This document shows positions 1-64,000 of a DNA stretch of 64,000 nucleotides, in pieces (positions within the stretch are counted from its first letter, which is position 1; every line of letters starts with the position of its first letter). The stretch spans positions 620,001-684,000 of the forward strand of contig NZ_CP046452.1 in the NCBI RefSeq assembly GCF_009734385.1. The letters run 5' to 3'. The notes below the pieces were generated by a model. The model was given only the letters and a program-made list of their open reading frames with translations. It made no database searches and was not told where the DNA came from. The position numbers and the translations under genes are program-made. This DNA comes from Corynebacterium kalinowskii. GTDB lineage: Bacteria > Actinomycetota > Actinomycetes > Mycobacteriales > Mycobacteriaceae.

Positions 1-1
1 T

Positions 2-1204
2 GAGCTGGACAAGTTCTACCCAACCTCCGTGCTGGTCACGGCCTACGACATTTTGTTCTTCTGGGTCGCCCGCATGATGATGTTCGGCACCTTCGCCGCC
101 ACCGAAACCGAAGGCATGCCGAAGATCCCATTCACCGACATCTTCCTCCACGGCCTGGTCCGCGACGAGCAGGGCCGCAAGATGTCCAAGTCCTTGGGCA
201 ACGGCATTGACCCGATGGACTGGGTCAACAAGTATGGCGCCGACGCACTGCGCTTCACCCTGGCCCGTGGCACCAACCCAGGCGTCGACCTGCCAGTTGG
301 CGAGGACGCCGCGCAGAGCTCCCGCAACTTTGCGACCAAGCTGTTTAACGCCACCAAGTTTGCGCTGATGAACGGGGCTAAGGTAGGCGAGCTGCCTGCC
401 CGCGAGGAACTCACCGATGCCGACAAGTGGATCCTCGACCGCCTCGAGACCGTTCGCGCCGAGGTGGACGACTACCTCGATCGCTACCAGTTCGCCAAGG
501 CCAACGAAGCACTCTTCCACTTCGTGTGGGACGAATACTGCGACTGGTACCTCGAGATCGCCAAGACCCAGATGAACGACAACACCCAGCTCGTGCTCGG
601 TCGCGTGCTGGATGTGGTGCTGCGTCTGCTGCACCCTGCGATGCCGTTCGTCACCGAGGTGCTGTGGCAGGCGCTTACCGACGGCGAGTCCCTCGTCATC
701 GCGTCCTGGCCAACCTCCGAGATGACCAATGGCGGTCTTCCAGCAGACGAAGAAGCGGCTCGTCGTATTGAGGATGCGCAGAAACTCATTACCGAGATTC
801 GTCGCTTCCGCTCCGATCAGGGCGTCAAGCCATCGCAGTGGGTCCCAGCCCGACTGGAATTCGGGGATTTGGCTGGGCTTGAGGAGACGATTCGCAGCCT
901 GGCGCGCGTCGAGAAGCCTGCAGAGTTTAATCCGAGCGCAAGCATTGAGGTGCGCCTGTCCCAGGGCACGGTTGAAGTCGAGTTGGATACTTCCGACGCC
1001 GTGGATCTGGACGCTGAGCGCAAACGCTTGGAAAAGGACCTGAAGGTAGCGGAGAAGGAGCTGGAGACGACGGCCAAGAAGCTCGGCAATGAGGCGTTCC
1101 TGGCCAAAGCTCCGGATGCTGTTGTAGAGAAGATCCGCGCGCGCCAGACCCTTGCGAGGGAGGAATTCGAGCGCATCACTGCGCGGTTGCAGGAGCTCGG
1201 CTAG
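2..1204 (+). CDS. valS: Valine-tRNA ligase, C-terminal part (5' end outside window)
   Basis: Charges tRNA-Val with valine in the cytoplasm. Only the last ~400 residues are present; the frame is already open at base 2. The class I signature KMSKS lies at bases 179-193, preceded by the conserved FFWVARM stretch. The anticodon-binding domain follows, and the protein ends in a charged coiled-coil tail (bases ~1000-1200, [18 protein letters not shown]), the usual ValRS C-terminal arm that contacts tRNA. A folC-ndk-rne neighbourhood downstream is the normal actinobacterial context. Its TAG stop is part of the putative -10 box of the next gene. Identity is secure; the missing catalytic HIGH region is simply outside the window. 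Confidence 0.97.
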
Positions 1205-1207
1205 GGT
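1202..1207 (+). promoter_or_regulatory. -10 box for a leaderless Hsp70-like transcript
   Basis: TAGGGT fits the corynebacterial TANNNT -10 and lies 8 nt before the ATG at 1216, so transcription would start at or next to the start codon. Its first three bases are the valS stop codon. No clear -35 or Shine-Dalgarno sequence is visible. Confidence 0.5.
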
Positions 1208-1215
1208 ACTTAAAC

Positions 1216-2652
1216 ATGCGCTTTGGCATTGACTTCGGTACGACCCGCACGGTAATCGCATGCGTTGATCGCGGGAACTATCCGGTGGTTAACGTCATGG
1301 ATACGGTGGGGGATTCACAGGAATACATTCCTACCGTTGTCGCCCTGGACGGAGATCAGCTCGTCGCGGGTTGGAAAACCGAGGATCTTCCTGCCAAAGC
1401 ACGCTCCTTCAAGCGGCTGCTCTCGGCTCCCGGAACGAACACGCACACCCCGGTGCGTATCGGTGACGCCGAACGCCCACTGGGTGAGGTGCTGGATGTG
1501 TTCGCTCGGGAGGTAGTAGAGCAACTACGCGAGCAGTTCGACACCGATGAGATCGAAGTCGTACTCGGTGTGCCCGCGAACTCGCACTCTGCCCAGCGCC
1601 TCCTGACCTTGGCAGCATTTACGCAGGCCGGGGCCACGGTAGTTGGTATGGTGAACGAGCCGTCGGCTGCAGCGTTCGAATACACCCACCGTCACGCCCG
1701 GACTCTGAACACCAAGCGGCGCGCCGTGCTGGTTTATGACCTCGGTGGCGGTACTTTTGACTGCACACTCATGCGGATTGAAGAGCATGAGCATGTGGTG
1801 GAGAAGACCTTAGGGATCGCGCAGCTCGGTGGCGATGACTTCGACCGCCTCCTCGCAGACCTGGCACAGGCCCAGCTCGGGCGCGAACAAGACCTCGTGG
1901 ACGAGGCACGCTTTGCCAAGGAACAGCTAAAGCCACAGTCCCGCCGTCTGATTCTGGAGGTCGGTGACGAAGATGTCATCATCCCGGTGGAGGAATTCTA
2001 CGAGGCAGCGACGCCGCTGGTGGAGCAAACCTACGAGGTACTAAGGCCATTGATCGGTGATTCGGAAAACCTCACCGACACCGACATCGCCGGCATTTAC
2101 CTGGTCGGCGGTGCCAGCTCCCTGCCGCTTATTCCGCGCATGCTGCGCGAACGCTACGGACACCGCGTCCATCGCTCCCCATTGCCCACCGCCTCCACTG
2201 CCGTTGGGTTGGCGATCGCCTCGGATCCGGATTCCGACTTCCGCCTGCGCGACAAAGTCTCCCGAGGCATTGGCGTGTTCCGTGAGCGTGATGGTGGCGC
2301 CGAAGTCACCTTGGACACCGTCCTGGAGCCGGGGTTGGAAGAGCAGCACACGGCTGAGCGACGCTACTGGGCGGCGCACAATGTCGGTTGGTTCCGTTAC
2401 GTGGAGTTTTCCGCCGGTAGCCCAGGCGATTTCAGCGTCTTGGCCGAGCTGCTAGTGCCGTTCGACCCCAACTTGCGTCACTTAAGCCAAGAAGAGCTGG
2501 CCAAGGTGCCAGTGCAGCGCTGGCCGGATGGTTACCCGTGGCCGGAAGTGGTGGAGACGATCAGCATGGATTCCAACGGCATCGCTGCCATTCGCATTGG
2601 TATCCCGGCAGAAGACTTTAACGTTGCCGTCGAAGTGCGTGCGCTACACTAA
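1216..2652 (+). CDS. Hsp70-family (DnaK-like) ATPase without a typical substrate domain
   Basis: An actin-fold ATPase of 478 residues. The N-terminal phosphate-1 motif GIDFGTTRTV is at residues 4-13, phosphate-2 DLGGGTFDC is near residue 175, and the adenosine motif YLVGGASSLP is near 295. Full DnaK is about 610 residues with a substrate-binding domain and helical lid. Here only ~150 residues follow the ATPase core and do not look like that domain, so it is a DnaK relative rather than the general chaperone. It sits between valS and folC and is probably transcribed from its own leaderless promoter. The client or partner is unknown. Confidence 0.85.
   Translation: MRFGIDFGTTRTVIACVDRGNYPVVNVMDTVGDSQEYIPTVVALDGDQLVAGWKTEDLPAKARSFKRLLSAPGTNTHTPVRIGDAERPLGEVLDVFAREVVEQLREQFDTDEIEVVLGVPANSHSAQRLLTLAAFTQAGATVVGMVNEPSAAAFEYTHRHARTLNTKRRAVLVYDLGGGTFDCTLMRIEEHEHVVEKTLGIAQLGGDDFDRLLADLAQAQLGREQDLVDEARFAKEQLKPQSRRLILEVGDEDVIIPVEEFYEAATPLVEQTYEVLRPLIGDSENLTDTDIAGIYLVGGASSLPLIPRMLRERYGHRVHRSPLPTASTAVGLAIASDPDSDFRLRDKVSRGIGVFRERDGGAEVTLDTVLEPGLEEQHTAERRYWAAHNVGWFRYVEFSAGSPGDFSVLAELLVPFDPNLRHLSQEELAKVPVQRWPDGYPWPEVVETISMDSNGIAAIRIGIPAEDFNVAVEVRALH
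2645..2650 (+). promoter_or_regulatory. -10 box for leaderless folC
   Basis: TACACT lies exactly 7 nt before the folC ATG at 2658 and overlaps the end of the Hsp70-like gene. No Shine-Dalgarno sequence precedes the ATG, which agrees with a leaderless start. Confidence 0.55.
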
Positions 2653-2657
2653 TCCGC

Positions 2658-4118
2658 ATGTCTGAACACGAGGTTTCCCTGAATGAATCTGGGCTCACCC
2701 TGCCCATTGATGCCGCGGGACCCACTAATGAACCTTCCTCGCGCGAGATCACCCCGGAGGATCTCGCAGAGTTAGCGCGCGTCGAAGCAGAGCTGGATCA
2801 GCGCTGGTCGGAGACTCAAATTGATCCGACACTTGAGCGCATTGCACTCCTCATGGACCTGCTCGGCAACCCGGAGCGGTCCTTCCCAGCGATCCACGTA
2901 GCGGGTACCAACGGTAAAACCTCCACGGTCCGCATGATTGAGTCGCTCATGCGTGCTTTTCACCGCCGCACCGGGCGCACGACAAGTCCGCACCTGCAAC
3001 TGGTGACAGAGCGCATTGCCATTGATGGCCTGCCGATCCATCCGCGTGACTACGTCCGCATCTGGGAAGAGATCAAGCCCTACGTGGAGATGGTCGACGC
3101 CCGCTCTGAGGTGCGGATGAGCAAGTTTGAAGTGCTCGTGGCCATGGCCTACGCTGCTTTCGCGGACGCCCCGGTGGATGTTGCGGTGGTTGAGGTCGGG
3201 CTCGGTGGTCGCTGGGACGCGACGAATGTGCTGAACGCTGACGTGGACGTCATCACCCCGATTGGCTTGGACCACACCGGAATTCTGGGTGAGACACTGG
3301 CGGAGATCGCGGGGGAGAAGGCCGGCATCATCAAGTCCCGCTGGGATAGCGATGATTTGCTTGCCCCGCCGGACAACGTGGTGGTTATCGCCGAGCAGGA
3401 ACCGGAAGCGATGCAGGTCATTCTGGAAAAGGCTGTCTCCGTCGACGCATCCGTGGCGCGCGCCGGGTCCGAGTTCGGTGCGGTCTCGAGCACGATCGCT
3501 GTGGGCGGCCAGCAGCTCACGTTGAAGGGTTTGGGCGGCGTCTACGAGGACATCTTCCTCCCGCTGTCCGGCGAGCATCAAGCCCGCAACGCTGCAGTGG
3601 CGCTCGCCGCTGTGGAGGCGTTTTTTGGTGCCGGTGCGGGCCGTCAGCTTGATCTGGACACGGTTCGAGAAGGCTTTGCGACGGTCCAGTCTCCCGGCCG
3701 ACTCGAACGAGTCCGCGCCACCCCTACCGTCTTCATCGATGCAGCTCACAACCCACACGGCGCCCGCGCGCTGGGCGAAGCCTTGGGCCGCGACTTCTCC
3801 TTCAGCCACATCATCGGCGTTGTTTCGGTCCTGGCGGATAAGGATGCGCGTGGCGTTCTGCTTGCGCTGGAACCAGCGCTCAATGACATCGTGATCACCC
3901 AGAACACCTCCCCGCGCGTCATGGATGCATATGAGCTCGCGGAGATGGCCCGCGAAATCTTCGGCGAGGAGCGGGTATTTGTGGCTGAGCGCCTTGTCGA
4001 CGCCGTCGATACCGCCATCGAGATGGCCGATGAATACCCTGGATCCGGCATCATTGTCACCGGCTCCGTTGTCACTGCGGGTGAAGCCCGTGCCCTGTTT
4101 GGAAAGGAACCAGCATGA
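2658..4118 (+). CDS. folC: Folylpolyglutamate synthase / dihydrofolate synthase
   Basis: ATP-dependent ligase that joins glutamate to dihydropteroate and extends the gamma-glutamyl chain of folates. The Mur-ligase-type P-loop GTNGKTST is at residues ~84-91, followed by the family stretch TSPHLQLVTERI. A VEVGLGGRWDATN motif lies near residue 180 and HNPHGARAL near residue 365. The length of 486 residues is slightly above the usual 430-450 because of an N-terminal extension of about 35 residues. The start is supported by the leaderless -10 box at 2645. The stop overlaps the next start (ATGA at 4115), so the two genes are probably translationally coupled. Confidence 0.95.
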   Translation: MSEHEVSLNESGLTLPIDAAGPTNEPSSREITPEDLAELARVEAELDQRWSETQIDPTLERIALLMDLLGNPERSFPAIHVAGTNGKTSTVRMIESLMRAFHRRTGRTTSPHLQLVTERIAIDGLPIHPRDYVRIWEEIKPYVEMVDARSEVRMSKFEVLVAMAYAAFADAPVDVAVVEVGLGGRWDATNVLNADVDVITPIGLDHTGILGETLAEIAGEKAGIIKSRWDSDDLLAPPDNVVVIAEQEPEAMQVILEKAVSVDASVARAGSEFGAVSSTIAVGGQQLTLKGLGGVYEDIFLPLSGEHQARNAAVALAAVEAFFGAGAGRQLDLDTVREGFATVQSPGRLERVRATPTVFIDAAHNPHGARALGEALGRDFSFSHIIGVVSVLADKDARGVLLALEPALNDIVITQNTSPRVMDAYELAEMAREIFGEERVFVAERLVDAVDTAIEMADEYPGSGIIVTGSVVTAGEARALFGKEPA

Positions 4119-4528
4119 GTCAACCGGAGTACGGCCCACTCGGCCCTGGACACGCCCCGGCGAAAGATCCACTCAAAGGTCTGCGCGGCGTGATGGCCGG
4201 CACCCTGGTCATGGAAGCCATCTCGCTGCTGCTGGTGCTTACCGTCATCCTGAAGGTAGACAATGGCGAGCATTGGACTCCGCTGAACTGGGGCTTTGTC
4301 ACCTTTGTGGGCGTGGCAATGTTCGTGTGGGCGTTCATGCAGAAGTTGCCTTTTGCCTTGCCTGTGAACCTTGCGCTGCAGGTGCTCGCAGTAGTGGGTT
4401 TCTTCGTTCACCCTTCCATGGGCATCATGGGCCTCGTTTTTGTGGGAGTCTGGGCGTATATCCTCGTGCTGCGCAAGAACTTGATCGAGCGCATGCGTCG
4501 CGGCCTGCTCACGACCCAACACACCTAG
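4115..4528 (+). CDS. DUF4233 membrane protein
   Basis: A 137-residue protein with four hydrophobic segments: ~28-48 (VMAGTLVMEAISLLLVL), ~58-78, ~83-103 and ~105-122. It begins inside the folC stop (ATGA overlap). Small membrane proteins of this type (DUF4233) lie between folC and ndk in mycobacteria and corynebacteria, for example at the Rv2446c position. Function is unknown. The conserved place beside folate and nucleotide genes is the only clue. Confidence 0.8.
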   Translation: MSQPEYGPLGPGHAPAKDPLKGLRGVMAGTLVMEAISLLLVLTVILKVDNGEHWTPLNWGFVTFVGVAMFVWAFMQKLPFALPVNLALQVLAVVGFFVHPSMGIMGLVFVGVWAYILVLRKNLIERMRRGLLTTQHT

Positions 4529-4535
4529 GAGTTTT

Positions 4536-4856
4536 ATGCTGTCCCGGAACCTAGATTTCATCGCCGCTGCTGTTTTCGCCTTGCTTGCCGTGTACGCCCG
4601 GGCTGCGAACTTGGGTATGTGGCTGGCATTGCTGTTTATCGTCGCTGCAGGTTCCAGCCTGATCAGTGGCCTGATTAAGCGTGCGAACGCACGCAAGTTG
4701 AATGAGAATCCAATTACCCTCACCCCGGAGCAAGTAGCAACGATTCGCGACTTGAAAGCGCAGGGTAAGGGCTATGTGGCCATCAAGCAGGTGCGCCTGT
4801 GGTACCGCTACGCGGACCTAAAGACTGCAGTGGAACTAGTTGAGCAGGTAAGCTAA
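4536..4856 (+). CDS. Small membrane protein of unknown function
   Basis: A 106-residue protein with two N-terminal hydrophobic segments (residues ~7-22 and ~27-44), then a soluble basic tail of about 60 residues. It follows DUF4233 by 7 nt, with an AGGAG Shine-Dalgarno sequence (tagGAGtttt-ATG) at good distance, so it is real and co-transcribed. The tail ([20 protein letters not shown]) resembles a small helical DNA- or protein-binding module, but no family is assigned. The end of the gene carries the -10 box for ndk. Confidence 0.7.
4849..4854 (+). promoter_or_regulatory. -10 box for leaderless ndk
   Basis: TAAGCT is 7 nt before the ndk ATG at 4862 and overlaps the stop codon of the preceding gene. 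The short gap has no Shine-Dalgarno sequence. Confidence 0.55.
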
Positions 4857-4861
4857 CCAGC

Positions 4862-5272
4862 ATGACTGAACGTACTTTGATCCTCATTAAGCCAGACGGT
4901 GTTGCAAACGGCCACGTTGGCGAAATCATTGCCCGCATCGAGCGCAAGGGCCTGAAGCTCGTCGCTATGGACCTGCGCACCACCGACAAGGAAACCGCTG
5001 AGAAGCACTACGCTGAGCATGCTGACAAGCCATTCTTCGGCGAGCTGGTCTCCTTCATCACCTCCGCTCCACTGGTTGCTGGCATCGTCGAGGGCCCACG
5101 CGCTATCGAGGCTTGGCGTCAGCTGGCCGGTGGCACTGATCCAGTGTCCAAGGCAACCCCTGGCACCATCCGCGGCGACTTCGCTCTGACCGTTGGCGAG
5201 AACGTCGTTCACGGCTCCGACTCCCCAGAGTCTGCAGAGCGCGAGATTGGCATTTGGTTCCCAAACCTCTAA
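4862..5272 (+). CDS. ndk: Nucleoside diphosphate kinase
   Basis: Transfers the gamma-phosphate of ATP to NDPs and dNDPs through a phosphohistidine. At 136 residues it has the standard length. The start [13 protein letters not shown] is the family signature, and the active-site histidine sits in [16 protein letters not shown] near residues 115-130. A strong intrinsic terminator follows at 5287, so the valS-to-ndk block ends here. Confidence 0.97.
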
Positions 5273-5286
5273 ATCTTTAAGTCTTC

Positions 5287-5323
5287 AAGCCGCCGCCACT
5301 GTGAAAGTGGTGGCGGCTTTTTC
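5287..5323 (+). terminator. Intrinsic terminator after ndk
   Basis: A perfect 14-bp stem (5287-5300 with 5306-5319, AAGCCGCCGCCACT arm) has a 5-nt loop and is followed by a T run. Confidence 0.93.
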
Positions 5324-5862
5324 TGTTGGTGTGCCCTCGGCTGGGTGCCTGAGACTGTGCTGGGGTAGCGATTATTCGGTTTGAATGATCGCTATTCGTT
5401 TTTCCGGCAAAGTCCCAGCAAGCAATAGTGCTACCCGCAAGTTTTTATTCCCTCTGAATGATCGCTACCGCAAGCGAGTTGAGCTTTCGAGATAGATAGT
5501 CGCCTGCACCAACGCAGCGTTGGCATCACAAGAATCCGGCCACCGTGAAGACGAAGACTAGGGGCCTGAATCAGGGATGGTCGTCGAAAAGCTCAGCTGA
5601 CAAGGCTGCGACGATGAGAGACGACGTGCCTATTGCGACCAATTCCCAGATGGATCCATTAGTAGCCGCGCTGTTCATGCACGCTTGGCTGACGATGTGC
5701 CACAATGGATAGCACGAACGCTGTTGTTCGCTCCCAGACCGTTGGGATCGCTGAGCGACAGATGGGCGTTTTAGGCTTAATAAGACGAATAGTGCGTGAC
5801 CTGCGCGGCGGCTCGACAAAGCGCCCGGGACTCACACACATAAATGAACACAGGAGTAGACC
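5324..5862 (+). promoter_or_regulatory. Long leader/intergenic region upstream of rne
   Basis: About 540 bases without a convincing gene. Short open frames on both strands run into rne or lack start signals. It contains a 12-bp hairpin (5366-5377 with 5383-5394, one T-G pair, loop GGTTT, followed by TTCGTTTTT). A second copy of the 3' arm, GAATGATCGCTACC (5456-5469), can pair even better with 5364-5377. RNase E leaders are long and autoregulatory in several bacteria, so mutually exclusive folds here would make sense. That is inference. A Shine-Dalgarno AGGAG lies just before the GTG start of rne. Confidence 0.45.
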
Positions 5863-8499
5863 GTGGCAAACGGCGCAGCACAATTTGATAGAACCCAATT
5901 GGGTGAGAAGGTCCGGGTTCACCTGTTGGCCAAGGAAATCGGCCTGACTTCTAAAGAGCTCATCGAGGAGCTGAAGCAGATCGGTTTGAAAAAGGTCGCG
6001 CAATCGACGCTGACCAAGGCCGAGGCAGAGCAGGTGCTGGATGCGCTCGCAGGGCCGGAGGACAAGCCTCAAGAGGTTGATGAGGCGATCCGCAAGCGCG
6101 TGGAAAAGAACGTGGCAAATGAGATTCATCAGATCGAGGAGAAGGTAGATCGCGAGCTCGCAGTCATCGACTTAACCCCCGAGGAAGAGCTGCTCGAGGA
6201 CATCGAACCTGCGATTACCCCTGCACCAGAAAACATTTTCATTCCGCCAATCTTTAAGGCACCAGAACCTGTAGTCGCGACGCCTCGAGAAGAAGATGAA
6301 GAGGAGTCTGCCACGCCGAAGCGTCGTGGACGTCGTGGCAAGGGCCGTGGCCGTGGGGTCGAGGAAGCCCAGCCTGAGGTGCAGGAAGAAGTCACCGAGG
6401 AGCCAGTAGGCATCAAGGGTTCCACGCGCTTGGAGGCGCAGCGTCGTCGTCGCACTGAGCTGCGTGAAGAGGGACGCAAAAAGCGTCATGTCGTCTCCGA
6501 GGCAGAATTCCTGGCTCGTCGTGAGTCCGTCGAACGCGTCATGGTCGTGCGGGAACGCGAGCGCGAAGACGGTCTCGGTCGTGTGACCCAGGTGGGTGTG
6601 CTGGAAGATTCCATGCTCGTCGAGCACTTTGTCACCTCAGACACCCAGTCCACGATGGTCGGCAACATCTACCTCGGTCGCGTGCAAAACGTGCTGCCTT
6701 CTATGGAGGCCGCGTTCATCGACATCGGAAAGGGACGCAATGGCGTCCTCTACGCCGGTGAAGTCGACTGGCGCAGCGCCGGTCTGGGTGGACGTTCCCG
6801 CAAGATCGAACAGGCACTCAAGTCAGGCGACCAGGTTCTGGTGCAGGTCACGAAGGATCCGGTCGGGCATAAGGGCGCTCGCCTCACGACGCAAATTTCC
6901 CTGGCGGGTCGCTTCCTGGTGTACGTACCTGGCGGGCGCAGCGCAGGTATCTCTCGCAAGTTGCCTGAGCCGGAGCGCAAGCGTCTCAAGGAAATCCTGA
7001 AGGAAGTTGTCCCAGGCGATGGCGGTGCGATCATCCGCACCGCTGCGGAAGGCGTCCACGAGCGCGAAATTGGCGCTGACGTCCATCGCTTGCACTCCCT
7101 GTGGGAACAGATCCAGGAGCGCACCGCAAAGGAAAAGTCCACTCGTGGCGCCAAGCCTGTCACCATGTATGAAGAGCCGGACATGCTGGTCAAGGTGGTT
7201 CGGGACTTGTTCAATGAAGACTTTGACAAGCTCGTTGTCGACGGCGCCCGTCCGTGGAACACCGTATCCGCATATGTGAATTCGGTGGCACCAGACCTCA
7301 CGGAACGACTCGAAAAGTATGAGTCCTACGACCATGGCGGTATCGACGCCTTTGAGTTCTACCGCATTGATGAGCAGCTGCATAAGGCCCTGGCTCGTAA
7401 GGTGTGGCTGCCATCAGGTGGCACCCTCGTTATTGACCGCACCGAGGCCATGACCGTCATCGACGTCAACACCGGCAAGTTCACCGGTGCCGGTGGCAAC
7501 CTCGAAGAGACCGTCACCAAGAACAACTTGGAAGCTGCGGAAGAGATCGTTCGCCAGATGCGCCTGCGCGACATGGGCGGGATGATCGTCATTGACTTCA
7601 TCGACATGGTGCTACCGGAGAACCAGGACCTAGTTTTGCGTCGTCTTACCGAAACGCTGGGTCGCGACCGCACTCGCCACCAGGTTTCCGAAGTGACATC
7701 GCTCGGCCTTGTCCAGGTCACCCGTAAGAAGTTGGGCACTGGTCTGCTCGAGACTTTCTCTACCGAGTGTGAGTGCTGCCAGGGGCGTGGCATCATCCTG
7801 CACACCGATCCGATTGATCAGGACGAGGACCGTCCGATCTACGGAAAGAAGGCAGCCAAGGCTGCTGAAAAGAAGCGCGAACCTAAGGAACACCCAGCTA
7901 TCAAGGCCTTGCACCGCGAGGATGCTCATGAAGAAGAGCACGAGGAATCGCCATCGATCGAGGAGCTGGCCGCAGCAGTCGTTTCGGTAGAACCGGACGA
8001 GGACTCGGCCGTCTCCGAGATCGAGAAGATCGCGGCGGCAGCAGTAGAGGTCGCTGACGAGCAGGATCCAGAGGAACCATCAGGTGCCTCCTACGAGCAG
8101 GCGCTGGAAGAGTTCAACAACTCGCCACGCCGTCGTCGCGCAACCCGGGGCAACTCCAAGTCGGACTTCCCGCCACGTAAGGCAGACTTCGCGCCAGAAC
8201 CAAAACCGGAGCCAGCGCCAGAGTCGGCACCTGCGCCTGAGTCAAAGCCTGACGTTGCGCCTGAGGCTGTGTCAGAGACTGGCGCGCCTCGCCGGGGACG
8301 TCGCCGAGTAGTCAAGCGCGTTGCTGCTAGGGTGGAGGAAACTCCGGCCGCCGATAAGGCGGAGCAGCAGGAAAAGGCGGAGAGGCCACAGCGCTCGCGC
8401 CGTCGCGTGGTGAAGAAGGTGGCGGAAGAGCCAGCTGAATCCCAGCAGCCACAGCAGTCTCAGGGTCGTCGACGCGCTGTTCGCCGTAACCGAGGCTAG
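5863..8499 (+). CDS. rne: Ribonuclease E/G
   Basis: Endoribonuclease for rRNA/tRNA processing and mRNA decay, 878 residues. Order of parts: an IF2_N-like segment (~12-60, VRVHLLAKEIGLTSKELIEEL); an acidic then Arg-rich linker; an S1 RNA-binding domain (~260-345); the catalytic core with its Mg-binding acidic motifs (IDVNTG ~530 and IVIDFIDM ~572); a zinc-link-type CECC (~637); and an acidic, proline-rich tail with three basic repeats of the type RRRVVK. The GTG start is chosen because it has an AGGAG Shine-Dalgarno site and begins just before the conserved IF2_N segment. An IF2_N domain on RNase E/G is unusual outside actinobacteria. Confidence 0.94.
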   Translation: MANGAAQFDRTQLGEKVRVHLLAKEIGLTSKELIEELKQIGLKKVAQSTLTKAEAEQVLDALAGPEDKPQEVDEAIRKRVEKNVANEIHQIEEKVDRELAVIDLTPEEELLEDIEPAITPAPENIFIPPIFKAPEPVVATPREEDEEESATPKRRGRRGKGRGRGVEEAQPEVQEEVTEEPVGIKGSTRLEAQRRRRTELREEGRKKRHVVSEAEFLARRESVERVMVVREREREDGLGRVTQVGVLEDSMLVEHFVTSDTQSTMVGNIYLGRVQNVLPSMEAAFIDIGKGRNGVLYAGEVDWRSAGLGGRSRKIEQALKSGDQVLVQVTKDPVGHKGARLTTQISLAGRFLVYVPGGRSAGISRKLPEPERKRLKEILKEVVPGDGGAIIRTAAEGVHEREIGADVHRLHSLWEQIQERTAKEKSTRGAKPVTMYEEPDMLVKVVRDLFNEDFDKLVVDGARPWNTVSAYVNSVAPDLTERLEKYESYDHGGIDAFEFYRIDEQLHKALARKVWLPSGGTLVIDRTEAMTVIDVNTGKFTGAGGNLEETVTKNNLEAAEEIVRQMRLRDMGGMIVIDFIDMVLPENQDLVLRRLTETLGRDRTRHQVSEVTSLGLVQVTRKKLGTGLLETFSTECECCQGRGIILHTDPIDQDEDRPIYGKKAAKAAEKKREPKEHPAIKALHREDAHEEEHEESPSIEELAAAVVSVEPDEDSAVSEIEKIAAAAVEVADEQDPEEPSGASYEQALEEFNNSPRRRRATRGNSKSDFPPRKADFAPEPKPEPAPESAPAPESKPDVAPEAVSETGAPRRGRRRVVKRVAARVEETPAADKAEQQEKAERPQRSRRRVVKKVAEEPAESQQPQQSQGRRRAVRRNRG

Positions 8500-8522
8500 C
8501 AACCACGCGGTTTGTATTCTTG

Positions 8523-8656
8523 GGCGTTTACCGGGTAGTCTTTGACAGTCGCTGTTTACAGGTAGGTAAATCGCCGTAAACGCCAAGAAAATCATTTGTC
8601 CATTCGGGCGCAATCCTGCGTCCGAGCCGAGTTCTAGATAAAGGGGTAGCCCTCCT
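8523..8656 (+). promoter_or_regulatory. Structured leader of rplU-rpmA (possible L21 leader)
   Basis: A 9-bp inverted repeat (GGCGTTTAC 8523-8531, GTAAACGCC 8576-8584) encloses a smaller one (TTTAC/GTAAA at 8555-8570). A strong 9-bp hairpin follows (8604-8612 with 8617-8625, loop ATCC). Finally AGGG (8642-8645) can pair with CCCT (8650-8653) and hide the ribosome-binding site of rplU. TTGACA at 8542-8547 may be a -35 box, in which case only part of this region is transcribed. Confidence 0.45.
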
Positions 8657-8962
8657 ATGTATGCGATCGTCAAGACCGGCGGAAAGCAGTACAAGGTTGC
8701 CGAAGGTGACCTCGTCAAGGTCGAGAAGATCGAGGGTGAGCCAGGTTCGTCCGTGGCTCTCACCCCGGTTCTGCTCGTCGATGGCGCAACTGTAACCACC
8801 GATGCTGAAAAGCTTTCGAAGGTCAGCGTTAATGCTGAGATCGTCGAGCACACCAAGGGCCCGAAGATCAAGATTTTGAAGTACAAGAACAAGACTGGTT
8901 ACAAGAAGCGTCAGGGCCACCGTCAGCCACTGACCGTTGTCAAGGTAACGGGTATCAAGTAA
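8657..8962 (+). CDS. rplU: 50S ribosomal protein L21
   Basis: A 101-residue ribosomal protein that binds 23S rRNA. It starts [18 protein letters not shown] and ends in the basic [17 protein letters not shown] segment, both diagnostic of bL21. It is followed after 39 nt by rpmA, the usual rplU-rpmA-obg order. The ribosome-binding site is a purine-rich AAAGGGG that lies in a potential stem (see leader). Confidence 0.97.
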
Positions 8963-9001
8963 GCCGGCAGGCTTTTAGCTTTCCTGAAGGAGGGAAACCA
9001 A

Positions 9002-9268
9002 ATGGCACATAAGAAGGGTGCATCCTCGACCTCTAACGGTCGTGATTCTGAGGCTAAGCGCCTTGGCGTTAAGCGCTTCGGTGGTCAGCAGGTCAAGGCC
9101 GGCGAGATCCTCATCCGTCAGCGCGGAACCAAGTTCCACCCAGGCGAGAACGTTGGCCGCGGTGGCGACGACTCCCTGTTCGCACTGAAGGCTGGCGCAG
9201 TCCAGTTCTCCACCAAGCGCAACCGTCGCACGGTGAATATCGTTCCAGCTGAAGCTGTCGAAGCTTAA
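9002..9268 (+). CDS. rpmA: 50S ribosomal protein L27
   Basis: An 88-residue protein near the peptidyl-transferase centre. It begins [20 protein letters not shown], the unprocessed actinobacterial N-terminus without the cleaved Firmicutes leader. A perfect AAGGAGG-like site (gaaGGAGGgaaacca) precedes the ATG. The rplU-rpmA unit ends at a terminator at 9287. Confidence 0.97.
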
Positions 9269-9286
9269 GCTCTAACGTTGGCATTG

Positions 9287-9320
9287 AAGCCCGCATTCCC
9301 TTTGGGGTGCGGGCTTTTTG
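9287..9320 (+). terminator. Intrinsic terminator after rpmA
   Basis: A 9-bp perfect stem (AAGCCCGCA 9287-9295 with 9308-9316), extended by inner TCCC/GGGG pairing and followed by TTTTTG. The convergent gene at 9328 may share it. Confidence 0.9.
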
Positions 9321-9327
9321 CTGCCCG

Positions 9328-10245
9328 CTATTTGTCGTTCGGCTTTCCGCCACTGACCAGTATGTTGGATTGGGCCATGACGACCTGCCCATATGGCCAC
9401 AAGTCCTGGTAGTCCTCTGCCCGGCCGGGCTCTTTCTGCCGAAAGCCCTGTTCCAGTAACACCAGGGTGCTGTCTGCTGTGATCGCCATGGAATCTATCT
9501 TTCTATCCATGAGTTTTGGTTGTAGCTCGAGCAGCCGATCGATTTGCTGGCCCGCATCTTCTGGTCGCGCAATAATACGGAACGCATGGTCGCCCTCAGT
9601 GGTGCGACCTTCGCATGTGCGGACTTCGATCGACACAGTGGATTCGAGTTTTTCTTCAGCCACCGTCGAGATCGCTTGCTTTGCGACGACAAATGGTTCG
9701 CTACAAGAGTCGGTGGCAAAGCTATGCCACTCCACCTCACGAACGAGACCATTGAGCTTGACCCAATCTGTCCCTTCGGGAGCGGCAGCAGCGAGTGTGA
9801 ACTGATCCGGGAGGATGACAGCCCGTGTTTGATATAGATCAACTTTTAGGCCATCCATAGCGGCATAAGAAATCCGGTCCCGCACTTCCCAATCGTTAGG
9901 AATCTGCTCTAGGAGCAGTGCGTTGCTACGGGAAGCGATGGCTTCTGCTTCTGCGGCCGTCACGCTTTCTGCAATGGAAATATGCACTTTGAGCTCGGGA
10001 GAGCTGTGCATTTTGTTGTCTGTAGTTATGGAAACGACCGCTCCGTGCCCAGCAACATCGACTAATGATGACTGCACTTCGGATATTTTCGCATTTTCCT
10101 GGTCAGTGAGTGGCTCCGAGTAGAACAGCGATTCCCACAGATGCACGCCACCTACAAAGATTCCCCCGACTAGCAATATCCCGCCAAGCAGCGTCACGGC
10201 GCAACCAATGCCTAGAGCAGAAAAGATGACGTTGGAATTCTTCAA
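9328..10245 (-). CDS. Single-pass membrane protein of unknown function
   Basis: A 305-residue protein with one strong N-terminal membrane segment (residues ~8-32, Gly/Leu/Val-rich) and then an extracytoplasmic-looking soluble part. The only cysteine in the hydrophobic part (GIGCAV) does not make a lipobox, so it is an anchored protein rather than a lipoprotein. It is the only gene on the - strand in the first 23 kb, between the rpmA terminator and obg. No family is recognised. Two later cysteines (DSCSEPF, RTCEG) could form a disulfide outside the cell. Confidence 0.7.
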   Translation of the reverse strand: MKNSNVIFSALGIGCAVTLLGGILLVGGIFVGGVHLWESLFYSEPLTDQENAKISEVQSSLVDVAGHGAVVSITTDNKMHSSPELKVHISIAESVTAAEAEAIASRSNALLLEQIPNDWEVRDRISYAAMDGLKVDLYQTRAVILPDQFTLAAAAPEGTDWVKLNGLVREVEWHSFATDSCSEPFVVAKQAISTVAEEKLESTVSIEVRTCEGRTTEGDHAFRIIARPEDAGQQIDRLLELQPKLMDRKIDSMAITADSTLVLLEQGFRQKEPGRAEDYQDLWPYGQVVMAQSNILVSGGKPNDK

Positions 10246-10397
10246 GGCGCACCCTTCGCTAGCAATGGAACGAAGCTATTAATTGAAACCTACTGCACAT
10301 AAAATTGCATTGCTAGAGGGAGCGGCCGAGTCTTCAGTAAAACGCCATTACGAAATAGCGGGTCCAACGGCTACAATTAAGCTCTTTATGAAGCTGC

Positions 10398-10403
10398 TAG
10401 GCT
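10398..10403 (+). promoter_or_regulatory. -10 box upstream of obg
   Basis: TAGGCT lies 7 nt before an ATG at 10411 and 74 nt before the obg start. Depending on the exact start point, the obg mRNA would begin at or near that upstream ATG. Confidence 0.5.
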
Positions 10404-10410
10404 CGGGCGT

Positions 10411-10455
10411 ATGACTGCTGTGGGCGTCGATAAGCAGGCGAGCAGCACAGACTAG
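10411..10455 (+). CDS. Possible leaderless 14-codon upstream ORF before obg
   Basis: ATG to TAG encodes MTAVGVDKQASSTD. The ATG sits 7 nt after a TANNNT box, the usual leaderless geometry, and the stop is 21 nt before the obg ATG. If translated it would form a short leader peptide; if not, it is chance sequence in a normal 5' leader. No homology can be judged at this size. Confidence 0.3.
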   Translation: MTAVGVDKQASSTD

Positions 10456-10476
10456 CTAGAAATTTGAGGAATCCCC

Positions 10477-11988
10477 ATGAACCGTTTTGTTGACCGCGTG
10501 GTCTTGCACCTTCAGGCTGGCGACGGCGGTAATGGGTGTGCCTCTGTTCACCGCGAGAAGTTCAAGCCTCTTGGCGGGCCAGATGGCGGCAACGGCGGAC
10601 ACGGTGGCGACATCGTGTTGGAGGCAAGTTCCCAGGTACACACGCTGTTGGATTTGCACTACCGCCCGCACATCAAGGCCCAGCGTGGCACGAATGGTGC
10701 TGGCGATCACCGCAATGGTGCGCGTGGCGAGGACCTCGTGCTGGAGGTGCCCGCAGGTACCGTCGTGCTAAATGACAAGGGCGAGGTCATGGCCGACCTT
10801 ACTGCTGTCGGCATGCGCTACATCGCGGCTGAGGGCGGTCATGGTGGTTTGGGCAATGCGTCGCTGGCTAGCCGTTCCCGCAAGGCACCGGGATTTGCTT
10901 TGCTGGGAGAGAAGGGCGAACAGCATGACGTTGTCCTGGAACTGAAATCCATGGCCGATGTTGGTTTGCTTGGTTTTCCTTCCGCCGGTAAGTCGTCCCT
11001 GATCTCCGTGATCTCCGCGGCAAAGCCAAAGATCGGCGATTACCCATTTACCACGTTGGCTCCGAACCTGGGCGTGGTGGACGTAGGCAACGAATCCTTC
11101 ACCATCGCAGATGTACCGGGCCTCATTCCGGGAGCTTCCGAGGGCAAGGGCCTGGGCCTGGACTTCCTGCGCCATATCGAACGTACGGCAGTACTCGCGC
11201 ACATTATTGATACCGCCACGATGGAGCCCGGTCGCGACCCGATCTCCGACATTGAGGCGCTGGAAAACGAACTTGCGCTCTACGAATCAGCGCTGTCCCA
11301 CGACGTTGGTCTGGGAGACTTGAAGGATCGTCCGCGCATCGTCGTGTTGAATAAGACCGACGTTCCGGAAGCTATGGAGTTGGCCGAGTTCCTGAAAGCG
11401 GAAATCGAGGAGAAGTTCGGCTGGCCGGTCTTCATCATTTCCGCCGCCGCGCACCAGGGGCTGGACCCGCTCAAGTACAAGCTTTTGGAGATCGTACAGC
11501 AGCACCGCAAGGCAAACCCGAAGGCTAAGGCTGAGGTCCGCACGATCATTCGCCCGGCAGCAGTTGATGCCGTGAAGAACAAGCTCGGTTTCGTGGTGGA
11601 GAAGGACCCTGAATACGAGGGAGCTTACATCGTGCGTGGCGAAAAGCCGGAGCGCTGGATCCGCCAAACGGACTTCGAAAACGACGAGGCTGTCGGCTAC
11701 CTCGCAGACCGCTTGGCACGCGCCGGCGTGGAAGATGCCCTGTTCAAGGCAGGTGCCGTCGAAGGTGCGCAGGTGACCATCGGTGACGTGACCTTCGAGT
11801 GGGAGCCAATGACGGCGGCAGGTGCCGATTCCCTCATGACAGGCCGTGGTACCGACGTTCGCCTGGAGCGTTCCGAGCGTATTTCTGCTGCCGAGCGTAA
11901 GCGTGCTTCCCAGGCACGCCGTGGCCTCATCGACGAGTTCGATTATGGCGATGGGGAAGAGGCCGACCGCGAGCGTTGGCAGGGCTAG
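10477..11988 (+). CDS. obg: Obg/CgtA GTPase
   Basis: Essential GTPase in 50S assembly and growth control, 503 residues. The glycine-rich Obg domain (~1-157, [15 protein letters not shown]) is followed by the G domain with P-loop GFPSAGKSS (~167), switch region [19 protein letters not shown], and NKTD (~293). An OCT domain (~360-440) and a basic/acidic tail ending in EADRERWQG follow. A TGAGGA ribosome site precedes the ATG. It leads the conserved obg-proB-proA block. Confidence 0.97.
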
Positions 11989-12036
11989 TTCGGTTTTTAT
12001 TAGGTGGTGTGGGGGTACCCTCACTTCCTGACCGAC

Positions 12037-12042
12037 TATATT
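12037..12042 (+). promoter_or_regulatory. -10 box for leaderless proB
   Basis: TATATT lies exactly 7 nt before the proB ATG at 12050, with no Shine-Dalgarno sequence between. This supports the long form of ProB. Confidence 0.6.
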
Positions 12043-12049
12043 TGCTCTC

Positions 12050-13255
12050 ATGCAACAATTGCCCCACGCGCCGTTTACCGATGCTATCGCTCGCCCGGTC
12101 GAGTTCCCGAGCGCCGAAGCAAGTGGCCCGGCGTTCGGCCACGAATCTGAGCTCCGCGGGCAGATCGCGCAGGCAAAGAAGATCGTCGTCAAGATTGGCT
12201 CGAGCTCGCTCACCGCTGCCGATCACACGGTCGATGTGGCAAAGATCGATCGCATCGTCGATGCGCTGCAAGCCCGCATGGCCCGCAATACTGATGTCAT
12301 CGTGGTGAGCTCCGGTGCTATTGCTGCCGGCATGGCCCCGCTGGGCCTCGCGCATCGCCCGGCTGATCTCCCCACTAAACAGGCGGCCGCCGCCGTGGGG
12401 CAGGTGTATCTGGCACATCAGTGGGGCATAAGTTTTGCCCGCTATGGTCGCTCCGTTGGTCAGGTGTTGCTCACCGCGAGTGATGCCGGTCAGCGTGACC
12501 GCGCGCGCAATGCCCAAAACACGATCGATCGACTGCGCCAGCTGCGCAGCGTGCCGATCATCAACGAAAATGACACCGTGGCCACCTCCGAGGTGCGCTT
12601 CGGCGATAATGACCGGCTCGCTGCGATCGTCGCCAACCTGATCAGCGCGGACGCACTCATTTTGCTTAGCGACGTCGATGGCCTCTATGACAAGAACCCC
12701 GTCGACCCTACCGCTCGATTCATGTCCGAAATTAGGGACGGTAACGACCTCAAGGGAGTGATCGCCGGTGGCGGCGGCAGCGTAGGAACGGGCGGCATGG
12801 CCACCAAGTTGTCTGCAGCTCGGTTGGCGAGCCGTGGTGGCATCCCGGTGCTGCTGACGAGTGCGGACAACATTGGGCCGGCCTTGGATCGGGCCGACGT
12901 GGGCACGGTTTTCCACCCAAAGGAGAATGCGCTCAGCGCATGGAAGTTTTGGGTGCTGTATGCCGCGGATACGGCGGGTACGTTGAAGCTGGATGCCGGT
13001 GCAGTGCAAGCGGTGACTTCTGGCGGCACGTCACTCTTGGCAGTCGGCATCACGGAGATCGAGGGTGACTTCCACTCCGGTGAGATCGTGGACATCATCG
13101 GGCCGGAAGGGGAGATTATCGGTCGAGGTGAAGTGGCATACGACTCCCGAACCCTTCGTCCGATGATCGGAAAGCACTCGCACGAGCTGCCAGAAGGCAT
13201 GAAGCGACCAGTTGTTCATGCTGATTACCTGTCAAACTTCGCCACCCGTGCTTAA
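12050..13255 (+). CDS. proB: Glutamate 5-kinase
   Basis: First step of proline synthesis: ATP-dependent phosphorylation of glutamate. The kinase core begins [12 protein letters not shown] (~43-54), with VSSGAIAAG (~85), INENDTV and GDNDRLAA (~170-190), and a C-terminal PUA domain (~300-390). Most homologues start at the equivalent of residue ~35, so this protein has an N-terminal extension of about 34 residues. The start is kept because an excellent leaderless -10 box precedes it. In C. glutamicum a hydroxyacid-dehydrogenase-like gene separates proB from proA; here a small secreted protein takes that place. Confidence 0.95.
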
Positions 13256-13258
13256 ACT
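13253..13258 (+). promoter_or_regulatory. -10 box overlapping the proB stop
   Basis: TAAACT contains the proB TAA. A transcript from here would have a leader of about 30 nt with a GAAAGGAT ribosome site before the GTG at 13295. Confidence 0.45.
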
Positions 13259-13294
13259 AGAGAGGACCTATATTCAATTATTGAAAGGATCATC

Positions 13295-13606
13295 GTGAAG
13301 TCTTTTTCTAAGCTCGTTGTCGCAGTTGGAGTAGCAACCTCTCTGACCCTTGGTTCCACCCCTGCATTTGCTCAGGAGTCCGGTTCTTCTCAGGAACCAG
13401 CCATGATCGGCTCCTCCGTTGCCATCGGACTGGCTGGCCTGGGCGCTGCTGCTGCTACTTTCGGCCCTAACCCTGTCCTCGACGTTAACAAGTTGCAGCA
13501 GGGCTTCACCCAGCCACAGTTGGCTCCTTACGCTGTGGCATTCACCGCTGGCTTGATCGCCCTCGCGGGTGTAATTGGCACCCTGATCGGCAACGCTGTC
13601 GGCTAA
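13295..13606 (+). CDS. Small secreted/membrane protein between proB and proA
   Basis: A 103-residue protein starting at GTG with a good GAAAGGAT ribosome site. It has a Sec signal peptide (basic KSFSK, hydrophobic core, cleavage after AFA, residue ~27). Two hydrophobic stretches follow (~38-58, SSVAIGLAGLGAAAATFG, and ~79-102). The mature product is therefore a small, mostly hydrophobic exported protein. No family is recognised. It is probably expressed from a -10 box overlapping the proB stop, and its own end carries the -10 box of proA. Confidence 0.72.
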   Translation: MKSFSKLVVAVGVATSLTLGSTPAFAQESGSSQEPAMIGSSVAIGLAGLGAAAATFGPNPVLDVNKLQQGFTQPQLAPYAVAFTAGLIALAGVIGTLIGNAVG

Positions 13607-13609
13607 ACT
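13604..13609 (+). promoter_or_regulatory. -10 box for leaderless proA
   Basis: TAAACT is 8 nt before the proA ATG at 13618, and its first three bases are the stop codon of the preceding gene. Confidence 0.5.
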
Positions 13610-13617
13610 AGTGCAGC

Positions 13618-14859
13618 ATGACTGAACGCGAAGAAGTTCTCGCCAAGGCTCGTGCTGCAAAGGCTGTTGCCCCGGAGGTTGCTCGGCTGACCTCGGGGCG
13701 CAAGAATGAGATTCTCCATGCGGCGGCCACTCGATTGATCGAGCGCTCCGCCGACATTCTCGCTGCTAACCAGGCTGATATTGCAGCCGGTCGGGCCGCG
13801 GGAATGGCTGAGTCACTCATCGATCGTCTTTCGCTGGACGAGGCTCGCATCGAAGGTATCGCCGGTGGATTGATCCAGGTCGCCTCCCTCACGGATCCAG
13901 TGGGCGAGGTGCTGCGTGGCTCCACCATGCCAAATGGCATTCAGATGAAGCAGATTCGCGTTCCACTTGGCGTCATGGGCATGGTGTACGAAGCCCGCCC
14001 CAACGTGACTGTCGACGCGTTTGGCCTTGCACTGAAATCCGGCAATGTCGCGCTCCTGCGCGGGTCCAAGTCCGCCCGGAATTCTAACGCTGCGCTGGTA
14101 GGGATCCTACAAAACGTACTGGTTGAGCATGACGTGCCAGCCGAAGCTGTCCAACTCCTGCCATGCGACACGCACGACAGTGTCAAGGACCTCATCACCG
14201 CCCGCGGCTTGGTGGATGTCGTTATCCCTCGTGGCGGCGCGGGCCTGATCAATGCCGTTGTCTTGGGAGCCACAGTGCCGACCATCGAAACAGGCACTGG
14301 CAATTGCCACGTCTACATCGACCGCGATGCTGACATCGATCTCGGCATCAACATCCTGCTCAACTCGAAGACCCGTCGCCCGAGCGTGTGCAACACCGCC
14401 GAGACCGTCCTCATCGACTCCGCCCTCCCAGAACCACGGCGCATCATCGAAGCCTTGCAGGGGGCAGGGGTGCGCGTGCATGGGGACGTCGAGAAGCTAG
14501 GCGCCGATGTTGCGGCGACCGAGGAGGACTTCGCCGACGAGTACCTCAGCATGGACATCGCCGCCGCGCTTGTCGACGGCATTGACGGCGCCATCGAACA
14601 CATCGCGCGCTATTCCACCGGCCACACCGAAGCCATTGCCACCAACAACATCGTGACGGCGCAGCGATTTGCCGACTCCGTCGACGCTGCTGCGGTCATG
14701 ATCAACGCATCCACGGCCTTTACCGACGGCGAGCAGTACGGCATGGGCGCCGAGATTGGCATCTCTACGCAAAAGCTGCACGCTCGCGGGCCGATGGCAT
14801 TGCCGGAGCTAACCACCACCAAGTGGATCCTCCAGGGCACTGGACAGGTGCGCCCTTAG
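13618..14859 (+). CDS. proA: Gamma-glutamyl phosphate reductase
   Basis: NADPH-dependent reduction of gamma-glutamyl phosphate, second step of proline synthesis. At 413 residues it has the normal length. Conserved features include [16 protein letters not shown] (~122), the catalytic cysteine in [10 protein letters not shown] (~260) and the C-terminal [13 protein letters not shown] segment. Transcription is likely leaderless from 13604. Confidence 0.96.
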
Positions 14860-14970
14860 GTCATTTTTGCCCCATTTCTCCCACTCGTCACACGCGTTTC
14901 ACCTTGGGTTTCTTTCGGTTATAGGGTGTGTAACAATCGGTTCGTTTGAGCACCGACAATAAGGGGAGAC

Positions 14971-15855
14971 ATGACGAAGCTGGGTAAAATTACGAAGTCG
15001 TTGACAGTGGCATTGGCTGCGTTGGCGAGTGTCGTCGCAGCTCCGACTGCCGTTGCTCAGGATCGCTGCCCAGCTGTCGTGGTGCTCGCAGCCCGTGGCT
15101 CCGGTCAAAATGGTGGTTACGAGTGGCAACCAACCCGCTATGGTGCCTCCCACTGGGTCTCCAACGGCCGGGAAGGCTCCACCATTCGCACCTTCCTGAA
15201 CTACGCCGAGAATGTTCACCAGCGCGACACCGGTACCTCCTTGTTCACGAACGTTCAGGTCGTGGGTATTGATGAGCGTGCCTACCCAGCCAACTTCCCA
15301 GAGCAGGACTTCCGCCAGCCGACCAATGTCTCTGAGGCGCTGGGCGAATTCACTGACCGAGTCATGCCGCGAGCTAAGGCATTCCTCAACTCCATTACCG
15401 TCGGTCGCGTCGGCGCCGAAGCTACCGTCCGGGCCCATGACGCAGCCACCGGCTGCAACTCCAAGTACCTGCTCGTGGGCTTCTCTCAGGGCGCGACTGT
15501 GATCACTGACCTGGAGAAGAAGCTGGCCGGCGAAGGCCGTCTAGCTGGTGCCCTGTACATGGGCTCCCCGTACACCTCCGCTGCCGACCCACACCGCGTT
15601 GGTAGCGGCCTGTCCGGCGACGGCGTCCTGGCCAAGACTCCGGGCAACGGCTCCCGCATCCGCTCGAACGACCGACGCATCGAATACTGCGTGCAGGGCG
15701 ATGTCTGGTGTGACTTCAACGCGGTCAAGGTGGCTAAGGGCGAAGTCGAAAACCCATGGGGCCACAATCAGTACTTTATCGGCAACACTCCATTCCCAGG
15801 CGACCGTGACTTCGTCGCACGTGAATTCGCGGGACTTATCCACTCTGCTGGCTAG
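14971..15855 (+). CDS. Secreted cutinase-family esterase
   Basis: A 294-residue exported alpha/beta hydrolase of the cutinase family, the group that includes mycobacterial Culp proteins acting on lipids or esters at the cell surface. A signal peptide ends at about residue 30 (AVAQ). The family entry motif CPAVVVLAARGSGQN follows, then the nucleophile elbow GFSQGA (Ser ~175), and the late Asp/His region ending near WGHNQYF. An AAGGGGAG ribosome site precedes the ATG. A decayed homologue lies at 41727. Substrate is not predictable. Confidence 0.9.
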   Translation: MTKLGKITKSLTVALAALASVVAAPTAVAQDRCPAVVVLAARGSGQNGGYEWQPTRYGASHWVSNGREGSTIRTFLNYAENVHQRDTGTSLFTNVQVVGIDERAYPANFPEQDFRQPTNVSEALGEFTDRVMPRAKAFLNSITVGRVGAEATVRAHDAATGCNSKYLLVGFSQGATVITDLEKKLAGEGRLAGALYMGSPYTSAADPHRVGSGLSGDGVLAKTPGNGSRIRSNDRRIEYCVQGDVWCDFNAVKVAKGEVENPWGHNQYFIGNTPFPGDRDFVAREFAGLIHSAG

Positions 15856-15862
15856 CCTCTAG

Positions 15863-15868
15863 TAGGCT
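15863..15868 (+). promoter_or_regulatory. -10 box for leaderless nadD
   Basis: TAGGCT is 8 nt before the nadD ATG at 15877; no ribosome site is present. Confidence 0.5.
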
Positions 15869-15876
15869 GTGGACAC

Positions 15877-16500
15877 ATGACCGCAGCTCCGCGACGAATC
15901 GGAATCATGGGTGGCACCTTCGACCCCATCCACAATGGCCACTTAGTAGCAGGTTCAGAGGTAGCATCCCGCTACAACCTCGACCTTGTCATCTACGTGC
16001 CTACCGGCCAGCCATGGCAAAAGGCTGGTCGCAATGTGTCCTCCGCAGAGGACCGCTACCTGATGACGGTCATCGCCACCGCGTCTAATCCTTCCTTCCG
16101 AGTCTCACGCGTCGACATTGAACGCGAGGGGCCGACCTACACCATCGACACGCTGCAGGATCTGCGTGAGCTCTATCCCGACGCTGAGCTGTACTTCATT
16201 ACTGGTGCGGATGCCCTCGCACAGATCGTGACCTGGCGCGACTGGCCAGCCATGTTTGAACTTGCTCACTTTGTGGGTGTTACCAGGCCTGGCTATGAGC
16301 TCACTTCCGACATCGATCCCGCCATCCACAAAGGTCGCGTGACTTTGCTCGAGATTCCCGCGATGGCGATCTCCTCGACAGACTGCCGCGCCCGCGCTGC
16401 CACTGGCCGCCCGGTCTGGTACCTCGTTCCCGACGGAGTCGTACAATTCATCAACAAAACCGGGCTCTATGCAACCATTGAGGGCAGTTCATCAGTCTAA
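15877..16500 (+). CDS. nadD: Nicotinate-nucleotide adenylyltransferase
   Basis: Adenylylates nicotinate mononucleotide in NAD synthesis. In its 207 residues the nucleotidyltransferase motif [12 protein letters not shown] is near residues 11-22 and the [10 protein letters not shown] motif is near 166. Length and synteny with rsfS and gpgP match the actinobacterial locus. An unrelated endonuclease-like gene has entered between nadD and rsfS. Confidence 0.95.
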
Positions 16501-16506
16501 GTAAAT

Positions 16507-17394
16507 GTGAAGACATTTACTTTTGACTCTGTTCCTGTTCCAAGCGTTCGTATCTCTCGAGGACTTGTGAGAGTTCGGCCGGGCGCCTATCTGCCAGCTG
16601 ATTCCAGCGTTAACGCAGTGGCGCGCGCCCGCTGCGAACACCTGGCTTTTGGCAAGCTGGTGATCGGCGGATTTGCTGGCTTGAATTATCACGGGATCCC
16701 CTATTGGTCGGAAGTCTTTCCGGTCATAGTGCATAGCCCCAATTCCATTGGATTCGTGTCGTCAGACATCATTCGCTTGTGCCGTTCCAAGGTTGCTTAC
16801 GAGTTTGGGAAGGATCCAGTTTTCCCAAAACTCGCCGTAGCTTCTCCAGCAGTGTGCGTCATAGATGCCCTGATCCAACTCAAACAAGGGCGCATCACCT
16901 GGTGGGTGCCTCCCATCGAGGGCTTCGAACCGTGGGAAGTACGTGCGGTTCAATTAATTGATGCAGCGCGTCGGAAATGTAAAGTGTCGTGGAATCAACT
17001 CGCTGATGCCTCCACTCAACGCTTTTCCAAGACTTCGTTGTTGAAGCTGGCGAAACAAAGCGTCAGTGGGGCCGATTCGCCCCAAGAGACCTCACTTCGC
17101 CTCATAGCAGGGGATCTAGCTCCTAACCTGCAACTACAGAAGGCTGTCTACGACACTCCGCGCTCAGAAATCCCGTTCACATTCATCGATTTGACGTGGA
17201 AAGGACTCAAAGTCGCTGTTTACTATGACGGCGAGGACCACTACAACCGTGAACGCAGAAACAAGGACTTCGCGATCCGTAAGAAGCTCGAAGACCGAGG
17301 TTGGCAAGTAATCACAGTCACTGCTCCCGAACTGGCATTCCCCGAGCAGCTCCGGCGGCGAATCCAAAAAGCCGTTTGGAAAGCTCAGATGTAA
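16507..17394 (+). CDS. DUF559/Vsr-like endonuclease-fold protein, possibly inactive
   Basis: A 295-residue protein whose last ~70 residues (LKVAVYYDGEDHYNRERRN, then RKKLEDRGWQVITVTAPEL) match the actinobacterial DUF559 / very-short-patch-repair-like nuclease fold. In that family the strand before the DG pair normally reads VEYDG. Here it is VYYDG, so a usual catalytic glutamate appears to be replaced by tyrosine. The N-terminal part (residues 1-200) resembles the helical AbiEi-like region often fused to this domain. It lies between nadD and rsfS, which are normally close, and directly before the palindrome array. The GTG start has no clear ribosome site. Confidence 0.65.
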   Translation: MKTFTFDSVPVPSVRISRGLVRVRPGAYLPADSSVNAVARARCEHLAFGKLVIGGFAGLNYHGIPYWSEVFPVIVHSPNSIGFVSSDIIRLCRSKVAYEFGKDPVFPKLAVASPAVCVIDALIQLKQGRITWWVPPIEGFEPWEVRAVQLIDAARRKCKVSWNQLADASTQRFSKTSLLKLAKQSVSGADSPQETSLRLIAGDLAPNLQLQKAVYDTPRSEIPFTFIDLTWKGLKVAVYYDGEDHYNRERRNKDFAIRKKLEDRGWQVITVTAPELAFPEQLRRRIQKAVWKAQM

Positions 17395-17752
17395 TCGGGC
17401 TCATGAGGTGATCGATTGTGATGGGTAAATCTGATTCGGTGGGTGAGGTTTACCCATCATTTGGACGTGCGGATGGGCGAATTGGTGGGTAAACCTTGTG
17501 GCCGTCGAAAGGTTTACCCAGTGCGTTGGGTTCAGTGGGTAAACCTGCCAGCTACTGCGAGGTTTACCCACCATTTGGACTGCCAAACAGCCTAATAATG
17601 GGTAAACCTAAAATCAGCGGTGAGGTTTACCCACCTCCCCACGCCATCCAAACAAAATTTCATCAAAACCCAGCCGCCTCAAAATCCTCCAACTAGCCTT
17701 AATGCCCCTAATCGTGGAAAACTAGGTAGCTAACTACTACCGAAGGATTTTC
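17395..17752 (+). other. Intergenic region holding the palindrome array and rsfS leader
   Basis: No open frame of note. The palindromes fill 17422-17633. After them comes an AT-rich stretch without secondary signals, and then GAAGGA, a good ribosome site, 6 nt before the GTG of rsfS. Confidence 0.7.
17422..17633. repeat. Array of four 35-bp palindromes with fixed 13-nt centres
   Basis: Units at 17422-17456, 17486-17520, 17536-17570 and 17599-17633. Each has left arm TGGGTAAACCT (TGGGTAAATCT in the first), exactly 13 variable bases, and right arm AGGTTTACCCA. Gaps between units are 29, 15 and 28 bases. CATTTGGAC follows units 1 and 3. The arms are conserved base for base while centres and gaps are not, so selection or duplication acts on the paired arms. 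They could be RNA hairpins, a multi-site protein operator or REPIN-like elements. Confidence 0.9.
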
Positions 17753-18220
17753 GTGACTGCTTCTCAAGATTCAATTCGTTACGCGACCATTGCTGCTTTG
17801 GCCGCTGATGACAAGTTGGCTGAGGAAATCGCCGTTATTGACGTTTCCGAGGTCCTCACCATTACTGATGTGTTTCTGATCGCTTCGGCGAGCAATGAGC
17901 GTCAGGTGACTTCGATCGTTGAGGAAATCGAGGACAAGCTCACTGAGAACGGTATCGAGCCGATTCGTCGTGAGGGTGCTCGCGAAGGCCGCTGGGCCTT
18001 GCTCGACTACGGCGAGTTTGTTGTGCACATCTTCCGGACTCAGGAGCGCGAGTTCTATGGCTTGGATCGTCTGTGGCGCGATTGCGAATTGATTGAGATC
18101 GAGGGCATCGAGACGCCTCAGCGTCCGAAGGCCTGGGAGACTGAGGTCAACGAGCGTGAAGCGCAGTCTATCGATGATATTCCGCTCGCTGAGCAAGAAC
18201 CAGATGCGGACGAACTGTGA
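17753..18220 (+). CDS. rsfS: Ribosome silencing factor
   Basis: Binds L14 on the 50S subunit and blocks subunit joining in starvation. It has 155 residues. The RsfS core contains VLTITDVFLIASASNERQV and the typical REGAREGRWALLDYGEFVVHIF. A C-terminal acidic tail (~120-155) is longer than in E. coli but usual in actinobacteria. The stop overlaps the next GTG (GTGA), so gpgP is coupled to it. Confidence 0.95.
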   Translation: MTASQDSIRYATIAALAADDKLAEEIAVIDVSEVLTITDVFLIASASNERQVTSIVEEIEDKLTENGIEPIRREGAREGRWALLDYGEFVVHIFRTQEREFYGLDRLWRDCELIEIEGIETPQRPKAWETEVNEREAQSIDDIPLAEQEPDADEL

Positions 18221-18915
18221 CCCGCCGCCTTATCCTCATGCGCCACGGCGAGACGTTCTATAACGCCACTCGCCGTATGCAGGGGCAAATGGACACGGAG
18301 CTGTCCGAGGTCGGCATCAAGCAAGCTGATCAGGCCGCCGAGTTCCTCGCCGAGGCCGGGATCGGGCGGATTGTGTCCAGCGACCTGATGCGGGCGCATG
18401 AAACTGCGAAGGCCGTGGCTAACAAGGTGGGCGTTGAGGTGGGCGTCGATAAGCGCCTGCGAGAGACGCACCTTGGGCAGTGGCAGGGCATGAGCCACGC
18501 GGAAGTCGATTCGCAGCATCCGGGTGCGCGGGCACTGTGGCGTCACGACGCTGGCTGGGCACCGCCGGAGGGCGAGTCGCGGCTGGAGGTGGCTGCGCGT
18601 GCGCGGGCGGTTATCGACGAGCTGATGGCCGACTACCACCAGTGGGATGATTCGACCGTGCTGGTCGTGGCGCATGGCGGAACGATTGCCGCGCTGACAT
18701 CGTCGTTGCTGGAGCTCGCTCCGGAGCAGTACCCGATTTTCTCGGGGCTGAAGAACACGTGTTGGGCGCAGCTGACGGCGCGTCCGAGGTATTTCCAGGG
18801 CAGCCCGGATGCGGACGGGGAGGGGGATCCGGTGATCCCACAGGCTCGATTCACACGGGACAACACCAAGGACGCGCAGTGGTACTTGGATGGCTGGAAC
18901 ATGAGCGTGGGTTAG
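18217..18915 (+). CDS. gpgP: Histidine phosphatase, likely glucosyl-3-phosphoglycerate phosphatase
   Basis: Phosphoglycerate-mutase-like phosphatase of 232 residues. The phospho-accepting histidine is in LMRHGETFYN (~7-10) and the second catalytic histidine in VVAHGGTI (~151). The order nadD-rsfS-this gene-DegV-comEA equals that of M. tuberculosis Rv2421c-Rv2415c, where Rv2419c is GpgP of methylglucose lipopolysaccharide synthesis. The specific name rests on that synteny; a general cofactor-dependent phosphatase is the alternative. Confidence 0.8.
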   Translation: MTRRLILMRHGETFYNATRRMQGQMDTELSEVGIKQADQAAEFLAEAGIGRIVSSDLMRAHETAKAVANKVGVEVGVDKRLRETHLGQWQGMSHAEVDSQHPGARALWRHDAGWAPPEGESRLEVAARARAVIDELMADYHQWDDSTVLVVAHGGTIAALTSSLLELAPEQYPIFSGLKNTCWAQLTARPRYFQGSPDADGEGDPVIPQARFTRDNTKDAQWYLDGWNMSVG

Positions 18916-18916
18916 C

Positions 18917-19720
18917 ATGCCGGTTCGGATTGTGACGGATTCTTCGGCGGGCCTGCCAAAGGACCTTGCGGAGGATTTGGAAATCACGGTGCTCCCGCTG
19001 CACGTGATGAGCCGTGGCGGGGCGACATCCACCGCTGGACTCACGGCTCTGGAACTGACGGCTGCCTACGCTCGGCAGCTGGAGCGCGGTGGGGACGATG
19101 GCGTGTTGGCGCTGCATCTGTCGAAGGAATTGTCGTCGACCTGGACCAATGCGGTGACCGCTGCGGGCGTATTCGACGGCACGGTGCACGTGGTGGACAC
19201 GAATTCGGCAGGCATGGCGATCGGTGCAGCTGCGATGGCTGCGGCGAAACTCGCGAAGGAGGGGGAGGATCTCGAGACCTGCTATCAGGCTGCGATCGAT
19301 ACCCTCGAGCGATCCGAACTGTACTTGTACCTGCATCGAATCGATGACCTGCGCAAATCCGGTCGGCTTTCGCCTGCGACTGCGCTGATGTCTTCGGCGC
19401 TGGCGACGCGTCCGATCATGATGCTGCGCGAGGGCAAGGTAGAACTGGCGGCGAAAACTCGCACCCAGACCAAGGCGTTTATCAAGCTGGTGGAAATGAT
19501 TGCTGAGCACGCGGGCGGAAAGCCTGTGTTTGTGGCGATTCAGCAGACGGAGGCTCGTGAGGCTGCGAACGGGCTGCTTCGGACGATGCAGGCGGTGCTC
19601 GACGAGGGTTCCACTTATCTAATGACCGATCTGGATGACGCGATCGGCACCCACGTGGGCCCCGGCGCGCTCGCCGTCGCGGTGGTTTATCCACAAGATG
19701 AGGACCATCCACAGGTGTAG
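18917..19720 (+). CDS. DegV-family fatty-acid-binding protein
   Basis: A 267-residue DegV/FakB-type protein. It begins VRIVTDSSAGLP, the family phosphate/lipid-binding start, and carries DTNSAGMAIG and the RIDDLRKSGRLS motif at about 140-150. DegV proteins bind a fatty acid and present it to a kinase in Firmicutes; in actinobacteria the role is unclear. It starts 1 nt after gpgP, so it is co-transcribed. Confidence 0.88.
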   Translation: MPVRIVTDSSAGLPKDLAEDLEITVLPLHVMSRGGATSTAGLTALELTAAYARQLERGGDDGVLALHLSKELSSTWTNAVTAAGVFDGTVHVVDTNSAGMAIGAAAMAAAKLAKEGEDLETCYQAAIDTLERSELYLYLHRIDDLRKSGRLSPATALMSSALATRPIMMLREGKVELAAKTRTQTKAFIKLVEMIAEHAGGKPVFVAIQQTEAREAANGLLRTMQAVLDEGSTYLMTDLDDAIGTHVGPGALAVAVVYPQDEDHPQV

Positions 19721-19754
19721 CGTTTCTGCTGCAACCGATTTTCCTCAAACGCGC

Positions 19755-19760
19755 TATCTT
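19755..19760 (+). promoter_or_regulatory. -10 box for leaderless comEA
   Basis: TATCTT is 8 nt before the ATG at 19769, in the 48-nt gap after the DegV gene; no ribosome site. Confidence 0.5.
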
Positions 19761-19768
19761 CTAGCGCC

Positions 19769-20389
19769 ATGGACCTCACGACCCGACTCAAAGACCTCAC
19801 TCGCCCGACCGGCGAAGAGGACCTGCTCGCCGTCAAATACCCCGAACCACGCCTAAAAATCGACCCGAAGCAAGGCATGTGGGTCGCCGTGCTCTGCGTG
19901 CTTGGCTTGGCAGGTTGGGCAGTGCTTAACGACGCCCCAGCCCCCTCCCACACCTTCACTCCGGCAACGAGTGTCCCCACTCCGAGTATCGCCGTGGTCA
20001 GCGTCGTGGGCGAAGTGTCCGCGCCGGGGCTGGTGACGCTCACACCGAATGCTCGAGTGCATGACGCGGTGGCGGCGGCTGGGCCACTCCCGGAGGCCGA
20101 TATGGTCGCGCTGAACTTGGCGGAGAAGGTGGCCGATGGCAAACAGATCGTGGTGCCAAAGGTAGGCGTGGCTCCGGTTAGCCCCGGAGCCACCAGTGGC
20201 AAAGTTTCTCTCAACTCGGCCACGGCTGCTGACTTGGAGCAGCTAGATGGGGTGGGGCAGAAGACGGCGCAGGCGATCATTGCCCATCGGGACAAGATTG
20301 GCGGCTTTAGCGCGATCGAGCAGTTGCAGGAGGTCAAAGGGATTGGCCCGGCAAAGTTCGCGGCGATCGCTCCGGAAGTGACCTTGTGA
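19769..20389 (+). CDS. comEA: ComEA-like helix-hairpin-helix DNA-binding protein
   Basis: A 206-residue membrane-anchored protein. It has a membrane segment at ~36-52 (WVAVLCVLGLAGWAVL), a SLBB domain (~75-130, VVGEVSAPGLVTLTPNARV) and two C-terminal HhH motifs (~145-206, LNSATAADLEQLDGVGQKTA and LQEVKGIGPAKFAAI). In competent bacteria ComEA binds incoming double-stranded DNA at the cell surface. The stop overlaps comEC. Whether corynebacteria take up DNA this way is unproven. Confidence 0.9.
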   Translation: MDLTTRLKDLTRPTGEEDLLAVKYPEPRLKIDPKQGMWVAVLCVLGLAGWAVLNDAPAPSHTFTPATSVPTPSIAVVSVVGEVSAPGLVTLTPNARVHDAVAAAGPLPEADMVALNLAEKVADGKQIVVPKVGVAPVSPGATSGKVSLNSATAADLEQLDGVGQKTAQAIIAHRDKIGGFSAIEQLQEVKGIGPAKFAAIAPEVTL

Positions 20390-21957
20390 GGGAGCTGCGC
20401 TTGGTCCCGGCGGCGCTCCTGACGTGGGCGGCGGTGTTGGTCACGTTGATCACGAGGCAGCCGTGGGCCGGTCTCGTCTTGGTCGCAATCGCAGCGGCTG
20501 CAGCCGTGCGTTTTCTTGGGGAGTCGCTTACGGCCACCTCCCTGGCCGGTGCCGGCGTGGCAACCGCTTGGCTGCGGCTGCTCAGAGCCCCTGAGAGCTT
20601 TCCGTTCTCGATTCACGCGAGTGTCGCGTCCACCCCAACGCAGACTCGGACGGGCGGCTGGGCGTTGCAACTAGATGTTGGGGGAGTGCCGGTGCGCGCG
20701 TTTGCTGCGGAGCCGCCACCACCTGTGGGCAGCGAAGTTTTGGTGACGGCCACCGCCTCAGCCAATGACAATCCGGAAGTCTCACCTGTGGTGCTCCAGC
20801 TGCGCAGCATCCAAACACTACGGCCACCAGAGGGATTTACCGCCTGGGCATTGCAGGTCAAGGAAGACTTCCGGCAGTCGTGTGCGCAGATCCTCGGGCC
20901 AGCTTCGGAAGGACTGGTGCCGGGCATGGTGCTCGGCGATACCTCAGCTCAGGACACCGTGGAAAAGCAGATGTACCTGGACACCGGGCTCAGCCACTTA
21001 ACTGCGGTGTCTGGATCCAACATCACGATCCTCACGGTCGCCGCCGTCCTGCTTGCCAAGGCCTGTACCTTAGGGCCTCGCATCCAGGTGGCGGTCGCCG
21101 CCGTCACACTGGGGGTTTTCGTCGCGGTGGTCGGCTTCGAGCCGTCGGTGCTGCGGGCCAGCGTGATGGGAATCGTGGGCCTGCTCGCGGTGCTGGGGTC
21201 GGCGCAGGTGGAACCCGCGCACGGCCTGTGCGTCGCAGTGATCGGTCTGCTGCTTTACGATTCCAACCTCGCCTCATCCTTCGGCTTCGCGCTCTCCGTG
21301 GCCGCCACCGCAGGACTCGTTGCACTCTCGCCCCTGATTTATCGGGCCCTCGCTCGGCTACCTGGCCCCGACATACTCAAACGGGCCTTGGCCGTCGCGA
21401 TCGCCGCGGAGCTCGTCACCATGCCACTGGTGGCTGCGATGAGCGGCCACATCCTCCTGGCCAGCATCCCCGCCAACCTGCTCGCCGCCCCCGCGGTCGC
21501 CCCGGTCACGATTCTCGGCCTCATCGGCGTGGCTTGGCCACCCGTACTCCACCTTGCCGAACCCTTCGCCTGGTGGATCGCCACCGTCGCCCGCACGCTT
21601 GCCGACACCCCCAGCCCCGACTTACCCGTGACCTGGACGATCGTGCTTGCCGGCTGGCTCCTGTGGCTCATCCACGCCGGACATGCGCGTTGGCTGCTCC
21701 TGGGGTTGGTTTTCCTAGTGCCCAGGCCAGGCGGTCCGGAGCCCGCGCAGCTCGGGGATGTGCTGCACGTGTCGGAGCTGCCACCGGAGTTTGAGGCGCC
21801 AGCTGGGGTGACGGCGGTGGTCGTCGATAAGCCGGGGCGTCCGAGCAAGCGGCCGCATGTGACCCGGGGCGGTGTCCCCATCCTCTATCCGAACCGCGAT
21901 GGGCCGGTGACGGTGTACGTGGATGGCACCCAGCGCGCCGAGCGAGGACACTTCTAG
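20386..21957 (+). CDS. comEC: ComEC/Rec2-like membrane channel protein, short form
   Basis: Polytopic protein of 523 residues with the Competence domain (~180-440), including the conserved GLSHLTAVSGSNI stretch. The two first hydrophobic segments and a small OB-like soluble part precede it. Full ComEC (~750 residues) carries a C-terminal metallo-beta-lactamase nuclease domain. Here only ~70 residues follow the last membrane segment and no HxHxDH motif is present. It follows comEA with ATG/GTG-type overlap; the start is GTG. Confidence 0.88.
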   Translation: MRELRLVPAALLTWAAVLVTLITRQPWAGLVLVAIAAAAAVRFLGESLTATSLAGAGVATAWLRLLRAPESFPFSIHASVASTPTQTRTGGWALQLDVGGVPVRAFAAEPPPPVGSEVLVTATASANDNPEVSPVVLQLRSIQTLRPPEGFTAWALQVKEDFRQSCAQILGPASEGLVPGMVLGDTSAQDTVEKQMYLDTGLSHLTAVSGSNITILTVAAVLLAKACTLGPRIQVAVAAVTLGVFVAVVGFEPSVLRASVMGIVGLLAVLGSAQVEPAHGLCVAVIGLLLYDSNLASSFGFALSVAATAGLVALSPLIYRALARLPGPDILKRALAVAIAAELVTMPLVAAMSGHILLASIPANLLAAPAVAPVTILGLIGVAWPPVLHLAEPFAWWIATVARTLADTPSPDLPVTWTIVLAGWLLWLIHAGHARWLLLGLVFLVPRPGGPEPAQLGDVLHVSELPPEFEAPAGVTAVVVDKPGRPSKRPHVTRGGVPILYPNRDGPVTVYVDGTQRAERGHF

Positions 21958-21962
21958 CTACC

Positions 21963-22928
21963 ATGAAACACGTGACTAGCCCCGTGCACCTCATCCTTGG
22001 TGAAGAAGACTTCCTGGCGGAACGCATCAGCAAGCAGCTGCTCGAGCAGCTGCGCGTCGACCTGCCAGCGGGCGAGCAATTGCAGGTCACCTACATGCGC
22101 GCCGGACAGCTGACCCCGTACGAACTCGTGGACATGTTCAGCCCCTCGCTGTTCTCCGACACTCGTGCGCTCATTTTTACCGATGCCGCGGAGGCGGGCA
22201 AAGAACCGATCGACCTGCTGGTTGATGCTTGCAAGGATGTCGCGCCGGGGATCACCGTGATCATCAGGCATAGCGGGAAAGGACGCAATAAGTCTGCGCT
22301 GACACCGCTGAAGAAGCTGGCCACCGTGCACGAGGCCAACAAACTGAATGCTCGGGATCGCCAGGGCTTTGTGACCAACGAATTCCGCAACCTCGGCGTG
22401 CGCCCCACACCCGACGTCGTCCACGCACTGCTGGAAGGCGTCGGCTCCGACCTGCGCGAACTCGCCTCGGCTGTGTCTCAGCTGGTCGCCGACACGAACG
22501 CACATGTCACGGTCGAGGCTGTGCGCGCTTACCACGAAGGTGTGGCAGAAGTCAGTGGTTTCGATATCGCTGATCTGGCCTGCTCCGGAAGTACCGCGCG
22601 GGCTGTGGCCTCCACCCGGCGCGCGTTGCAACTCGGCGTTCCACCGGTGCTGATCGCCGCGGCTTTGTCCAACTCCGTGATGGCGATTGCCCGCAGCTAC
22701 GGCATCCGTGGCCGCGCGAACGAGTTCGAACTGGCCAAGACCCTGGGTGTGCCGCCCTTCAAGGTGAAGTCGATCCTGCAGGTATCGCGACGCTGGAATG
22801 GGGACGCAGTCTCCGACGCGGTCATCCTCATGGCCGATTTGGAAGCACAGGTGCGTGGCCGGGGCGGTGACATCGACTTTTCCGTCGAAAACGCGGTCCG
22901 ACAGGTGTCAGAATTGGCGAGTCGTTAA
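21963..22928 (+). CDS. holA: DNA polymerase III subunit delta
   Basis: Clamp-loader subunit that opens the beta ring. In 321 residues it begins VHLILGEEDFLAER, the delta-subunit start, and has the HolA order of AAA-like part, helical lid and C-terminal collar. It follows comEC by 5 nt, the usual actinobacterial order comEA-comEC-holA. Its TAA stop forms the start of the next -10 box. Confidence 0.93.
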   Translation: MKHVTSPVHLILGEEDFLAERISKQLLEQLRVDLPAGEQLQVTYMRAGQLTPYELVDMFSPSLFSDTRALIFTDAAEAGKEPIDLLVDACKDVAPGITVIIRHSGKGRNKSALTPLKKLATVHEANKLNARDRQGFVTNEFRNLGVRPTPDVVHALLEGVGSDLRELASAVSQLVADTNAHVTVEAVRAYHEGVAEVSGFDIADLACSGSTARAVASTRRALQLGVPPVLIAAALSNSVMAIARSYGIRGRANEFELAKTLGVPPFKVKSILQVSRRWNGDAVSDAVILMADLEAQVRGRGGDIDFSVENAVRQVSELASR

Positions 22929-22931
22929 ACT
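22926..22931 (+). promoter_or_regulatory. -10 box overlapping the holA stop
   Basis: TAAACT, made in part by the holA stop codon, lies exactly 7 nt before a GTG at 22939, the leaderless geometry. Confidence 0.5.
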
Positions 22932-22938
22932 GTTCGGC

Positions 22939-22968
22939 GTGCCTATTTCTGGAATGTCTCGCGCATGA
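22939..22968 (+). CDS. Possible leaderless 9-codon leader ORF of the LysE-type gene
   Basis: GTG CCT ... GCA TGA encodes MPISGMSRA. The GTG is 7 nt after TAAACT, and the TGA overlaps the ATG of the exporter (ATGA at 22965-22968). The exporter ATG has only a weak GGA upstream, so ribosomes finishing the micro-ORF could restart on it. It might instead be chance. Confidence 0.4.
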   Translation: MPISGMSRA

Positions 22969-23609
22969 CCCTCGCCCAGCTCGGAACCATCATTGCCCTG
23001 AACCTCGCCGGGATGTATACGCCCGGCCCTGACTTCTTCTTGCTGCTGCGGCTGGCGGCTCGCTCGCGCCGTCATGCTTTGGCAGCGGTGGCCGGAATCG
23101 CCACCGGCATCCTGGTCTGGGTCACCCTGACGGTTCTGGGTACAGCTGCGCTCTTTGTAACTAACCCCGCTTTGCTGGGCTGGGTGCAACTGCTCGGCGG
23201 ATCCTGGCTGCTCTACATGGGATTTTCCATGGTCCGTTCCGGGTGGGAGCAACGCGTCAACCGTGTTGTTTTGGCAGAAATTCCCACCGATCAGCTCCTC
23301 GGCAGCATGGGGAAAAACTACCGGCTCGGCCTCATGACCAACCTGGCCAATCCCAAGGCCGTGCTGTTCTTCGCCTCCATCATGGCGCCGTTCATGCCTA
23401 CGGACCCCACGTGGCTGACATCCCTGGAAATCATCGTCGCCCTCGTGCTGTGCACATTCATCGGCTTCTCACTGCTGGTGTTTGTCGTGTCCGCCTCCGT
23501 GGTCCGCAAACGCCTCGTTGCAGCCGGTCCGTGGATCGACATCATCGCAGGTGTCCTCTTCCTCGCCGTGGGCGGTTGGATGGTCTACGAGGGGCTTCAC
23601 GCAGTGTAG
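22965..23609 (+). CDS. LysE/RhtB-family exporter
   Basis: A 214-residue inner-membrane exporter of the LysE superfamily, which removes amino acids or related solutes. The family N-terminus NLAGMYTPGPDFFLLLRLAARS is present (PGPD motif, residues ~20-23), followed by five to six hydrophobic segments and the NLANPKAVLFF motif near residue 127. The ATG overlaps the stop of a possible 9-codon leader peptide. Substrate is unknown; it is convergent with the sulfur cluster. Confidence 0.88.
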   Translation: MTLAQLGTIIALNLAGMYTPGPDFFLLLRLAARSRRHALAAVAGIATGILVWVTLTVLGTAALFVTNPALLGWVQLLGGSWLLYMGFSMVRSGWEQRVNRVVLAEIPTDQLLGSMGKNYRLGLMTNLANPKAVLFFASIMAPFMPTDPTWLTSLEIIVALVLCTFIGFSLLVFVVSASVVRKRLVAAGPWIDIIAGVLFLAVGGWMVYEGLHAV

Positions 23610-23638
23610 ATCCGGAGGTAGGCGCCAACATTTCTCCG

Positions 23639-24520
23639 CTAGCTCATCCTGTTGAGCCACTTCTGGCGCACATCCTCTGGTGCCGCTTTCAGCGTGGCCT
23701 GCGCGCGCAGGTAGCCAAGGACTGACAGCGCAGCGCCACTCAGAAACAAGAGGGCCGCTACCCAATGCGGGAATACCTTGAGGGCATTGGTGGTCATCAG
23801 GGTCGTGCCCACGAAACCGCCGAGCAAGGACGGATTGAGCCGACTGACCAGGTAAGCACCGAGCGGAGCCGCGAGCACCCCGCCCAGTAGCAGGGCGAGT
23901 ACCGACCAGACATGGGCAACGATGGTCGGCCACAGTCCCAAAGCGAAGCCGATGCTGGCAGCAGCGGTGACCAGGAACTCAGAGGTGTTGACCGTTCCAA
24001 TAATTTTGCGTGGCTCTTGGGACGTGGCGCCCAGCAGTGTGGTTGAAGTAAGTGGACCCCAGCCACCGCCACCAGAGGAATCGAGAAAACCTGCGAAGAA
24101 GCCAAGCGTGCCCAAGAACCGTGGGGAGACCATGCGGATAGTCCGCTGCACTCGGCCCCGGGAAAATCGCCACACCAACAAGGCACCCACGAAGGTCAAA
24201 ATCCCGGCGGTGACGGGAGCCGCGGCCGCTAGCGAGATACGTGACAAGACGCTAGCGCCGAGAAAGGCGCCAAGCGCTCCGGGAACGCCTAGGCGGAGAG
24301 CCGTGCCCCACTGGACATTGCCGAACTTCCAATGCGAAGCCCCAGAGGCGAGAGTGGTTCCGAGTTCCGCGGCGTGCACGATCGCGGAGGCTTGAGCAGG
24401 ACCGAGGGCAGCAATGGTCATCATGCAGGTGGTGGCCGTAATCCCGAATCCCATACCGAGGGCGCCGTCCACGAGTTGGGCGAGCGCGCCAGCAACGGCG
24501 ACAATCAAGAGCTTGTTCAT
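23639..24520 (-). CDS. cysZ: TSUP-family permease, likely sulfate/sulfite carrier CysZ
   Basis: A 293-residue TauE/SafE (TSUP) membrane protein with about eight hydrophobic segments, starting NKLLIVAVAGALAQLVDGALGMG. It is the last gene of the - strand operon. In C. glutamicum the fpr2-cysIXHDNYZ cluster ends with cysZ, assigned to sulfate uptake (not homologous to E. coli CysZ). Position and family agree; direct proof of the substrate is absent here. Confidence 0.85.
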   Translation of the reverse strand: MNKLLIVAVAGALAQLVDGALGMGFGITATTCMMTIAALGPAQASAIVHAAELGTTLASGASHWKFGNVQWGTALRLGVPGALGAFLGASVLSRISLAAAAPVTAGILTFVGALLVWRFSRGRVQRTIRMVSPRFLGTLGFFAGFLDSSGGGGWGPLTSTTLLGATSQEPRKIIGTVNTSEFLVTAAASIGFALGLWPTIVAHVWSVLALLLGGVLAAPLGAYLVSRLNPSLLGGFVGTTLMTTNALKVFPHWVAALLFLSGAALSVLGYLRAQATLKAAPEDVRQKWLNRMS

Positions 24521-24531
24521 CAGCGGTAGTC

Positions 24532-25080
24532 CTAACGGTGAAGAATTCGGTGCGCCACCACGGGAGCCAGCTCGGCGGCCAAAGGCTGGGCCCCAGGTAC
24601 GCGGTCCAGGAGCAACCCATAAGTGACAAAAAGTGGGATGACCGGCCCGGATCCGGAAGAATATCGGGGCGAACAGGTCGCAAACGCCACGTCCGTCCCT
24701 AACTGCGCCGCCAGCCGGGCTACGTCCTGATTCGCGCCGGGCATGGAGGAACCGACGGCGTACAGAACTGCTCCTGGTTGCACACGGGGACGTAGGACGG
24801 CGGCAATGTCGTCGCCAAGCCCGAGGGGCGCGGTGACCCGGACACCCAAGCCCGCGGTGGCGGCCGGGACGTCGTGTCGGGTGTGGAAGGCATCGGTGAA
24901 CAGGAGGGGGACCACGGTATCCCCGGGGCGCGCGACGTCCGCAAGGAGCGGTTGCTGCAGGTCAAGGTAAGCCACCCGAGTAGGGCGGCCGGTGCGGAAG
25001 GTCACCGCGGCGCGCAGTTCCTCCAAGCCCTCGGCCGCGCGCGGGTGTCGCGACCCATGGGCGAGGAGGATGTCGGTCAT
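24532..25080 (-). CDS. cysY: Sirohydrochlorin ferrochelatase-like protein CysY
   Basis: A 182-residue single-unit CbiX/SirB-like chelatase. The metal-binding histidines are in LLAHGSRHP (~7) and FHTRHDVP (~66-71). It would insert iron into sirohydrochlorin to make siroheme for the sulfite reductase CysI of the same operon. It starts inside the cysN stop (ATGA overlap). Confidence 0.85.
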   Translation of the reverse strand: MTDILLAHGSRHPRAAEGLEELRAAVTFRTGRPTRVAYLDLQQPLLADVARPGDTVVPLLFTDAFHTRHDVPAATAGLGVRVTAPLGLGDDIAAVLRPRVQPGAVLYAVGSSMPGANQDVARLAAQLGTDVAFATCSPRYSSGSGPVIPLFVTYGLLLDRVPGAQPLAAELAPVVAHRILHR

Positions 25081-26297
25081 CGCACCAAGCCCGCCGCGCG
25101 GGTATCGCCGCTTGCCTTATCGACGACCAAAAGGTTGCCCACGGCTCCCCGAGCGGCATACGCCTCGACAGGAAGCGGGGAGGCCAACTCGACGCGGGCA
25201 TCGGAGATGTCGTTGAGCTCCAGCGGGTTTTCCAGGGTAGCGATGCGGCCACGGACCAGGGCGGAACCGTAGCGGATCTTGATGGTCTCGCCTTCGCGCA
25301 GTGGCTGCTCATGGAGGCCAACGAGTGTGACATCGAAGGTGCGGGATTCGGCAGGGCGATCGGTTCCAGCGATGAGATCACCGCGTGCGAGATCGATATT
25401 ATCAGCGAGGAGAAGTGTGACGGAATCACCAGTTTCTGCGGACGACGCAGGTCCCTCCGCGGTGTCGATTCCGGCGACGGTGCTGGAGAGCCCGCCACCG
25501 AGGTAGACGATGTCGCCTACGTTTACTCGTCCCGCCGTAATGCGACCAGCGTAGCCCCGATAATCGCTGGTGTGCTCGCGGATGACGTATTGGACGGGGA
25601 AGCGGAATCCCAAATTGGTGGCTCGTCCCGCGCCCACGGGGATTGTCTCCAGCAGCTCGAGGACAGTTGGGCCGTGGTACCACGGGGTGTTGTCGGAAGG
25701 CTCCACCACGTTGTCACCGAGCAGTGCGGAAACTGGGACCACATTGGGGTCGCTGATACCGAGTTCAACGGCCAGATCGATGAACTGGGAGGCAATGGCC
25801 TCGAAGACGTTCTGGTCGAAGGAGACCAAGTCGATCTTGTTGACCGCTAGGATGACGGTCCGAACGCCCATGAGAGCGGCGACCTTGAGGTGCTTGATGG
25901 TCTGGGGGAGAATGCCGTTTCGGGCGTCGACAAGCAGCACGACCACCTGCGAGGTGGAGACGCCGGTGACGGTGTTGCGGGTGTACTGCACGTGGCCCGG
26001 CGTGTCGGCGAGGATGAACGTGCGCTTATCGGTGGCGAAGTAGCGGTACGCAACATCGATGGTGATGCCCTGTTCCCGTTCGGCGCGCAGTCCGTCCACC
26101 AGGAGGGAAAGATCAAGGCCATCGAAGCCACGGTCGGCGGACGTGCGTTCCACGGAGGCCAACTGGTCGGCGAGGACAGACTTGGTGTCATGCAGGAGGC
26201 GACCGACGAAGGTGGATTTGCCGTCATCGACGGAGCCTGCGGTGCATAGTCGCAGCGTTTCGCGGTCCTGGAGAACCGCGGTAGTAGTGGTGGTCAT
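25077..26297 (-). CDS. cysN: Sulfate adenylyltransferase subunit 1 (GTPase)
   Basis: GTP-hydrolysing regulatory subunit of ATP sulfurylase, 406 residues. EF-Tu-like motifs: GSVDDGKST (~21), the G3 box DTPGH (~98) and NKID (~153), then beta-barrel domains 2 and 3. It lacks a fused APS kinase domain, consistent with direct APS reduction by CysH. It overlaps cysD by one base. Confidence 0.96.
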   Translation of the reverse strand: MTTTTTAVLQDRETLRLCTAGSVDDGKSTFVGRLLHDTKSVLADQLASVERTSADRGFDGLDLSLLVDGLRAEREQGITIDVAYRYFATDKRTFILADTPGHVQYTRNTVTGVSTSQVVVLLVDARNGILPQTIKHLKVAALMGVRTVILAVNKIDLVSFDQNVFEAIASQFIDLAVELGISDPNVVPVSALLGDNVVEPSDNTPWYHGPTVLELLETIPVGAGRATNLGFRFPVQYVIREHTSDYRGYAGRITAGRVNVGDIVYLGGGLSSTVAGIDTAEGPASSAETGDSVTLLLADNIDLARGDLIAGTDRPAESRTFDVTLVGLHEQPLREGETIKIRYGSALVRGRIATLENPLELNDISDARVELASPLPVEAYAARGAVGNLLVVDKASGDTRAAGLVR

Positions 26298-27187
26298 CAG
26301 AAGTAGCCTTCCTTCTTGCGGTCTTCCATGGCGGATTCGGAGATTCGGTCGTCGGCGCGGGTGGCACCACGCTCAGTGAGTCGGGAAGTCGAGATTTCCT
26401 CGATGACCTCGTCGATGGTGGTCGCGGAGGAGAGCACGGCACCGGTGCAAGACATGTCGCCGACGGTGCGGTAACGGACCTGCTTGGTCACCACGTCAGC
26501 GTCCTGGCCACCCCATTGACCTGGGGTGAGCCACATGCCGTCGCGCTCGAATACCTCGCGCTGGTGTGCGAAGTAGATCGGCGGCAACTCGATCTCACGT
26601 GCGCCGATGTACTCCCAAATGTCGGCTTCGGTCCAGTTGGAGATGGGGAAGACGCGAATATTCTCTCCCGGTAGGTGGCCGCCGTTGTACAGATTCCACA
26701 GTTCAGGGCGCTGGCGGCGCGGATCCCAGCCACCAAAGGAATCACGCACGGAAAAGATGCGTTCCTTCGCACGGGCGCGTTCCTCATCGCGACGGGCGCC
26801 GCCGAGGACGGCGTCGTAACCGCGCTCTTCGATGGTCTCCACCAATGGCACGGTTTGGAGAGGATTGCGCGTGCCGTCGGGGCGTTCGACCAGGTCGCCG
26901 CGGTCGATCCAGTCTTGGACGTGGGCAACATGCAGGCGCGCGCCGGTGCGTTCCACGAGTGCATCGCGGAATTCGAGAACTTCTGGGAAGTTGTGGCCGG
27001 TGTCCACGTGCAGTAGCTCGAAGGGTACGGCCGCCGGCGCAAACGCTCGCCGGGCGAGCTCAAACACCACGACGGAGTCTTTGCCGCCAGAGAACAGCAG
27101 CGCAACTTTGTCGAATTGCCCAGCGACTTCACGCAGGATGTGGATCGATTCGTTTTCTAGGTCTTTAAGGTGTGGGGAGAGTGTCAT
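26297..27187 (-). CDS. cysD: Sulfate adenylyltransferase subunit 2
   Basis: Makes APS from sulfate and ATP together with CysN. It has 296 residues from the ATG at 27187 that overlaps the cysH stop (ATGA). The open frame extends 31 codons further up, but that part lies inside cysH and has no start signals. The PP-loop SGGKDS is near residue 33 (LLFSGGKDSVV), and ISNWTEADIWEYI with the basic C-terminus are typical of CysD. Confidence 0.95.
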   Translation of the reverse strand: MTLSPHLKDLENESIHILREVAGQFDKVALLFSGGKDSVVVFELARRAFAPAAVPFELLHVDTGHNFPEVLEFRDALVERTGARLHVAHVQDWIDRGDLVERPDGTRNPLQTVPLVETIEERGYDAVLGGARRDEERARAKERIFSVRDSFGGWDPRRQRPELWNLYNGGHLPGENIRVFPISNWTEADIWEYIGAREIELPPIYFAHQREVFERDGMWLTPGQWGGQDADVVTKQVRYRTVGDMSCTGAVLSSATTIDEVIEEISTSRLTERGATRADDRISESAMEDRKKEGYF

Positions 27188-27945
27188 GTGTGCAGTCCGC
27201 ATTCTGTCTTGGCTTGGCCGGCCCAGCGGCCGCTTCGTGGATCTTCGCCCGGGGCGACGGGCAGGGTGCAAGTCGCGCAACCGATGGAGGGGTACCCCTT
27301 GTCGATCAAGGGGTGTCTAATCAGACCGTTGTGTCTTTCGTATTCGAGCGTCTCCTCCAGCGACCAGGTCACTAGCGGGGAGATTTTGAGCCGCCCAGCT
27401 TTATCCAGCTCAATCGCTTCGGCCGTGGCTCGGGTCGGCGCGTCGATACGCCGGATGCCGGTCACCCACGCGCCATACTTCGCGAGTGCCCGTTGCAGCG
27501 GCTCAACCTTGCGCATGCGACAGCACGCCTCCGGGTTCGTCAGGTAAAGGTTCCGGCCGTAGGTGCTGTCCTGCTCTTCTCTGTTGAGAACCGCCGTTGC
27601 TCGCACCAGCCGCGCCGGGTAGCGCTTATCGACGCCATCGGCCACCTCATACGTCTCCGGGAAGTGGTACTCGGTGTCTAGAAACAGCAGGTCGGCCCGT
27701 GGAAGATGCCGGTGGGCGAGCTCCGCGAGCACGGTGTTTTCCATGCTCAGCGTGACTGCAGCTTCCGGGGTGTGCTCGTTGGCCCAGTCCAGGATTGTTT
27801 CGGCAGTGGCGTTGTAGAGCTGGTTTTGGAACTTGTCTACTAGTTGTTGGTTGCGAGCTTTGTCTGCTTCCGGCAACGGACTCGGTAGCTCAGCGTCCGG
27901 GGACACAGCGGGGTCCCGGTATTCCTGGCGTTCATAGAACAACAT
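27184..27945 (-). CDS. cysH: Adenylylsulfate (APS) reductase, iron-sulfur type
   Basis: Reduces APS to sulfite with thioredoxin-type donors. In 253 residues, the CC pair in EACCRMRKVEPL and the CATC pair in IGCATCTLPVAPGEDP are the four [4Fe-4S] ligands that mark APS rather than PAPS reductases. The C-terminal ECGLH carries the catalytic cysteine. This fits the absence of an APS kinase nearby. It overlaps cysX by 14 nt. Confidence 0.95.
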   Translation of the reverse strand: MLFYERQEYRDPAVSPDAELPSPLPEADKARNQQLVDKFQNQLYNATAETILDWANEHTPEAAVTLSMENTVLAELAHRHLPRADLLFLDTEYHFPETYEVADGVDKRYPARLVRATAVLNREEQDSTYGRNLYLTNPEACCRMRKVEPLQRALAKYGAWVTGIRRIDAPTRATAEAIELDKAGRLKISPLVTWSLEETLEYERHNGLIRHPLIDKGYPSIGCATCTLPVAPGEDPRSGRWAGQAKTECGLHT

Positions 27946-28171
27946 GGTGTTTCTCCAAGCTCAGTTGGTAGGCCTCTGACGTGGAAGGTGCCAGGGACGG
28001 GCGGGTGAAAGGATCGTCTTGGCCATAGAATTTGGCCTCGAAGATGCGCAGGCAGTCGTGGCACTTCCAGGCGAATTCCGTTTCCTCGTTGGGGAAGAGG
28101 GCAGTGCCGGCGCAGTACGGGCAGTGGACGGGGTGATTGCGATTCGGGTTTGGGGTTCGGCGCAGGCTCAT
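27932..28171 (-). CDS. cysX: Small two-CxxC protein CysX
   Basis: A 79-residue protein with CPYC (~17-20) and CHDC (~37-40), forming a rubredoxin/zinc-ribbon-like site. In C. glutamicum the gene at this place, cysX, is described as a small ferredoxin-like protein thought to carry electrons from Fpr2 to CysI. The two-CxxC arrangement would bind one metal, so an Fe site or a Zn ribbon are both possible. It starts inside the cysI stop (ATGA). Confidence 0.85.
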   Translation of the reverse strand: MSLRRTPNPNRNHPVHCPYCAGTALFPNEETEFAWKCHDCLRIFEAKFYGQDDPFTRPSLAPSTSEAYQLSLEKHHVVL

Positions 28172-29808
28172 CGCAAGACCTCCTCATCTGCGCGCAATAC
28201 CCAATCGCGGAACTGTTCGCCTTCGGTTCGTTGTTCCTTGAAGTTGTTGACCAGGCGGAAGACATAGTCGCCGACTTCCGTGGCAAGGACTTTGTGGGCG
28301 CGCACCTTTCGACCAAAACCGGGGTCGAGGCCGAGTGCACCGCCCAGGTGGACTTGGAAACCTTCGACGCGGTTACCGTCGGCATCGGTGACCGTCTGGC
28401 CCTTGAATCCGATATCCGCGACCTGGGTACGGGCGCAGGAATTCGGGCAGCCGTTCAGCGAGATCTTGATCGGTACATCGAGGTCGCCGATGCGCTCCTC
28501 CAACTCATCGACCAGCCCGATCGCGCGGGCCTTGGTGGTGGCATGAGCCAACTTGCAAAACTCCAGGCCGGTGCAGGAGACGATGCCGCGGCGGAACTCG
28601 CTGGGATTGGAGTACAAGCCGATGGCGTCAAGATCGCGTTGGAGCGCCTCCGGGTCAGTAACGTCCAGGAACAGCAACTCCTTGTCCACTGTCGTGCGGA
28701 TTCTGGAAACCCCGTGGCGTTCAGCGACCTCGGCGATGGCCACCAATTGTTCGCCCGTGGTGTGGCCGACCGTCGGCTTCACCCCGACGTAGAACTTGCC
28801 ATCTTGTTGTGGGTGCACACCGAGGTGGTCTCGATAGGCCGGGGCGATGGGGGCGGCGGGGCCGTCGATAAGCGCATGACCGAGGTACTCCTCGAGCACC
28901 GACCGGAACTTCTCAATGCCCCACTCCGCTACCAGGAACTTTAGGCGCGCGCGACCGCGCAGCCGACGGTAGCCGTAGTCGCGGAAGATGCGGACCACGC
29001 TGGCCCACACATCGGGGACATCGGCGAGTGGGACCCAGACGCCGAGACGCTGCGCGATCATCGGGTTAGTGGAGAGGCCGCCGCCGACGAACACGTCGAA
29101 ACCGGGACCGTGCTCCGGGTGGGTGACGCCGACGAACGCGAGGTCCTGGATCTCGTGGGTGACATCCTGGCGCGGGCTGCCGCTGATCGCGGACTTGAAT
29201 TTGCGGGGCAGGTTATGGAACTCCGGGTTCGGCAGCAGTTCCTCCTGGATCTTCTTAATCGCTGGGGTGGCATCGATGATTTCATCAGCAGCGATGCCTG
29301 CGACTGGCGAGCCGAGGATGATGCGGGGAACGTCGCCGCAGCCCAGGAGGGTGGATAGTCCTACGCTGTCCAAGCGGTCCCAGATCTCGGGGACGTTTTC
29401 GATTTGGATCCAGTGCAGCTGGATGTTCTGGCGGTCGGTGAAGTCCGCGGTGGAGCGGGCAAACTCCTGGCTAATTTCTCCCACGGTTCGGAATTGCTCC
29501 GGGGTGGCGATACCGCCGTCGAAGCGGATGCGCATCATGAAGAACTTGTCGGAAAGCTCGGTATCACTCAGCTGGCCGGTGAGTTCGCCACCGAGATCTT
29601 GGCGGCGCTGCGTGTAAATGCCTACCCATTTCATGCGCGGGGCGAGGTCGTCCTCGTCGATCGAATCGTAGCCCTGCTTGGAATAGATATCGATGATGCG
29701 CTGCTTGACGGAAAGTCCTGGGTCCGCTTGTTTGACTTCTTCGGGATGGTTCAGCGGCGCTGTGCCGTCGATCAACCATTGGCCGTTTGATCGCTTTGCC
29801 TGGGTCAT
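28168..29808 (-). CDS. cysI: Ferredoxin-type sulfite reductase
   Basis: Six-electron reduction of sulfite to sulfide on a siroheme/[4Fe-4S] centre, 546 residues. The cluster ligands are in SCTGLEFCKLA (~425) and NGCPNSCAR (~468), the usual C-x5-C...C-x3-C set. The start is fixed by an AAGGAG ribosome site 5 nt before the ATG. It is divergent from fpr2, with two McbR-like palindromes in the shared promoter. Confidence 0.96.
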   Translation of the reverse strand: MTQAKRSNGQWLIDGTAPLNHPEEVKQADPGLSVKQRIIDIYSKQGYDSIDEDDLAPRMKWVGIYTQRRQDLGGELTGQLSDTELSDKFFMMRIRFDGGIATPEQFRTVGEISQEFARSTADFTDRQNIQLHWIQIENVPEIWDRLDSVGLSTLLGCGDVPRIILGSPVAGIAADEIIDATPAIKKIQEELLPNPEFHNLPRKFKSAISGSPRQDVTHEIQDLAFVGVTHPEHGPGFDVFVGGGLSTNPMIAQRLGVWVPLADVPDVWASVVRIFRDYGYRRLRGRARLKFLVAEWGIEKFRSVLEEYLGHALIDGPAAPIAPAYRDHLGVHPQQDGKFYVGVKPTVGHTTGEQLVAIAEVAERHGVSRIRTTVDKELLFLDVTDPEALQRDLDAIGLYSNPSEFRRGIVSCTGLEFCKLAHATTKARAIGLVDELEERIGDLDVPIKISLNGCPNSCARTQVADIGFKGQTVTDADGNRVEGFQVHLGGALGLDPGFGRKVRAHKVLATEVGDYVFRLVNNFKEQRTEGEQFRDWVLRADEEVLR

Positions 29809-29842
29809 GTGAACTCCTTTGTCTGTTATTTATTCACAATGG

Positions 29843-29858
29843 CAGACAGTCCAGTCTA
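29843..29858. promoter_or_regulatory. McbR-like operator near cysI
   Basis: CAGAC-N6-GTCTA differs in one base from the TAGAC-N6-GTCTA site described for the C. glutamicum sulfur repressor McbR. It lies 35 bases upstream of the cysI start. Confidence 0.65.
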
Positions 29859-29953
29859 TTGCAAGTGGTTTGGTTAGGTTTTTCTGTTTCCGCTGGAAAA
29901 TGCAGGCAAATGGGTGTGTTGTTTGCGTTAAGGCGGGAAGTTTGATTTCCTTG

Positions 29954-29969
29954 TAGACAGCTCAGTTCA
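29954..29969. promoter_or_regulatory. Second McbR-like operator near fpr2
   Basis: TAGAC-N6-GTTCA matches nine or fewer of the ten consensus bases (one full half-site, one imperfect) and lies 21 bases before the fpr2 start, in the same spacing class as the site near cysI. Confidence 0.5.
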
Positions 29970-29989
29970 TATTTTGGAAAGGAAAAGTC

Positions 29990-31330
29990 TTGTCTCATCC
30001 ACCGAAAATCGCCGTCATCGGCGCCGGCCCCGCCGGGATCTACGCCTCTGATCTCCTTGTTCGAGGCGGCGCCATTGTTGACCTTTTTGAGCGCATGCCC
30101 GCCCCGTTCGGGCTCATCCGCTATGGCGTTGCCCCCGACCATCCGCGCATCAAAGGCATCATCGCCTCGCTCCATAAGGTGCTGGACAAGCCGGAGATTC
30201 GCCTGATCGGCAATGTCACCGTGGGGCGCGACATCACGGTTGCTGAACTAGCGGAGCTTTACGACGCCATCGTCTTCTCCACCGGTGCCGTCGACGACCG
30301 CCCCCTGGACATCCCAGGCATCGACCTTCCGGAGTCCTACGGCGCCGCCGAGTTCGTCGGCTTCTACGATGGCAATCCGCTGTTCTCTCGGGATTGGGAT
30401 CTTTCCACTGAATCGGTGGCGGTGATCGGTGTCGGAAACGTGGGACTCGACGTGGCGCGGATCCTCGCGAAAACCGGGGAAGAGCTGCGCGTTACCGAGA
30501 TTCCAGACAACGTGTACAACGTCCTTTCGGGCAGTAAGGTCCGCGAAGTTCACGTCTTTGGTCGACGCGGGCCAGCTCAAACCAAGTTCACCCCGCAGGA
30601 GCTGAAGGAACTCGATCATTCCCCGAACGTGAATGTGGTGGTTTCGCCGGAGGACATTGACTACGACGAGGCTTCCCTCGAAGCTCGCTCGGCTTCAAAG
30701 TCCGTGGATCTGGTCTGCCAGATTTTAGAGAACTACGCCATTCGCGAGCCCAAAGAAGCCGAAAACACCCTGCATATCCACCTGTTTGAGCAGCCCGTCT
30801 CGGTGTTGTCGTCGGACGACGGGCATGTGGTTGGCGTGCGCACCGAACGCCAAGAGCTGGACGGGAACGGGGGAGTGCGCGGGACCGGGAAGTTCACCGA
30901 TTGGCCGGTGGGGGCCGTCTACCGCGCCGTCGGCTATCGCTCCGTGGGGATCCCGGGCGTTCCGTTCTCGGAAACGGATCATGTGATTCCCAACGACGGC
31001 AGCCATGTGTTGACTGAATCCGGCGAGAGTATCCCGGGCTTCTATGCCACCGGCTGGATCAAGCGCGGGCCTGTCGGGCTCATCGGCAATACCAAGTCCG
31101 ACGCGAAGGAAACGGTGGACATGCTTTTTGCCGATCACGAGGCTGGACTTTTGGGGCGAACCAATTTTGCTGATGTCCTTGATATGCTCCGCGGGAAGGG
31201 GATCCGGACCACCAGCTGGGACGGTTGGCACGCGCTTGACGCTGCAGAACGAGAGCTCGGTTCGCAGGAAGGACGTGAACGCAAGAAGGTTGTGGAATGG
31301 GAGGAGATGCTCGCGCACTCAATTGGGTAG
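29990..31330 (+). CDS. fpr2: Ferredoxin/flavodoxin-NADP reductase
   Basis: FAD enzyme of the FprA/adrenodoxin-reductase type that passes NADPH electrons to ferredoxin, here most likely for CysI. In 446 residues, the FAD-binding GAGPAG is at ~11-16, the NADP-binding GVGNVGLDVARIL at ~145-157, and the C-terminal GWIKRGPVGLIG at ~350. The start codon is TTG, preceded by GGAAAGGA. It is divergent from cysI and shares its regulatory region. Confidence 0.93.
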   Translation: MSHPPKIAVIGAGPAGIYASDLLVRGGAIVDLFERMPAPFGLIRYGVAPDHPRIKGIIASLHKVLDKPEIRLIGNVTVGRDITVAELAELYDAIVFSTGAVDDRPLDIPGIDLPESYGAAEFVGFYDGNPLFSRDWDLSTESVAVIGVGNVGLDVARILAKTGEELRVTEIPDNVYNVLSGSKVREVHVFGRRGPAQTKFTPQELKELDHSPNVNVVVSPEDIDYDEASLEARSASKSVDLVCQILENYAIREPKEAENTLHIHLFEQPVSVLSSDDGHVVGVRTERQELDGNGGVRGTGKFTDWPVGAVYRAVGYRSVGIPGVPFSETDHVIPNDGSHVLTESGESIPGFYATGWIKRGPVGLIGNTKSDAKETVDMLFADHEAGLLGRTNFADVLDMLRGKGIRTTSWDGWHALDAAERELGSQEGRERKKVVEWEEMLAHSIG

Positions 31331-31358
31331 GCGCACTCTTCCACGGTCAACAAAAATA

Positions 31359-31395
31359 GCCCCTGATCCAGACTCTAAGAGTCCAGGTCAGGGGC
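31359..31395 (-). terminator. Terminator of rpsT (possibly bidirectional with fpr2)
   Basis: GCCCCTGA pairs with TCAGGGGC, with an inner GACTC/GAGTC stem. On the - strand the hairpin is followed by TATTTTTG, so it ends rpsT. On the + strand only a weak T stretch follows. Confidence 0.85.
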
Positions 31396-31411
31396 GATAT
31401 TTCGTAGCTTA

Positions 31412-31675
31412 TTAAGCCATCTTGTTCAGGGCCTGTGCCATGGAAGACTTCTTGTTAGCCGCGTTGTTGCGGTGGAAGACGCCCTTGGTTACTGCCTTGT
31501 CCAGGGAGCGGCCAGCTGCGCGGAGCTGAAGCTCGGCTGCTGCCTTGTCGCCGGCCTCAACAGCTGCACGGAACTTGCGGATCTCGGTGCGGACTGCGGA
31601 GCGGACTGCCTGGTTGCGCTGACGAGCCTTTTCGTTCGTCTTGATGCGCTTGATCTGAGACTTGATGTTTGCCAT
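31412..31675 (-). CDS. rpsT: 30S ribosomal protein S20
   Basis: An 87-residue basic helical protein, starting [20 protein letters not shown] and ending in the [18 protein letters not shown] segment typical of bS20. An AAGAGGT ribosome site precedes it. In many actinobacteria rpsT lies close to holA and lepA; here the sulfur cluster separates it from holA. Confidence 0.97.
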
Positions 31676-31831
31676 CTGAAATTTACCTCTTGAATGTAGG
31701 AAACTGATACTGATGTTTCCACTAGATACCTAGCGTGCAAGCGGACCCAAGGTCCTGACCGCCTGTGTGTTCACACTGGTGAAAAGTGAATAACGCGTAA
31801 ACCCTAGCATTTTGGTGCGTAACCGACCAAA

Positions 31832-32401
31832 TTAGCCCCAGCCGTAGTCGCCGCGCAGCTTTCCGGCGATGCGCTCGAAGCGCCGCCTCGGAACGATGGC
31901 GCCCTCGCGGCGGATGGCCAGCTCTGGTACCTCGATGAGCTTATTCAGGCACAGCCAGCACGGCGCGCCGGAGGAGTCCCAGCTTCCCGAGCCGATGTCG
32001 AGCCAGCCTTCTTCGTCCTCGTGGTCGGTGTTCGGGGAAATCAGGAGGCCGAGGATAGTTTCGTTGCCGTGTCCGACCACCAGGATGGCGCGGTCGCGGG
32101 GCTCCTCACCTTCTTCGGTGGCGAGGCGGATCCAGACCACTTCGCCCGGTTCGGCGTGGCCGTCCATGTCCGGCGCGTAGTAGATGTTGCGGACCATTTC
32201 GGAAGTTGGGTGCACATCGCAGACTGCCTCGACCCGTTCGCTGGCGACCTCGCAGGAGCTGCCGTCGAGTCCGAGACGACTGCCGAGACGGGCTAGTCCG
32301 GCATCAAGCCGAGCGCGTTTTGCTTCGCGACGCCGCTGGGCAAAAGTCCTCATTCGAGAACCAAAATCCCTGAGTTGGGCAGCGCGTGAAACCTCGGTCA
32401 T
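31832..32401 (-). CDS. PemK/MazF-like protein, apparently without antitoxin
   Basis: A 189-residue protein. The C-terminal two thirds (GEVVWIRLATEEGEEPRDRAILVVG, ending PRRRFERIAGKL) match the PemK/MazF fold of mRNA interferases. The N-terminal ~55 residues are a basic helix-rich extension. No small antitoxin gene lies upstream or downstream. PemK-like genes at this conserved lepA/rpsT site are usual in corynebacteria, so this may be a housekeeping relative rather than a toxin. The ATG is probably leaderless. Confidence 0.75.
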   Translation of the reverse strand: MTEVSRAAQLRDFGSRMRTFAQRRREAKRARLDAGLARLGSRLGLDGSSCEVASERVEAVCDVHPTSEMVRNIYYAPDMDGHAEPGEVVWIRLATEEGEEPRDRAILVVGHGNETILGLLISPNTDHEDEEGWLDIGSGSWDSSGAPCWLCLNKLIEVPELAIRREGAIVPRRRFERIAGKLRGDYGWG

Positions 32402-32409
32402 GGTTGTTT

Positions 32410-32415
32410 ACACTA
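32410..32415 (-). promoter_or_regulatory. -10 box for the leaderless PemK-like gene
   Basis: Read on the - strand, TAGTGT lies 8 nt before the ATG at 32401; no ribosome site is visible. Confidence 0.5.
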
Positions 32416-32429
32416 CCGCAAAACGTGGC

Positions 32430-33203
32430 TCAGGGGCGTGGCTTTCCCTCATACCAAAATGGCACAAAGGTGATGTCCTTCGCAGACATGCCCAGGTGGT
32501 GGATGCCGTAGCGCCGAGCGGCTTTGACGAGGCGGTCTTCACCCGAGGCCCACAACTTAGCCGTGTCTGTGAGCGGCCATGAGGACAGTGTTTCTTCCAT
32601 CACCAGTGGCGCGTTGCCGGGGGCAGCTTCCGTGACAGCGAAATTGGCGAGTCGCGGTGCGTACGTGGTGAGGGCGGGGAGTTCGACGTCGTGAAGCGAG
32701 GGCGTGCAGACTGCGACGCTGCAGCGCGCGAGCGCCGGGGACGGCAGGCGGTCGAGGATGGACAAGAGCGCGGGTGTGCCGGTGGCGTCGGCGACCAGGA
32801 CCTGGGTGTCGGTGGTGGGCTGCCAGAGGGATTGGGCGGTCCAGAAGCCGCAGGTGTCGCCGGGCTGGGCGGTGGCGACCCAGGTGGAGCCCGGGCCGGC
32901 CGCGTGGAGTACGACGTCGAAGGAGAGCAGGCCGCGCGCTGGATCCACGCGGCGAACGGTGTACCAGCGCAAATTCGGGCGAATCTCAGTGGGGAGCGCC
33001 GCGACGGCAGCTCGCACGTTCACGTCCTGGCACTCGAAGGGTACGAATTGCTGCCCTGGCTGCGGCATTACTAGGCCGAAGAATTCGTCGGGCCCGGTGA
33101 TTTGGTAGTCGACGAAGCTAGGGGAGTACAAGGTGATGCGGCGCAGGTTAGGGCAAGGGTCGACAACAGAGGCTACCGTGCAGCTCAGTAGTGAATGTGC
33201 CAT
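32430..33203 (-). CDS. Siderophore-interacting FAD reductase
   Basis: A 257-residue protein of the SIP (ViuB-like) family, which reduces ferric siderophores to free the iron in the cytoplasm. It shows the flavin-binding RWYTVRRVDPARGLLSFDVVLH segment (~79-100) and the later VADATGTPALLSIL nucleotide loop (~137-150). It is divergent from an iron ABC importer with two DtxR-like boxes in the shared 89-base promoter region. Confidence 0.9.
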   Translation of the reverse strand: MAHSLLSCTVASVVDPCPNLRRITLYSPSFVDYQITGPDEFFGLVMPQPGQQFVPFECQDVNVRAAVAALPTEIRPNLRWYTVRRVDPARGLLSFDVVLHAAGPGSTWVATAQPGDTCGFWTAQSLWQPTTDTQVLVADATGTPALLSILDRLPSPALARCSVAVCTPSLHDVELPALTTYAPRLANFAVTEAAPGNAPLVMEETLSSWPLTDTAKLWASGEDRLVKAARRYGIHHLGMSAKDITFVPFWYEGKPRP

Positions 33204-33230
33204 GCCGGGGCCCTTTCTTGCTGTGTCAAC

Positions 33231-33249
33231 TTCAGTTAGGCTAACCTTA
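33231..33249. promoter_or_regulatory. DtxR-like iron box 1
   Basis: Matches 16 of 19 bases of the DtxR consensus TTAGGTTAGGCTAACCTAA, including the whole centre GTTAGGCTAACC. Confidence 0.8.
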
Positions 33250-33255
33250 GCCCAT

Positions 33256-33274
33256 TGAAGTTAGGGTTGCCTAA
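33256..33274. promoter_or_regulatory. DtxR-like iron box 2
   Basis: Matches 14 of 19 consensus bases (GTTAGG and CCTAA arms intact). It lies 18 bases before the start of the binding-protein gene. Confidence 0.6.
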
Positions 33275-33292
33275 AATGATTGGAAAAAACTT

Positions 33293-34189
33293 ATGAACCG
33301 TCGTGGATTTTTGGCCGTTGCCTCACTCACCGCGCTGCTGCTGACCGGATGCTCCCGCGCTGATGTGGATACCGTCCCGGCAAACGAGACTCGCGTGGCT
33401 GCCCTCGGTCTCGGCGACGCCGACACCCTGCTGGCTCTGGGTGTCACCCCAGTTGCAGTCGCCCCATTCTCCCCGGAGGGTTCTGTCGCGGCAAACGGCT
33501 TGGAGCCATGGGCTGAGGACCTAGCCAAGGGCAAGGAGATCACCCCGATCTACAACACGGCACAGGGCTTTACCTCTCAGATCTTGGAGCAGGTGACCGC
33601 CGCGAACCCGTCCCAGATCATCGCGGTGAACCAGGCCGTGGATGACCAGGCGAAGGCTTCCCTGGAGAAGATCGCGCCGGTCACCCTGAAGCCGACCGGT
33701 TTTGAAAACTGGCAGATCCCATGGGACAAGCAGGTGACCACGATTGCTGGTGCCGTGGGCAAGTCTGCCGAAGGTGAAAAGCTGATCAAGGACACCGAGC
33801 AGGCTTTTGCGGATTACCGCGCGAAGCACCCTGAGCTGCAGGGTAAGAAGGCTGCGATCGTGATGCCATACGCCGGCAAGCTGGGTCTCTACACCTCACT
33901 GGATGGCCGCGGCCAGTTCATCGAATCCATGGGCCTGACCATCCCGAAGGAGATCCAGGGCAATCCGGGCTCCTTCTACGTCGACGTCGCACCGGAGAAC
34001 TTTAGTACCCTTGAGCAGGTGGATGTCCTTTATGTTCTCGACTACCAGGGTTCTGCCGAGCCGCTGAAGACCGATCCTGCCTTCGCTGCGCTGCTGCCGA
34101 AGACCAAGTTCGTCTCTCAGGACGTTGGCAACGCGATGAGCACCCCGAACCCGGTGTCGATCCCTTGGGCTCTTGAAAAGCTCAGCTAG
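33293..34189 (+). CDS. Iron-siderophore ABC transporter binding lipoprotein
   Basis: A 298-residue FecB/FepB-type substrate-binding protein. The signal peptide ends in lipobox LLTGC (~16-20), so the mature protein is lipid-anchored outside the membrane. Class III binding-protein pattern: VAALGLGDADTLLALGVTPVAV near the start and a long central helix. It starts a four-gene operon with two permeases and an ATPase, directly behind two DtxR-like boxes, which suggests repression by iron. Confidence 0.92.
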   Translation: MNRRGFLAVASLTALLLTGCSRADVDTVPANETRVAALGLGDADTLLALGVTPVAVAPFSPEGSVAANGLEPWAEDLAKGKEITPIYNTAQGFTSQILEQVTAANPSQIIAVNQAVDDQAKASLEKIAPVTLKPTGFENWQIPWDKQVTTIAGAVGKSAEGEKLIKDTEQAFADYRAKHPELQGKKAAIVMPYAGKLGLYTSLDGRGQFIESMGLTIPKEIQGNPGSFYVDVAPENFSTLEQVDVLYVLDYQGSAEPLKTDPAFAALLPKTKFVSQDVGNAMSTPNPVSIPWALEKLS

Positions 34190-35090
34190 TTTCCTCGGGC
34201 TGCTGGCGCTGTTCGTCGTCTCCTTGGCGGTGGGCTCGCGCCACATTCCTCTTCCTGAACTCCTCGATCCATCCGTCCACCACATTGTCTTTGGCATGCG
34301 TGTGCCCCGCGGTCTGGTCGCTATGTTCGTCGGCGCCTCGCTGGCGCTGGCGGGGCTGCTCACCCAGACGTGGACCCGCAACCCGCTTGCCGACCCTGGC
34401 ATCGTCGGCATTACCGCTGGCGCGCGTTTCCTCGTTGCCGTGGGCTCCTTATTAGGAGTAACCGCATTGTGGCTGCAGGGCGCGTTCGCCCTGGTAGGGG
34501 CATTGCTTGCCACCCTGTTAGTCCTGGCGGTGGCGCGCACGGTGTCCGATCCGCTGACCCTGATTCTGGTGGGCGTGGGCGTCAACGCGACCCTCATGGC
34601 GCTGACAATGCTGCTCGCGCTGCAGTCGCAGGACGTGTTCAATGACATGCGCTCCTGGTCGGTCGGCTCCACCATCGGGCGCGGTTACGGGCATGTCTGG
34701 GTGGCGCTGATCGGCCTGCTCATTGCTGCCGTCATTGCGTTTGTGGTCTCTCGCGACTTGGACATCCTAGGTATGGGCGCCGATTCCGCAGCTGCGTTGG
34801 GCATCTCGGTGCCGCGGACCTTGTCCCTCGTGGTCTCGGCTCTGGTCATCGCCGCCGGTACCGCCACGGCAGTGGTGGGCCCGGTTGCTTTCCTGGGGCT
34901 CGCAGCTCCGCACATGGTGCCCGGGGCATCTGTCCGGCGCCGTCTGGTGCCCGTCATGCTCGTAGGTGCCACGCTCGCCCTGCTTGCCGATATCATCGGC
35001 CGCCTCCTCATGCACCCCGGTGAAGTGGAGTTTTCCGTCGTGCTCGCCGTGATCGGCGCGCCCCTGATGATTTGGTTGATCCGCCGATGA
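34173..35090 (+). CDS. FecCD-type iron permease, first subunit
   Basis: A 305-residue membrane protein with about nine hydrophobic segments and the FecCD start RVPRGLVAMFVGASLALAG (~43-61), then NPLADPGIVGI. The TTG start lies 17 bases inside the end of the binding-protein gene, so translation is coupled. A second FecCD subunit follows; the two form the importer channel. Confidence 0.9.
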   Translation: MKSSASFLGLLALFVVSLAVGSRHIPLPELLDPSVHHIVFGMRVPRGLVAMFVGASLALAGLLTQTWTRNPLADPGIVGITAGARFLVAVGSLLGVTALWLQGAFALVGALLATLLVLAVARTVSDPLTLILVGVGVNATLMALTMLLALQSQDVFNDMRSWSVGSTIGRGYGHVWVALIGLLIAAVIAFVVSRDLDILGMGADSAAALGISVPRTLSLVVSALVIAAGTATAVVGPVAFLGLAAPHMVPGASVRRRLVPVMLVGATLALLADIIGRLLMHPGEVEFSVVLAVIGAPLMIWLIRR

Positions 35091-36019
35091 TCCGCGTCAG
35101 CCTCGTTGGCATCCTCGCCTATTTCGCACTGCTGTGCCTCGGCGCCGTCCCGCTCGCACCCCTCGACGTGCTCGCCGCCCTCACCGGTGGTGGCTCCGCC
35201 CGCGCGGTCCAGGTGGTGTGGGATCTGCGCCTGCCGGTGGCGATCGTCACCGCCGTCGTGGGCGCAAGCTTAGCGACGGCCGGTGCCTGGACCTCTACGC
35301 TTGCCCGCAATCCCTTAGCCTCCCCAGACATGCTGGGCATCAGCGGCGGCGCCGCCGTCGCAGTAGTGGCATTCCCGGTGTCCTCCTTCTGGGAGCGCGC
35401 CGGGTTGGCGCTGGTGGGAGCGGTCGTGTGTTTGCTGTTGTTGCTCGTGTTGGGAGCGCGTCGATCGGTGCACCAGCTGATCCTCATCGGCGTAGCGCTG
35501 GCCCTGTTTTCCCAGGCTGCGGTGTCTTATCTGCTGCTGCGCGCGGACTTGATGCGCGCCACCGAGGCGCAGGTGTGGTTGGCCGGGTCCACCAGTTTTG
35601 CCCGGTGGCCGGTGGTGGTGCCACTGCTGCTTGGCTTGTTGCCGTTCCTGGTGTTGGGGCTCTCGCAGCAGCGATCCTTGCCGATCCTCGCCCACGATGA
35701 TGCCACGGCCATTTCCCTCGGCGTGCCGGTTACCCGTGTCCGGCTGCTGCTGGTGATCGCTGCGACCGGCATCGTTGCCGTGGTGGTCTCCGTGGTGGGG
35801 CCGCTGGCCTTCGTGGCACTGGTCGCGCCGCAGCTGGCCCGCATGATGGGTGGCGGGGTGTTGCTGTCTGCCATCTGGGGTGCCACGTTGTTGTTGGTGT
35901 GCGCCGTGGTGGCTGTGCTATTGCCGGTGTCCGCTCCCGTGGGTTTGCTGACCTCGGCGATCGGTGGCGTGATGTTGGTGTATTTGGTTGTATCAAGGAG
36001 GTCGTCGTGGAGCTCGTAG
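35087..36019 (+). CDS. FecCD-type iron permease, second subunit
   Basis: Partner permease of 310 residues. The ATG at 35087 overlaps the stop of the first permease (ATGA), a better start than the TTG five codons upstream. Motifs: LRLPVAIVTAVVGASLATAG (~45) and NPLASPDMLGISGG (~75), about nine hydrophobic segments. Confidence 0.9.
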   Translation: MIRVSLVGILAYFALLCLGAVPLAPLDVLAALTGGGSARAVQVVWDLRLPVAIVTAVVGASLATAGAWTSTLARNPLASPDMLGISGGAAVAVVAFPVSSFWERAGLALVGAVVCLLLLLVLGARRSVHQLILIGVALALFSQAAVSYLLLRADLMRATEAQVWLAGSTSFARWPVVVPLLLGLLPFLVLGLSQQRSLPILAHDDATAISLGVPVTRVRLLLVIAATGIVAVVVSVVGPLAFVALVAPQLARMMGGGVLLSAIWGATLLLVCAVVAVLLPVSAPVGLLTSAIGGVMLVYLVVSRRSSWSS

Positions 36020-36786
36020 CTCAAGATATCGTCGCGGGGTATGCCTCGGGGCCGGACATTGTCCGGGGCGTTTCGCTCTCGGCTCAGCCCGGCACCGTGA
36101 CCACGCTGCTCGGCCCCAACGGTTGTGGCAAGTCCACGTTCCTCAAGACTCTTTCCCGCGTGCTGAGCCCACGTTCCGGATCCGTGCAGGTGGGTTCTTC
36201 GGAATTGCACGCTTTGGCGCCCCGGGAGGCCGCGAAATTAGTCGGCATGCTGGCGCAGCAGCCGATCGCTCCGCCGGGGATTACAGTGTCCGAGCTGGTG
36301 GAGCGCGGCAGGCATCCGCACCGCGGGCTGTTCGGTGGGCTTTCTACTGCAGACAAGCACGCGATCGAAGAGGCTTTGGATGTCACTGGAGTGACCTCGC
36401 TGGGCTCGACGTACGTTGCCGATCTTTCCGGCGGCCAGCGCCAGCGCGTGTGGTTCGCGATGGTGCTCGCGCAGGACACCCCGGTGATCTTGCTGGATGA
36501 GCCGACCACGTATTTGGACCCCGCGCACGCCATCGCGGTGCTTTCCCTGGCTCGTGAGCAGGCCCGCGCCGGGAAAACCGTGATCATGGTGCTGCATGAC
36601 CTCATGCTCGCCGGCGCCTATTCGGACCGACTAGTGCTGATGAAGGACGGCGCCCTGGTATCGTCCGGGACTCCCGCCGAGGTGTTGACGTCGAAGAACC
36701 TCGCTGCCGTCTACGGTCTGGAGGCGGAGATCTGGGAGGATCCTTCCTCAGATTCTCCGGTGATCGTGCCTAGGGGAGTGTGCTGA
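36007..36786 (+). CDS. FecE-type iron ABC transporter ATPase
   Basis: ATPase of 259 residues. Walker A GPNGCGKST (~39), signature LSGGQRQRV (~138) and Walker B VILLDEPTTYLD (~160) are intact, with the switch histidine in MVLHDL. The GTG at 36007 is chosen because a strong AAGGAGGT lies 4 nt before it; it overlaps the permease end by 13 bases. The open frame extends up to 35899, but that lies inside the permease. Confidence 0.93.
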   Translation: MELVAQDIVAGYASGPDIVRGVSLSAQPGTVTTLLGPNGCGKSTFLKTLSRVLSPRSGSVQVGSSELHALAPREAAKLVGMLAQQPIAPPGITVSELVERGRHPHRGLFGGLSTADKHAIEEALDVTGVTSLGSTYVADLSGGQRQRVWFAMVLAQDTPVILLDEPTTYLDPAHAIAVLSLAREQARAGKTVIMVLHDLMLAGAYSDRLVLMKDGALVSSGTPAEVLTSKNLAAVYGLEAEIWEDPSSDSPVIVPRGVC

Positions 36787-36889
36787 TCTTTAAGGTCTAA
36801 CGCCAGGAAAACAGCCCCGCAGCCAGGCTGTCTTGGGGGCATCCCCACCTCTGGTAATGTTCCTAGCGTTATATAGGAAAGGGCCCACT

Positions 36890-38740
36890 TTGAGTCTTAA
36901 GAATTTTGCGGAAACCACGTTCACGGATCCGAAGCAGATTCGTAACTTCTGCATCATCGCGCACATTGACCATGGCAAGTCCACGCTGGCCGACCGTATC
37001 CTCGGCCTGTCCGGCGTTATTGAGGCGCGCGATATGCGCGACCAGTACTTGGACAACATGGACATCGAGCGCGAGCGTGGCATCACCATCAAGGCTCAAA
37101 ACGTCCGCATCCCGTGGAGCCCAACCACCGGTAAGCACGCCGGTGAGCAGATCATCATGCACCTGATCGACACCCCGGGCCACGTCGACTTCACCTACGA
37201 AGTCTCCCGCGCGCTGGAGGCCTGTGAGGGCGCCATTTTGCTTGTCGACGCCGCCCAAGGCATCGAAGCCCAGACCCTGGCGAATCTCTATTTGGCCATG
37301 GAGAACGACCTCGAGATCATCCCGGTCCTGAACAAGATCGACCTCCCAGCCGCTGATCCCGAGAAGTACGCGCTGGAGATCGCCAACATCGTTGGCTGCG
37401 AGCCAGAAGACGTGCTGCGCGTCTCCGGTAAGACCGGCGTTGGCGTTCCTGAGCTGCTGGACAAGGTGTGTGAACTGATCCCCGCACCGAAGTCCGAGCA
37501 CGACGCAGACGCTCCTGCGCGCGCCATGATTTTCGACTCCGTCTACGACACCTACCGCGGCGTGGTCACCTACATTCGTATGATCGACGGCAAGCTCGAG
37601 CCACGCCAGAAGATCAAGATGATGTCCACCGGCGCCACCCACGAGCTGCTGGAAATCGGCGTTGTCTCCCCAACACCGAAGAAGACCAAGGGCCTTGGCC
37701 CAGGCGAAGTAGGTTACCTGATCACCGGCGTGAAGGACGTGCGCCAGTCCAAGGTCGGCGACACCGTGACCTGGGCTAACGGCGGTGCGGAAGAAGCTCT
37801 GCAGGGCTACGCCGAGCCGAAGCCGATGGTCTACTCGGGCCTGTTCCCAATCTCCCAGGCGCAGTACCCGGACCTGCGCGATGCGCTGGAAAAACTGCAG
37901 CTCAACGACGCCGCCCTCACCTGGGAACCAGAGACTTCTGTAGCTCTGGGCTTTGGTTTCCGTCTCGGCTTCCTCGGCCTGCTGCACATGGAAATCACCC
38001 GCGACCGCCTGCAGCGCGAGTTTGACCTGGATCTGATCTCCACGGCTCCTTCCGTGTCCTACCGTGTTGTTGCCGAAGACGGCGAAGAGATGATGGTGCA
38101 CAACCCTTCGGACTGGCCGGGTGGCAAGCTCCGCGAGGTGTGGGAGCCGATCGTGAAAACCACCGTCATCGTGCCGGCCGAGTTCGTGGGCACCACGATG
38201 GAGCTGTGCCAGCAAAAGCGTGGCGAAATGGGTGGCATGGACTACCTTTCCGAGGATCGCGTGGAGCTGCGCTACACCATGCCGCTCGGCGAAATCATCT
38301 TCGACTTCTTTGACATGCTCAAGTCCCGCACCCGCGGGTACGCTTCCCTCAACTACGAGGACGCAGGGGAGCAGCAGGCTGACCTGGTCAAGGTGGATAT
38401 TCTGCTGCAGGGCGAGCCTGTCGATGCCTTCTCCGCCATCGTGCACCGCGACAACGCGCAGTGGTACGGCAACAAGATGACCGTGAAGCTCAAAGAGCTT
38501 ATCCCGCGCCAGCAGTTCGAGGTGCCGGTGCAGGCTGCAATTGGTTCCAAGGTCATTGCGCGTGAGAACATCCGTGCGCTGCGCAAGGACGTGCTTGCCA
38601 AGTGTTACGGCGGTGACGTCTCCCGTAAGCGCAAACTGCTGGAAAAGCAGAAGGAAGGCAAGAAGCGCATGAAGAACATCGGTTCTGTCTCCGTGCCACA
38701 GGAAGCGTTCGTTGCGGCGCTGAGTACGGATGAAGGGTAG
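36890..38740 (+). CDS. lepA: Elongation factor 4 (LepA) GTPase
   Basis: Ribosomal GTPase thought to back-translocate or help 30S assembly. From TTG 36890 it has 616 residues, the usual size. G1 AHIDHGKST (~22), G3 DTPGH (~95) and NKID (~150); domains II and III of EF-G and the LepA-specific C-terminal domain ([14 protein letters not shown]; ending [15 protein letters not shown]) follow. A GGAAAGG site lies 6-12 nt before the TTG, and a TAATGT -10 box at 36855 would give a short leader. Longer starts at 36833 or 36857 are less likely. Confidence 0.95.
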
Positions 38741-39439
38741 TTTGCTAACCAGCTCAAAGAAGAACGAGTGCAGTAAAAGCGGAACTAGCACCTAGTTAAC
38801 TTTGAGGCCGGAGTTTTAGAGTAAAACGATCTATCTCAATAATGTGATAGACGTGAACCGCCTGAGAAAGTCGATGCACAATTGAATTGATTGAGCCAAG
38901 TCTGAAGGGCTTACAAACATTGATACGGACTGCTTGTTTTCCAAATTTACTAATAGGGATGAGATTTATCGGAAGACTTCAATTTCGTAGCTCGCATGCC
39001 TAGGCCTCCAGGGGGGGGGCGACGCCACGCAGGGTCTGGGCCATTCAGCGTTCCATACATTCGGCATCCGTGTGGAAAACGAATAGTTCGTTGACTTGGT
39101 TGGAATCAATCTCCTGAAAATGCGATGAAATACCCTTTCCGGCCGAACGGGAACATTTCAGCCGTCTACGGCTTTCATAACGACGTAGTTAGCAAGTACC
39201 GACTCATGGCAGCATTCTTTTCCAGGCTGTCAGACGGCCAACCGCAAGAGATCAACGGATTGACAGCCCCACAAAACATGCCTAGCGACGTCCATGCCAT
39301 TCAAACCCAAAGATGCTAAGTCGCGACCGTCGAAGTTTGAACTTATGATGTAAATGCATATTTGAATATTAAGCCGAAAAGTAAAGACTTGAGATATGCT
39401 GCTAACTGATGGCCCAGTAGTAATCAGAAGAGGAACATT
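38741..39439. other. 699-base gene-poor region after lepA, left edge of accessory island
   Basis: No convincing gene. A 64-codon + strand frame at 39125 matches nothing recognised. Base composition changes from the GC-rich lepA to clearly AT-richer sequence within ~100 bases. A run of nine G at 39011-39019 stands out. No tRNA, attachment-site repeat or transposase remnant could be identified. An AGAGGA ribosome site precedes the next gene. Confidence 0.6.
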
Positions 39440-41203
39440 ATGCAATTTGAAGCGCATACGAGATCACTGGAAGAAATAATAACCCTAAATCACCATACTA
39501 TTCCGCGTTATCAGCGACAATATGCATGGGATGAAGAAAATGTCGTTCAATTTTGGAATGATTTAGAGAAGAATGTCAAGGGACACTTTCTTGGCAGCAT
39601 GGTGGTATGTGAACCTGGCAATGGTCGTCGAGAAGTTATTGACGGACAGCAGAGGTTAACAACTTCGTTGATTCTATTATGTGCTTTGCGTAATTCTTAT
39701 CAAAAGCTCGGCAACGAAAGCCGACTTACTGGAATTAACAGTTTTATCGAATATGACGATAAAAACGGAGATCCACACTTTAGAATTGAGCATGTAGATC
39801 CAAATGCCAGAGAACGTTTGATTGATCAAGTGTTTCGGAAAAAGAGGGATTATGGTCGGATGAGGCGAGAAAAGCAAAGTCTCGAGTCTTCCGCTCTGGA
39901 AATTTTTGAGAGCAAAATTGATCAGCGGCTAGACGCTGCGGGTCTGGACGGTTCATTGATTGAGCTTGACAAGATTCGGGATTCCCTTTTAAGTGCGGAA
40001 GTGGTCTATGTTTCTGGTCAAGATCGAAAGAGTGCCTTTAAAATTTTTGAAACTTTGAATGACCGTGGCCAAAGTCTCACAGTCGCAGATCTGGTCAAGA
40101 ATCAGCTACTTGAACACATTCCCATTGATGCTGGCGAACAGTCTGAACGGCGTTGGTCCAGTTTTTCTTCCTTCATTGAAGAGTCTCAGTTGGAGGGAAT
40201 GGATGCAAAACGCTTCTTCTACGACTATTGGAATTCACATTCGCTAGATTCAAGCCAGAATTTGGAAATTATAGCGAATGACCATATTCGTAGATCTATT
40301 CAAACTTATGTCGAAACTCAATCCTCGAAAGAGGAAACGTCCGTTAGCTTAATTGAAGATATAGAAAAATCTGCAAAAATAATATCCATCTTGGGTGAGA
40401 TCCTGGCAAGCGGGGGTAGTCCAGAAGCTTGGAGGTCAATTGTAGATCAAAATGAATGGCGTGCAGATAAGTACTATGACATAACTCAACCCCTTTATGG
40501 AATTCTGGTTACCTCTGCAAGCCAGCCAATCATGCTGTTGCTTGCTATTTTTCGTGCCTACCTAGAAGGTCGAAATGGATTTAGCGCCAAACTTGTCAAG
40601 TCGTTCTTAAGGGATATTGAGGTATTTCAGTTTAGATGGTCGATAGCTCGGAAAACTTCTACCGCGCAACAAAGAAAGCTGTATCGACGTGCTGCAGTCG
40701 CTGTAGATCTCGCGAGGAACGGAAACGAACTGGCGATGGCGAGGGAGCAATTCGTGACGGAAGCGAAGAAGTATTTGCCTACAGATATCCAATTTGAATC
40801 TGGAATAAGTGGGTTAGTATATTCAAATACAAAACGAAAAGATGCGGCTAAAATCCGCTATATTTTGTCTCGCGTAGAATCTATTCTGCCAGAAACTAAG
40901 ATAGACCTAAAGCAGCAACCTTCTATTGAACATATAGAGGGGCAAGCTGGTAGATCTGAAATTACACCTCGGAATAGCTGGGTATTCAACATCGGTAATC
41001 TGATGCTGCTACCTGCCGGAATCAATAGTTCGTTGCCTAAGGATTTTGTTGACAAGGCTGACGAATTGTGTAGGTTTGTAAACCCTGCTGATTCGGTACT
41101 CCTCAAGCAAATAGAAGCGAAAGTCTGGGACCACAGGGCTGCTCGATCAAGGGAAAGGGAAATTAAAGAACTCGCTTCTCGCAGTATTTGGAAATTTAAT
41201 TAG
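39440..41203 (+). CDS. DUF262/DUF1524 protein, GmrSD-like nuclease (first copy)
   Basis: A 587-residue protein with the GmrS-type DUF262 domain: IPRYQRQYAW (~21-30), VIDGQQRLTT (~67-75) and LNDRGQSLTVADLVKN (~203). The GmrD-type DUF1524 HNH-like end carries SIEHIEGQ (~496) and IGNLMLL (~520). In GmrSD, DUF262 uses NTPs and DUF1524 cuts modified phage DNA; here both are fused in one chain, as in many such proteins. Codon use is AT-rich compared with lepA, a sign of transfer. It stands alone, with AGAGGA before the ATG. Anti-phage restriction is the likely role, unproven. Confidence 0.85.
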   Translation: MQFEAHTRSLEEIITLNHHTIPRYQRQYAWDEENVVQFWNDLEKNVKGHFLGSMVVCEPGNGRREVIDGQQRLTTSLILLCALRNSYQKLGNESRLTGINSFIEYDDKNGDPHFRIEHVDPNARERLIDQVFRKKRDYGRMRREKQSLESSALEIFESKIDQRLDAAGLDGSLIELDKIRDSLLSAEVVYVSGQDRKSAFKIFETLNDRGQSLTVADLVKNQLLEHIPIDAGEQSERRWSSFSSFIEESQLEGMDAKRFFYDYWNSHSLDSSQNLEIIANDHIRRSIQTYVETQSSKEETSVSLIEDIEKSAKIISILGEILASGGSPEAWRSIVDQNEWRADKYYDITQPLYGILVTSASQPIMLLLAIFRAYLEGRNGFSAKLVKSFLRDIEVFQFRWSIARKTSTAQQRKLYRRAAVAVDLARNGNELAMAREQFVTEAKKYLPTDIQFESGISGLVYSNTKRKDAAKIRYILSRVESILPETKIDLKQQPSIEHIEGQAGRSEITPRNSWVFNIGNLMLLPAGINSSLPKDFVDKADELCRFVNPADSVLLKQIEAKVWDHRAARSREREIKELASRSIWKFN

Positions 41204-41726
41204 AAAAGTCTTTATTTGATTTGTGATCCTTGTCTAAATGCATCATTTTAGATTTTCTTAAGAATGTCTGTATAAGTCAAATGGGTTTCAAAGCTACAGA
41301 AGTCCTGATTTGCAGGTATTGCAAAGATCTTAGTCTAAATCTGGTCAGCATTGCGGTAAGAATCTTTGCGGTTCGTAGCTGCAAAAGTTCTGAGTGCTTC
41401 AAGGAATAATCGTCGACACGAATTTTATCGAAAGACTGTGTTCGAGAAACTGGTCGTTTGTCGGAATCGTTTTTGCAAAACCTGTCCAGGGTCGGATTTG
41501 GGGTGGTCCAAGAACATGCGAGCAAATCCTGATAATCAAAACTGCTGAAAGATAAGCCTGTTGTGCAATAGCTTCAGGTATCTAGACACATTTATACTTA
41601 CGAATCCCACCGGCAACATTTGTACTTCAAGGTGTCACCAAGTGCGATATTCTCAGTCTTTTGAGGAGGTACCCAACTATTGGGGCCCAACCCTAGAGGT
41701 CCTCAACAAAGGTGAGCGTGGAGTTA
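41204..41726. other. 523-base AT-rich intergenic region
   Basis: No gene seen. It contains a pair of inverted segments near 41325-41365 (GCAAAGAT...ATCTTTGC) that could fold, and short chance frames only. A GGAGGT-like site (tGAGGAGGTacc, ~41662) and later a start codon lead into the decayed cutinase copy. Confidence 0.5.
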
Positions 41727-42150
41727 TGACGATGTTGAAACGAGGGTTGGCTGTGTTGGTGGCATCGACAAGTACGCTGACTAGCATCGCTACTGCTGCT
41801 CTGGTCGCGGGCGCGCAGGATCAGTGCCCAGCGGTGGTCGTTGTTGTGACGCGCGACTCGGGTCAAAATGTCGGTTACGGGTGGACACCGACGCAGTATG
41901 GTGCATCGTCTTGGGTGTCTAACGGCCGTTAAGGCTCCATACTTATTCGTTCTTGTAGCGCACTGAGGTCGTGCACCAGCTTGACACTGGAGAGTCGCTT
42001 TGCACGGTTGTTTGAGGAGTTAGGCGTGGACGAGCGTGATTACCCTGCAAGTATTTCGCAGAACAACTTCCGTCAGCCAATCAAGGCTTCTGAAATCCTC
42101 GTTGTGTTCACCGTGGTCGCGTTGCCGTTGGTGCAAGTCCGTTCTAGGTA
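41727..42150 (+). pseudogene. Decayed cutinase-like esterase
   Basis: Starts MTMLKRGLAVLVAST, a signal peptide, then QDQCPAVVVVVTRDSGQNVGYGW and YGASSWVSNGR, clearly related to the intact cutinase gene at 14971. A TAA at about 41931 replaces the codon after NGR. Similarity resumes in another frame (DERDYPAS, then NFRQPIKASE at ~42027-42100) and fades after ~42130. No nucleophile GxSxG is left. A short secreted 68-residue peptide could still be made but would be non-catalytic. Confidence 0.85.
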
Positions 42151-42352
42151 GCCAAAACTCATCAGGGGGGGCTTCGGACGTCACCAATTTGGATACAAAC
42201 TTGATTCACGAGGTGAGTCGTGCGAGATTTGACTACTCCTGATCGATGGAACACTTTGTAAGTGAGCGATATCTGGGAGATTCTAGTTTGTCAGGAAGCC
42301 GCAGTTCGACGTCCGGTTCCGGGGATTCCTGGGGCCGGTTTATTGTTTTCTG

Positions 42353-42358
42353 TAACCT
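42353..42358 (+). promoter_or_regulatory. -10 box for leaderless peptidase E
   Basis: TAACCT is 7 nt before the ATG at 42366 and favours that start over the ATG 40 codons upstream. Confidence 0.5.
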
Positions 42359-42365
42359 CGGAATC

Positions 42366-42959
42366 ATGAAACTCATCCTCACTTCTTTCCTGCACTCCCG
42401 TCTACCTGAGTATGTTTCAGGAAAGGTGGCCTACATCGGCGATGCTGCACGCAGCTACGGGGATGCGCCTTGGGTAATGACCGAGCGAAATACCCTTGTG
42501 GAGCAGGGGTTTGAAGTGATCGACCTGCCGGTGGCGAGCACACCGCTTGAAGAATTCGACAAGGTTTTGTCCGAGGTTGACGCAGTTTATGTAGCAGGTG
42601 GAGAAACCTTTGACCTGCTGTACGTTCTGCGAAGCACGGGTGCGTTTGAGATCCTCCAAGAAAAGGTCAAGAGTGGGCTGACGTACATCGGGACTAGCGC
42701 CGGATCAGTCCTTGTGGGGCCTTCGATCGAACCGATCTCGCTTATGGACTCACCGGACAAAGCTCCTGACCTTAAGGACTTCACCGGGCTCAATCTGGTG
42801 GACATCTGCGTGGTTCCACACGCTTCCGGAACAATCGCTTCCTACCCGATTACCGTCATTGCCGAGATCGTTGCCAAATACGGCGAGCAGTATCCATTGC
42901 AGCTTCTACGCGACGGGCAAGCGCTCGTCATTGAGGATGGATCTGTTCGTCTGATTTAG
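42366..42959 (+). CDS. Peptidase E-like protein (family S51)
   Basis: A 197-residue protein of the class-I glutamine-amidotransferase-like S51 peptidases, which cleave Asp-X dipeptides in E. coli. The nucleophile elbow [10 protein letters not shown] holds the serine (~108); [12 protein letters not shown] (~75) and the late CVVPHASG (~150) fit the family. The open frame extends 40 codons upstream, but a leaderless -10 box and the family start MKLILTS support 42366. It is convergent with the next gene. Confidence 0.83.
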
Positions 42960-43025
42960 GACAGGTCGGCTTATCGACGGCAGGTTCTGAGATTGCCCGG
43001 TGCTGGCCATTTTCGATAAGTTGGT

Positions 43026-43511
43026 TCAGACTTTCACAGGGCAGGCTATCTGTCCCTTTAGACGCGCGATCAGTGCAATGGACAAAAGCAACAGCGCCCC
43101 AATCCCTAGAAGCGGCTGCACCGGAGCGAAGTAGGTGAGAGCCCCCGAGTATCCCAGCAATACTAGGGCGATCTTGTTGCAGACGGGGCAACCGACAGCG
43201 AACCATGTCAAGAAAGTGCCAAGAAATCCCAGCGTGCTGGAGTCCTCTTTGGTCTGTGTCTCCGGCGCTTTGAGATAGGTTGCCACCAGCATTCCGGACG
43301 CAATCGCAGTGAGAATCCACACTGGATAGCTCCACCAGGTCGGAGGTACATCGCGGTGGAACCAGGAATTTGGAATAAGGACCGTTGGTAGACCAATCAA
43401 AACTGCGGTACCTACTGAGGCCAGTACAGTTGTTGCCCATTCGCGCGGACCCCACATGCGGAGCGCTTGGGTGGCTTGCTGGAGCCACTGATTGGGAAGG
43501 TTGCTTGCCAT
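43026..43511 (-). CDS. Small membrane protein with GCPVCNK motif
   Basis: A 161-residue protein with four hydrophobic segments (~24-42, ~55-75, ~95-118 around TWFAVGCPVCNKIALVLLG, and ~125-148). The CPVC pair at a membrane border recalls thiol-redox or metal-handling membrane proteins, but no family is assigned. Start 43511 is chosen because TAAACT lies 8 nt upstream (leaderless); the open frame runs 17 codons further. It is divergent from the MazG-like gene, with both -10 boxes within 50 bases of each other. Confidence 0.7.
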   Translation of the reverse strand: MASNLPNQWLQQATQALRMWGPREWATTVLASVGTAVLIGLPTVLIPNSWFHRDVPPTWWSYPVWILTAIASGMLVATYLKAPETQTKEDSSTLGFLGTFLTWFAVGCPVCNKIALVLLGYSGALTYFAPVQPLLGIGALLLLSIALIARLKGQIACPVKV

Positions 43512-43519
43512 AAGGGTGG

Positions 43520-43525
43520 AGTTTA
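43520..43525 (-). promoter_or_regulatory. -10 box for the leaderless CPVC membrane protein
   Basis: On the - strand TAAACT lies 8 nt before the ATG at 43511. Confidence 0.5.
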
Positions 43526-43563
43526 GCCCTAAGTTGGGCAGATATCTCAGATGAAGCTTCAAC

Positions 43564-43569
43564 TATGAT
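43564..43569 (+). promoter_or_regulatory. -10 box of the MazG/GIY-YIG-helicase operon
   Basis: TATGAT would start transcription about 7 bases downstream, giving a ~20-nt leader with GAGGAAGGA (43583-43591) before the ATG at 43598. Confidence 0.5.
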
Positions 43570-43597
43570 GACCTTTAAACGCGAGGAAGGACTAAAG

Positions 43598-43921
43598 ATG
43601 GCAATCGCTCAGCGGGCAACCGATGCGCTCTTGAGTTTCTCGAAGGCAAGGGACTGGGGACAATTTCACACCCCAGAGAACTTGTCGAAGTCTATAGCGA
43701 TCGAGGCTGCTGAACTCTTAGAGTGCTTCCAATGGAGTAATGAGTTTGATCTTGAGGAAATCAAAGGTGAACTCGCAGACGTAGTTAGCTATTGCATATT
43801 GCTCGCGCAGGTGACAAATATCGACCTAACTGAAGCCATCCTTGAAAAAGTTGCTCTCAATGAGTCGCGTTATCCGTTGGAGAAGAGCACCGGAACGTCG
43901 ACAAAGTATGACAGGCTCTAA
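43598..43921 (+). CDS. MazG-like nucleotide pyrophosphohydrolase
   Basis: A 107-residue all-alpha NTP pyrophosphohydrolase that splits (d)NTPs to NMP and pyrophosphate. The metal-binding ExxE...ExxD pattern is seen in IAIEAAELLECFQW (~34-47) and EEIKGELADVVSYCILLA (~54-71). ATG 43598 is preferred over the ATGs at 43565 and 43568 because of the GAGGAAGGA ribosome site 6-7 nt upstream. It overlaps the following nuclease-helicase gene by 14 bases, so the two are probably made together. Confidence 0.87.
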   Translation: MAIAQRATDALLSFSKARDWGQFHTPENLSKSIAIEAAELLECFQWSNEFDLEEIKGELADVVSYCILLAQVTNIDLTEAILEKVALNESRYPLEKSTGTSTKYDRL

Positions 43922-45701
43922 ACAGATGGCGAAGACCCCACTACCCGCTCGCAGAGCGTTTGTCGAAAAGATTTCCTACGACGCCGAAGCCTTGAAGGAT
44001 ATTGAGAAAGTAACAGGTGATCTCCGCAAATACTTGCTCGAGTATCCGACCGTGTACGTGATCTCGATGAGAGAGGATGGCGGATATCGAGTTTATGTCG
44101 GGGAAACAAACTCGATCATCCAAAGAACAAAACAGCATCTCGAAGGGGATACCAGCGCACGCCATTCCCGCAGGGAGGCTTGGCGTGCCTTCAAATCAGC
44201 AGATGGCACCGAGCTTTACATCATTGGGCATTCTCTGTTTAACAAGTCACTTACTTTGGACGTCGAAAACAGACTGATGCAGTATTTACCTAGCAACGCT
44301 GCCGTCAAATCAGCGGATGAGAATTCGGTGTTCGCCGAGAATGCACGTACCAACGCACAAGGTGAGTACTTTACGAAGGAACACCTTGAAGAGTCATTCC
44401 ATCAGATTTGGAACAAGCTTCATAAGCTGGATAGCGAACTCTTCCCGACTGAGAAGATCATCCGCGAGTCAGCGCTATTCAAAGCTTCGCCTTTCCACAC
44501 GCTGACCGCGGAACAGCTTGATGCGAAATACGAGATCATTGAATCAGTAATTGAACAGTTCAAGATGGCTGAAGATCCGCGTTTGATCTTGGTTTCAGGA
44601 GCCGCAGGTACAGGAAAAACTGTGCTGCTAAGCAGCCTATTTTATGATTTAGCCCAAGATTTGCCGGAAGTAGAAGCCCAACTCGGCCGAACCAAGCTCA
44701 ACACCTATTTGTTAGTTAACCACGACGAACAGGTCAAGGTGTACGAGCAAGTAGCTGAGAAACTAGGCCTTTCAAGCTCGAAAGCTCCGCGAGTTTTTAA
44801 GCCGACATCGTTCATTAATAATCATGACCCGAATGACCCTGTCGATGTGGTTCTTATCGATGAAGCACATCTGCTATGGACTCAAGGTAAGCAGTCATAT
44901 CGAGGGAAAAATCATCTAAAGGATGTTCTTGATAGAGCCAAAGTAGTTGTCGCGGTGTTTGATCCGGATCAGATATTGGCAGCTAACCAGATCTGGGAAC
45001 CTCAAGAACTCGCATGGATGCATGAACGTGCAAATAGTCGAATTGAACTGCAGATGCAGATGCGAATGCTGGCATCTGAGGAAACAACGGAATGGATCAG
45101 GAAATTCGTCCACGAGGGAACCATTGATCCGATTCCGTCCGATGAAGGTTATGAGATTCGAGTTTTTGACGATCCGAGCGACCTCCATAACGCAATCTCG
45201 GAGAAAGCCTCCAGTGTGGAGCAAGGCTTATCTAGGCTGTTGGCCACGTACGACTGGAAGTTCTCCAGTGGCAGTAAACCTGAAAGCGGAGAGCCCTGGA
45301 TGGTTCAAATTGGAGACTTCGTACTACCGTGGAATAACCAGCAGAAGTTCGTATTTCCGCGTGGTTCGGTTGAAAAGGATGCTAGCTGGGCTGAAAAACC
45401 ACAAACAATCAATGAAGTGGGATCGACCTTTACTATCCAAGGTTTCGATTTGAACTATGCGGGCGTAATCATTGGGCCATCTGTGAAATACCGCGATGGA
45501 AAGGTGAATTTCGACCCTGCTTCAAGTCAGAATCCAAATGTTCGGAATAAGCGCACACTGGCTGATGGTTCAAAGCAGTCTTTTGCGGAGCTACTCCTCC
45601 AGAATCAGTTGAACGTCTTGTTAACTCGTGGAGTTCACGGACTCTATCTCTTCGCGACTGATCCTGAGCTGCAAAGCCGGTTGAAGGAAGCGATTCGCTA
45701 A
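43908..45701 (+). CDS. GIY-YIG nuclease fused to Schlafen-type (DUF2075) helicase
   Basis: A 597-residue fusion. The N-terminal GIY-YIG domain is at ~45-130: VYVIS, YVGE (~63), Arg ~73, and a later Glu in LDVENRL (~120). A linker follows, then the DUF2075/SLFN-group-3 helicase domain with Walker A GAAGTGKT (~231-238), Walker B LIDEAH (~316-321), QMRM (~368) and the C-terminal LLTRGVHGLYLF. Nuclease plus helicase suggests ATP-driven cutting of nucleic acid. ATG 43908 is used; ATG 43926 is an alternative. Pairing with a MazG-like enzyme suggests phage defence through nucleic-acid cleavage and nucleotide control, which is inference. Confidence 0.85.
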   Translation: MTGSKQMAKTPLPARRAFVEKISYDAEALKDIEKVTGDLRKYLLEYPTVYVISMREDGGYRVYVGETNSIIQRTKQHLEGDTSARHSRREAWRAFKSADGTELYIIGHSLFNKSLTLDVENRLMQYLPSNAAVKSADENSVFAENARTNAQGEYFTKEHLEESFHQIWNKLHKLDSELFPTEKIIRESALFKASPFHTLTAEQLDAKYEIIESVIEQFKMAEDPRLILVSGAAGTGKTVLLSSLFYDLAQDLPEVEAQLGRTKLNTYLLVNHDEQVKVYEQVAEKLGLSSSKAPRVFKPTSFINNHDPNDPVDVVLIDEAHLLWTQGKQSYRGKNHLKDVLDRAKVVVAVFDPDQILAANQIWEPQELAWMHERANSRIELQMQMRMLASEETTEWIRKFVHEGTIDPIPSDEGYEIRVFDDPSDLHNAISEKASSVEQGLSRLLATYDWKFSSGSKPESGEPWMVQIGDFVLPWNNQQKFVFPRGSVEKDASWAEKPQTINEVGSTFTIQGFDLNYAGVIIGPSVKYRDGKVNFDPASSQNPNVRNKRTLADGSKQSFAELLLQNQLNVLLTRGVHGLYLFATDPELQSRLKEAIR

Positions 45702-45807
45702 TCCCTACCCCCAACCTTCACCCTCAGCCTGCGAACTTAGGCTACCCATACAAAGATCAGGATTCGCATCAATTGCAACAGCCTTATGTGAAACGGAGAT
45801 CTTCGCA

Positions 45808-46827
45808 ATGAACTTGATCAAGCCCATCGTCGCCCTAACTGCTTCCGCTGCCTTGCTCACTGCCTGCGCTGAACCTGCTGCTGAAAAGAGCACGGAAACC
45901 AAAGCAAACACTGAAAAGGCCAAGATCACGGTCTACACCTCCGAGCCAGAGGCCAAGGTGGATGAGATCAACAAGGCATTCATGGCGAAGAACCCGAACA
46001 TCCAGGTTGAGGTGTTCCGTGCCGGCACTGGCGATCTGAATGCGCGCATCGAATCCGAGAAGAAGACCGGCAAGGTTGGAGCCGACATCCTGTGGGCTGC
46101 CGACGCCCCAACTTTCGAGACCTATGCGAAGGCAGGCGACCTCGCCAAGCTTGAGAAGCTGGACACCAAGTCAGTAAAGAGCGAAGCCAAGGATCCCAAC
46201 GGCTTCTATGTGGGCACCCGTTTCATCCCTACCGTGATCGCCTACAACACCAAGGACATCACTGATGCACCGAAGTCGTGGGCTGACCTGACCGATCCGA
46301 AGTACCTGGACAAGCTGGTCCTCCCGGACCCAGCGGTCTCTGGTGCCGCTGCGTTCAACGCCGCTGCCTGGAAGAATGATCCTGCTCTGGGTGAGGAGTG
46401 GATCAAGAAGCTTGGTGAGAACAAGCCGATGATCGCAAAGTCCAATGGTCCGGCTTCCCAGGAGATCGCTAGCGGTTCCCGCCCAGTTGGCATCGTGGTG
46501 GACTACCTGGTCCGCGATCTCGCAGTGAAGGGTTCGCCTATCGCTGTGGCTTACCCAACTGAGGGCGCACCGTACATCACTGAGCCAGCGGGCATCTTCA
46601 AGGATTCCGCTAACCAGGATGCCGCGACCAAGTACCTCGAATACCTGATCTCCAAAGAAGGCCAGGAACTTGCCGTGAAGCAGAACTACCTGCCGGTTCG
46701 CGAGGATGCCGGTTCCCCGAAGGACGCCCCAGCCCTGAAGGACATCAAATTGATGAAGCAGGACATGGAAAAGATCACCGCTGACAAGAAGGCTGCCACG
46801 GCTGCATTCCAGGACGCAATGAAGTGA
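45808..46827 (+). CDS. ABC importer binding lipoprotein (iron/thiamine/phosphonate-type)
   Basis: A 339-residue extracellular binding protein with a lipobox LLTAC (~16-20) after its signal peptide. The core AKITVYTSEPEAKVDEIN (~37) and FIPTVIAYNTKDI belong to the bacterial binding-protein group that includes FbpA, ThiB and 2-aminoethylphosphonate proteins. No tyrosine pair typical for iron can be fixed by eye, so the substrate is open. GGAG precedes the ATG. The next gene begins within its stop (GTGA). Confidence 0.85.
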   Translation: MNLIKPIVALTASAALLTACAEPAAEKSTETKANTEKAKITVYTSEPEAKVDEINKAFMAKNPNIQVEVFRAGTGDLNARIESEKKTGKVGADILWAADAPTFETYAKAGDLAKLEKLDTKSVKSEAKDPNGFYVGTRFIPTVIAYNTKDITDAPKSWADLTDPKYLDKLVLPDPAVSGAAAFNAAAWKNDPALGEEWIKKLGENKPMIAKSNGPASQEIASGSRPVGIVVDYLVRDLAVKGSPIAVAYPTEGAPYITEPAGIFKDSANQDAATKYLEYLISKEGQELAVKQNYLPVREDAGSPKDAPALKDIKLMKQDMEKITADKKAATAAFQDAMK

Positions 46828-48413
46828 CTTCCGTTCGACTTATGAGGATGGGCCTCTGGCTCATCCTCATTGGACTCTTTCTCGCGCCACTCGGCCTAGT
46901 GGTTTCCCTAGCAATGGGCGGGAATCAAATCCCGGTCCTGCTGGAACAAGGAATCGGCACGGCCACGTGGAACTCTGCGTACACCACTGTCCTAGCGAGT
47001 GTGGGGGCAGTGGTCGTCGGCACGCTGGCGGCACTCATGCTGGAACGCACCGACATCCGCGGCGCCAAAGCCCTCCGATTGTTGGTGCTGAGCCCGCTGT
47101 TGGTGCCGCCCTTCATCGGGGCGATCGCGTGGATGCAGCTGTTCGGCCCGCGGCAGGGCGTGAACAGCTGGTTCGACCGCGAAATCTGGAACGTCTACGG
47201 GCCCGATGGGGTAGTGGTCCTGATGATCCTGCACTCCTATCCAGTGGTGTACATGGTGATCGCAAGCGCTCTCAAGCACATTCCCGGCGACATGGAACAC
47301 GCCGCCCGCATCTCCGGGGCCAGCACGTGGACCGCGATGCGCACCGTGACGCTGCCACTGCTGCGCTCCGCGATCCTCAGTGTCTTCACGCTGACGGCGG
47401 TAGCGAACCTTGCCGACTTCGGCATCCCCGCGATTCTCGGCTCCCCAGAACGCTTCGAGACACTCGCCACCATGATCTACCGCTTCATGGATTCCGGCAC
47501 CGTGACTAACCCGCTCCAGGTGGTATCCACGGTCGGCGTTGTACTGCTGTTGCTCGGCATTGCGGCAGTGATCTGCGATTATGTGGTGTCGCTGTGGGCG
47601 TCGACAAGCGTTGGGGACGGCGCAACCCAGCGCTACCCACTCGGGCGAGCACGTGGCTTAACGACGGCCCTGGCCTGGTTACTCGGCCTAGTGGTCACAC
47701 TCGCGCCGCTGGTGGGACTCGGATACCGATCCCTGCTGCCTGCGCCGGGCGTGCCTTTTACCTGGTCAACGATTTCCTTGGACAACTTCGAGCTGGCGCT
47801 GGGCAACCCGCGGGTGATCGAAGGCTTTAGCAATTCGGCGCTCCTGGCCTGCGGTGCGGCTGTGCTGTGCGGCGTGCTGGGCTGGCTCGCCGGCATTCTG
47901 GTCACGCGGACGAGGCACTGGTCGAACACGGCGATGAGCCTGGTGATTTTGCTGCCGACGGCGCTGCCCGGACTCATCATTGGCGTGGGCTGGCTGATCC
48001 TGGGCCGATACACCGGCACGTACAACACACGCTGGATAATTCTCGGCGCGTACGTCTGCGCGTTCACCGCGCTGGTGCTGCAAGCGGTGCGCGCTCCATT
48101 GCAGCAAACACCGTTGGCGGTGGAGGAGGCTGCCCGGATCTCCGGAGCCTCCCAATTACGTTCTTTGCTGGACACCACCGGCCGGATGGCACTGCCCGCA
48201 GCGCTCTCTGGGGCAGTGTTGGTGCTGGTTACCGCAGTGCGTGAGCTGACTATTTCGGTTCTGCTGGTTGCGCCGGGGACCACGACGCTCGGCGTCCAAG
48301 TGTTCAACCTCCAGATGGCTGGCGACTACAACCAAGCCAGCGCACTGTCGTTGCTGTTTGTGCTCATTGGTGTGCTTGCCCTGGGCTTAACTTTGAGGGA
48401 GAAGGTCTCTTGA
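46824..48413 (+). CDS. ABC importer permease with two fused channel domains
   Basis: A 529-residue protein with about twelve membrane segments and two EAA-type loops (EHAARISGASTWTAM ~155 and EEAARISGASQLRSLL ~433). One chain therefore supplies both halves of the channel, as in FbpB/ThiP. It starts GTG within the binding-protein stop and ends overlapping the ATPase gene. Confidence 0.9.
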   Translation: MTSVRLMRMGLWLILIGLFLAPLGLVVSLAMGGNQIPVLLEQGIGTATWNSAYTTVLASVGAVVVGTLAALMLERTDIRGAKALRLLVLSPLLVPPFIGAIAWMQLFGPRQGVNSWFDREIWNVYGPDGVVVLMILHSYPVVYMVIASALKHIPGDMEHAARISGASTWTAMRTVTLPLLRSAILSVFTLTAVANLADFGIPAILGSPERFETLATMIYRFMDSGTVTNPLQVVSTVGVVLLLLGIAAVICDYVVSLWASTSVGDGATQRYPLGRARGLTTALAWLLGLVVTLAPLVGLGYRSLLPAPGVPFTWSTISLDNFELALGNPRVIEGFSNSALLACGAAVLCGVLGWLAGILVTRTRHWSNTAMSLVILLPTALPGLIIGVGWLILGRYTGTYNTRWIILGAYVCAFTALVLQAVRAPLQQTPLAVEEAARISGASQLRSLLDTTGRMALPAALSGAVLVLVTAVRELTISVLLVAPGTTTLGVQVFNLQMAGDYNQASALSLLFVLIGVLALGLTLREKVS

Positions 48414-49324
48414 TCTCATTGACTGACGTGTCCGTGACATTCCCAGATGGCACGGTGGGGCTGTCCGATATTTCGCTCGACGTCGCGCCCGGCGAGTTCA
48501 TCTGCCTGGTCGGCCCCTCCGGTTCCGGCAAAACGACGCTCCTGCGCACCATCGCCGGCTTCATCTCGCCATCCTCCGGGGCGCTATCAATCGCTGGTGC
48601 TGCGATGGACGGCGTGCCACCGGAAAAGCGCGGCCTCGGCATGGTGTTTCAGCAGCACGCGGTGTGGCCGCACATGAACGTGTTCGAGAACGTGGCGTAT
48701 CCGTTGCGTCGCACCGGAGCATTCAGCGCCGAGGCAGTCTCTGAGGCCCTGTCCTTGGTCGGGTTGGACGGATTCGAAAAGCGCTCGCCGGCGAGCCTGT
48801 CCGGCGGCCAGCGACAGCGCGTGGCATTGGCCCGTGCGGTGGTGGCCAACCCGCGCGTGCTGCTTCTCGACGAAGCACTGTCCGCATTGGACGAGCCGCT
48901 GCGTGATGCTTTGCGACGCGACATCTTGGCTTTGGTTCGGCGGCAGGGCCTGACCACTGTGCACGTCACCCACGACCGTTCGGAAGCATTGGCACTGGCC
49001 GATAGGGTAGTGGTGCTTTCCGATGGCGAGGTTCAACAGATCGGATCGCCGCAGGAGATCTTAACCAGACCTGCTTCCGCCTTAGTAGCTTCGTTCATGG
49101 GGGACGCCACGGTACTTCCCTCTGGGGAAGCAGTGATGCCTGCGGATGTGGTTCTATCTGCTGTTGGTTCACGTCGGGGCATAGTTCAATCCGTGCTTTT
49201 CGAGCGCACCGGGTACTCGATAACCGTGCTTTCCGAGGGGCTGACGTTTAGAGCTTTCACTTCAGAGCGGGTGTCAATCGGGGACGAAGTCGGGTTGGAA
49301 TTTCAGCGGGTGATGGGGTTTTAG
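48410..49324 (+). CDS. ABC importer ATPase
   Basis: A 304-residue ATPase. Walker A GPSGSGKTT (~35), signature LSGGQRQRVALAR (~130), Walker B VLLLDEALSALD (~150) and switch HVTHDRSEA (~184). About 80 C-terminal residues form the TOBE-like domain usual in Fbp/Pot/Ugp importers. The start codon is TTG, overlapping the permease stop by four bases. The operon ends in a hairpin at 49358. Confidence 0.92.
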   Translation: MISLTDVSVTFPDGTVGLSDISLDVAPGEFICLVGPSGSGKTTLLRTIAGFISPSSGALSIAGAAMDGVPPEKRGLGMVFQQHAVWPHMNVFENVAYPLRRTGAFSAEAVSEALSLVGLDGFEKRSPASLSGGQRQRVALARAVVANPRVLLLDEALSALDEPLRDALRRDILALVRRQGLTTVHVTHDRSEALALADRVVVLSDGEVQQIGSPQEILTRPASALVASFMGDATVLPSGEAVMPADVVLSAVGSRRGIVQSVLFERTGYSITVLSEGLTFRAFTSERVSIGDEVGLEFQRVMGF

Positions 49325-49357
49325 GGTTCGGTCTCCGAGGGGCGCTTTGTGTGAAGA

Positions 49358-49395
49358 CCGCGGAGGAACCTCATCATTGATGGGCTCCTCCGCGG
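49358..49395. terminator. Hairpin between convergent operons
   Basis: CCGCGGAGGA pairs with TCCTCCGCGG (49358-49367 with 49386-49395), and the 18-base loop can pair further (CATCA/TGATG). It has no clear T run on either side, so terminator function is likely from position but not certain. Confidence 0.6.
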
Positions 49396-49409
49396 CCGAA
49401 GTCCTCGCC

Positions 49410-50747
49410 CTACGACAACTTAGATGCCAAGTCGTCCAACACTTCGAACGTGATGTCCAAACCACGTTCCAGTTCTTCCTTGGTTGTGACCAGAGGAGGA
49501 GTGATATGAACACGGTTAAAGTGGGTGAACGGCCACAGTCCCTTTTCTTTACAGGCGACGGTGAAATCTGTCATTGGCTTTGCTGCCGGTCCTGAAGCGT
49601 TAAACGGGACGAGTGGATCTTTGGTTTCCTTGGAAGACACGAGCTCGATCGCCCAGAAGAAGCCCAAGCCTCTCACTTCGCCAACGAGCGGGTTCCTTGA
49701 TGCGAATTCTTCGAGGCGTGGCCTAATCACAGCGTCGGCCAGTTCGTTCACGTGCTCCAAAACTCGTTCTTCTTCGAAAATCTTGAATGTTTCTACGCCA
49801 GGGGCGCACGCCAATGGGTGGCCGGAATAGGTAAGCCCGCCTGGGAACACGCGGTTGGTGAAGGTTTGGTAGATCGGGTCGCTGATTACCACACCGCCGA
49901 GTGGAACATAGCCGCTGTTCACGCCCTTTGCGAACGTGATGAGGTCCGGCACAACATCGAAGTGCTCAAAGGCAAACATCTTGCCGGTTCTTCCGAAACC
50001 AGCCATGACTTCGTCAGCAATGTAGAGAATGCCAAATTCGTCGCAAAGCTTGCGGACGCCAGGGAGGAAACCCGGAGGCGGGATTAGGATACCGTTCGTG
50101 CCCACAATCGTTTCCAGGATGATTGCAGAGATTGTGTCCGGCCCCTCCAACTCAATGGTGGCCCGCAGGTGGGCAAGTGCGCGCTCGGTTTCTTGTTCCG
50201 GGGACTCGGCGTAGAACGCAGAACGATAAGGGTACGGTCCGATGAAGTGGACGACAGAACTGTCGCTAGGTTCGTTCGCCCAACGGCGGGGGTCGCCAGT
50301 CAAGCTGATCGCAGTAGAAGTAGCTCCGTGATACGAACGATAAGCGGACAGCACTTTTCGACGCCCAGTGTGCAGTCTCGCCATTCGCACAGCATTTTCG
50401 TTCGCATCCGCGCCACCGTTGGTGAAAAAGACATGCTCGAACCCTTGTGGAGCGGCGTCGCAAATGAGCCGTGCCAGCTCCGAGCGGGTGTCGTTAGCGA
50501 AAGCAGGAGCGACAGTCGCGACAGTTTCTGCTTGGCGCTTGATCGACTCAATCAGGCGCGGGTGCTGGTGACCTAGATTTAGATTGACCAGCTGAGAGGA
50601 AAAATCTAGGTACTTCTTTCCATTGGGATCCCAGAAATGGGCACCGGATCCACCGGCGATCGGAAGAGGAGACACATGGTCCTGTGCGGACCAGGAATGA
50701 AACACATGTGCTCGGTCTGCTTGTACTGCTTGTTCAAAAGTAGACAC
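49410..50747 (-). CDS. Class III omega-amino-acid aminotransferase
   Basis: PLP enzyme of 445 residues. The PLP lysine is in LITFAKGVNSGYVPLGGVV (~266), the D-E-V cofactor pocket in YIADEVMAGFGRTGKMF (~237). This group includes beta-alanine, taurine, GABA and beta-aminoisobutyrate transaminases with pyruvate or 2-oxoglutarate. Directly upstream lies a CoA-acylating semialdehyde dehydrogenase, which would use its product, so beta-alanine or beta-aminoisobutyrate are the most logical substrates. GTG start with AGGAG. Confidence 0.88.
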   Translation of the reverse strand: MSTFEQAVQADRAHVFHSWSAQDHVSPLPIAGGSGAHFWDPNGKKYLDFSSQLVNLNLGHQHPRLIESIKRQAETVATVAPAFANDTRSELARLICDAAPQGFEHVFFTNGGADANENAVRMARLHTGRRKVLSAYRSYHGATSTAISLTGDPRRWANEPSDSSVVHFIGPYPYRSAFYAESPEQETERALAHLRATIELEGPDTISAIILETIVGTNGILIPPPGFLPGVRKLCDEFGILYIADEVMAGFGRTGKMFAFEHFDVVPDLITFAKGVNSGYVPLGGVVISDPIYQTFTNRVFPGGLTYSGHPLACAPGVETFKIFEEERVLEHVNELADAVIRPRLEEFASRNPLVGEVRGLGFFWAIELVSSKETKDPLVPFNASGPAAKPMTDFTVACKEKGLWPFTHFNRVHITPPLVTTKEELERGLDITFEVLDDLASKLS

Positions 50748-50756
50748 GGGATACTC

Positions 50757-52241
50757 CTAATTCGTTGGGAAGCCGAGGCTGATTTGCGTCTCGTTGGCAT
50801 TTGGCCACTTGGTAGTAACTACTTTGCGACGCGTGTAAAAGTTGAAAGACTCTGGGCCATACATGTGAGTGTCGCCGAAGAGGGAATCCTTCCAACCTCC
50901 GAAAGAGAAAGCGCCGATCGGGACTGGGATCGGCACGTTGATGCCAACCATGCCGACTTCGATGCGGAACTCGAACTCTCGGGCGGTCTGCCCATCCCGG
51001 GTGAACACCGCGGTGCCGTTGGCAAATCGGTTGCTGTTGATCAACTCGACAGCCTCATCAAAGGAATCGACTCGGACAACACACAGAACTGGCCCAAAGA
51101 TCTCTTGTTTGTACACTTCCATCGTCGGAGTGACGTTGTCGATGAGCGTTGGTCCAACGAAGAAGCCCTGATCTGGCAGATCAGCTTGTCGGCCATCGCA
51201 GACGAGCGCCGCACCGTCATCATCGGCAGATTGAATGAGTCCAGTGATACGGCTCTTCGCCTCTGCGGTGATCACCGGCCCCATATCGGAAGCGCTATCT
51301 GCGCCTGCCCCGGTCTTCAGCTTCCCGATGCGGGATGCAATCTTCTCCACCAACTCGTCCGCAATGTTGCCCACTGCTACCACGACACTGATAGCCATAC
51401 AACGCTCACCTGCAGATCCAAAACCAGCAGAAATAGCACAGTCTGCAGCGGCTTCTAGATCAGCATCCGGCATCACGATCATGTGGTTCTTAGCGCCGCC
51501 GAGTGCCTGTACTCGCTTACCGTTCTGTGCCGCATTGGCGTAAATCGACTTCGCTACCGGGGTGGACCCGACGAAGGAAATCGCCTTCACACGAGGATCT
51601 TCAATGAGCTGATCCACGACTTCTTTACCACCATGAACCACATTCAATACTCCAGGTGGCAAGCCCGCTTCATGGAAGGCTTCCACGATCCAGTTCGCAG
51701 CGTAAGGGGTGTGTTCACTCGGCTTTAGAATTACTGCATTTCCTGCAGCGATTGCTGTAGTGATCATCCACAGGGGCACCATGGCTGGAAAATTGAACGG
51801 GGTCACACACGAAACGACACCTACTGGTTGCTTGATCTGCTTCACATCGATGCCAGTGGCGGCCTGCTCCAGAAATTCGCCCTTCATGTGGTTCAACAGG
51901 CCAGCACAGAACTCCACATTTTCTAAGCCACGTGCGATCTCACCTGCGGCGTCGTCAAGCGTCTTGCCGTGTTCGCGTGTAATGACTGCTGCGAGCTCAT
52001 CAGACCTACTGCGAATGATCTGTCGCAGGTTAAACATGACCTCTGTGCGTTTGGCCAGTGACGTCTGGCGCCACTGGCCAAACGCATCGTCGGCTGCGGA
52101 AATCGCATCGGAAACCGCCTGGCGGTCCGCACGACACAACTGCCCGAATGCTTCGCCAGTTGAAGGGTTCAACACATCAATCAGGGAATCTTGAGGCTCA
52201 ACCTTGTTGCCCGAAACGATATTTGGGACTAGGGAATTCAT
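50757..52241 (-). CDS. CoA-acylating (methyl)malonate-semialdehyde dehydrogenase
   Basis: Aldehyde dehydrogenase of 494 residues of the MmsA/IolA/BauC group, which oxidises malonate or methylmalonate semialdehyde to acetyl- or propionyl-CoA. The catalytic cysteine is in GFGSAGERCMAISVVV (~285), preceded by LGGAKNHMIVMPDAD, a mark of the MmsA group. ATG 52241 has AAGGAG 4 nt upstream; the open frame extends 29 codons into the promoter region but without signals. It is divergent from the PucR-type regulator gene. Confidence 0.92.
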   Translation of the reverse strand: MNSLVPNIVSGNKVEPQDSLIDVLNPSTGEAFGQLCRADRQAVSDAISAADDAFGQWRQTSLAKRTEVMFNLRQIIRSRSDELAAVITREHGKTLDDAAGEIARGLENVEFCAGLLNHMKGEFLEQAATGIDVKQIKQPVGVVSCVTPFNFPAMVPLWMITTAIAAGNAVILKPSEHTPYAANWIVEAFHEAGLPPGVLNVVHGGKEVVDQLIEDPRVKAISFVGSTPVAKSIYANAAQNGKRVQALGGAKNHMIVMPDADLEAAADCAISAGFGSAGERCMAISVVVAVGNIADELVEKIASRIGKLKTGAGADSASDMGPVITAEAKSRITGLIQSADDDGAALVCDGRQADLPDQGFFVGPTLIDNVTPTMEVYKQEIFGPVLCVVRVDSFDEAVELINSNRFANGTAVFTRDGQTAREFEFRIEVGMVGINVPIPVPIGAFSFGGWKDSLFGDTHMYGPESFNFYTRRKVVTTKWPNANETQISLGFPTN

Positions 52242-52276
52242 GGCACTCCTTAAAGGGACGTAGATTTCGCGGATCG

Positions 52277-52293
52277 GACAGAGTGGCACTGTC
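52277..52293. promoter_or_regulatory. Inverted repeat in the divergent regulator/dehydrogenase promoter
   Basis: GACAG-N7-CTGTC lies between the two divergent starts, a natural place for the PucR-type regulator to bind. No known consensus is matched. Confidence 0.35.
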
Positions 52294-52378
52294 TGATTAA
52301 CTTTGATAATCACAGTCCGGACGCTCAATATCTATGGCAAAATGTCGCCTAAGTCACAGCAGGGTGGACATTGTGTCC

Positions 52379-54040
52379 ATGAGGGATTGGAAGGTGATTG
52401 CGGTGTCGAATTTTGCGGCAACCTCTGTGTCCCCGAAGCCGACGGAAAACGTTGGACTCAGCATCGATTGGCTGCTGAAACTTCCGACGCTTGCAGATGC
52501 GGGCGCTCGATTTATCGGTGAACCCCGACTGATCCAGCGACAGATCAAGTGGGTCCATATCGTGGAATCGTTCCGCTCCGCGCAACTGCTCCGCGGCGGA
52601 GAACTCGTGCTCGCTACTGGAGTGGGCTGGGGAGAAACCAACGAATCGCTCGATGAGGTGGTCACTGCAATCTGGGAGGCGGGCGCAACTTGCTTGCTTT
52701 TAGAGCTTGGCCAGCACTGGACTGAAACACCGCGCGCAATCTTGAGACGGTGCGTCGAACTCGAATTGCCACTGATTACGACCCAGCATGAGATCCATTT
52801 CGTCGAAATCACCGAAGCAGTGCACCACGAGCTGCTTCACCGAGCAGTTGAAAAGTCGAATGCGATGAATGAGGTTTCTCGAAAGTTTGCGCTCCTCAAC
52901 CAGGAGCAGGCGAGCGTTAATCAAGTCATCGATCAGACGGCGAAATTCCTCAAATGTCCCGTCGTTCTAGAAGACCCGATGCACCGGATTGTTTCCTATT
53001 CGCTGGGCCTCGAAGACAAGAGCCTCCTGGACGATTGGCAGGTTCAGCTGCAGACACAAACCCCTGAGAAGAGTCGGGAGATCGCCGGGAATGTGTGGTT
53101 TTTCATTGACATTGAGGCGCGAGGAGTTCACTGGGGCCGCTTGCTCTACTGCGGCAAAACACAAAACCCGGCGACAGGACGCTTCATTCTTCGTCAAGCT
53201 GCGGTTGCGCTAACCGTTGAACGGTTGAGTTCTACGGATTCCCATGGCTGGTCTGATGTGGTTGAAGCGAACATTCTCGACGCGCTTCTTGCTCAGGACG
53301 CTGACCCGAAGAAAGTGCTTGAAAATCGTGGCCTGCCCGTGGCAGGTGAGAACTATGTGGTGTGCAGGGTTTCACTGGCCTCTGAACGGAAGATCGAAAC
53401 TCCCGTCATTCGGGAGCAACTTCGGAAAATATCGGCGATAAATCGGCCACTCGTCGCAGAAGTTACTAGCCAGAAGAATGAATGGTTGGTGGTATACGTG
53501 TGTCGCGACGGTACCAACCCAGCTGAGTTCGGGAAATTGGTGGCTGATCGGCTTGCCTTCTCGATGTCGGTGGCCGGAAAGATTGTCGTCGTCTTAGACA
53601 ATGTCACGTCCGCGGATCTTGCCTCATTCACACGAGAAATGTGGAATATCGATGCAGCCATCACCAAGATGAGGCTGTCCAGAAAGATCCCAGGCAAAGG
53701 GCCTCAAAGCATTGATGTCTTCGGCATCGAGAGGAATCAACTTGACGGTTTAATGCTGAAGCTGAGAAACGACGTGAGGGTTCAAGAGTTCTGTCAGAGC
53801 CGTATCGGACAACTCATTGACGCAGATCGAGAAAACGGAACTGAGTACTTCACCACGTTAAAGGCAGTTTTGGCCGAGCCATCTTCCAGGACAGTGGCGG
53901 CGGAACAACTTCACATCTCCCGATCTGCGCTCTACAACCGAATAGAGAGCATCGAAAAGAAATTGGGGATCAGCCTTTCCGATCCTGATTCAGCCTTCGC
54001 TCTCTCCATTGCGACACGAGTTGTGCAGATTATCGAGTAA
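52379..54040 (+). CDS. PucR-family transcriptional regulator
   Basis: About 553 residues. The N-terminal PucR domain (~28-150, LSIDWLLKLPTLADAG and GGELVLATGVGW) senses a purine- or pyrimidine-type ligand in known members. A GGDEF-like middle part follows, and the C-terminal helix-turn-helix is in EPSSRTVAAEQLHISRSALYNRIESIEKKLG (shown here in two parts: residues ~500-515 and ~516-530). Start is uncertain: ATG 52379, GTG 52403 (GGAAGG 8 nt upstream) or ATG 52334. It probably controls the surrounding catabolic genes. It overlaps the amidase tail to tail by 11 bases. Confidence 0.88.
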   Translation: MRDWKVIAVSNFAATSVSPKPTENVGLSIDWLLKLPTLADAGARFIGEPRLIQRQIKWVHIVESFRSAQLLRGGELVLATGVGWGETNESLDEVVTAIWEAGATCLLLELGQHWTETPRAILRRCVELELPLITTQHEIHFVEITEAVHHELLHRAVEKSNAMNEVSRKFALLNQEQASVNQVIDQTAKFLKCPVVLEDPMHRIVSYSLGLEDKSLLDDWQVQLQTQTPEKSREIAGNVWFFIDIEARGVHWGRLLYCGKTQNPATGRFILRQAAVALTVERLSSTDSHGWSDVVEANILDALLAQDADPKKVLENRGLPVAGENYVVCRVSLASERKIETPVIREQLRKISAINRPLVAEVTSQKNEWLVVYVCRDGTNPAEFGKLVADRLAFSMSVAGKIVVVLDNVTSADLASFTREMWNIDAAITKMRLSRKIPGKGPQSIDVFGIERNQLDGLMLKLRNDVRVQEFCQSRIGQLIDADRENGTEYFTTLKAVLAEPSSRTVAAEQLHISRSALYNRIESIEKKLGISLSDPDSAFALSIATRVVQIIE

Positions 54041-55412
54041 ACGGGTGATCCCACGGGCGGTTGCCTTCAAGGTGCATTCCTATGTCAAAGACCGATCCCT
54101 CGTCATAAGGCTGTCCAACGATTTGGACGCCTAGTGGGAAACCATCCGGCGAGACACCCGAGGGGACACTCAGTACAGGATGGCGATTCGCGATATTGAA
54201 TGCTATGGTCAGGTAGTCCTTCCAATAGAACATTCCGTCGTGGTCGAAAGAATCTGAGATAGCTTCTGCTTGATAGGACTCCTTACACGTCGTAGGCGTA
54301 ATCAACACGTCAACATCGTTCATCGTGTTTAGGATTTCACGACGGATCCGGGTTTCCATTTCAAAGGTTTTGAATAGGGGAATCCTTCGTGCGTGCTCCA
54401 TAGCGGCGGAGATGAACTCAACAACATAGTCGGAAACTGTTGCGTTGCTTTCTTCAATTGCGTTCGCCATCGTAGGGGCGAGTATGTGTCCAAAGTGAGC
54501 TAGGGAAGTGGTGATTAATTCTTCGGTACTCCAATGGGGATTCACTACTGTGGTGTGGAATCCGTCTTGCTCGAGTTGGCTTTGCAGTTCTTCCAAGGCA
54601 TTGATTTGAACGCCGCAGACGTTGTAGTCGCCAAGGACAAATGAAATGCCAATTCTCTTGCCAGTTGCCCTCGTCGGAACAATTGGGCGCTGCGGCAGGC
54701 TATGTGGGTCGTTGCGATGCTGACCTGCAATGATGTTGTGCATGAGTAGAGTGTCTGAGACGGTGCGCGCCATCGCGGAATCACTCCGATACCAGTCCAT
54801 TGTGGATGGATGATCTCCGGGTACCACTCCGTATGGCGCTTTGTATCCCACTACTCCGCACAAGCTTGCGGGAATTCGTGTAGAACCACCAATGTCTGAG
54901 CCGGTAGCTAAGGGAGCGAACCCAGCCGCGAGGGCAGCGCCGGAACCGCCGGATGAACCACCGGGGCTGCAGGTGGTATTCCACGGATTTTTGGTCGGCC
55001 CATGCGCTATGGAATCAGTGAACGTTGCTGCGCAAAATTCTGGATTGGTGGTCCTGCCAAGAACTATGGCACCTGCCTGACGGAGCCGGGCAACGATCGG
55101 GTGATCTTCTGAGCTTTCGACACCCGTCGCAGGAACTGCCTGATCAACTACTTTGCCGCGAATTCGGTGTTTTTCTTTGACAAGGACAGGGACACCAAGC
55201 AGTGGTTTTCCCTCAGTGGCGCCGGTTTGCCAAGCTTCAGTCGCTGCCGTGGCTTGGGAAGTAGCATCGTCCAGCAGCTCCGTGATCGCATTGAGCTGGG
55301 GATCCAAATGATTAATCCGGTCGATCAACGAACTGACGACTTCAGTTGGGTTAGCGACTCCCGACCGATAAACATCCAGTAATTGAGAAACATCAAGATG
55401 TGAGTAGGACAT
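54030..55412 (-). CDS. Amidase-signature hydrolase
   Basis: A 460-residue enzyme of the Ser-cisSer-Lys amidase family. The lysine is in GVPVLVKEKHRIRG (~76), the glycine/serine stretch in PGGSSGGSGAALAAG (~152) and the serine pair in GSDIGGSTRIPASLCG (~172). The usual VKD is VKE here. ATG 55412 is chosen for its AGGAG site; the open frame runs 31 codons further up into the symporter gene. It likely hydrolyses an amide in the same pathway; the substrate is unknown. Confidence 0.88.
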   Translation of the reverse strand: MSYSHLDVSQLLDVYRSGVANPTEVVSSLIDRINHLDPQLNAITELLDDATSQATAATEAWQTGATEGKPLLGVPVLVKEKHRIRGKVVDQAVPATGVESSEDHPIVARLRQAGAIVLGRTTNPEFCAATFTDSIAHGPTKNPWNTTCSPGGSSGGSGAALAAGFAPLATGSDIGGSTRIPASLCGVVGYKAPYGVVPGDHPSTMDWYRSDSAMARTVSDTLLMHNIIAGQHRNDPHSLPQRPIVPTRATGKRIGISFVLGDYNVCGVQINALEELQSQLEQDGFHTTVVNPHWSTEELITTSLAHFGHILAPTMANAIEESNATVSDYVVEFISAAMEHARRIPLFKTFEMETRIRREILNTMNDVDVLITPTTCKESYQAEAISDSFDHDGMFYWKDYLTIAFNIANRHPVLSVPSGVSPDGFPLGVQIVGQPYDEGSVFDIGMHLEGNRPWDHPFTR

Positions 55413-55422
55413 TCTCAATCTC

Positions 55423-56913
55423 CTAGAACCGTTTTGGAACTCGTACTGCGGTTCCCGGCGTACCCGGCGAAATCGGCCGAATCGGGGTCCGTACTTTTGC
55501 TTCAACCAGTTGAGGTCGCTCCACTTTGCCTGTCATCGCAGACACCACAAAGATGACCAGCACATTCACTACGATTGCAACGATTCCGCTGTTCATGCCC
55601 CATAATGTGTATCCGGTAATCGTAAATGCCAACACGATGAGTACTCCAGTGAACATTCCCATCATGATTCCTTTGGCGTTGACGCGTTCAGTTTTGGTGC
55701 AGGCCAGGATATTTGCTGGGGCGAGCTGTACCAGTCCGGCGTAAGTCAACAAATATAGGTTCGCCATGAGGTCAGGGCGGGAAACAGCGAGGAGGAGTGA
55801 AAGCAACAGGATTGCCGCAGATGCGCCCTTGCCGACGAGCAACCGCCGGTCACTTGTGATGGAGTCCGATACGAGGTTCGACGAGATCAAGGTAGCGATG
55901 GAGATGACGCAGTGCGCCGCGGGAACGATGGCACAGGAAATGCCAGCGATCAGGACAAAACCCATGAGCCAAGAAGGAAGAGATTCAGCTGCAATAGAGA
56001 GGATCGCGGAGTTCTCTTCGCCCTTTTCGATGCTGAGGTTCTTGACAGCGTAAAAACCAATGAGAATTGGGATGAGCGTAGACAATGAGTAAAGCGGGAG
56101 CATGACATGGTTCTTAGACACCGCTTTAGAACTGTCTGCGGCGAGAACGGCTGGCCAGCTCTCCGGCAACGTCATTGCGCCCAAACCGATGCCACTGACA
56201 ATGACACTCGTAATGAACCAGACTGTGCCATAGGTTTTAGTACCAGACTCGATGATGAAAAGGCTTTCCATCTCGGAAATGGCGCTGGACATACCACCAT
56301 TGCTGCCGTAGTGCGCAATGACGCCGATCAAGATGACCACTAGGGCGACGACCATCGCCACGTCCTTGAAGTATGCCGTCATCGAGACACCCCTCAACCC
56401 TGCCCACGCGACGAACAACAGAATCAAAACAGTGGACCCGATCATGCTCCATATACCGACGGATTTATCACCCGTGGCAAAGGAGACCATAGTGCCGAGA
56501 CCGACGATTTGGACCTGAACGATTGGCATGAAGAAGACTACGGAAATTATCGCAACTACCTTCGTGAGGAAATTGCTTTTGAATTGATGACCCACCATGT
56601 CCGCATTGGTGTGGTAATCAAAGACGCTACCCAACTTCCAAACTATTGGACCGATGAGAAACATTCCGATGTAGCCGAGGACAAGATATGCAGGGAGGTA
56701 AGTAGCAGAGATACCGCCCAGGATAGTGAGGCCAGACATCCCCAAAAATGTGAAGCTGGTGAAAATTGCTCCAGCCTGCAAAAAGAACGTGGTAATAGAA
56801 CTCATCCCGCGGTCTCCAATTGACCAGCCGGAGTGAGTATCCATGGATTGCCGTCGTCCTAGAAGCCCGAGGCCAGCCATAAGGGCGATGCCGATGATTG
56901 CCGCGATTATCAT
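55423..56913 (-). CDS. Sodium:solute symporter (first copy)
   Basis: A 496-residue SSS-family transporter with about thirteen membrane segments. Typical features: GDRGMSSITTFFLQAGAIFTSF at the start and the VPAAHCVISIATLISSNL region (~335), the SSS sodium-site helix. AAAGGAG precedes the ATG, which overlaps the stop of a small membrane protein gene (ATGA). Its solute is probably the substrate of the neighbouring hydrolases. Confidence 0.9.
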   Translation of the reverse strand: MIIAAIIGIALMAGLGLLGRRQSMDTHSGWSIGDRGMSSITTFFLQAGAIFTSFTFLGMSGLTILGGISATYLPAYLVLGYIGMFLIGPIVWKLGSVFDYHTNADMVGHQFKSNFLTKVVAIISVVFFMPIVQVQIVGLGTMVSFATGDKSVGIWSMIGSTVLILLFVAWAGLRGVSMTAYFKDVAMVVALVVILIGVIAHYGSNGGMSSAISEMESLFIIESGTKTYGTVWFITSVIVSGIGLGAMTLPESWPAVLAADSSKAVSKNHVMLPLYSLSTLIPILIGFYAVKNLSIEKGEENSAILSIAAESLPSWLMGFVLIAGISCAIVPAAHCVISIATLISSNLVSDSITSDRRLLVGKGASAAILLLSLLLAVSRPDLMANLYLLTYAGLVQLAPANILACTKTERVNAKGIMMGMFTGVLIVLAFTITGYTLWGMNSGIVAIVVNVLVIFVVSAMTGKVERPQLVEAKVRTPIRPISPGTPGTAVRVPKRF

Positions 56914-57137
56914 GGTGTGCTCCTTTCCGTAGTTGATAAGCCATCTCCCAGTTCAGGTTCCGTGCGGTATAAGAAAGCGAGGACGAGCGTCGTAAAGACT
57001 GCCCAAAAAGCAACCCATAGTACGATGATCGGAATGCCCAATAGGCTGCTTGGGCCGCTATTGAATGGGAACAATGGGGTAGTGACAAGGGCCAAAGTTG
57101 GCAAGGCAAGAATCCAGTGTTGAGGTGTGAGATGCAT
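56910..57137 (-). CDS. Small membrane partner of the first symporter (DUF3311-like)
   Basis: A 75-residue protein with two membrane segments (~8-25 and ~32-56), starting directly after the M20 hydrolase stop (TAAATG) and overlapping the symporter start. Small two-helix proteins of this size are often encoded just before SSS transporters and are thought to assist them. The same layout occurs at 58736. Confidence 0.8.
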   Translation of the reverse strand: MHLTPQHWILALPTLALVTTPLFPFNSGPSSLLGIPIIVLWVAFWAVFTTLVLAFLYRTEPELGDGLSTTERSTP

Positions 57138-58394
57138 TTAGCCTTCTTCTCCTTCGAGGGCTCCCAAGAGGAGCCGTTGCACAGTATTTTCAAGAACGAG
57201 CAAACCGATTTCCAGGTCTGCATCCGCCGTGAATTCCTTTTCGCAATGGGACACACCGTTTTCGGAAGGCACGAATAGCAACAGAGCAGGGACGATGCGA
57301 TTCATTGCGATCGCGTCGTGCCCTGCCATTGTTTCCAACCGAAGCGAAGGAACATGAAGGTCTGCTGTTGTTGATTCGGCGATGTCGATGCCTAGCTGAG
57401 GGAATAGCTGAGTTTCTCGGACATCAAAGTCCGCGGCGATGATCTCAATGCCACGCCGTGTCGCGATGTCAGCGAAGCTACGCAGCAACAAGTCTCTCGA
57501 TTTCAGGACTTGCTCCTTCGAAGCGGATCGTAGATCGATCGTGAGGTTTACCTCGCGAGAGACAACGATAGGCGAGTTCGGCTCGACGTGTATCTTTCCG
57601 ATCGACGTAACAATTGACTCGGCAGGGAATTTACGGGGAAGCTCTTCGGCCAGCAGAATCACTTCCGCTGCAGCGGGGAGTGCGTCCCTACGGTCTTCCA
57701 TCAGTGTTGCACCGGTATGCGATTGTTCTCCCAGTATTTGTACCTCAAGTTTTTGGGTGAACCAGCTGCCGGTAACCAAACCGATTTTTGTGTTAGCTCG
57801 GTCGAGTTTGCGTCCTTGTTCGATATGGATCTCACTGTAAGCGTGGATCTTTGGCGGGGACGCAGTCCCGTTAAATCCGGTAGCCTCCAAAGCTTCCCGG
57901 ACGGACACTCCATTGGGATCCGTCGAGTTCAAAGCATCTTGTAACGGCAAAATCCCTGCCATAACCGAGCTTCCCATTATGGAAGGCGTGAATCGGGCCC
58001 CTTCTTCGTTGAACCAATCGGTCACAGTCAGGTTGTAGCGAGGAATCAATTGACCGGCTCTGACCTTACTGTTGAGCGCAATTGCGGCATGGAGACCAGC
58101 TACGACCCCATAAGTGCCGTCAAACCGGCCACCCCTCGGTTGGCTGTCGAGGTGGGAACCCACGTAAATGGAAGCTGCATGGGGAGATACCCATTCAAAC
58201 GTGGCGTAAATATTGCCGACGGCATCAATATCGATGCGCATTCCTTCTTCAGTGCAGCGCTGGATGAACCACCGTCGAATGCTGGCGTGGTCTTCAGTTC
58301 CAGCTTGTCGGTCAACTCCACCTCCTTCAGTCGCGCCGAAAGAGTACGAATTTTTAAGATCACGGAAGAAGTTAGTTTGTGTCGTTTCCGTCAT
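57138..58394 (-). CDS. M20 Zn-dependent N-carbamoyl-amino-acid hydrolase
   Basis: A 418-residue M20-family amidohydrolase of the beta-ureidopropionase / N-carbamoyl-L-amino-acid hydrolase / allantoate amidohydrolase group. Metal ligands are visible in GSHLDSQPRGGRFDG (His ~79, Asp ~90), WFNEEGARF (Glu ~126) and HIEQG (His ~190); QSHTGATLMEDRRDA (~225) is the dimer-interface motif. With a transaminase and semialdehyde dehydrogenase nearby, N-carbamoyl-beta-alanine is a sensible substrate, but this is inference. Confidence 0.9.
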   Translation of the reverse strand: MTETTQTNFFRDLKNSYSFGATEGGGVDRQAGTEDHASIRRWFIQRCTEEGMRIDIDAVGNIYATFEWVSPHAASIYVGSHLDSQPRGGRFDGTYGVVAGLHAAIALNSKVRAGQLIPRYNLTVTDWFNEEGARFTPSIMGSSVMAGILPLQDALNSTDPNGVSVREALEATGFNGTASPPKIHAYSEIHIEQGRKLDRANTKIGLVTGSWFTQKLEVQILGEQSHTGATLMEDRRDALPAAAEVILLAEELPRKFPAESIVTSIGKIHVEPNSPIVVSREVNLTIDLRSASKEQVLKSRDLLLRSFADIATRRGIEIIAADFDVRETQLFPQLGIDIAESTTADLHVPSLRLETMAGHDAIAMNRIVPALLLFVPSENGVSHCEKEFTADADLEIGLLVLENTVQRLLLGALEGEEG

Positions 58395-58735
58395 TACGGG
58401 AGATCCTTCCTAGAAGAGTCGGTTCCAACAGCCAGGCAGACTTTAGTGAATTGGCTCACATTAATTTTCCGCTTGTGACGATGCTGTCATTTTGGCCAGC
58501 GCTTTTCCATGTCAATGTGTCTTGAACTCTGTAGATGGCAAGACGGTTTGTCGAGGGGTTTACGAGCGACTAGGCGTTGGTTACGCTTCCTGGACTCCCC
58601 CCAATGTCACTTCGACGCTGTCGAGATGGACAATCTGTCAACCGTAAACCCCAGCTATGGACAATTTGATTATGGTCAGAGTCGCAAAGTGGTGTTTTAG
58701 TTAACTGAATCACATCACGATTCTTTGGAGGTTTG
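58395..58735. other. 341-base divergent intergenic region
   Basis: No gene seen. It lies between the M20 hydrolase and the second symporter unit, so it should hold both promoters. ATGGACAATCTG (58626-58637) is repeated as ATGGACAATTTG (58657-58668), 31 bases apart (about three helical turns), a possible regulator site. A GGAGG ribosome site ends the region. Confidence 0.5.
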
Positions 58736-58864
58736 ATGTTCGGGCTACCGGGTGAAACAGTCTTCTTTCTCACAGTGATTCCGGCTGGTTGGCTGGTCTA
58801 CACGCTTGGTTTTCTGTATGTCAGTAGAGACTGGGCGAAAGGCGATGAAGAGGTGAGATCATGA
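58736..58864 (+). CDS. Very small membrane partner of the second symporter
   Basis: A 42-residue protein: MFGLPGETVF start, one hydrophobic helix (~9-29) and a charged tail. GGAGG lies 5 nt before the ATG, and the TGA overlaps the symporter ATG (ATGA at 58861-58864). It mirrors the 75-residue partner of the first symporter but has one helix only. Its size makes automatic annotation likely to miss it. Confidence 0.7.
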   Translation: MFGLPGETVFFLTVIPAGWLVYTLGFLYVSRDWAKGDEEVRS

Positions 58865-60411
58865 ATATCGCAATTGTGTTTTTGGTGATTTACTTTGTTG
58901 CAATGGCTCTTATCGGTGTGTGGACCGTAAAGAAGTCATCAGGCGGCACGGAGGAGTACCTCTTGGGTGGTCGATCCCTCGGGCCTGCAGTTACCGCGTT
59001 GCGACTTCAATCGTCTTCAATGTCTGGCTACATGTTCTTGGGGGCGGGATCCCTCGGACATACCCAAGGCTACTTCGGTATGTGGTACGCGCTGGGTGAC
59101 CTGGGTGGAGGCATTTTGAACTTGTCGGTGCTCGGTCGCCGAATGCGTAAACTCTCCCAGATACTGGGGTCGGTAAGCTCAATCGAGTACCTCGAGGACA
59201 GGTATGAATCGAAGTGGATCCGGCTCGTGGCTGCGCCGATTGCCTTGGGTGGGCTTTTCCTATACGTCCTGTCACAGTTCATTGCCGGCGGATCTGGGTT
59301 GGCATCCGTCACTGGGTTGGACTTCAAGTACGCGTTAGCCATCGCAATTGGCGTCATCGTCTTGTACACCTTCTTGGGTGGCTACCTCGCTGTGGCCTAC
59401 ACAGACTTTGTGCAGGCCATTGTGATGCTCATTGGCATGATCTGGATTCTGATTGCGACATTGCAAGCGGTAGGCGGACTGACAAAGGGCAATACTGCGG
59501 TGGGAGAGCAGAACCAAAACCTGTTGACCATGTGGGGCGCCGACCTGCAGTACAGGGGGGAATGGGGTCTGATCCTCGGTGCTGTCTTGGTGTTTTCAAT
59601 CGGTTACCTGGGATGGCCGCACGTCGTCGTTTCGCACATGGCGATGAAGAAGCCATCTGTGGCGCGAGCCGCTGGTGTGTACTCCATGTTGTTCAATATT
59701 TTGTTCATTCCTGCCCCTTACATCATCGGAACGATGTCGATCCTGCTGCTTCCAGGATTGGCTGATTCTGAGCAAGCAGTCTTTGAAGTGGCGAAACTTG
59801 TGCTGCCCAACTTCGCCGTGGGCATTGTTATGGCGGCTGTGATGGCAGCAATCATGTCTACCGCCGATGCTCTGCTGCTTCAGGCTTCGACGATTGCAGC
59901 CCAAGACATCTTTGGACGTTTTGTCATTAAAGACATGACCGAGCGGCAGATGGTGTGGATCTCGCGTGGCATGGTTTTGCTCCTGGCGTTCGGAGGCTTC
60001 GTGTTAGCGATTTGGCAGCCACCTACCGTCCTGGGGCTGGCGTTGTTTGCGACGACCATTCTCGGAAGTGCCTTTGTGCCAGCCTATGTGTGCGCGGTGT
60101 GGTGGAAGAAAGCGAATGCAGTCGGAGCATTGGCATCGATGATCGTCGGTTCAACGGTCGCAGTGGGGTGGGATGTTTCCGGGCTTGCTGACCAATTATC
60201 TACTGATCCGATGGTCGCCGGAATTATTGCTTCGACAACTGCGATGATCGTCGGTTCGTTGCTAACTCAGAAGTCTCATCCTGTTAGCCCACGAGTACTC
60301 GAAGCAATCTCGGCAACTGCTAGCCTAACTCCCGTCAAGGCTCGAAACGATGACCCGAAAGCGATGCAATTAGCGCGTGAATTCCCACAGCACACGGAGG
60401 AGAAATCATGA
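58861..60411 (+). CDS. Sodium:solute symporter (second copy)
   Basis: A 516-residue SSS transporter, with TEEYLLGGRSLGPAVTALRL (~31) and MAAVMAAIMSTADALLLQAST (~324), both SSS signatures of the PutP/PanF branch. It is translationally coupled to the 42-residue protein before it and to the unknown gene after it (ATGA overlaps). It is not a recent duplicate of the first symporter: sequence motifs differ throughout. Confidence 0.9.
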   Translation: MNIAIVFLVIYFVAMALIGVWTVKKSSGGTEEYLLGGRSLGPAVTALRLQSSSMSGYMFLGAGSLGHTQGYFGMWYALGDLGGGILNLSVLGRRMRKLSQILGSVSSIEYLEDRYESKWIRLVAAPIALGGLFLYVLSQFIAGGSGLASVTGLDFKYALAIAIGVIVLYTFLGGYLAVAYTDFVQAIVMLIGMIWILIATLQAVGGLTKGNTAVGEQNQNLLTMWGADLQYRGEWGLILGAVLVFSIGYLGWPHVVVSHMAMKKPSVARAAGVYSMLFNILFIPAPYIIGTMSILLLPGLADSEQAVFEVAKLVLPNFAVGIVMAAVMAAIMSTADALLLQASTIAAQDIFGRFVIKDMTERQMVWISRGMVLLLAFGGFVLAIWQPPTVLGLALFATTILGSAFVPAYVCAVWWKKANAVGALASMIVGSTVAVGWDVSGLADQLSTDPMVAGIIASTTAMIVGSLLTQKSHPVSPRVLEAISATASLTPVKARNDDPKAMQLAREFPQHTEEKS

Positions 60412-60875
60412 CTGTGACGATTCAACCCGCTGTGTCGTTGGATGAAGCGAAAGCCGTGTGGCAGAGCGTAGAGCTGGGTGATAAATGGGAGCTCGTCCAC
60501 CACGAATATGTTGGAATCACATTCCAAGTTGTGAAGAGGCGAGCGCTTTCCAGCGCCAACGATGGTGAAAGCATTGGGATTATTCAGGTACTCGTAGATC
60601 CAGTGACGCAGCATGTTACGACGTGTGATCAATGGGATCAGCCCGATACCGATACAGGTGCAGCGGTCAACGAAGACCTGGTCTATCGTGCCAGGCAAAT
60701 TATCGCCCCAGTTGTGATGCGCAAGCTAAAGCTGCTGACGACCTTTGACTTGGTTGTGAAAAGTTACGAACCCTCCGTGCTTAAGCCAAACTGGCTCGTT
60801 TCTAATTGGCGACGGCAAGGCTTGGTAGACGGATTGACCGGTCAGGTTGCGGTAAGAGCGTTGTCACATCCGTAG
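60408..60875 (+). CDS. Unknown 155-residue protein coupled to the symporter
   Basis: A soluble, mixed-charge protein with no membrane segment. It starts in the stop of the symporter gene (ATGA), so it belongs to the same unit. It has a C-terminal WLVSNWRRQGLVDGL segment. No family is recognised. A role in the catabolic pathway, or as a cytosolic partner of the transporter, is possible. Confidence 0.6.
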   Translation: MTVTIQPAVSLDEAKAVWQSVELGDKWELVHHEYVGITFQVVKRRALSSANDGESIGIIQVLVDPVTQHVTTCDQWDQPDTDTGAAVNEDLVYRARQIIAPVVMRKLKLLTTFDLVVKSYEPSVLKPNWLVSNWRRQGLVDGLTGQVAVRALSHP

Positions 60876-61193
60876 TGCGTAGCTTCCTGGCCATAGAGCT
60901 TGGATGATGACTACGGAAAACGCTTGATCATTTTCACACCTCGCCCCCGGATCTGTTTTCCGGGGGCGGGGTGATGTGGGAGCTTTAGAATCCAAAAGCG
61001 GTCTGGGAGCTCGTCGAAAGTGAACTCGATTCGGTTCTACTACGGGGTTTCCTGCTGAGGTCGTTGATGCGAAACCCCTTGTACTAGCAGGTGAAAAAGC
61101 AATCTGGGGGCTAACAACTCATCATCGGTTTTGTAGCAACCATTTTGCATCATCTGTGCTTCTAAATAATGGGAAAGTCATTATTCTTGAAGT
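60876..61193. other. 318-base intergenic region with terminator
   Basis: It holds the strong hairpin at 60937-60973 and then about 220 bases with nothing recognised. TATTCT at 61182-61187 lies 6 nt before the next ATG and may be its -10 box. Confidence 0.55.
60937..60973 (+). terminator. GC-rich hairpin after the symporter operon
   Basis: A 15-bp stem (CACCTCGCCCCCGGA with TCCGGGGGCGGGGTG, one T-G pair) and a 7-base loop. It has no T run downstream, but its strength and place after the operon support a terminator. Confidence 0.7.
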
Positions 61194-63053
61194 ATGAAAT
61201 CAAAAACTCTTTTCCCGCGAACGCTATTTGATGGCACCGTTCACTTCGAGATTCCGCGTTATCAGCGCCCATATGTCTGGGATGAAGAGAACCAATGGGA
61301 ACCATTGTGGAACGACATTGAACAACTTGCAGGAATTGTTCTCGAAAGCGAAGAAGATGAACTCGAAGTCGGCCATTTCTTAGGGGCCATTGTTCTCAAA
61401 GCAAAACCGGCACGAACGGGGGACGTCACCCGATTTGAAGTTGTCGACGGACAACAGCGCCTCACGACACTCCAGCTGGTTCTCAATGCCGCATGCCAGG
61501 TTTTGGAGGCCGATGATCGGTTCTTAGATGAAGCTGACGCGATCAGAGAGTTGACTACCAATAAACGGAGGAGCTTTCAGGGCACCGATGAGCAGTTCAA
61601 GCTCAGTCCGTCGAGGGGAGATCGTGAAGCTTTCAAGAACATGCTTCAAGGTGGTCAAGAACCGAAGTTTGAGGACCACCGGATTTCTCAAGCAGCTCAG
61701 TTTTTCAAGCAGAAGATTGCAAATTGGTTGTTTAGTTCCGAAGACGAAGGACTGGTGACTGCCAAGGTAAAAGCGCTAGTAGATGTCATTGAAACTCGCT
61801 TAATAATTGTCAGCATTGACCTTGACGGAAGCGATGACGATCAGCTGATTTTTGAGACGTTGAACGATCGTGGTACGCCACTGCTCAAGGCAGATCTGGT
61901 CAAGAACCATATTTTCTACAGAGGTGAAGTTTTAAGAGCAGACACTGAAAAATGGGCGGACAACTACTGGATGCTGTTTGAAGATGAATGGTGGCGTGAA
62001 GAAATCCGACAAGGTCGCCTTATGCGCCCTAGAATTGATGCATTTTTAAACTACTGGTTGGTGATGCGTACTTGCTCAGAAGTTGCTACACGCGACCTAT
62101 TCTCAGCCTTCCGTAACTACGCAGAGCAAGCTATGTCGACTATTGAAGGTGCAGAGGACTTGCTAGCCGAAATGACGGGAGACGCAATCCTCTATCAAAA
62201 GTTAGTGAATTCAGAATCTAGTTCGCTCGAATCGCGCTTTTATCAGTTGGTAATTGAGAGTTTTGATTTGACTACCTTCATGCCAATCATTTTGCGCTTG
62301 AGTTCGCCAAGCTACAAAGTTCCTCAATCTCAAATTGTCATTGCGTATCAAGCAATTGAAAGCTGGGTTATTCGCCGTACGCTATTAAGGGGAAGCACAA
62401 AAGATGTTAATCGTATGGTGATTGCCCTGTTGAAAGAGCTAAGCACTGTTAGCGGTAATGCAGCGGGTGATGCCGTCGTGTCTTACCTTTCTCAACAGAC
62501 TTCAGACGTGAGGTCCTGGCCAACTGATGAAGAACTCCTAAGGAATGCTCCAGATTTGCGGGTTTATGGCCAAATTAAGCAGTCGCGATTGCGCGTCATC
62601 TTTGAAGGAGTAGAAAAACAGCTGAGATCGGAGCGACACGAAAACGTGAGTTTGCCTCAGGATCTGCAGATCGAGCACATCATGCCGCAAAAATGGCATC
62701 AGCACTGGGCGAATGAACCGTCAATTAAGGCGATGGATGACACTGATGTAGACAGGGTTGTGGATCTGTTGGGAAATCTCACCCTGACTACCGGAAAGCT
62801 CAATGGGTCCTTGTCTAATCGTCCGTGGACAGATGCCGCGACGGCAGAAAACTCTCCCGGTGGTCAAATGCCAGGGCAGGGGAAGCGATCGCTCATCGGC
62901 CAATACAGTTTGCTTGCCTTAAACAAGGAGATTGTCGATCGTCATCAAGATTCCTGGACAATTGACGATATTAGACAACGAACTCAGCGAATTCTTGAAT
63001 TGGTATGCAAAGCATGGCCTCGGCCAGCTACAGGGCGCCTAGAGGAAATGTAA
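61194..63053 (+). CDS. DUF262/DUF1524 protein, GmrSD-like nuclease (second copy)
   Basis: A 619-residue protein with the same architecture as the one at 39440 but distant in sequence. The DUF262 domain has IPRYQRPYVW (~20-29), VVDGQQRLTT (~84-92) and LNDRGTPLLKADLVKN (~222). The DUF1524 HNH-like end has IEHIMPQKWHQHW (~493), LLGNLTLTTGKLN (~525) and LSNRPW. The HIMPQ form is the standard one, while the first copy reads HIEGQ. It is AT-richer than the core genes. Likely a restriction-type defence protein. Confidence 0.87.
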   Translation: MKSKTLFPRTLFDGTVHFEIPRYQRPYVWDEENQWEPLWNDIEQLAGIVLESEEDELEVGHFLGAIVLKAKPARTGDVTRFEVVDGQQRLTTLQLVLNAACQVLEADDRFLDEADAIRELTTNKRRSFQGTDEQFKLSPSRGDREAFKNMLQGGQEPKFEDHRISQAAQFFKQKIANWLFSSEDEGLVTAKVKALVDVIETRLIIVSIDLDGSDDDQLIFETLNDRGTPLLKADLVKNHIFYRGEVLRADTEKWADNYWMLFEDEWWREEIRQGRLMRPRIDAFLNYWLVMRTCSEVATRDLFSAFRNYAEQAMSTIEGAEDLLAEMTGDAILYQKLVNSESSSLESRFYQLVIESFDLTTFMPIILRLSSPSYKVPQSQIVIAYQAIESWVIRRTLLRGSTKDVNRMVIALLKELSTVSGNAAGDAVVSYLSQQTSDVRSWPTDEELLRNAPDLRVYGQIKQSRLRVIFEGVEKQLRSERHENVSLPQDLQIEHIMPQKWHQHWANEPSIKAMDDTDVDRVVDLLGNLTLTTGKLNGSLSNRPWTDAATAENSPGGQMPGQGKRSLIGQYSLLALNKEIVDRHQDSWTIDDIRQRTQRILELVCKAWPRPATGRLEEM

Positions 63054-63311
63054 TTCGAGACGGGTCAATCTATTTTCAATGTGACGATGAGAAGCTTGAT
63101 GTTCTTTTGAGCTTCTGATTGTTTCAGTCTTTTAAATGAACCCTCGTTTCTCTATTGAGGAATTCTCTGGGCCTGGAAGAGTCCATTGCTAAGTGATTTC
63201 GGCATTCCATAGTTCGAAAACCGAAAACCAAACCATGATTGAAATCGTCAATTACGAACCCCTGTTCTAGCCACAACCTCAGCTGTCCACCCCGCGTTCT
63301 ACCGTTCAGGT

Positions 63312-64000
63312 ATGAACAAATTGAACATTCCAAGCTGGAGCAAAGCGCTGGGCCTAGGCTCAAGAGAGATTGAAGCTGCCTACCGTCACTCCCAGCCAGA
63401 AAAGTGGATCGAAGAGTCCTATTGGGGGTACCACATTGGCAAAAACTGGACGGTGGTGACGTTTCGGGACGGGCAGGTTGAAGTCGGCCTTGCGTCTAGT
63501 CCCGTCGCTGGGGAGGAGCGGTTCGATGTCGGGGTTACAACCGACCGGCTAACGATTGTTAAGAGCCAACGCCAGCCGCTCAAGTTGAGGGCCTACACTG
63601 CAGGTCAAGCACTGTGGCGGGAAAGCTCCGACTGCTTCGACGCAGAAATGGCGATCCTTGCGCTTGCCATGACTCCCGGAACTGAACTGACTTCTTTGGG
63701 TGAACAGCGTGGCCCCGACGTCACGTTCACCGGAAAGATCAGCAGGAAATGTGACTACCTTGGCTTCTTTGAACTGCGAGTGGTTGATTCGCAGGACGTT
63801 GAAGTGCGAGTGTGCGTATCCAAAGATGACTGCATCGGCGAAGTAGGCGATATATGCACGTTCTTCGGTGTCGTCACGGCCACCATTTTCAATGAACAAG
63901 ATGAGTCCTTCGCCGAGCGTACGGGCAACTTCGCGCTCCCATCGCCAACACCGACAGAGACCGTAAACGGCGTGGCCACCCTGAATTACCAAAGCTCCCC
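63312..64000 (+). CDS. Unknown protein, N-terminal part (runs off the window)
   Basis: The frame is open from ATG 63312 to the window end (229+ residues, no stop). It starts MNKLNIPSWSKALGLGSREI, a helical, basic beginning. A part around residue 130-185 (VTFTGKISRKC, then VRVCVSKDDCIGEVGDICTFFGVV) has the alternating pattern of a small beta-barrel, perhaps OB-like, but this is only an impression. TACCGT lies 6 nt before the ATG; no ribosome site is visible. Codon positions look coding, and the opposite-strand frame over the same bases has no start signals. Confidence 0.6.
   Translation, partial: MNKLNIPSWSKALGLGSREIEAAYRHSQPEKWIEESYWGYHIGKNWTVVTFRDGQVEVGLASSPVAGEERFDVGVTTDRLTIVKSQRQPLKLRAYTAGQALWRESSDCFDAEMAILALAMTPGTELTSLGEQRGPDVTFTGKISRKCDYLGFFELRVVDSQDVEVRVCVSKDDCIGEVGDICTFFGVVTATIFNEQDESFAERTGNFALPSPTPTETVNGVATLNYQSS

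Follow-up and report, generated by a model that had tools for sequence, protein, structure and literature searches.

Among described systems, the RAYTs with their REPs and REPINs combine a gene, flanking palindromes and dispersed doublets, with one repeat family per gene (PMC2817692 and PMC3116915, both cited from partial texts). The REPs of Stenotrophomonas carry a GT(A/G)G head, and their centre measures 2-4 bases (partial text of PMC2817692). Two protein families are also of concern here. The homing endonuclease I-Bth0305I forms dimers on a target that spans nearly 60 bp (PMC3943268), and AbiEi antitoxins autoregulate by binding inverted repeats (PMC7319586), again as stated in the available parts of these two sources.

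We compared these systems with a locus of Corynebacterium kalinowskii, using a window of 64,000 nucleotides (the whole stretch of DNA that was analysed). A nuclease-like gene in this window is followed by an array of four palindrome units of the form TGGGTAAACCT-N13-AGGTTTACCCA (17422-17633), of which three match perfectly and the fourth differs by one C-to-T change. The four units with near-identical arms and a fixed 13-base centre, first described in an earlier note on this DNA, are real: none of 100 shuffles contained a match. The position given there also holds, with the first arm beginning 27 bases past the stop of the 16507-17394 ORF. Overall, the array consists of two copies of a doublet of about 99 bp, whose two palindromes follow each other at a 64-bp period. 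The palindromes lie on the downstream side of the gene only; the upstream copy is missing. The features of the locus are listed in Table 1, where the strand of both doublets was assigned from the linker sequence and the neighbours nadD and rsfS were named from the text of the earlier note and from the ORFs.

Table 1. Coordinates of the features at the window locus.
Feature	Position in window	Strand	Remarks
Vsr/EDxHD-like nuclease family gene, 295 aa, N-terminal part at best AbiEi-like (predicted)	16507..17394	(+)	between nadD and rsfS
Short palindrome AGTAAATGT-GAAG-ACATTTACT	16500..16521	(+)	over the GTG start
First doublet, 99 bp	17422..17520	(-)	units 17422-17456 and 17486-17520; linker 17457-17485
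Spacer between the two doublets, 15 bp	17521..17535	(.)	
Second doublet, 98 bp	17536..17633	(-)	units 17536-17570 and 17599-17633; linker 17571-17598

Across the C. kalinowskii genome (2.51 Mb, one contig), 27 units with N13 were found at up to 3 mismatches, and one further unit with N14 at 468907 brought the total to 28. All 28 units form 14 doublets at 11 loci, eight with a single doublet and three with two, so the REPIN-like layout suggested before is seen in the arrangement of the units as doublets. No solitary unit within 3 mismatches was found genome-wide, and a single lone exact arm lies at 792471. The doublet reads arm-13-arm-29-arm-13-arm with arms of 11 bp and the same period of 64. 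The length is exactly 13 in 27 of the 28 centres and exactly 29 in 13 of the 14 linkers, and the spacing of tandem doublets varies (27, 27 and 15 bp, the last at the window locus). Judged by eye from ORFs, all 11 loci are intergenic; ORFs overlapping an array were counted as spurious, the longest having 498 aa (at L004, overlap 26 bp). We also weighed a bias by replichore or terminus and set it aside, since by a rough estimate the gap from 637 to 1451 kb is not unusual for 11 loci. The same genome contains a further palindrome family, GAATGAAAT-N17-ATTTCATTC, at L001:2948-2982, L002:2866-2900 and L002:2938-2972; these copies adjoin two of the arrays, and no partner gene was seen.

We then consider how the parts of the doublet vary. 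In the 14 elements the arms are nearly invariant, and the 13-nt centres carry 0-0.1 bit per column. The outer 8 bp or so at each end of the 29-bp linker are partly conserved, reading about CCAATCCG ... CCAAATGG in the 14 elements, and a doublet is built of three free 13-bp stretches alternating with fixed sequence. The earlier statement that centres and gaps are unrelated fits the centres, at 0.1 bit per column or less, but not wholly the gaps inside a doublet with their partly conserved linker ends. Among 13 of the 14 elements, no pair of centres was more alike than in shuffles (the best pair was reached in 43 of 300), and no word was shared above chance. The mean pairwise identity of centres, 13.4 of 39, was higher than in all 300 shuffles (mean 11.9), and a weak residue of likeness appears to remain among them. 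Intact arms together with nearly saturated centres would mean either that selection keeps the sites or that each cycle renews the centre. Changes in the arms are uncompensated: none of the 22 pairs is altered on both sides, and 14 of 308 cells are unpaired. Duplex half-sites for a protein fit such changes better than a hairpin does, and the arms look like half-sites in duplex DNA rather than hairpin stems. The earlier note had offered both a hairpin copied as a unit and a protein that reads both arms. With no compensatory change in 22 pairs the former is not borne out, and the fixed length, the free centre and the uncompensated arm changes are features expected of the latter.

A hairpin, terminator or other RNA role was rejected on the lack of compensatory changes and on Rfam matches, which at the ten non-window loci were tRNAs only. 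More broadly, the arrays could be ordinary extragenic palindromes (terminators, mRNA stabilisers or decayed insertion-sequence ends) that stand beside the gene by coincidence. All 11 loci look intergenic, which agrees with this, and one locus alone could be chance. We nevertheless consider it very improbable, because no T-run follows the last arm at the loci read, the arrays at L001 and L002 lie between gene pairs that look divergent (genes named by eye), the stem changes are never compensated, and the bracketing and co-variation statistics given below speak against it.

For the protein encoded by the window gene, the C-terminal domain is predicted to have a fold like Vsr and I-Bth0305I, and the EDxHD homing endonuclease I-Bth0305I (PDB 3r3p) was the closest fold of the catalytic domain. 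E194, D228, D241, H245 and D254 are invariant in 48 of 48 family proteins and may represent the EDxHD letters. Two positions before DG, where 3hrl has an acidic residue, 47 of the 48 carry F, M or Y. For the N-terminal part, AbiEi was the best fold match by Z (10.0, rmsd 6.5), with MenT1-type folds close (8.7), and from the predicted structure this part may at best be called AbiEi-like. The AbiEi profile gave no match to the window protein and, through PADLOC, a weak match to the protein of L012, a second family gene of this genome. No AbiEii toxin gene was recognised beside the window gene, its neighbours being nadD and rsfS. At the gene start, the stretch about GTCTAA-N-TAAGT-start resembles the gene starts of L012 and of the genomes G184 and G045, and the start-region DNA is alike among six family genes of three genomes. 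A leaderless promoter is probable at this position.

Altogether, three family genes are present in C. kalinowskii, and the palindrome next to each of them is a different one. The second gene (L012) has near-identical 60-bp GGATTTGG...CCAAATCC palindromes on both sides, one of which overlaps the end of the ORF, and the third gene (L013) is likewise flanked on both sides, by palindromes of the AGCCCGGACGAA type with N18. The L012 palindrome family is also present at L006:5522 of the same genome and in G184, whose gene is the syntenic orthologue of L012 with 58% identity. When 400-kb random samples of G184 and G045 were searched de novo for inverted pairs that recur, different palindrome families turned up there. 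One of these, AGCGTACSGATGGGA-N18-TCCCATCSGTACGCT, was found 23 times as an exact copy in G184 and not at all in 241 other genomes, and its centre is N18 in all 16 copies listed, with N10-26 allowed; the family overlaps the end of a second G184 gene and begins 66 bp ahead of its start. In a separate observation, a segment that by eye resembles a 3-methyladenine DNA glycosylase (L134:4397-4959, G184) is flanked on either side by a copy of the GGATTTGG palindrome. The syntenic C. kalinowskii locus has one palindrome and lacks the segment, so the palindromes may delimit gain or loss. As to the window gene, we link it to its array by adjacency (27 bp), by the families that the other two genes have of their own and by the general rule that follows. 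For one of 11 loci to lie this near to one of three family genes by chance, a rough estimate gives a probability of a few per cent.

A profile of the three C. kalinowskii proteins matched 87 of 242 genomes at 1e-15, its own included. Sixty loci were fetched, mostly from contiguous genomes and with high scores, and with the three own genes they gave a set of 63 genes from 28 genomes. Palindromes with centres of 8-60 whose arms are perfect and measure at least 10 were present in 40 of 115 adjacent gaps versus 14 of 149 other gaps; as adjacent gaps are longer than other gaps, the densities are 1.17 versus 0.45 per kb. The same palindrome flanked both sides of 20 of the 63 family genes, about a third. 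When whole arms were required, 17 of 63 were bracketed, three of the 20 showing one copy only. By contrast, bracketing was found in none of 610 control placements and in none of 115 other ORFs (180-700 aa) in the same stretches. In another species, doublets flank a second gene. The link that had been proposed from one locus is thus general across the genus, and gene and palindrome are associated.

A blind scan of ORFs in random stretches of G184, G045, G127 and G146 found 2 of 848 bracketed. The two genes are homologous to each other, with no other match among 919 ORFs (G154 stretches added). Both have AbiEi matches (PADLOC, weak), and one has a sub-threshold MTES_1575 match. The window-family profile found 60 of the 60 fetched relatives and neither of these two genes, and hhalign against the window family gave weak matches (E 0.003 and 0.04); the two look like a distant second subfamily. 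The bracketed AbiEi-like gene at L078:11200-12084 (G045) has no Pfam match, and its nuclease part seems to be degenerate.

Further same-genome copies of the arms, with the same centre length, were found for 6 of 12 genes in random stretches of G184, G045, G127 and G146. The G184-only family had 14 copies in these stretches, one being the gene's own bracketing copy, and further copies were found for none of the four genes in the G127 stretches. The C. kalinowskii sample in this count was picked for its arrays and is not random. Across genomes, 5 of 60 cells were non-zero. Three of them are accounted for by related genes: L012/L134 in either direction, and L163 in G146, where the L156 gene is 70% identical. 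For co-variation, the set comprised 27 genes with defined arms, the 20 bracketed genes plus seven defined by hand, with one copy each for G149 and G225. The four pairs that share an arm word of at least 7 are the four best of 351 protein pairs by bit score, one of them being the same protein in two genomes; two protein pairs at 62% identity have no common arm word. These results bear on the idea that a homing nuclease merely targets intergenic palindromes which host proteins keep for another reason. The closest fold, I-Bth0305I, agrees with it, as does the report that REP sequences are targets of insertion sequences (PMC1525189, from a partial text). However, the arms co-vary with the protein and were found mostly in the genome with that gene or one closely related to it. 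Neither would be expected of a repeat that the host already had, and we regard this idea as distinctly unlikely.

Outside this genome, the motif at up to 1 mismatch was absent from all other genomes of the 150 sampled in the genus. A covariance model of the doublet, run with strict filters, recovered the 14 elements here and gave only weak matches in 5 of 241 other genus genomes (best E 0.013), none of them a convincing copy. Exact arms at spacings of 5-30 gave two stray matches, at other spacings, in an 84,980-species collection that may omit records near the C. kalinowskii genome, and under a looser pattern G153 and G229 each yielded one single palindrome. As far as searched, the motif appears private to C. 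kalinowskii. According to the earlier note, a mobile or operator role would fail if the motif occurred only here and was not conserved in close relatives. One half of this applies: the motif is indeed private to the species as searched, but it is dispersed in its own genome. Related species carry different palindromes beside their own copies of the nuclease-like gene. In the comparison of rsfS loci that had been suggested, the nearest relatives by this locus, G184 and G045, have nadD and rsfS adjacent, with neither gene nor array. For the gntR-serS and rpsO-pnp gaps, each of which holds a doublet here, G184 has different palindromic repeats in both and G045 has a palindrome in the rpsO-pnp gap only (by eye). 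A plasmid or phage origin was rejected: the arrays were not found on plasmids or phages, with phage matches at chance level, and a search with a single protein, that of L012, found nothing there either.

The gene is multicopy in two genomes. G149 has at least nine copies in units of 1.1-1.6 kb that are 88-93% alike. In G225, two copies are 99.5% alike over 1,626 bp, have different flanks and end on a CAGGCAGAT arm; no target-site duplication was seen by eye for this pair. Inverted TTATCCACAGG-like pairs occur upstream of the G149 and G225 nuclease genes (L143:6021-6049, L145:6069-6097, L151:6037-6071 and the left edge of L152/L153), in G225 at the left edge of the duplicated unit; we take the TTATCCACAGG-like words to be DnaA-box-like. 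Elsewhere in the window, 500 bp (8769-9268) are 96% identical to G045 (L092) amid neighbours at 67-78%.

The palindromes might instead be operators of an AbiEi-like repressor, dispersed paired half-sites that control its own and other genes without anything moving. AbiEi antitoxins are reported to autoregulate through inverted repeats (PMC7319586, partial text), and the fixed spacing, the uncompensated arm changes, the intact arms beside nearly saturated centres and the lack of solitary units within 3 mismatches fit selected sites. On the other hand, palindromes are also found behind the family genes, between two convergent genes at L008 and downstream of tRNA genes (L005 and L009), where an operator would have little to control. 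The multiple gene copies in G149 and G225, and the other palindromic repeats that relatives have at some of the same intergenic sites (by eye), do not favour operators either. We consider this explanation rather unlikely.

The reading that we prefer, with a probability of roughly 70%, is that the palindromes are likely recognition sites, and probably non-autonomous copies, of an element with the adjacent nuclease gene, forming a two-part system similar to RAYT/REPIN with an unrelated enzyme. The uncertain assignment of the N-terminal part and the lack of further copies in the G127 stretches lower this probability slightly. The AbiEi-like N-terminal part would read the 11-bp arms in duplex DNA, and two or four protomers, set by the 13/29/13 spacing, would place their nuclease domains over the centre. 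For the centre, length would matter and sequence would not; a sequence-free centre of fixed length between arms that are read is what a dimeric nuclease may need. Cutting in the free centre could then lead to repair or recombination that copies the palindrome, either alone or together with the gene, into further intergenic places. With somewhat less confidence, we think it fairly probable that the Actinobacteria have an independently evolved counterpart of RAYT-REPIN, in which Vsr/EDxHD nucleases whose N-terminal part is AbiEi-like own, read and spread private palindromes, co-diverging fast into near species-specific sets. If true, this would account for one class of the palindromes dispersed in a large genus of Actinobacteria and provide a concrete substrate for DUF559-like 'endonuclease domain-containing' proteins. 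It would also add a second case, enzymatically unrelated, of a nuclease using short palindromes to domesticate or parasitise a genome, so that comparison could test how REP-like repeats arose. The pairs of protein and arm would also lend themselves to working out which DNA each member of the protein family recognises.

Compared with insertion sequences and MITEs, the repeats here are likewise common to gene-bearing and gene-less copies, but they are whole palindromes rather than simple terminal repeats, and no target duplication was seen by eye in the G225 pair; no transposase family was present among the Pfam matches of the proteins scanned. AbiEi antitoxins of type IV toxin-antitoxin systems, which are reported to bind inverted repeats, gave the best match by Z to the predicted N-terminal part, whereas here that part is joined to a nuclease domain and no AbiEii toxin gene was recognised alongside. 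The window-family protein resembles I-Bth0305I and Vsr in the predicted fold of its catalytic domain, but it has another N-terminal part, and its gene lies beside or between palindromes and is not intronic. RAYT/REPIN systems are similar in the nuclease gene between two copies of a palindrome, in the several families per genome, each next to its own gene, with close proteins sharing repeats, and in the dispersed intergenic doublets. They differ in that the enzyme here has a Vsr/EDxHD fold, that the free centre is long and of fixed length, and that compensatory stem changes keeping a hairpin number 0 in 22 pairs. A RAYT proper was rejected: the Y1 HUH transposase (PF01797) has no match in the C. 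kalinowskii genome, with control matches in 5 of 14 genomes. The GTAG/CGTC head is absent from the outer and inner flank consensus of the 14 elements. Among the open-access papers listed in our searches, none described a Vsr/DUF559-like gene paired with a palindrome family. Gene and repeat together likely constitute one undescribed element, mobile or selfish, of which each is a half.
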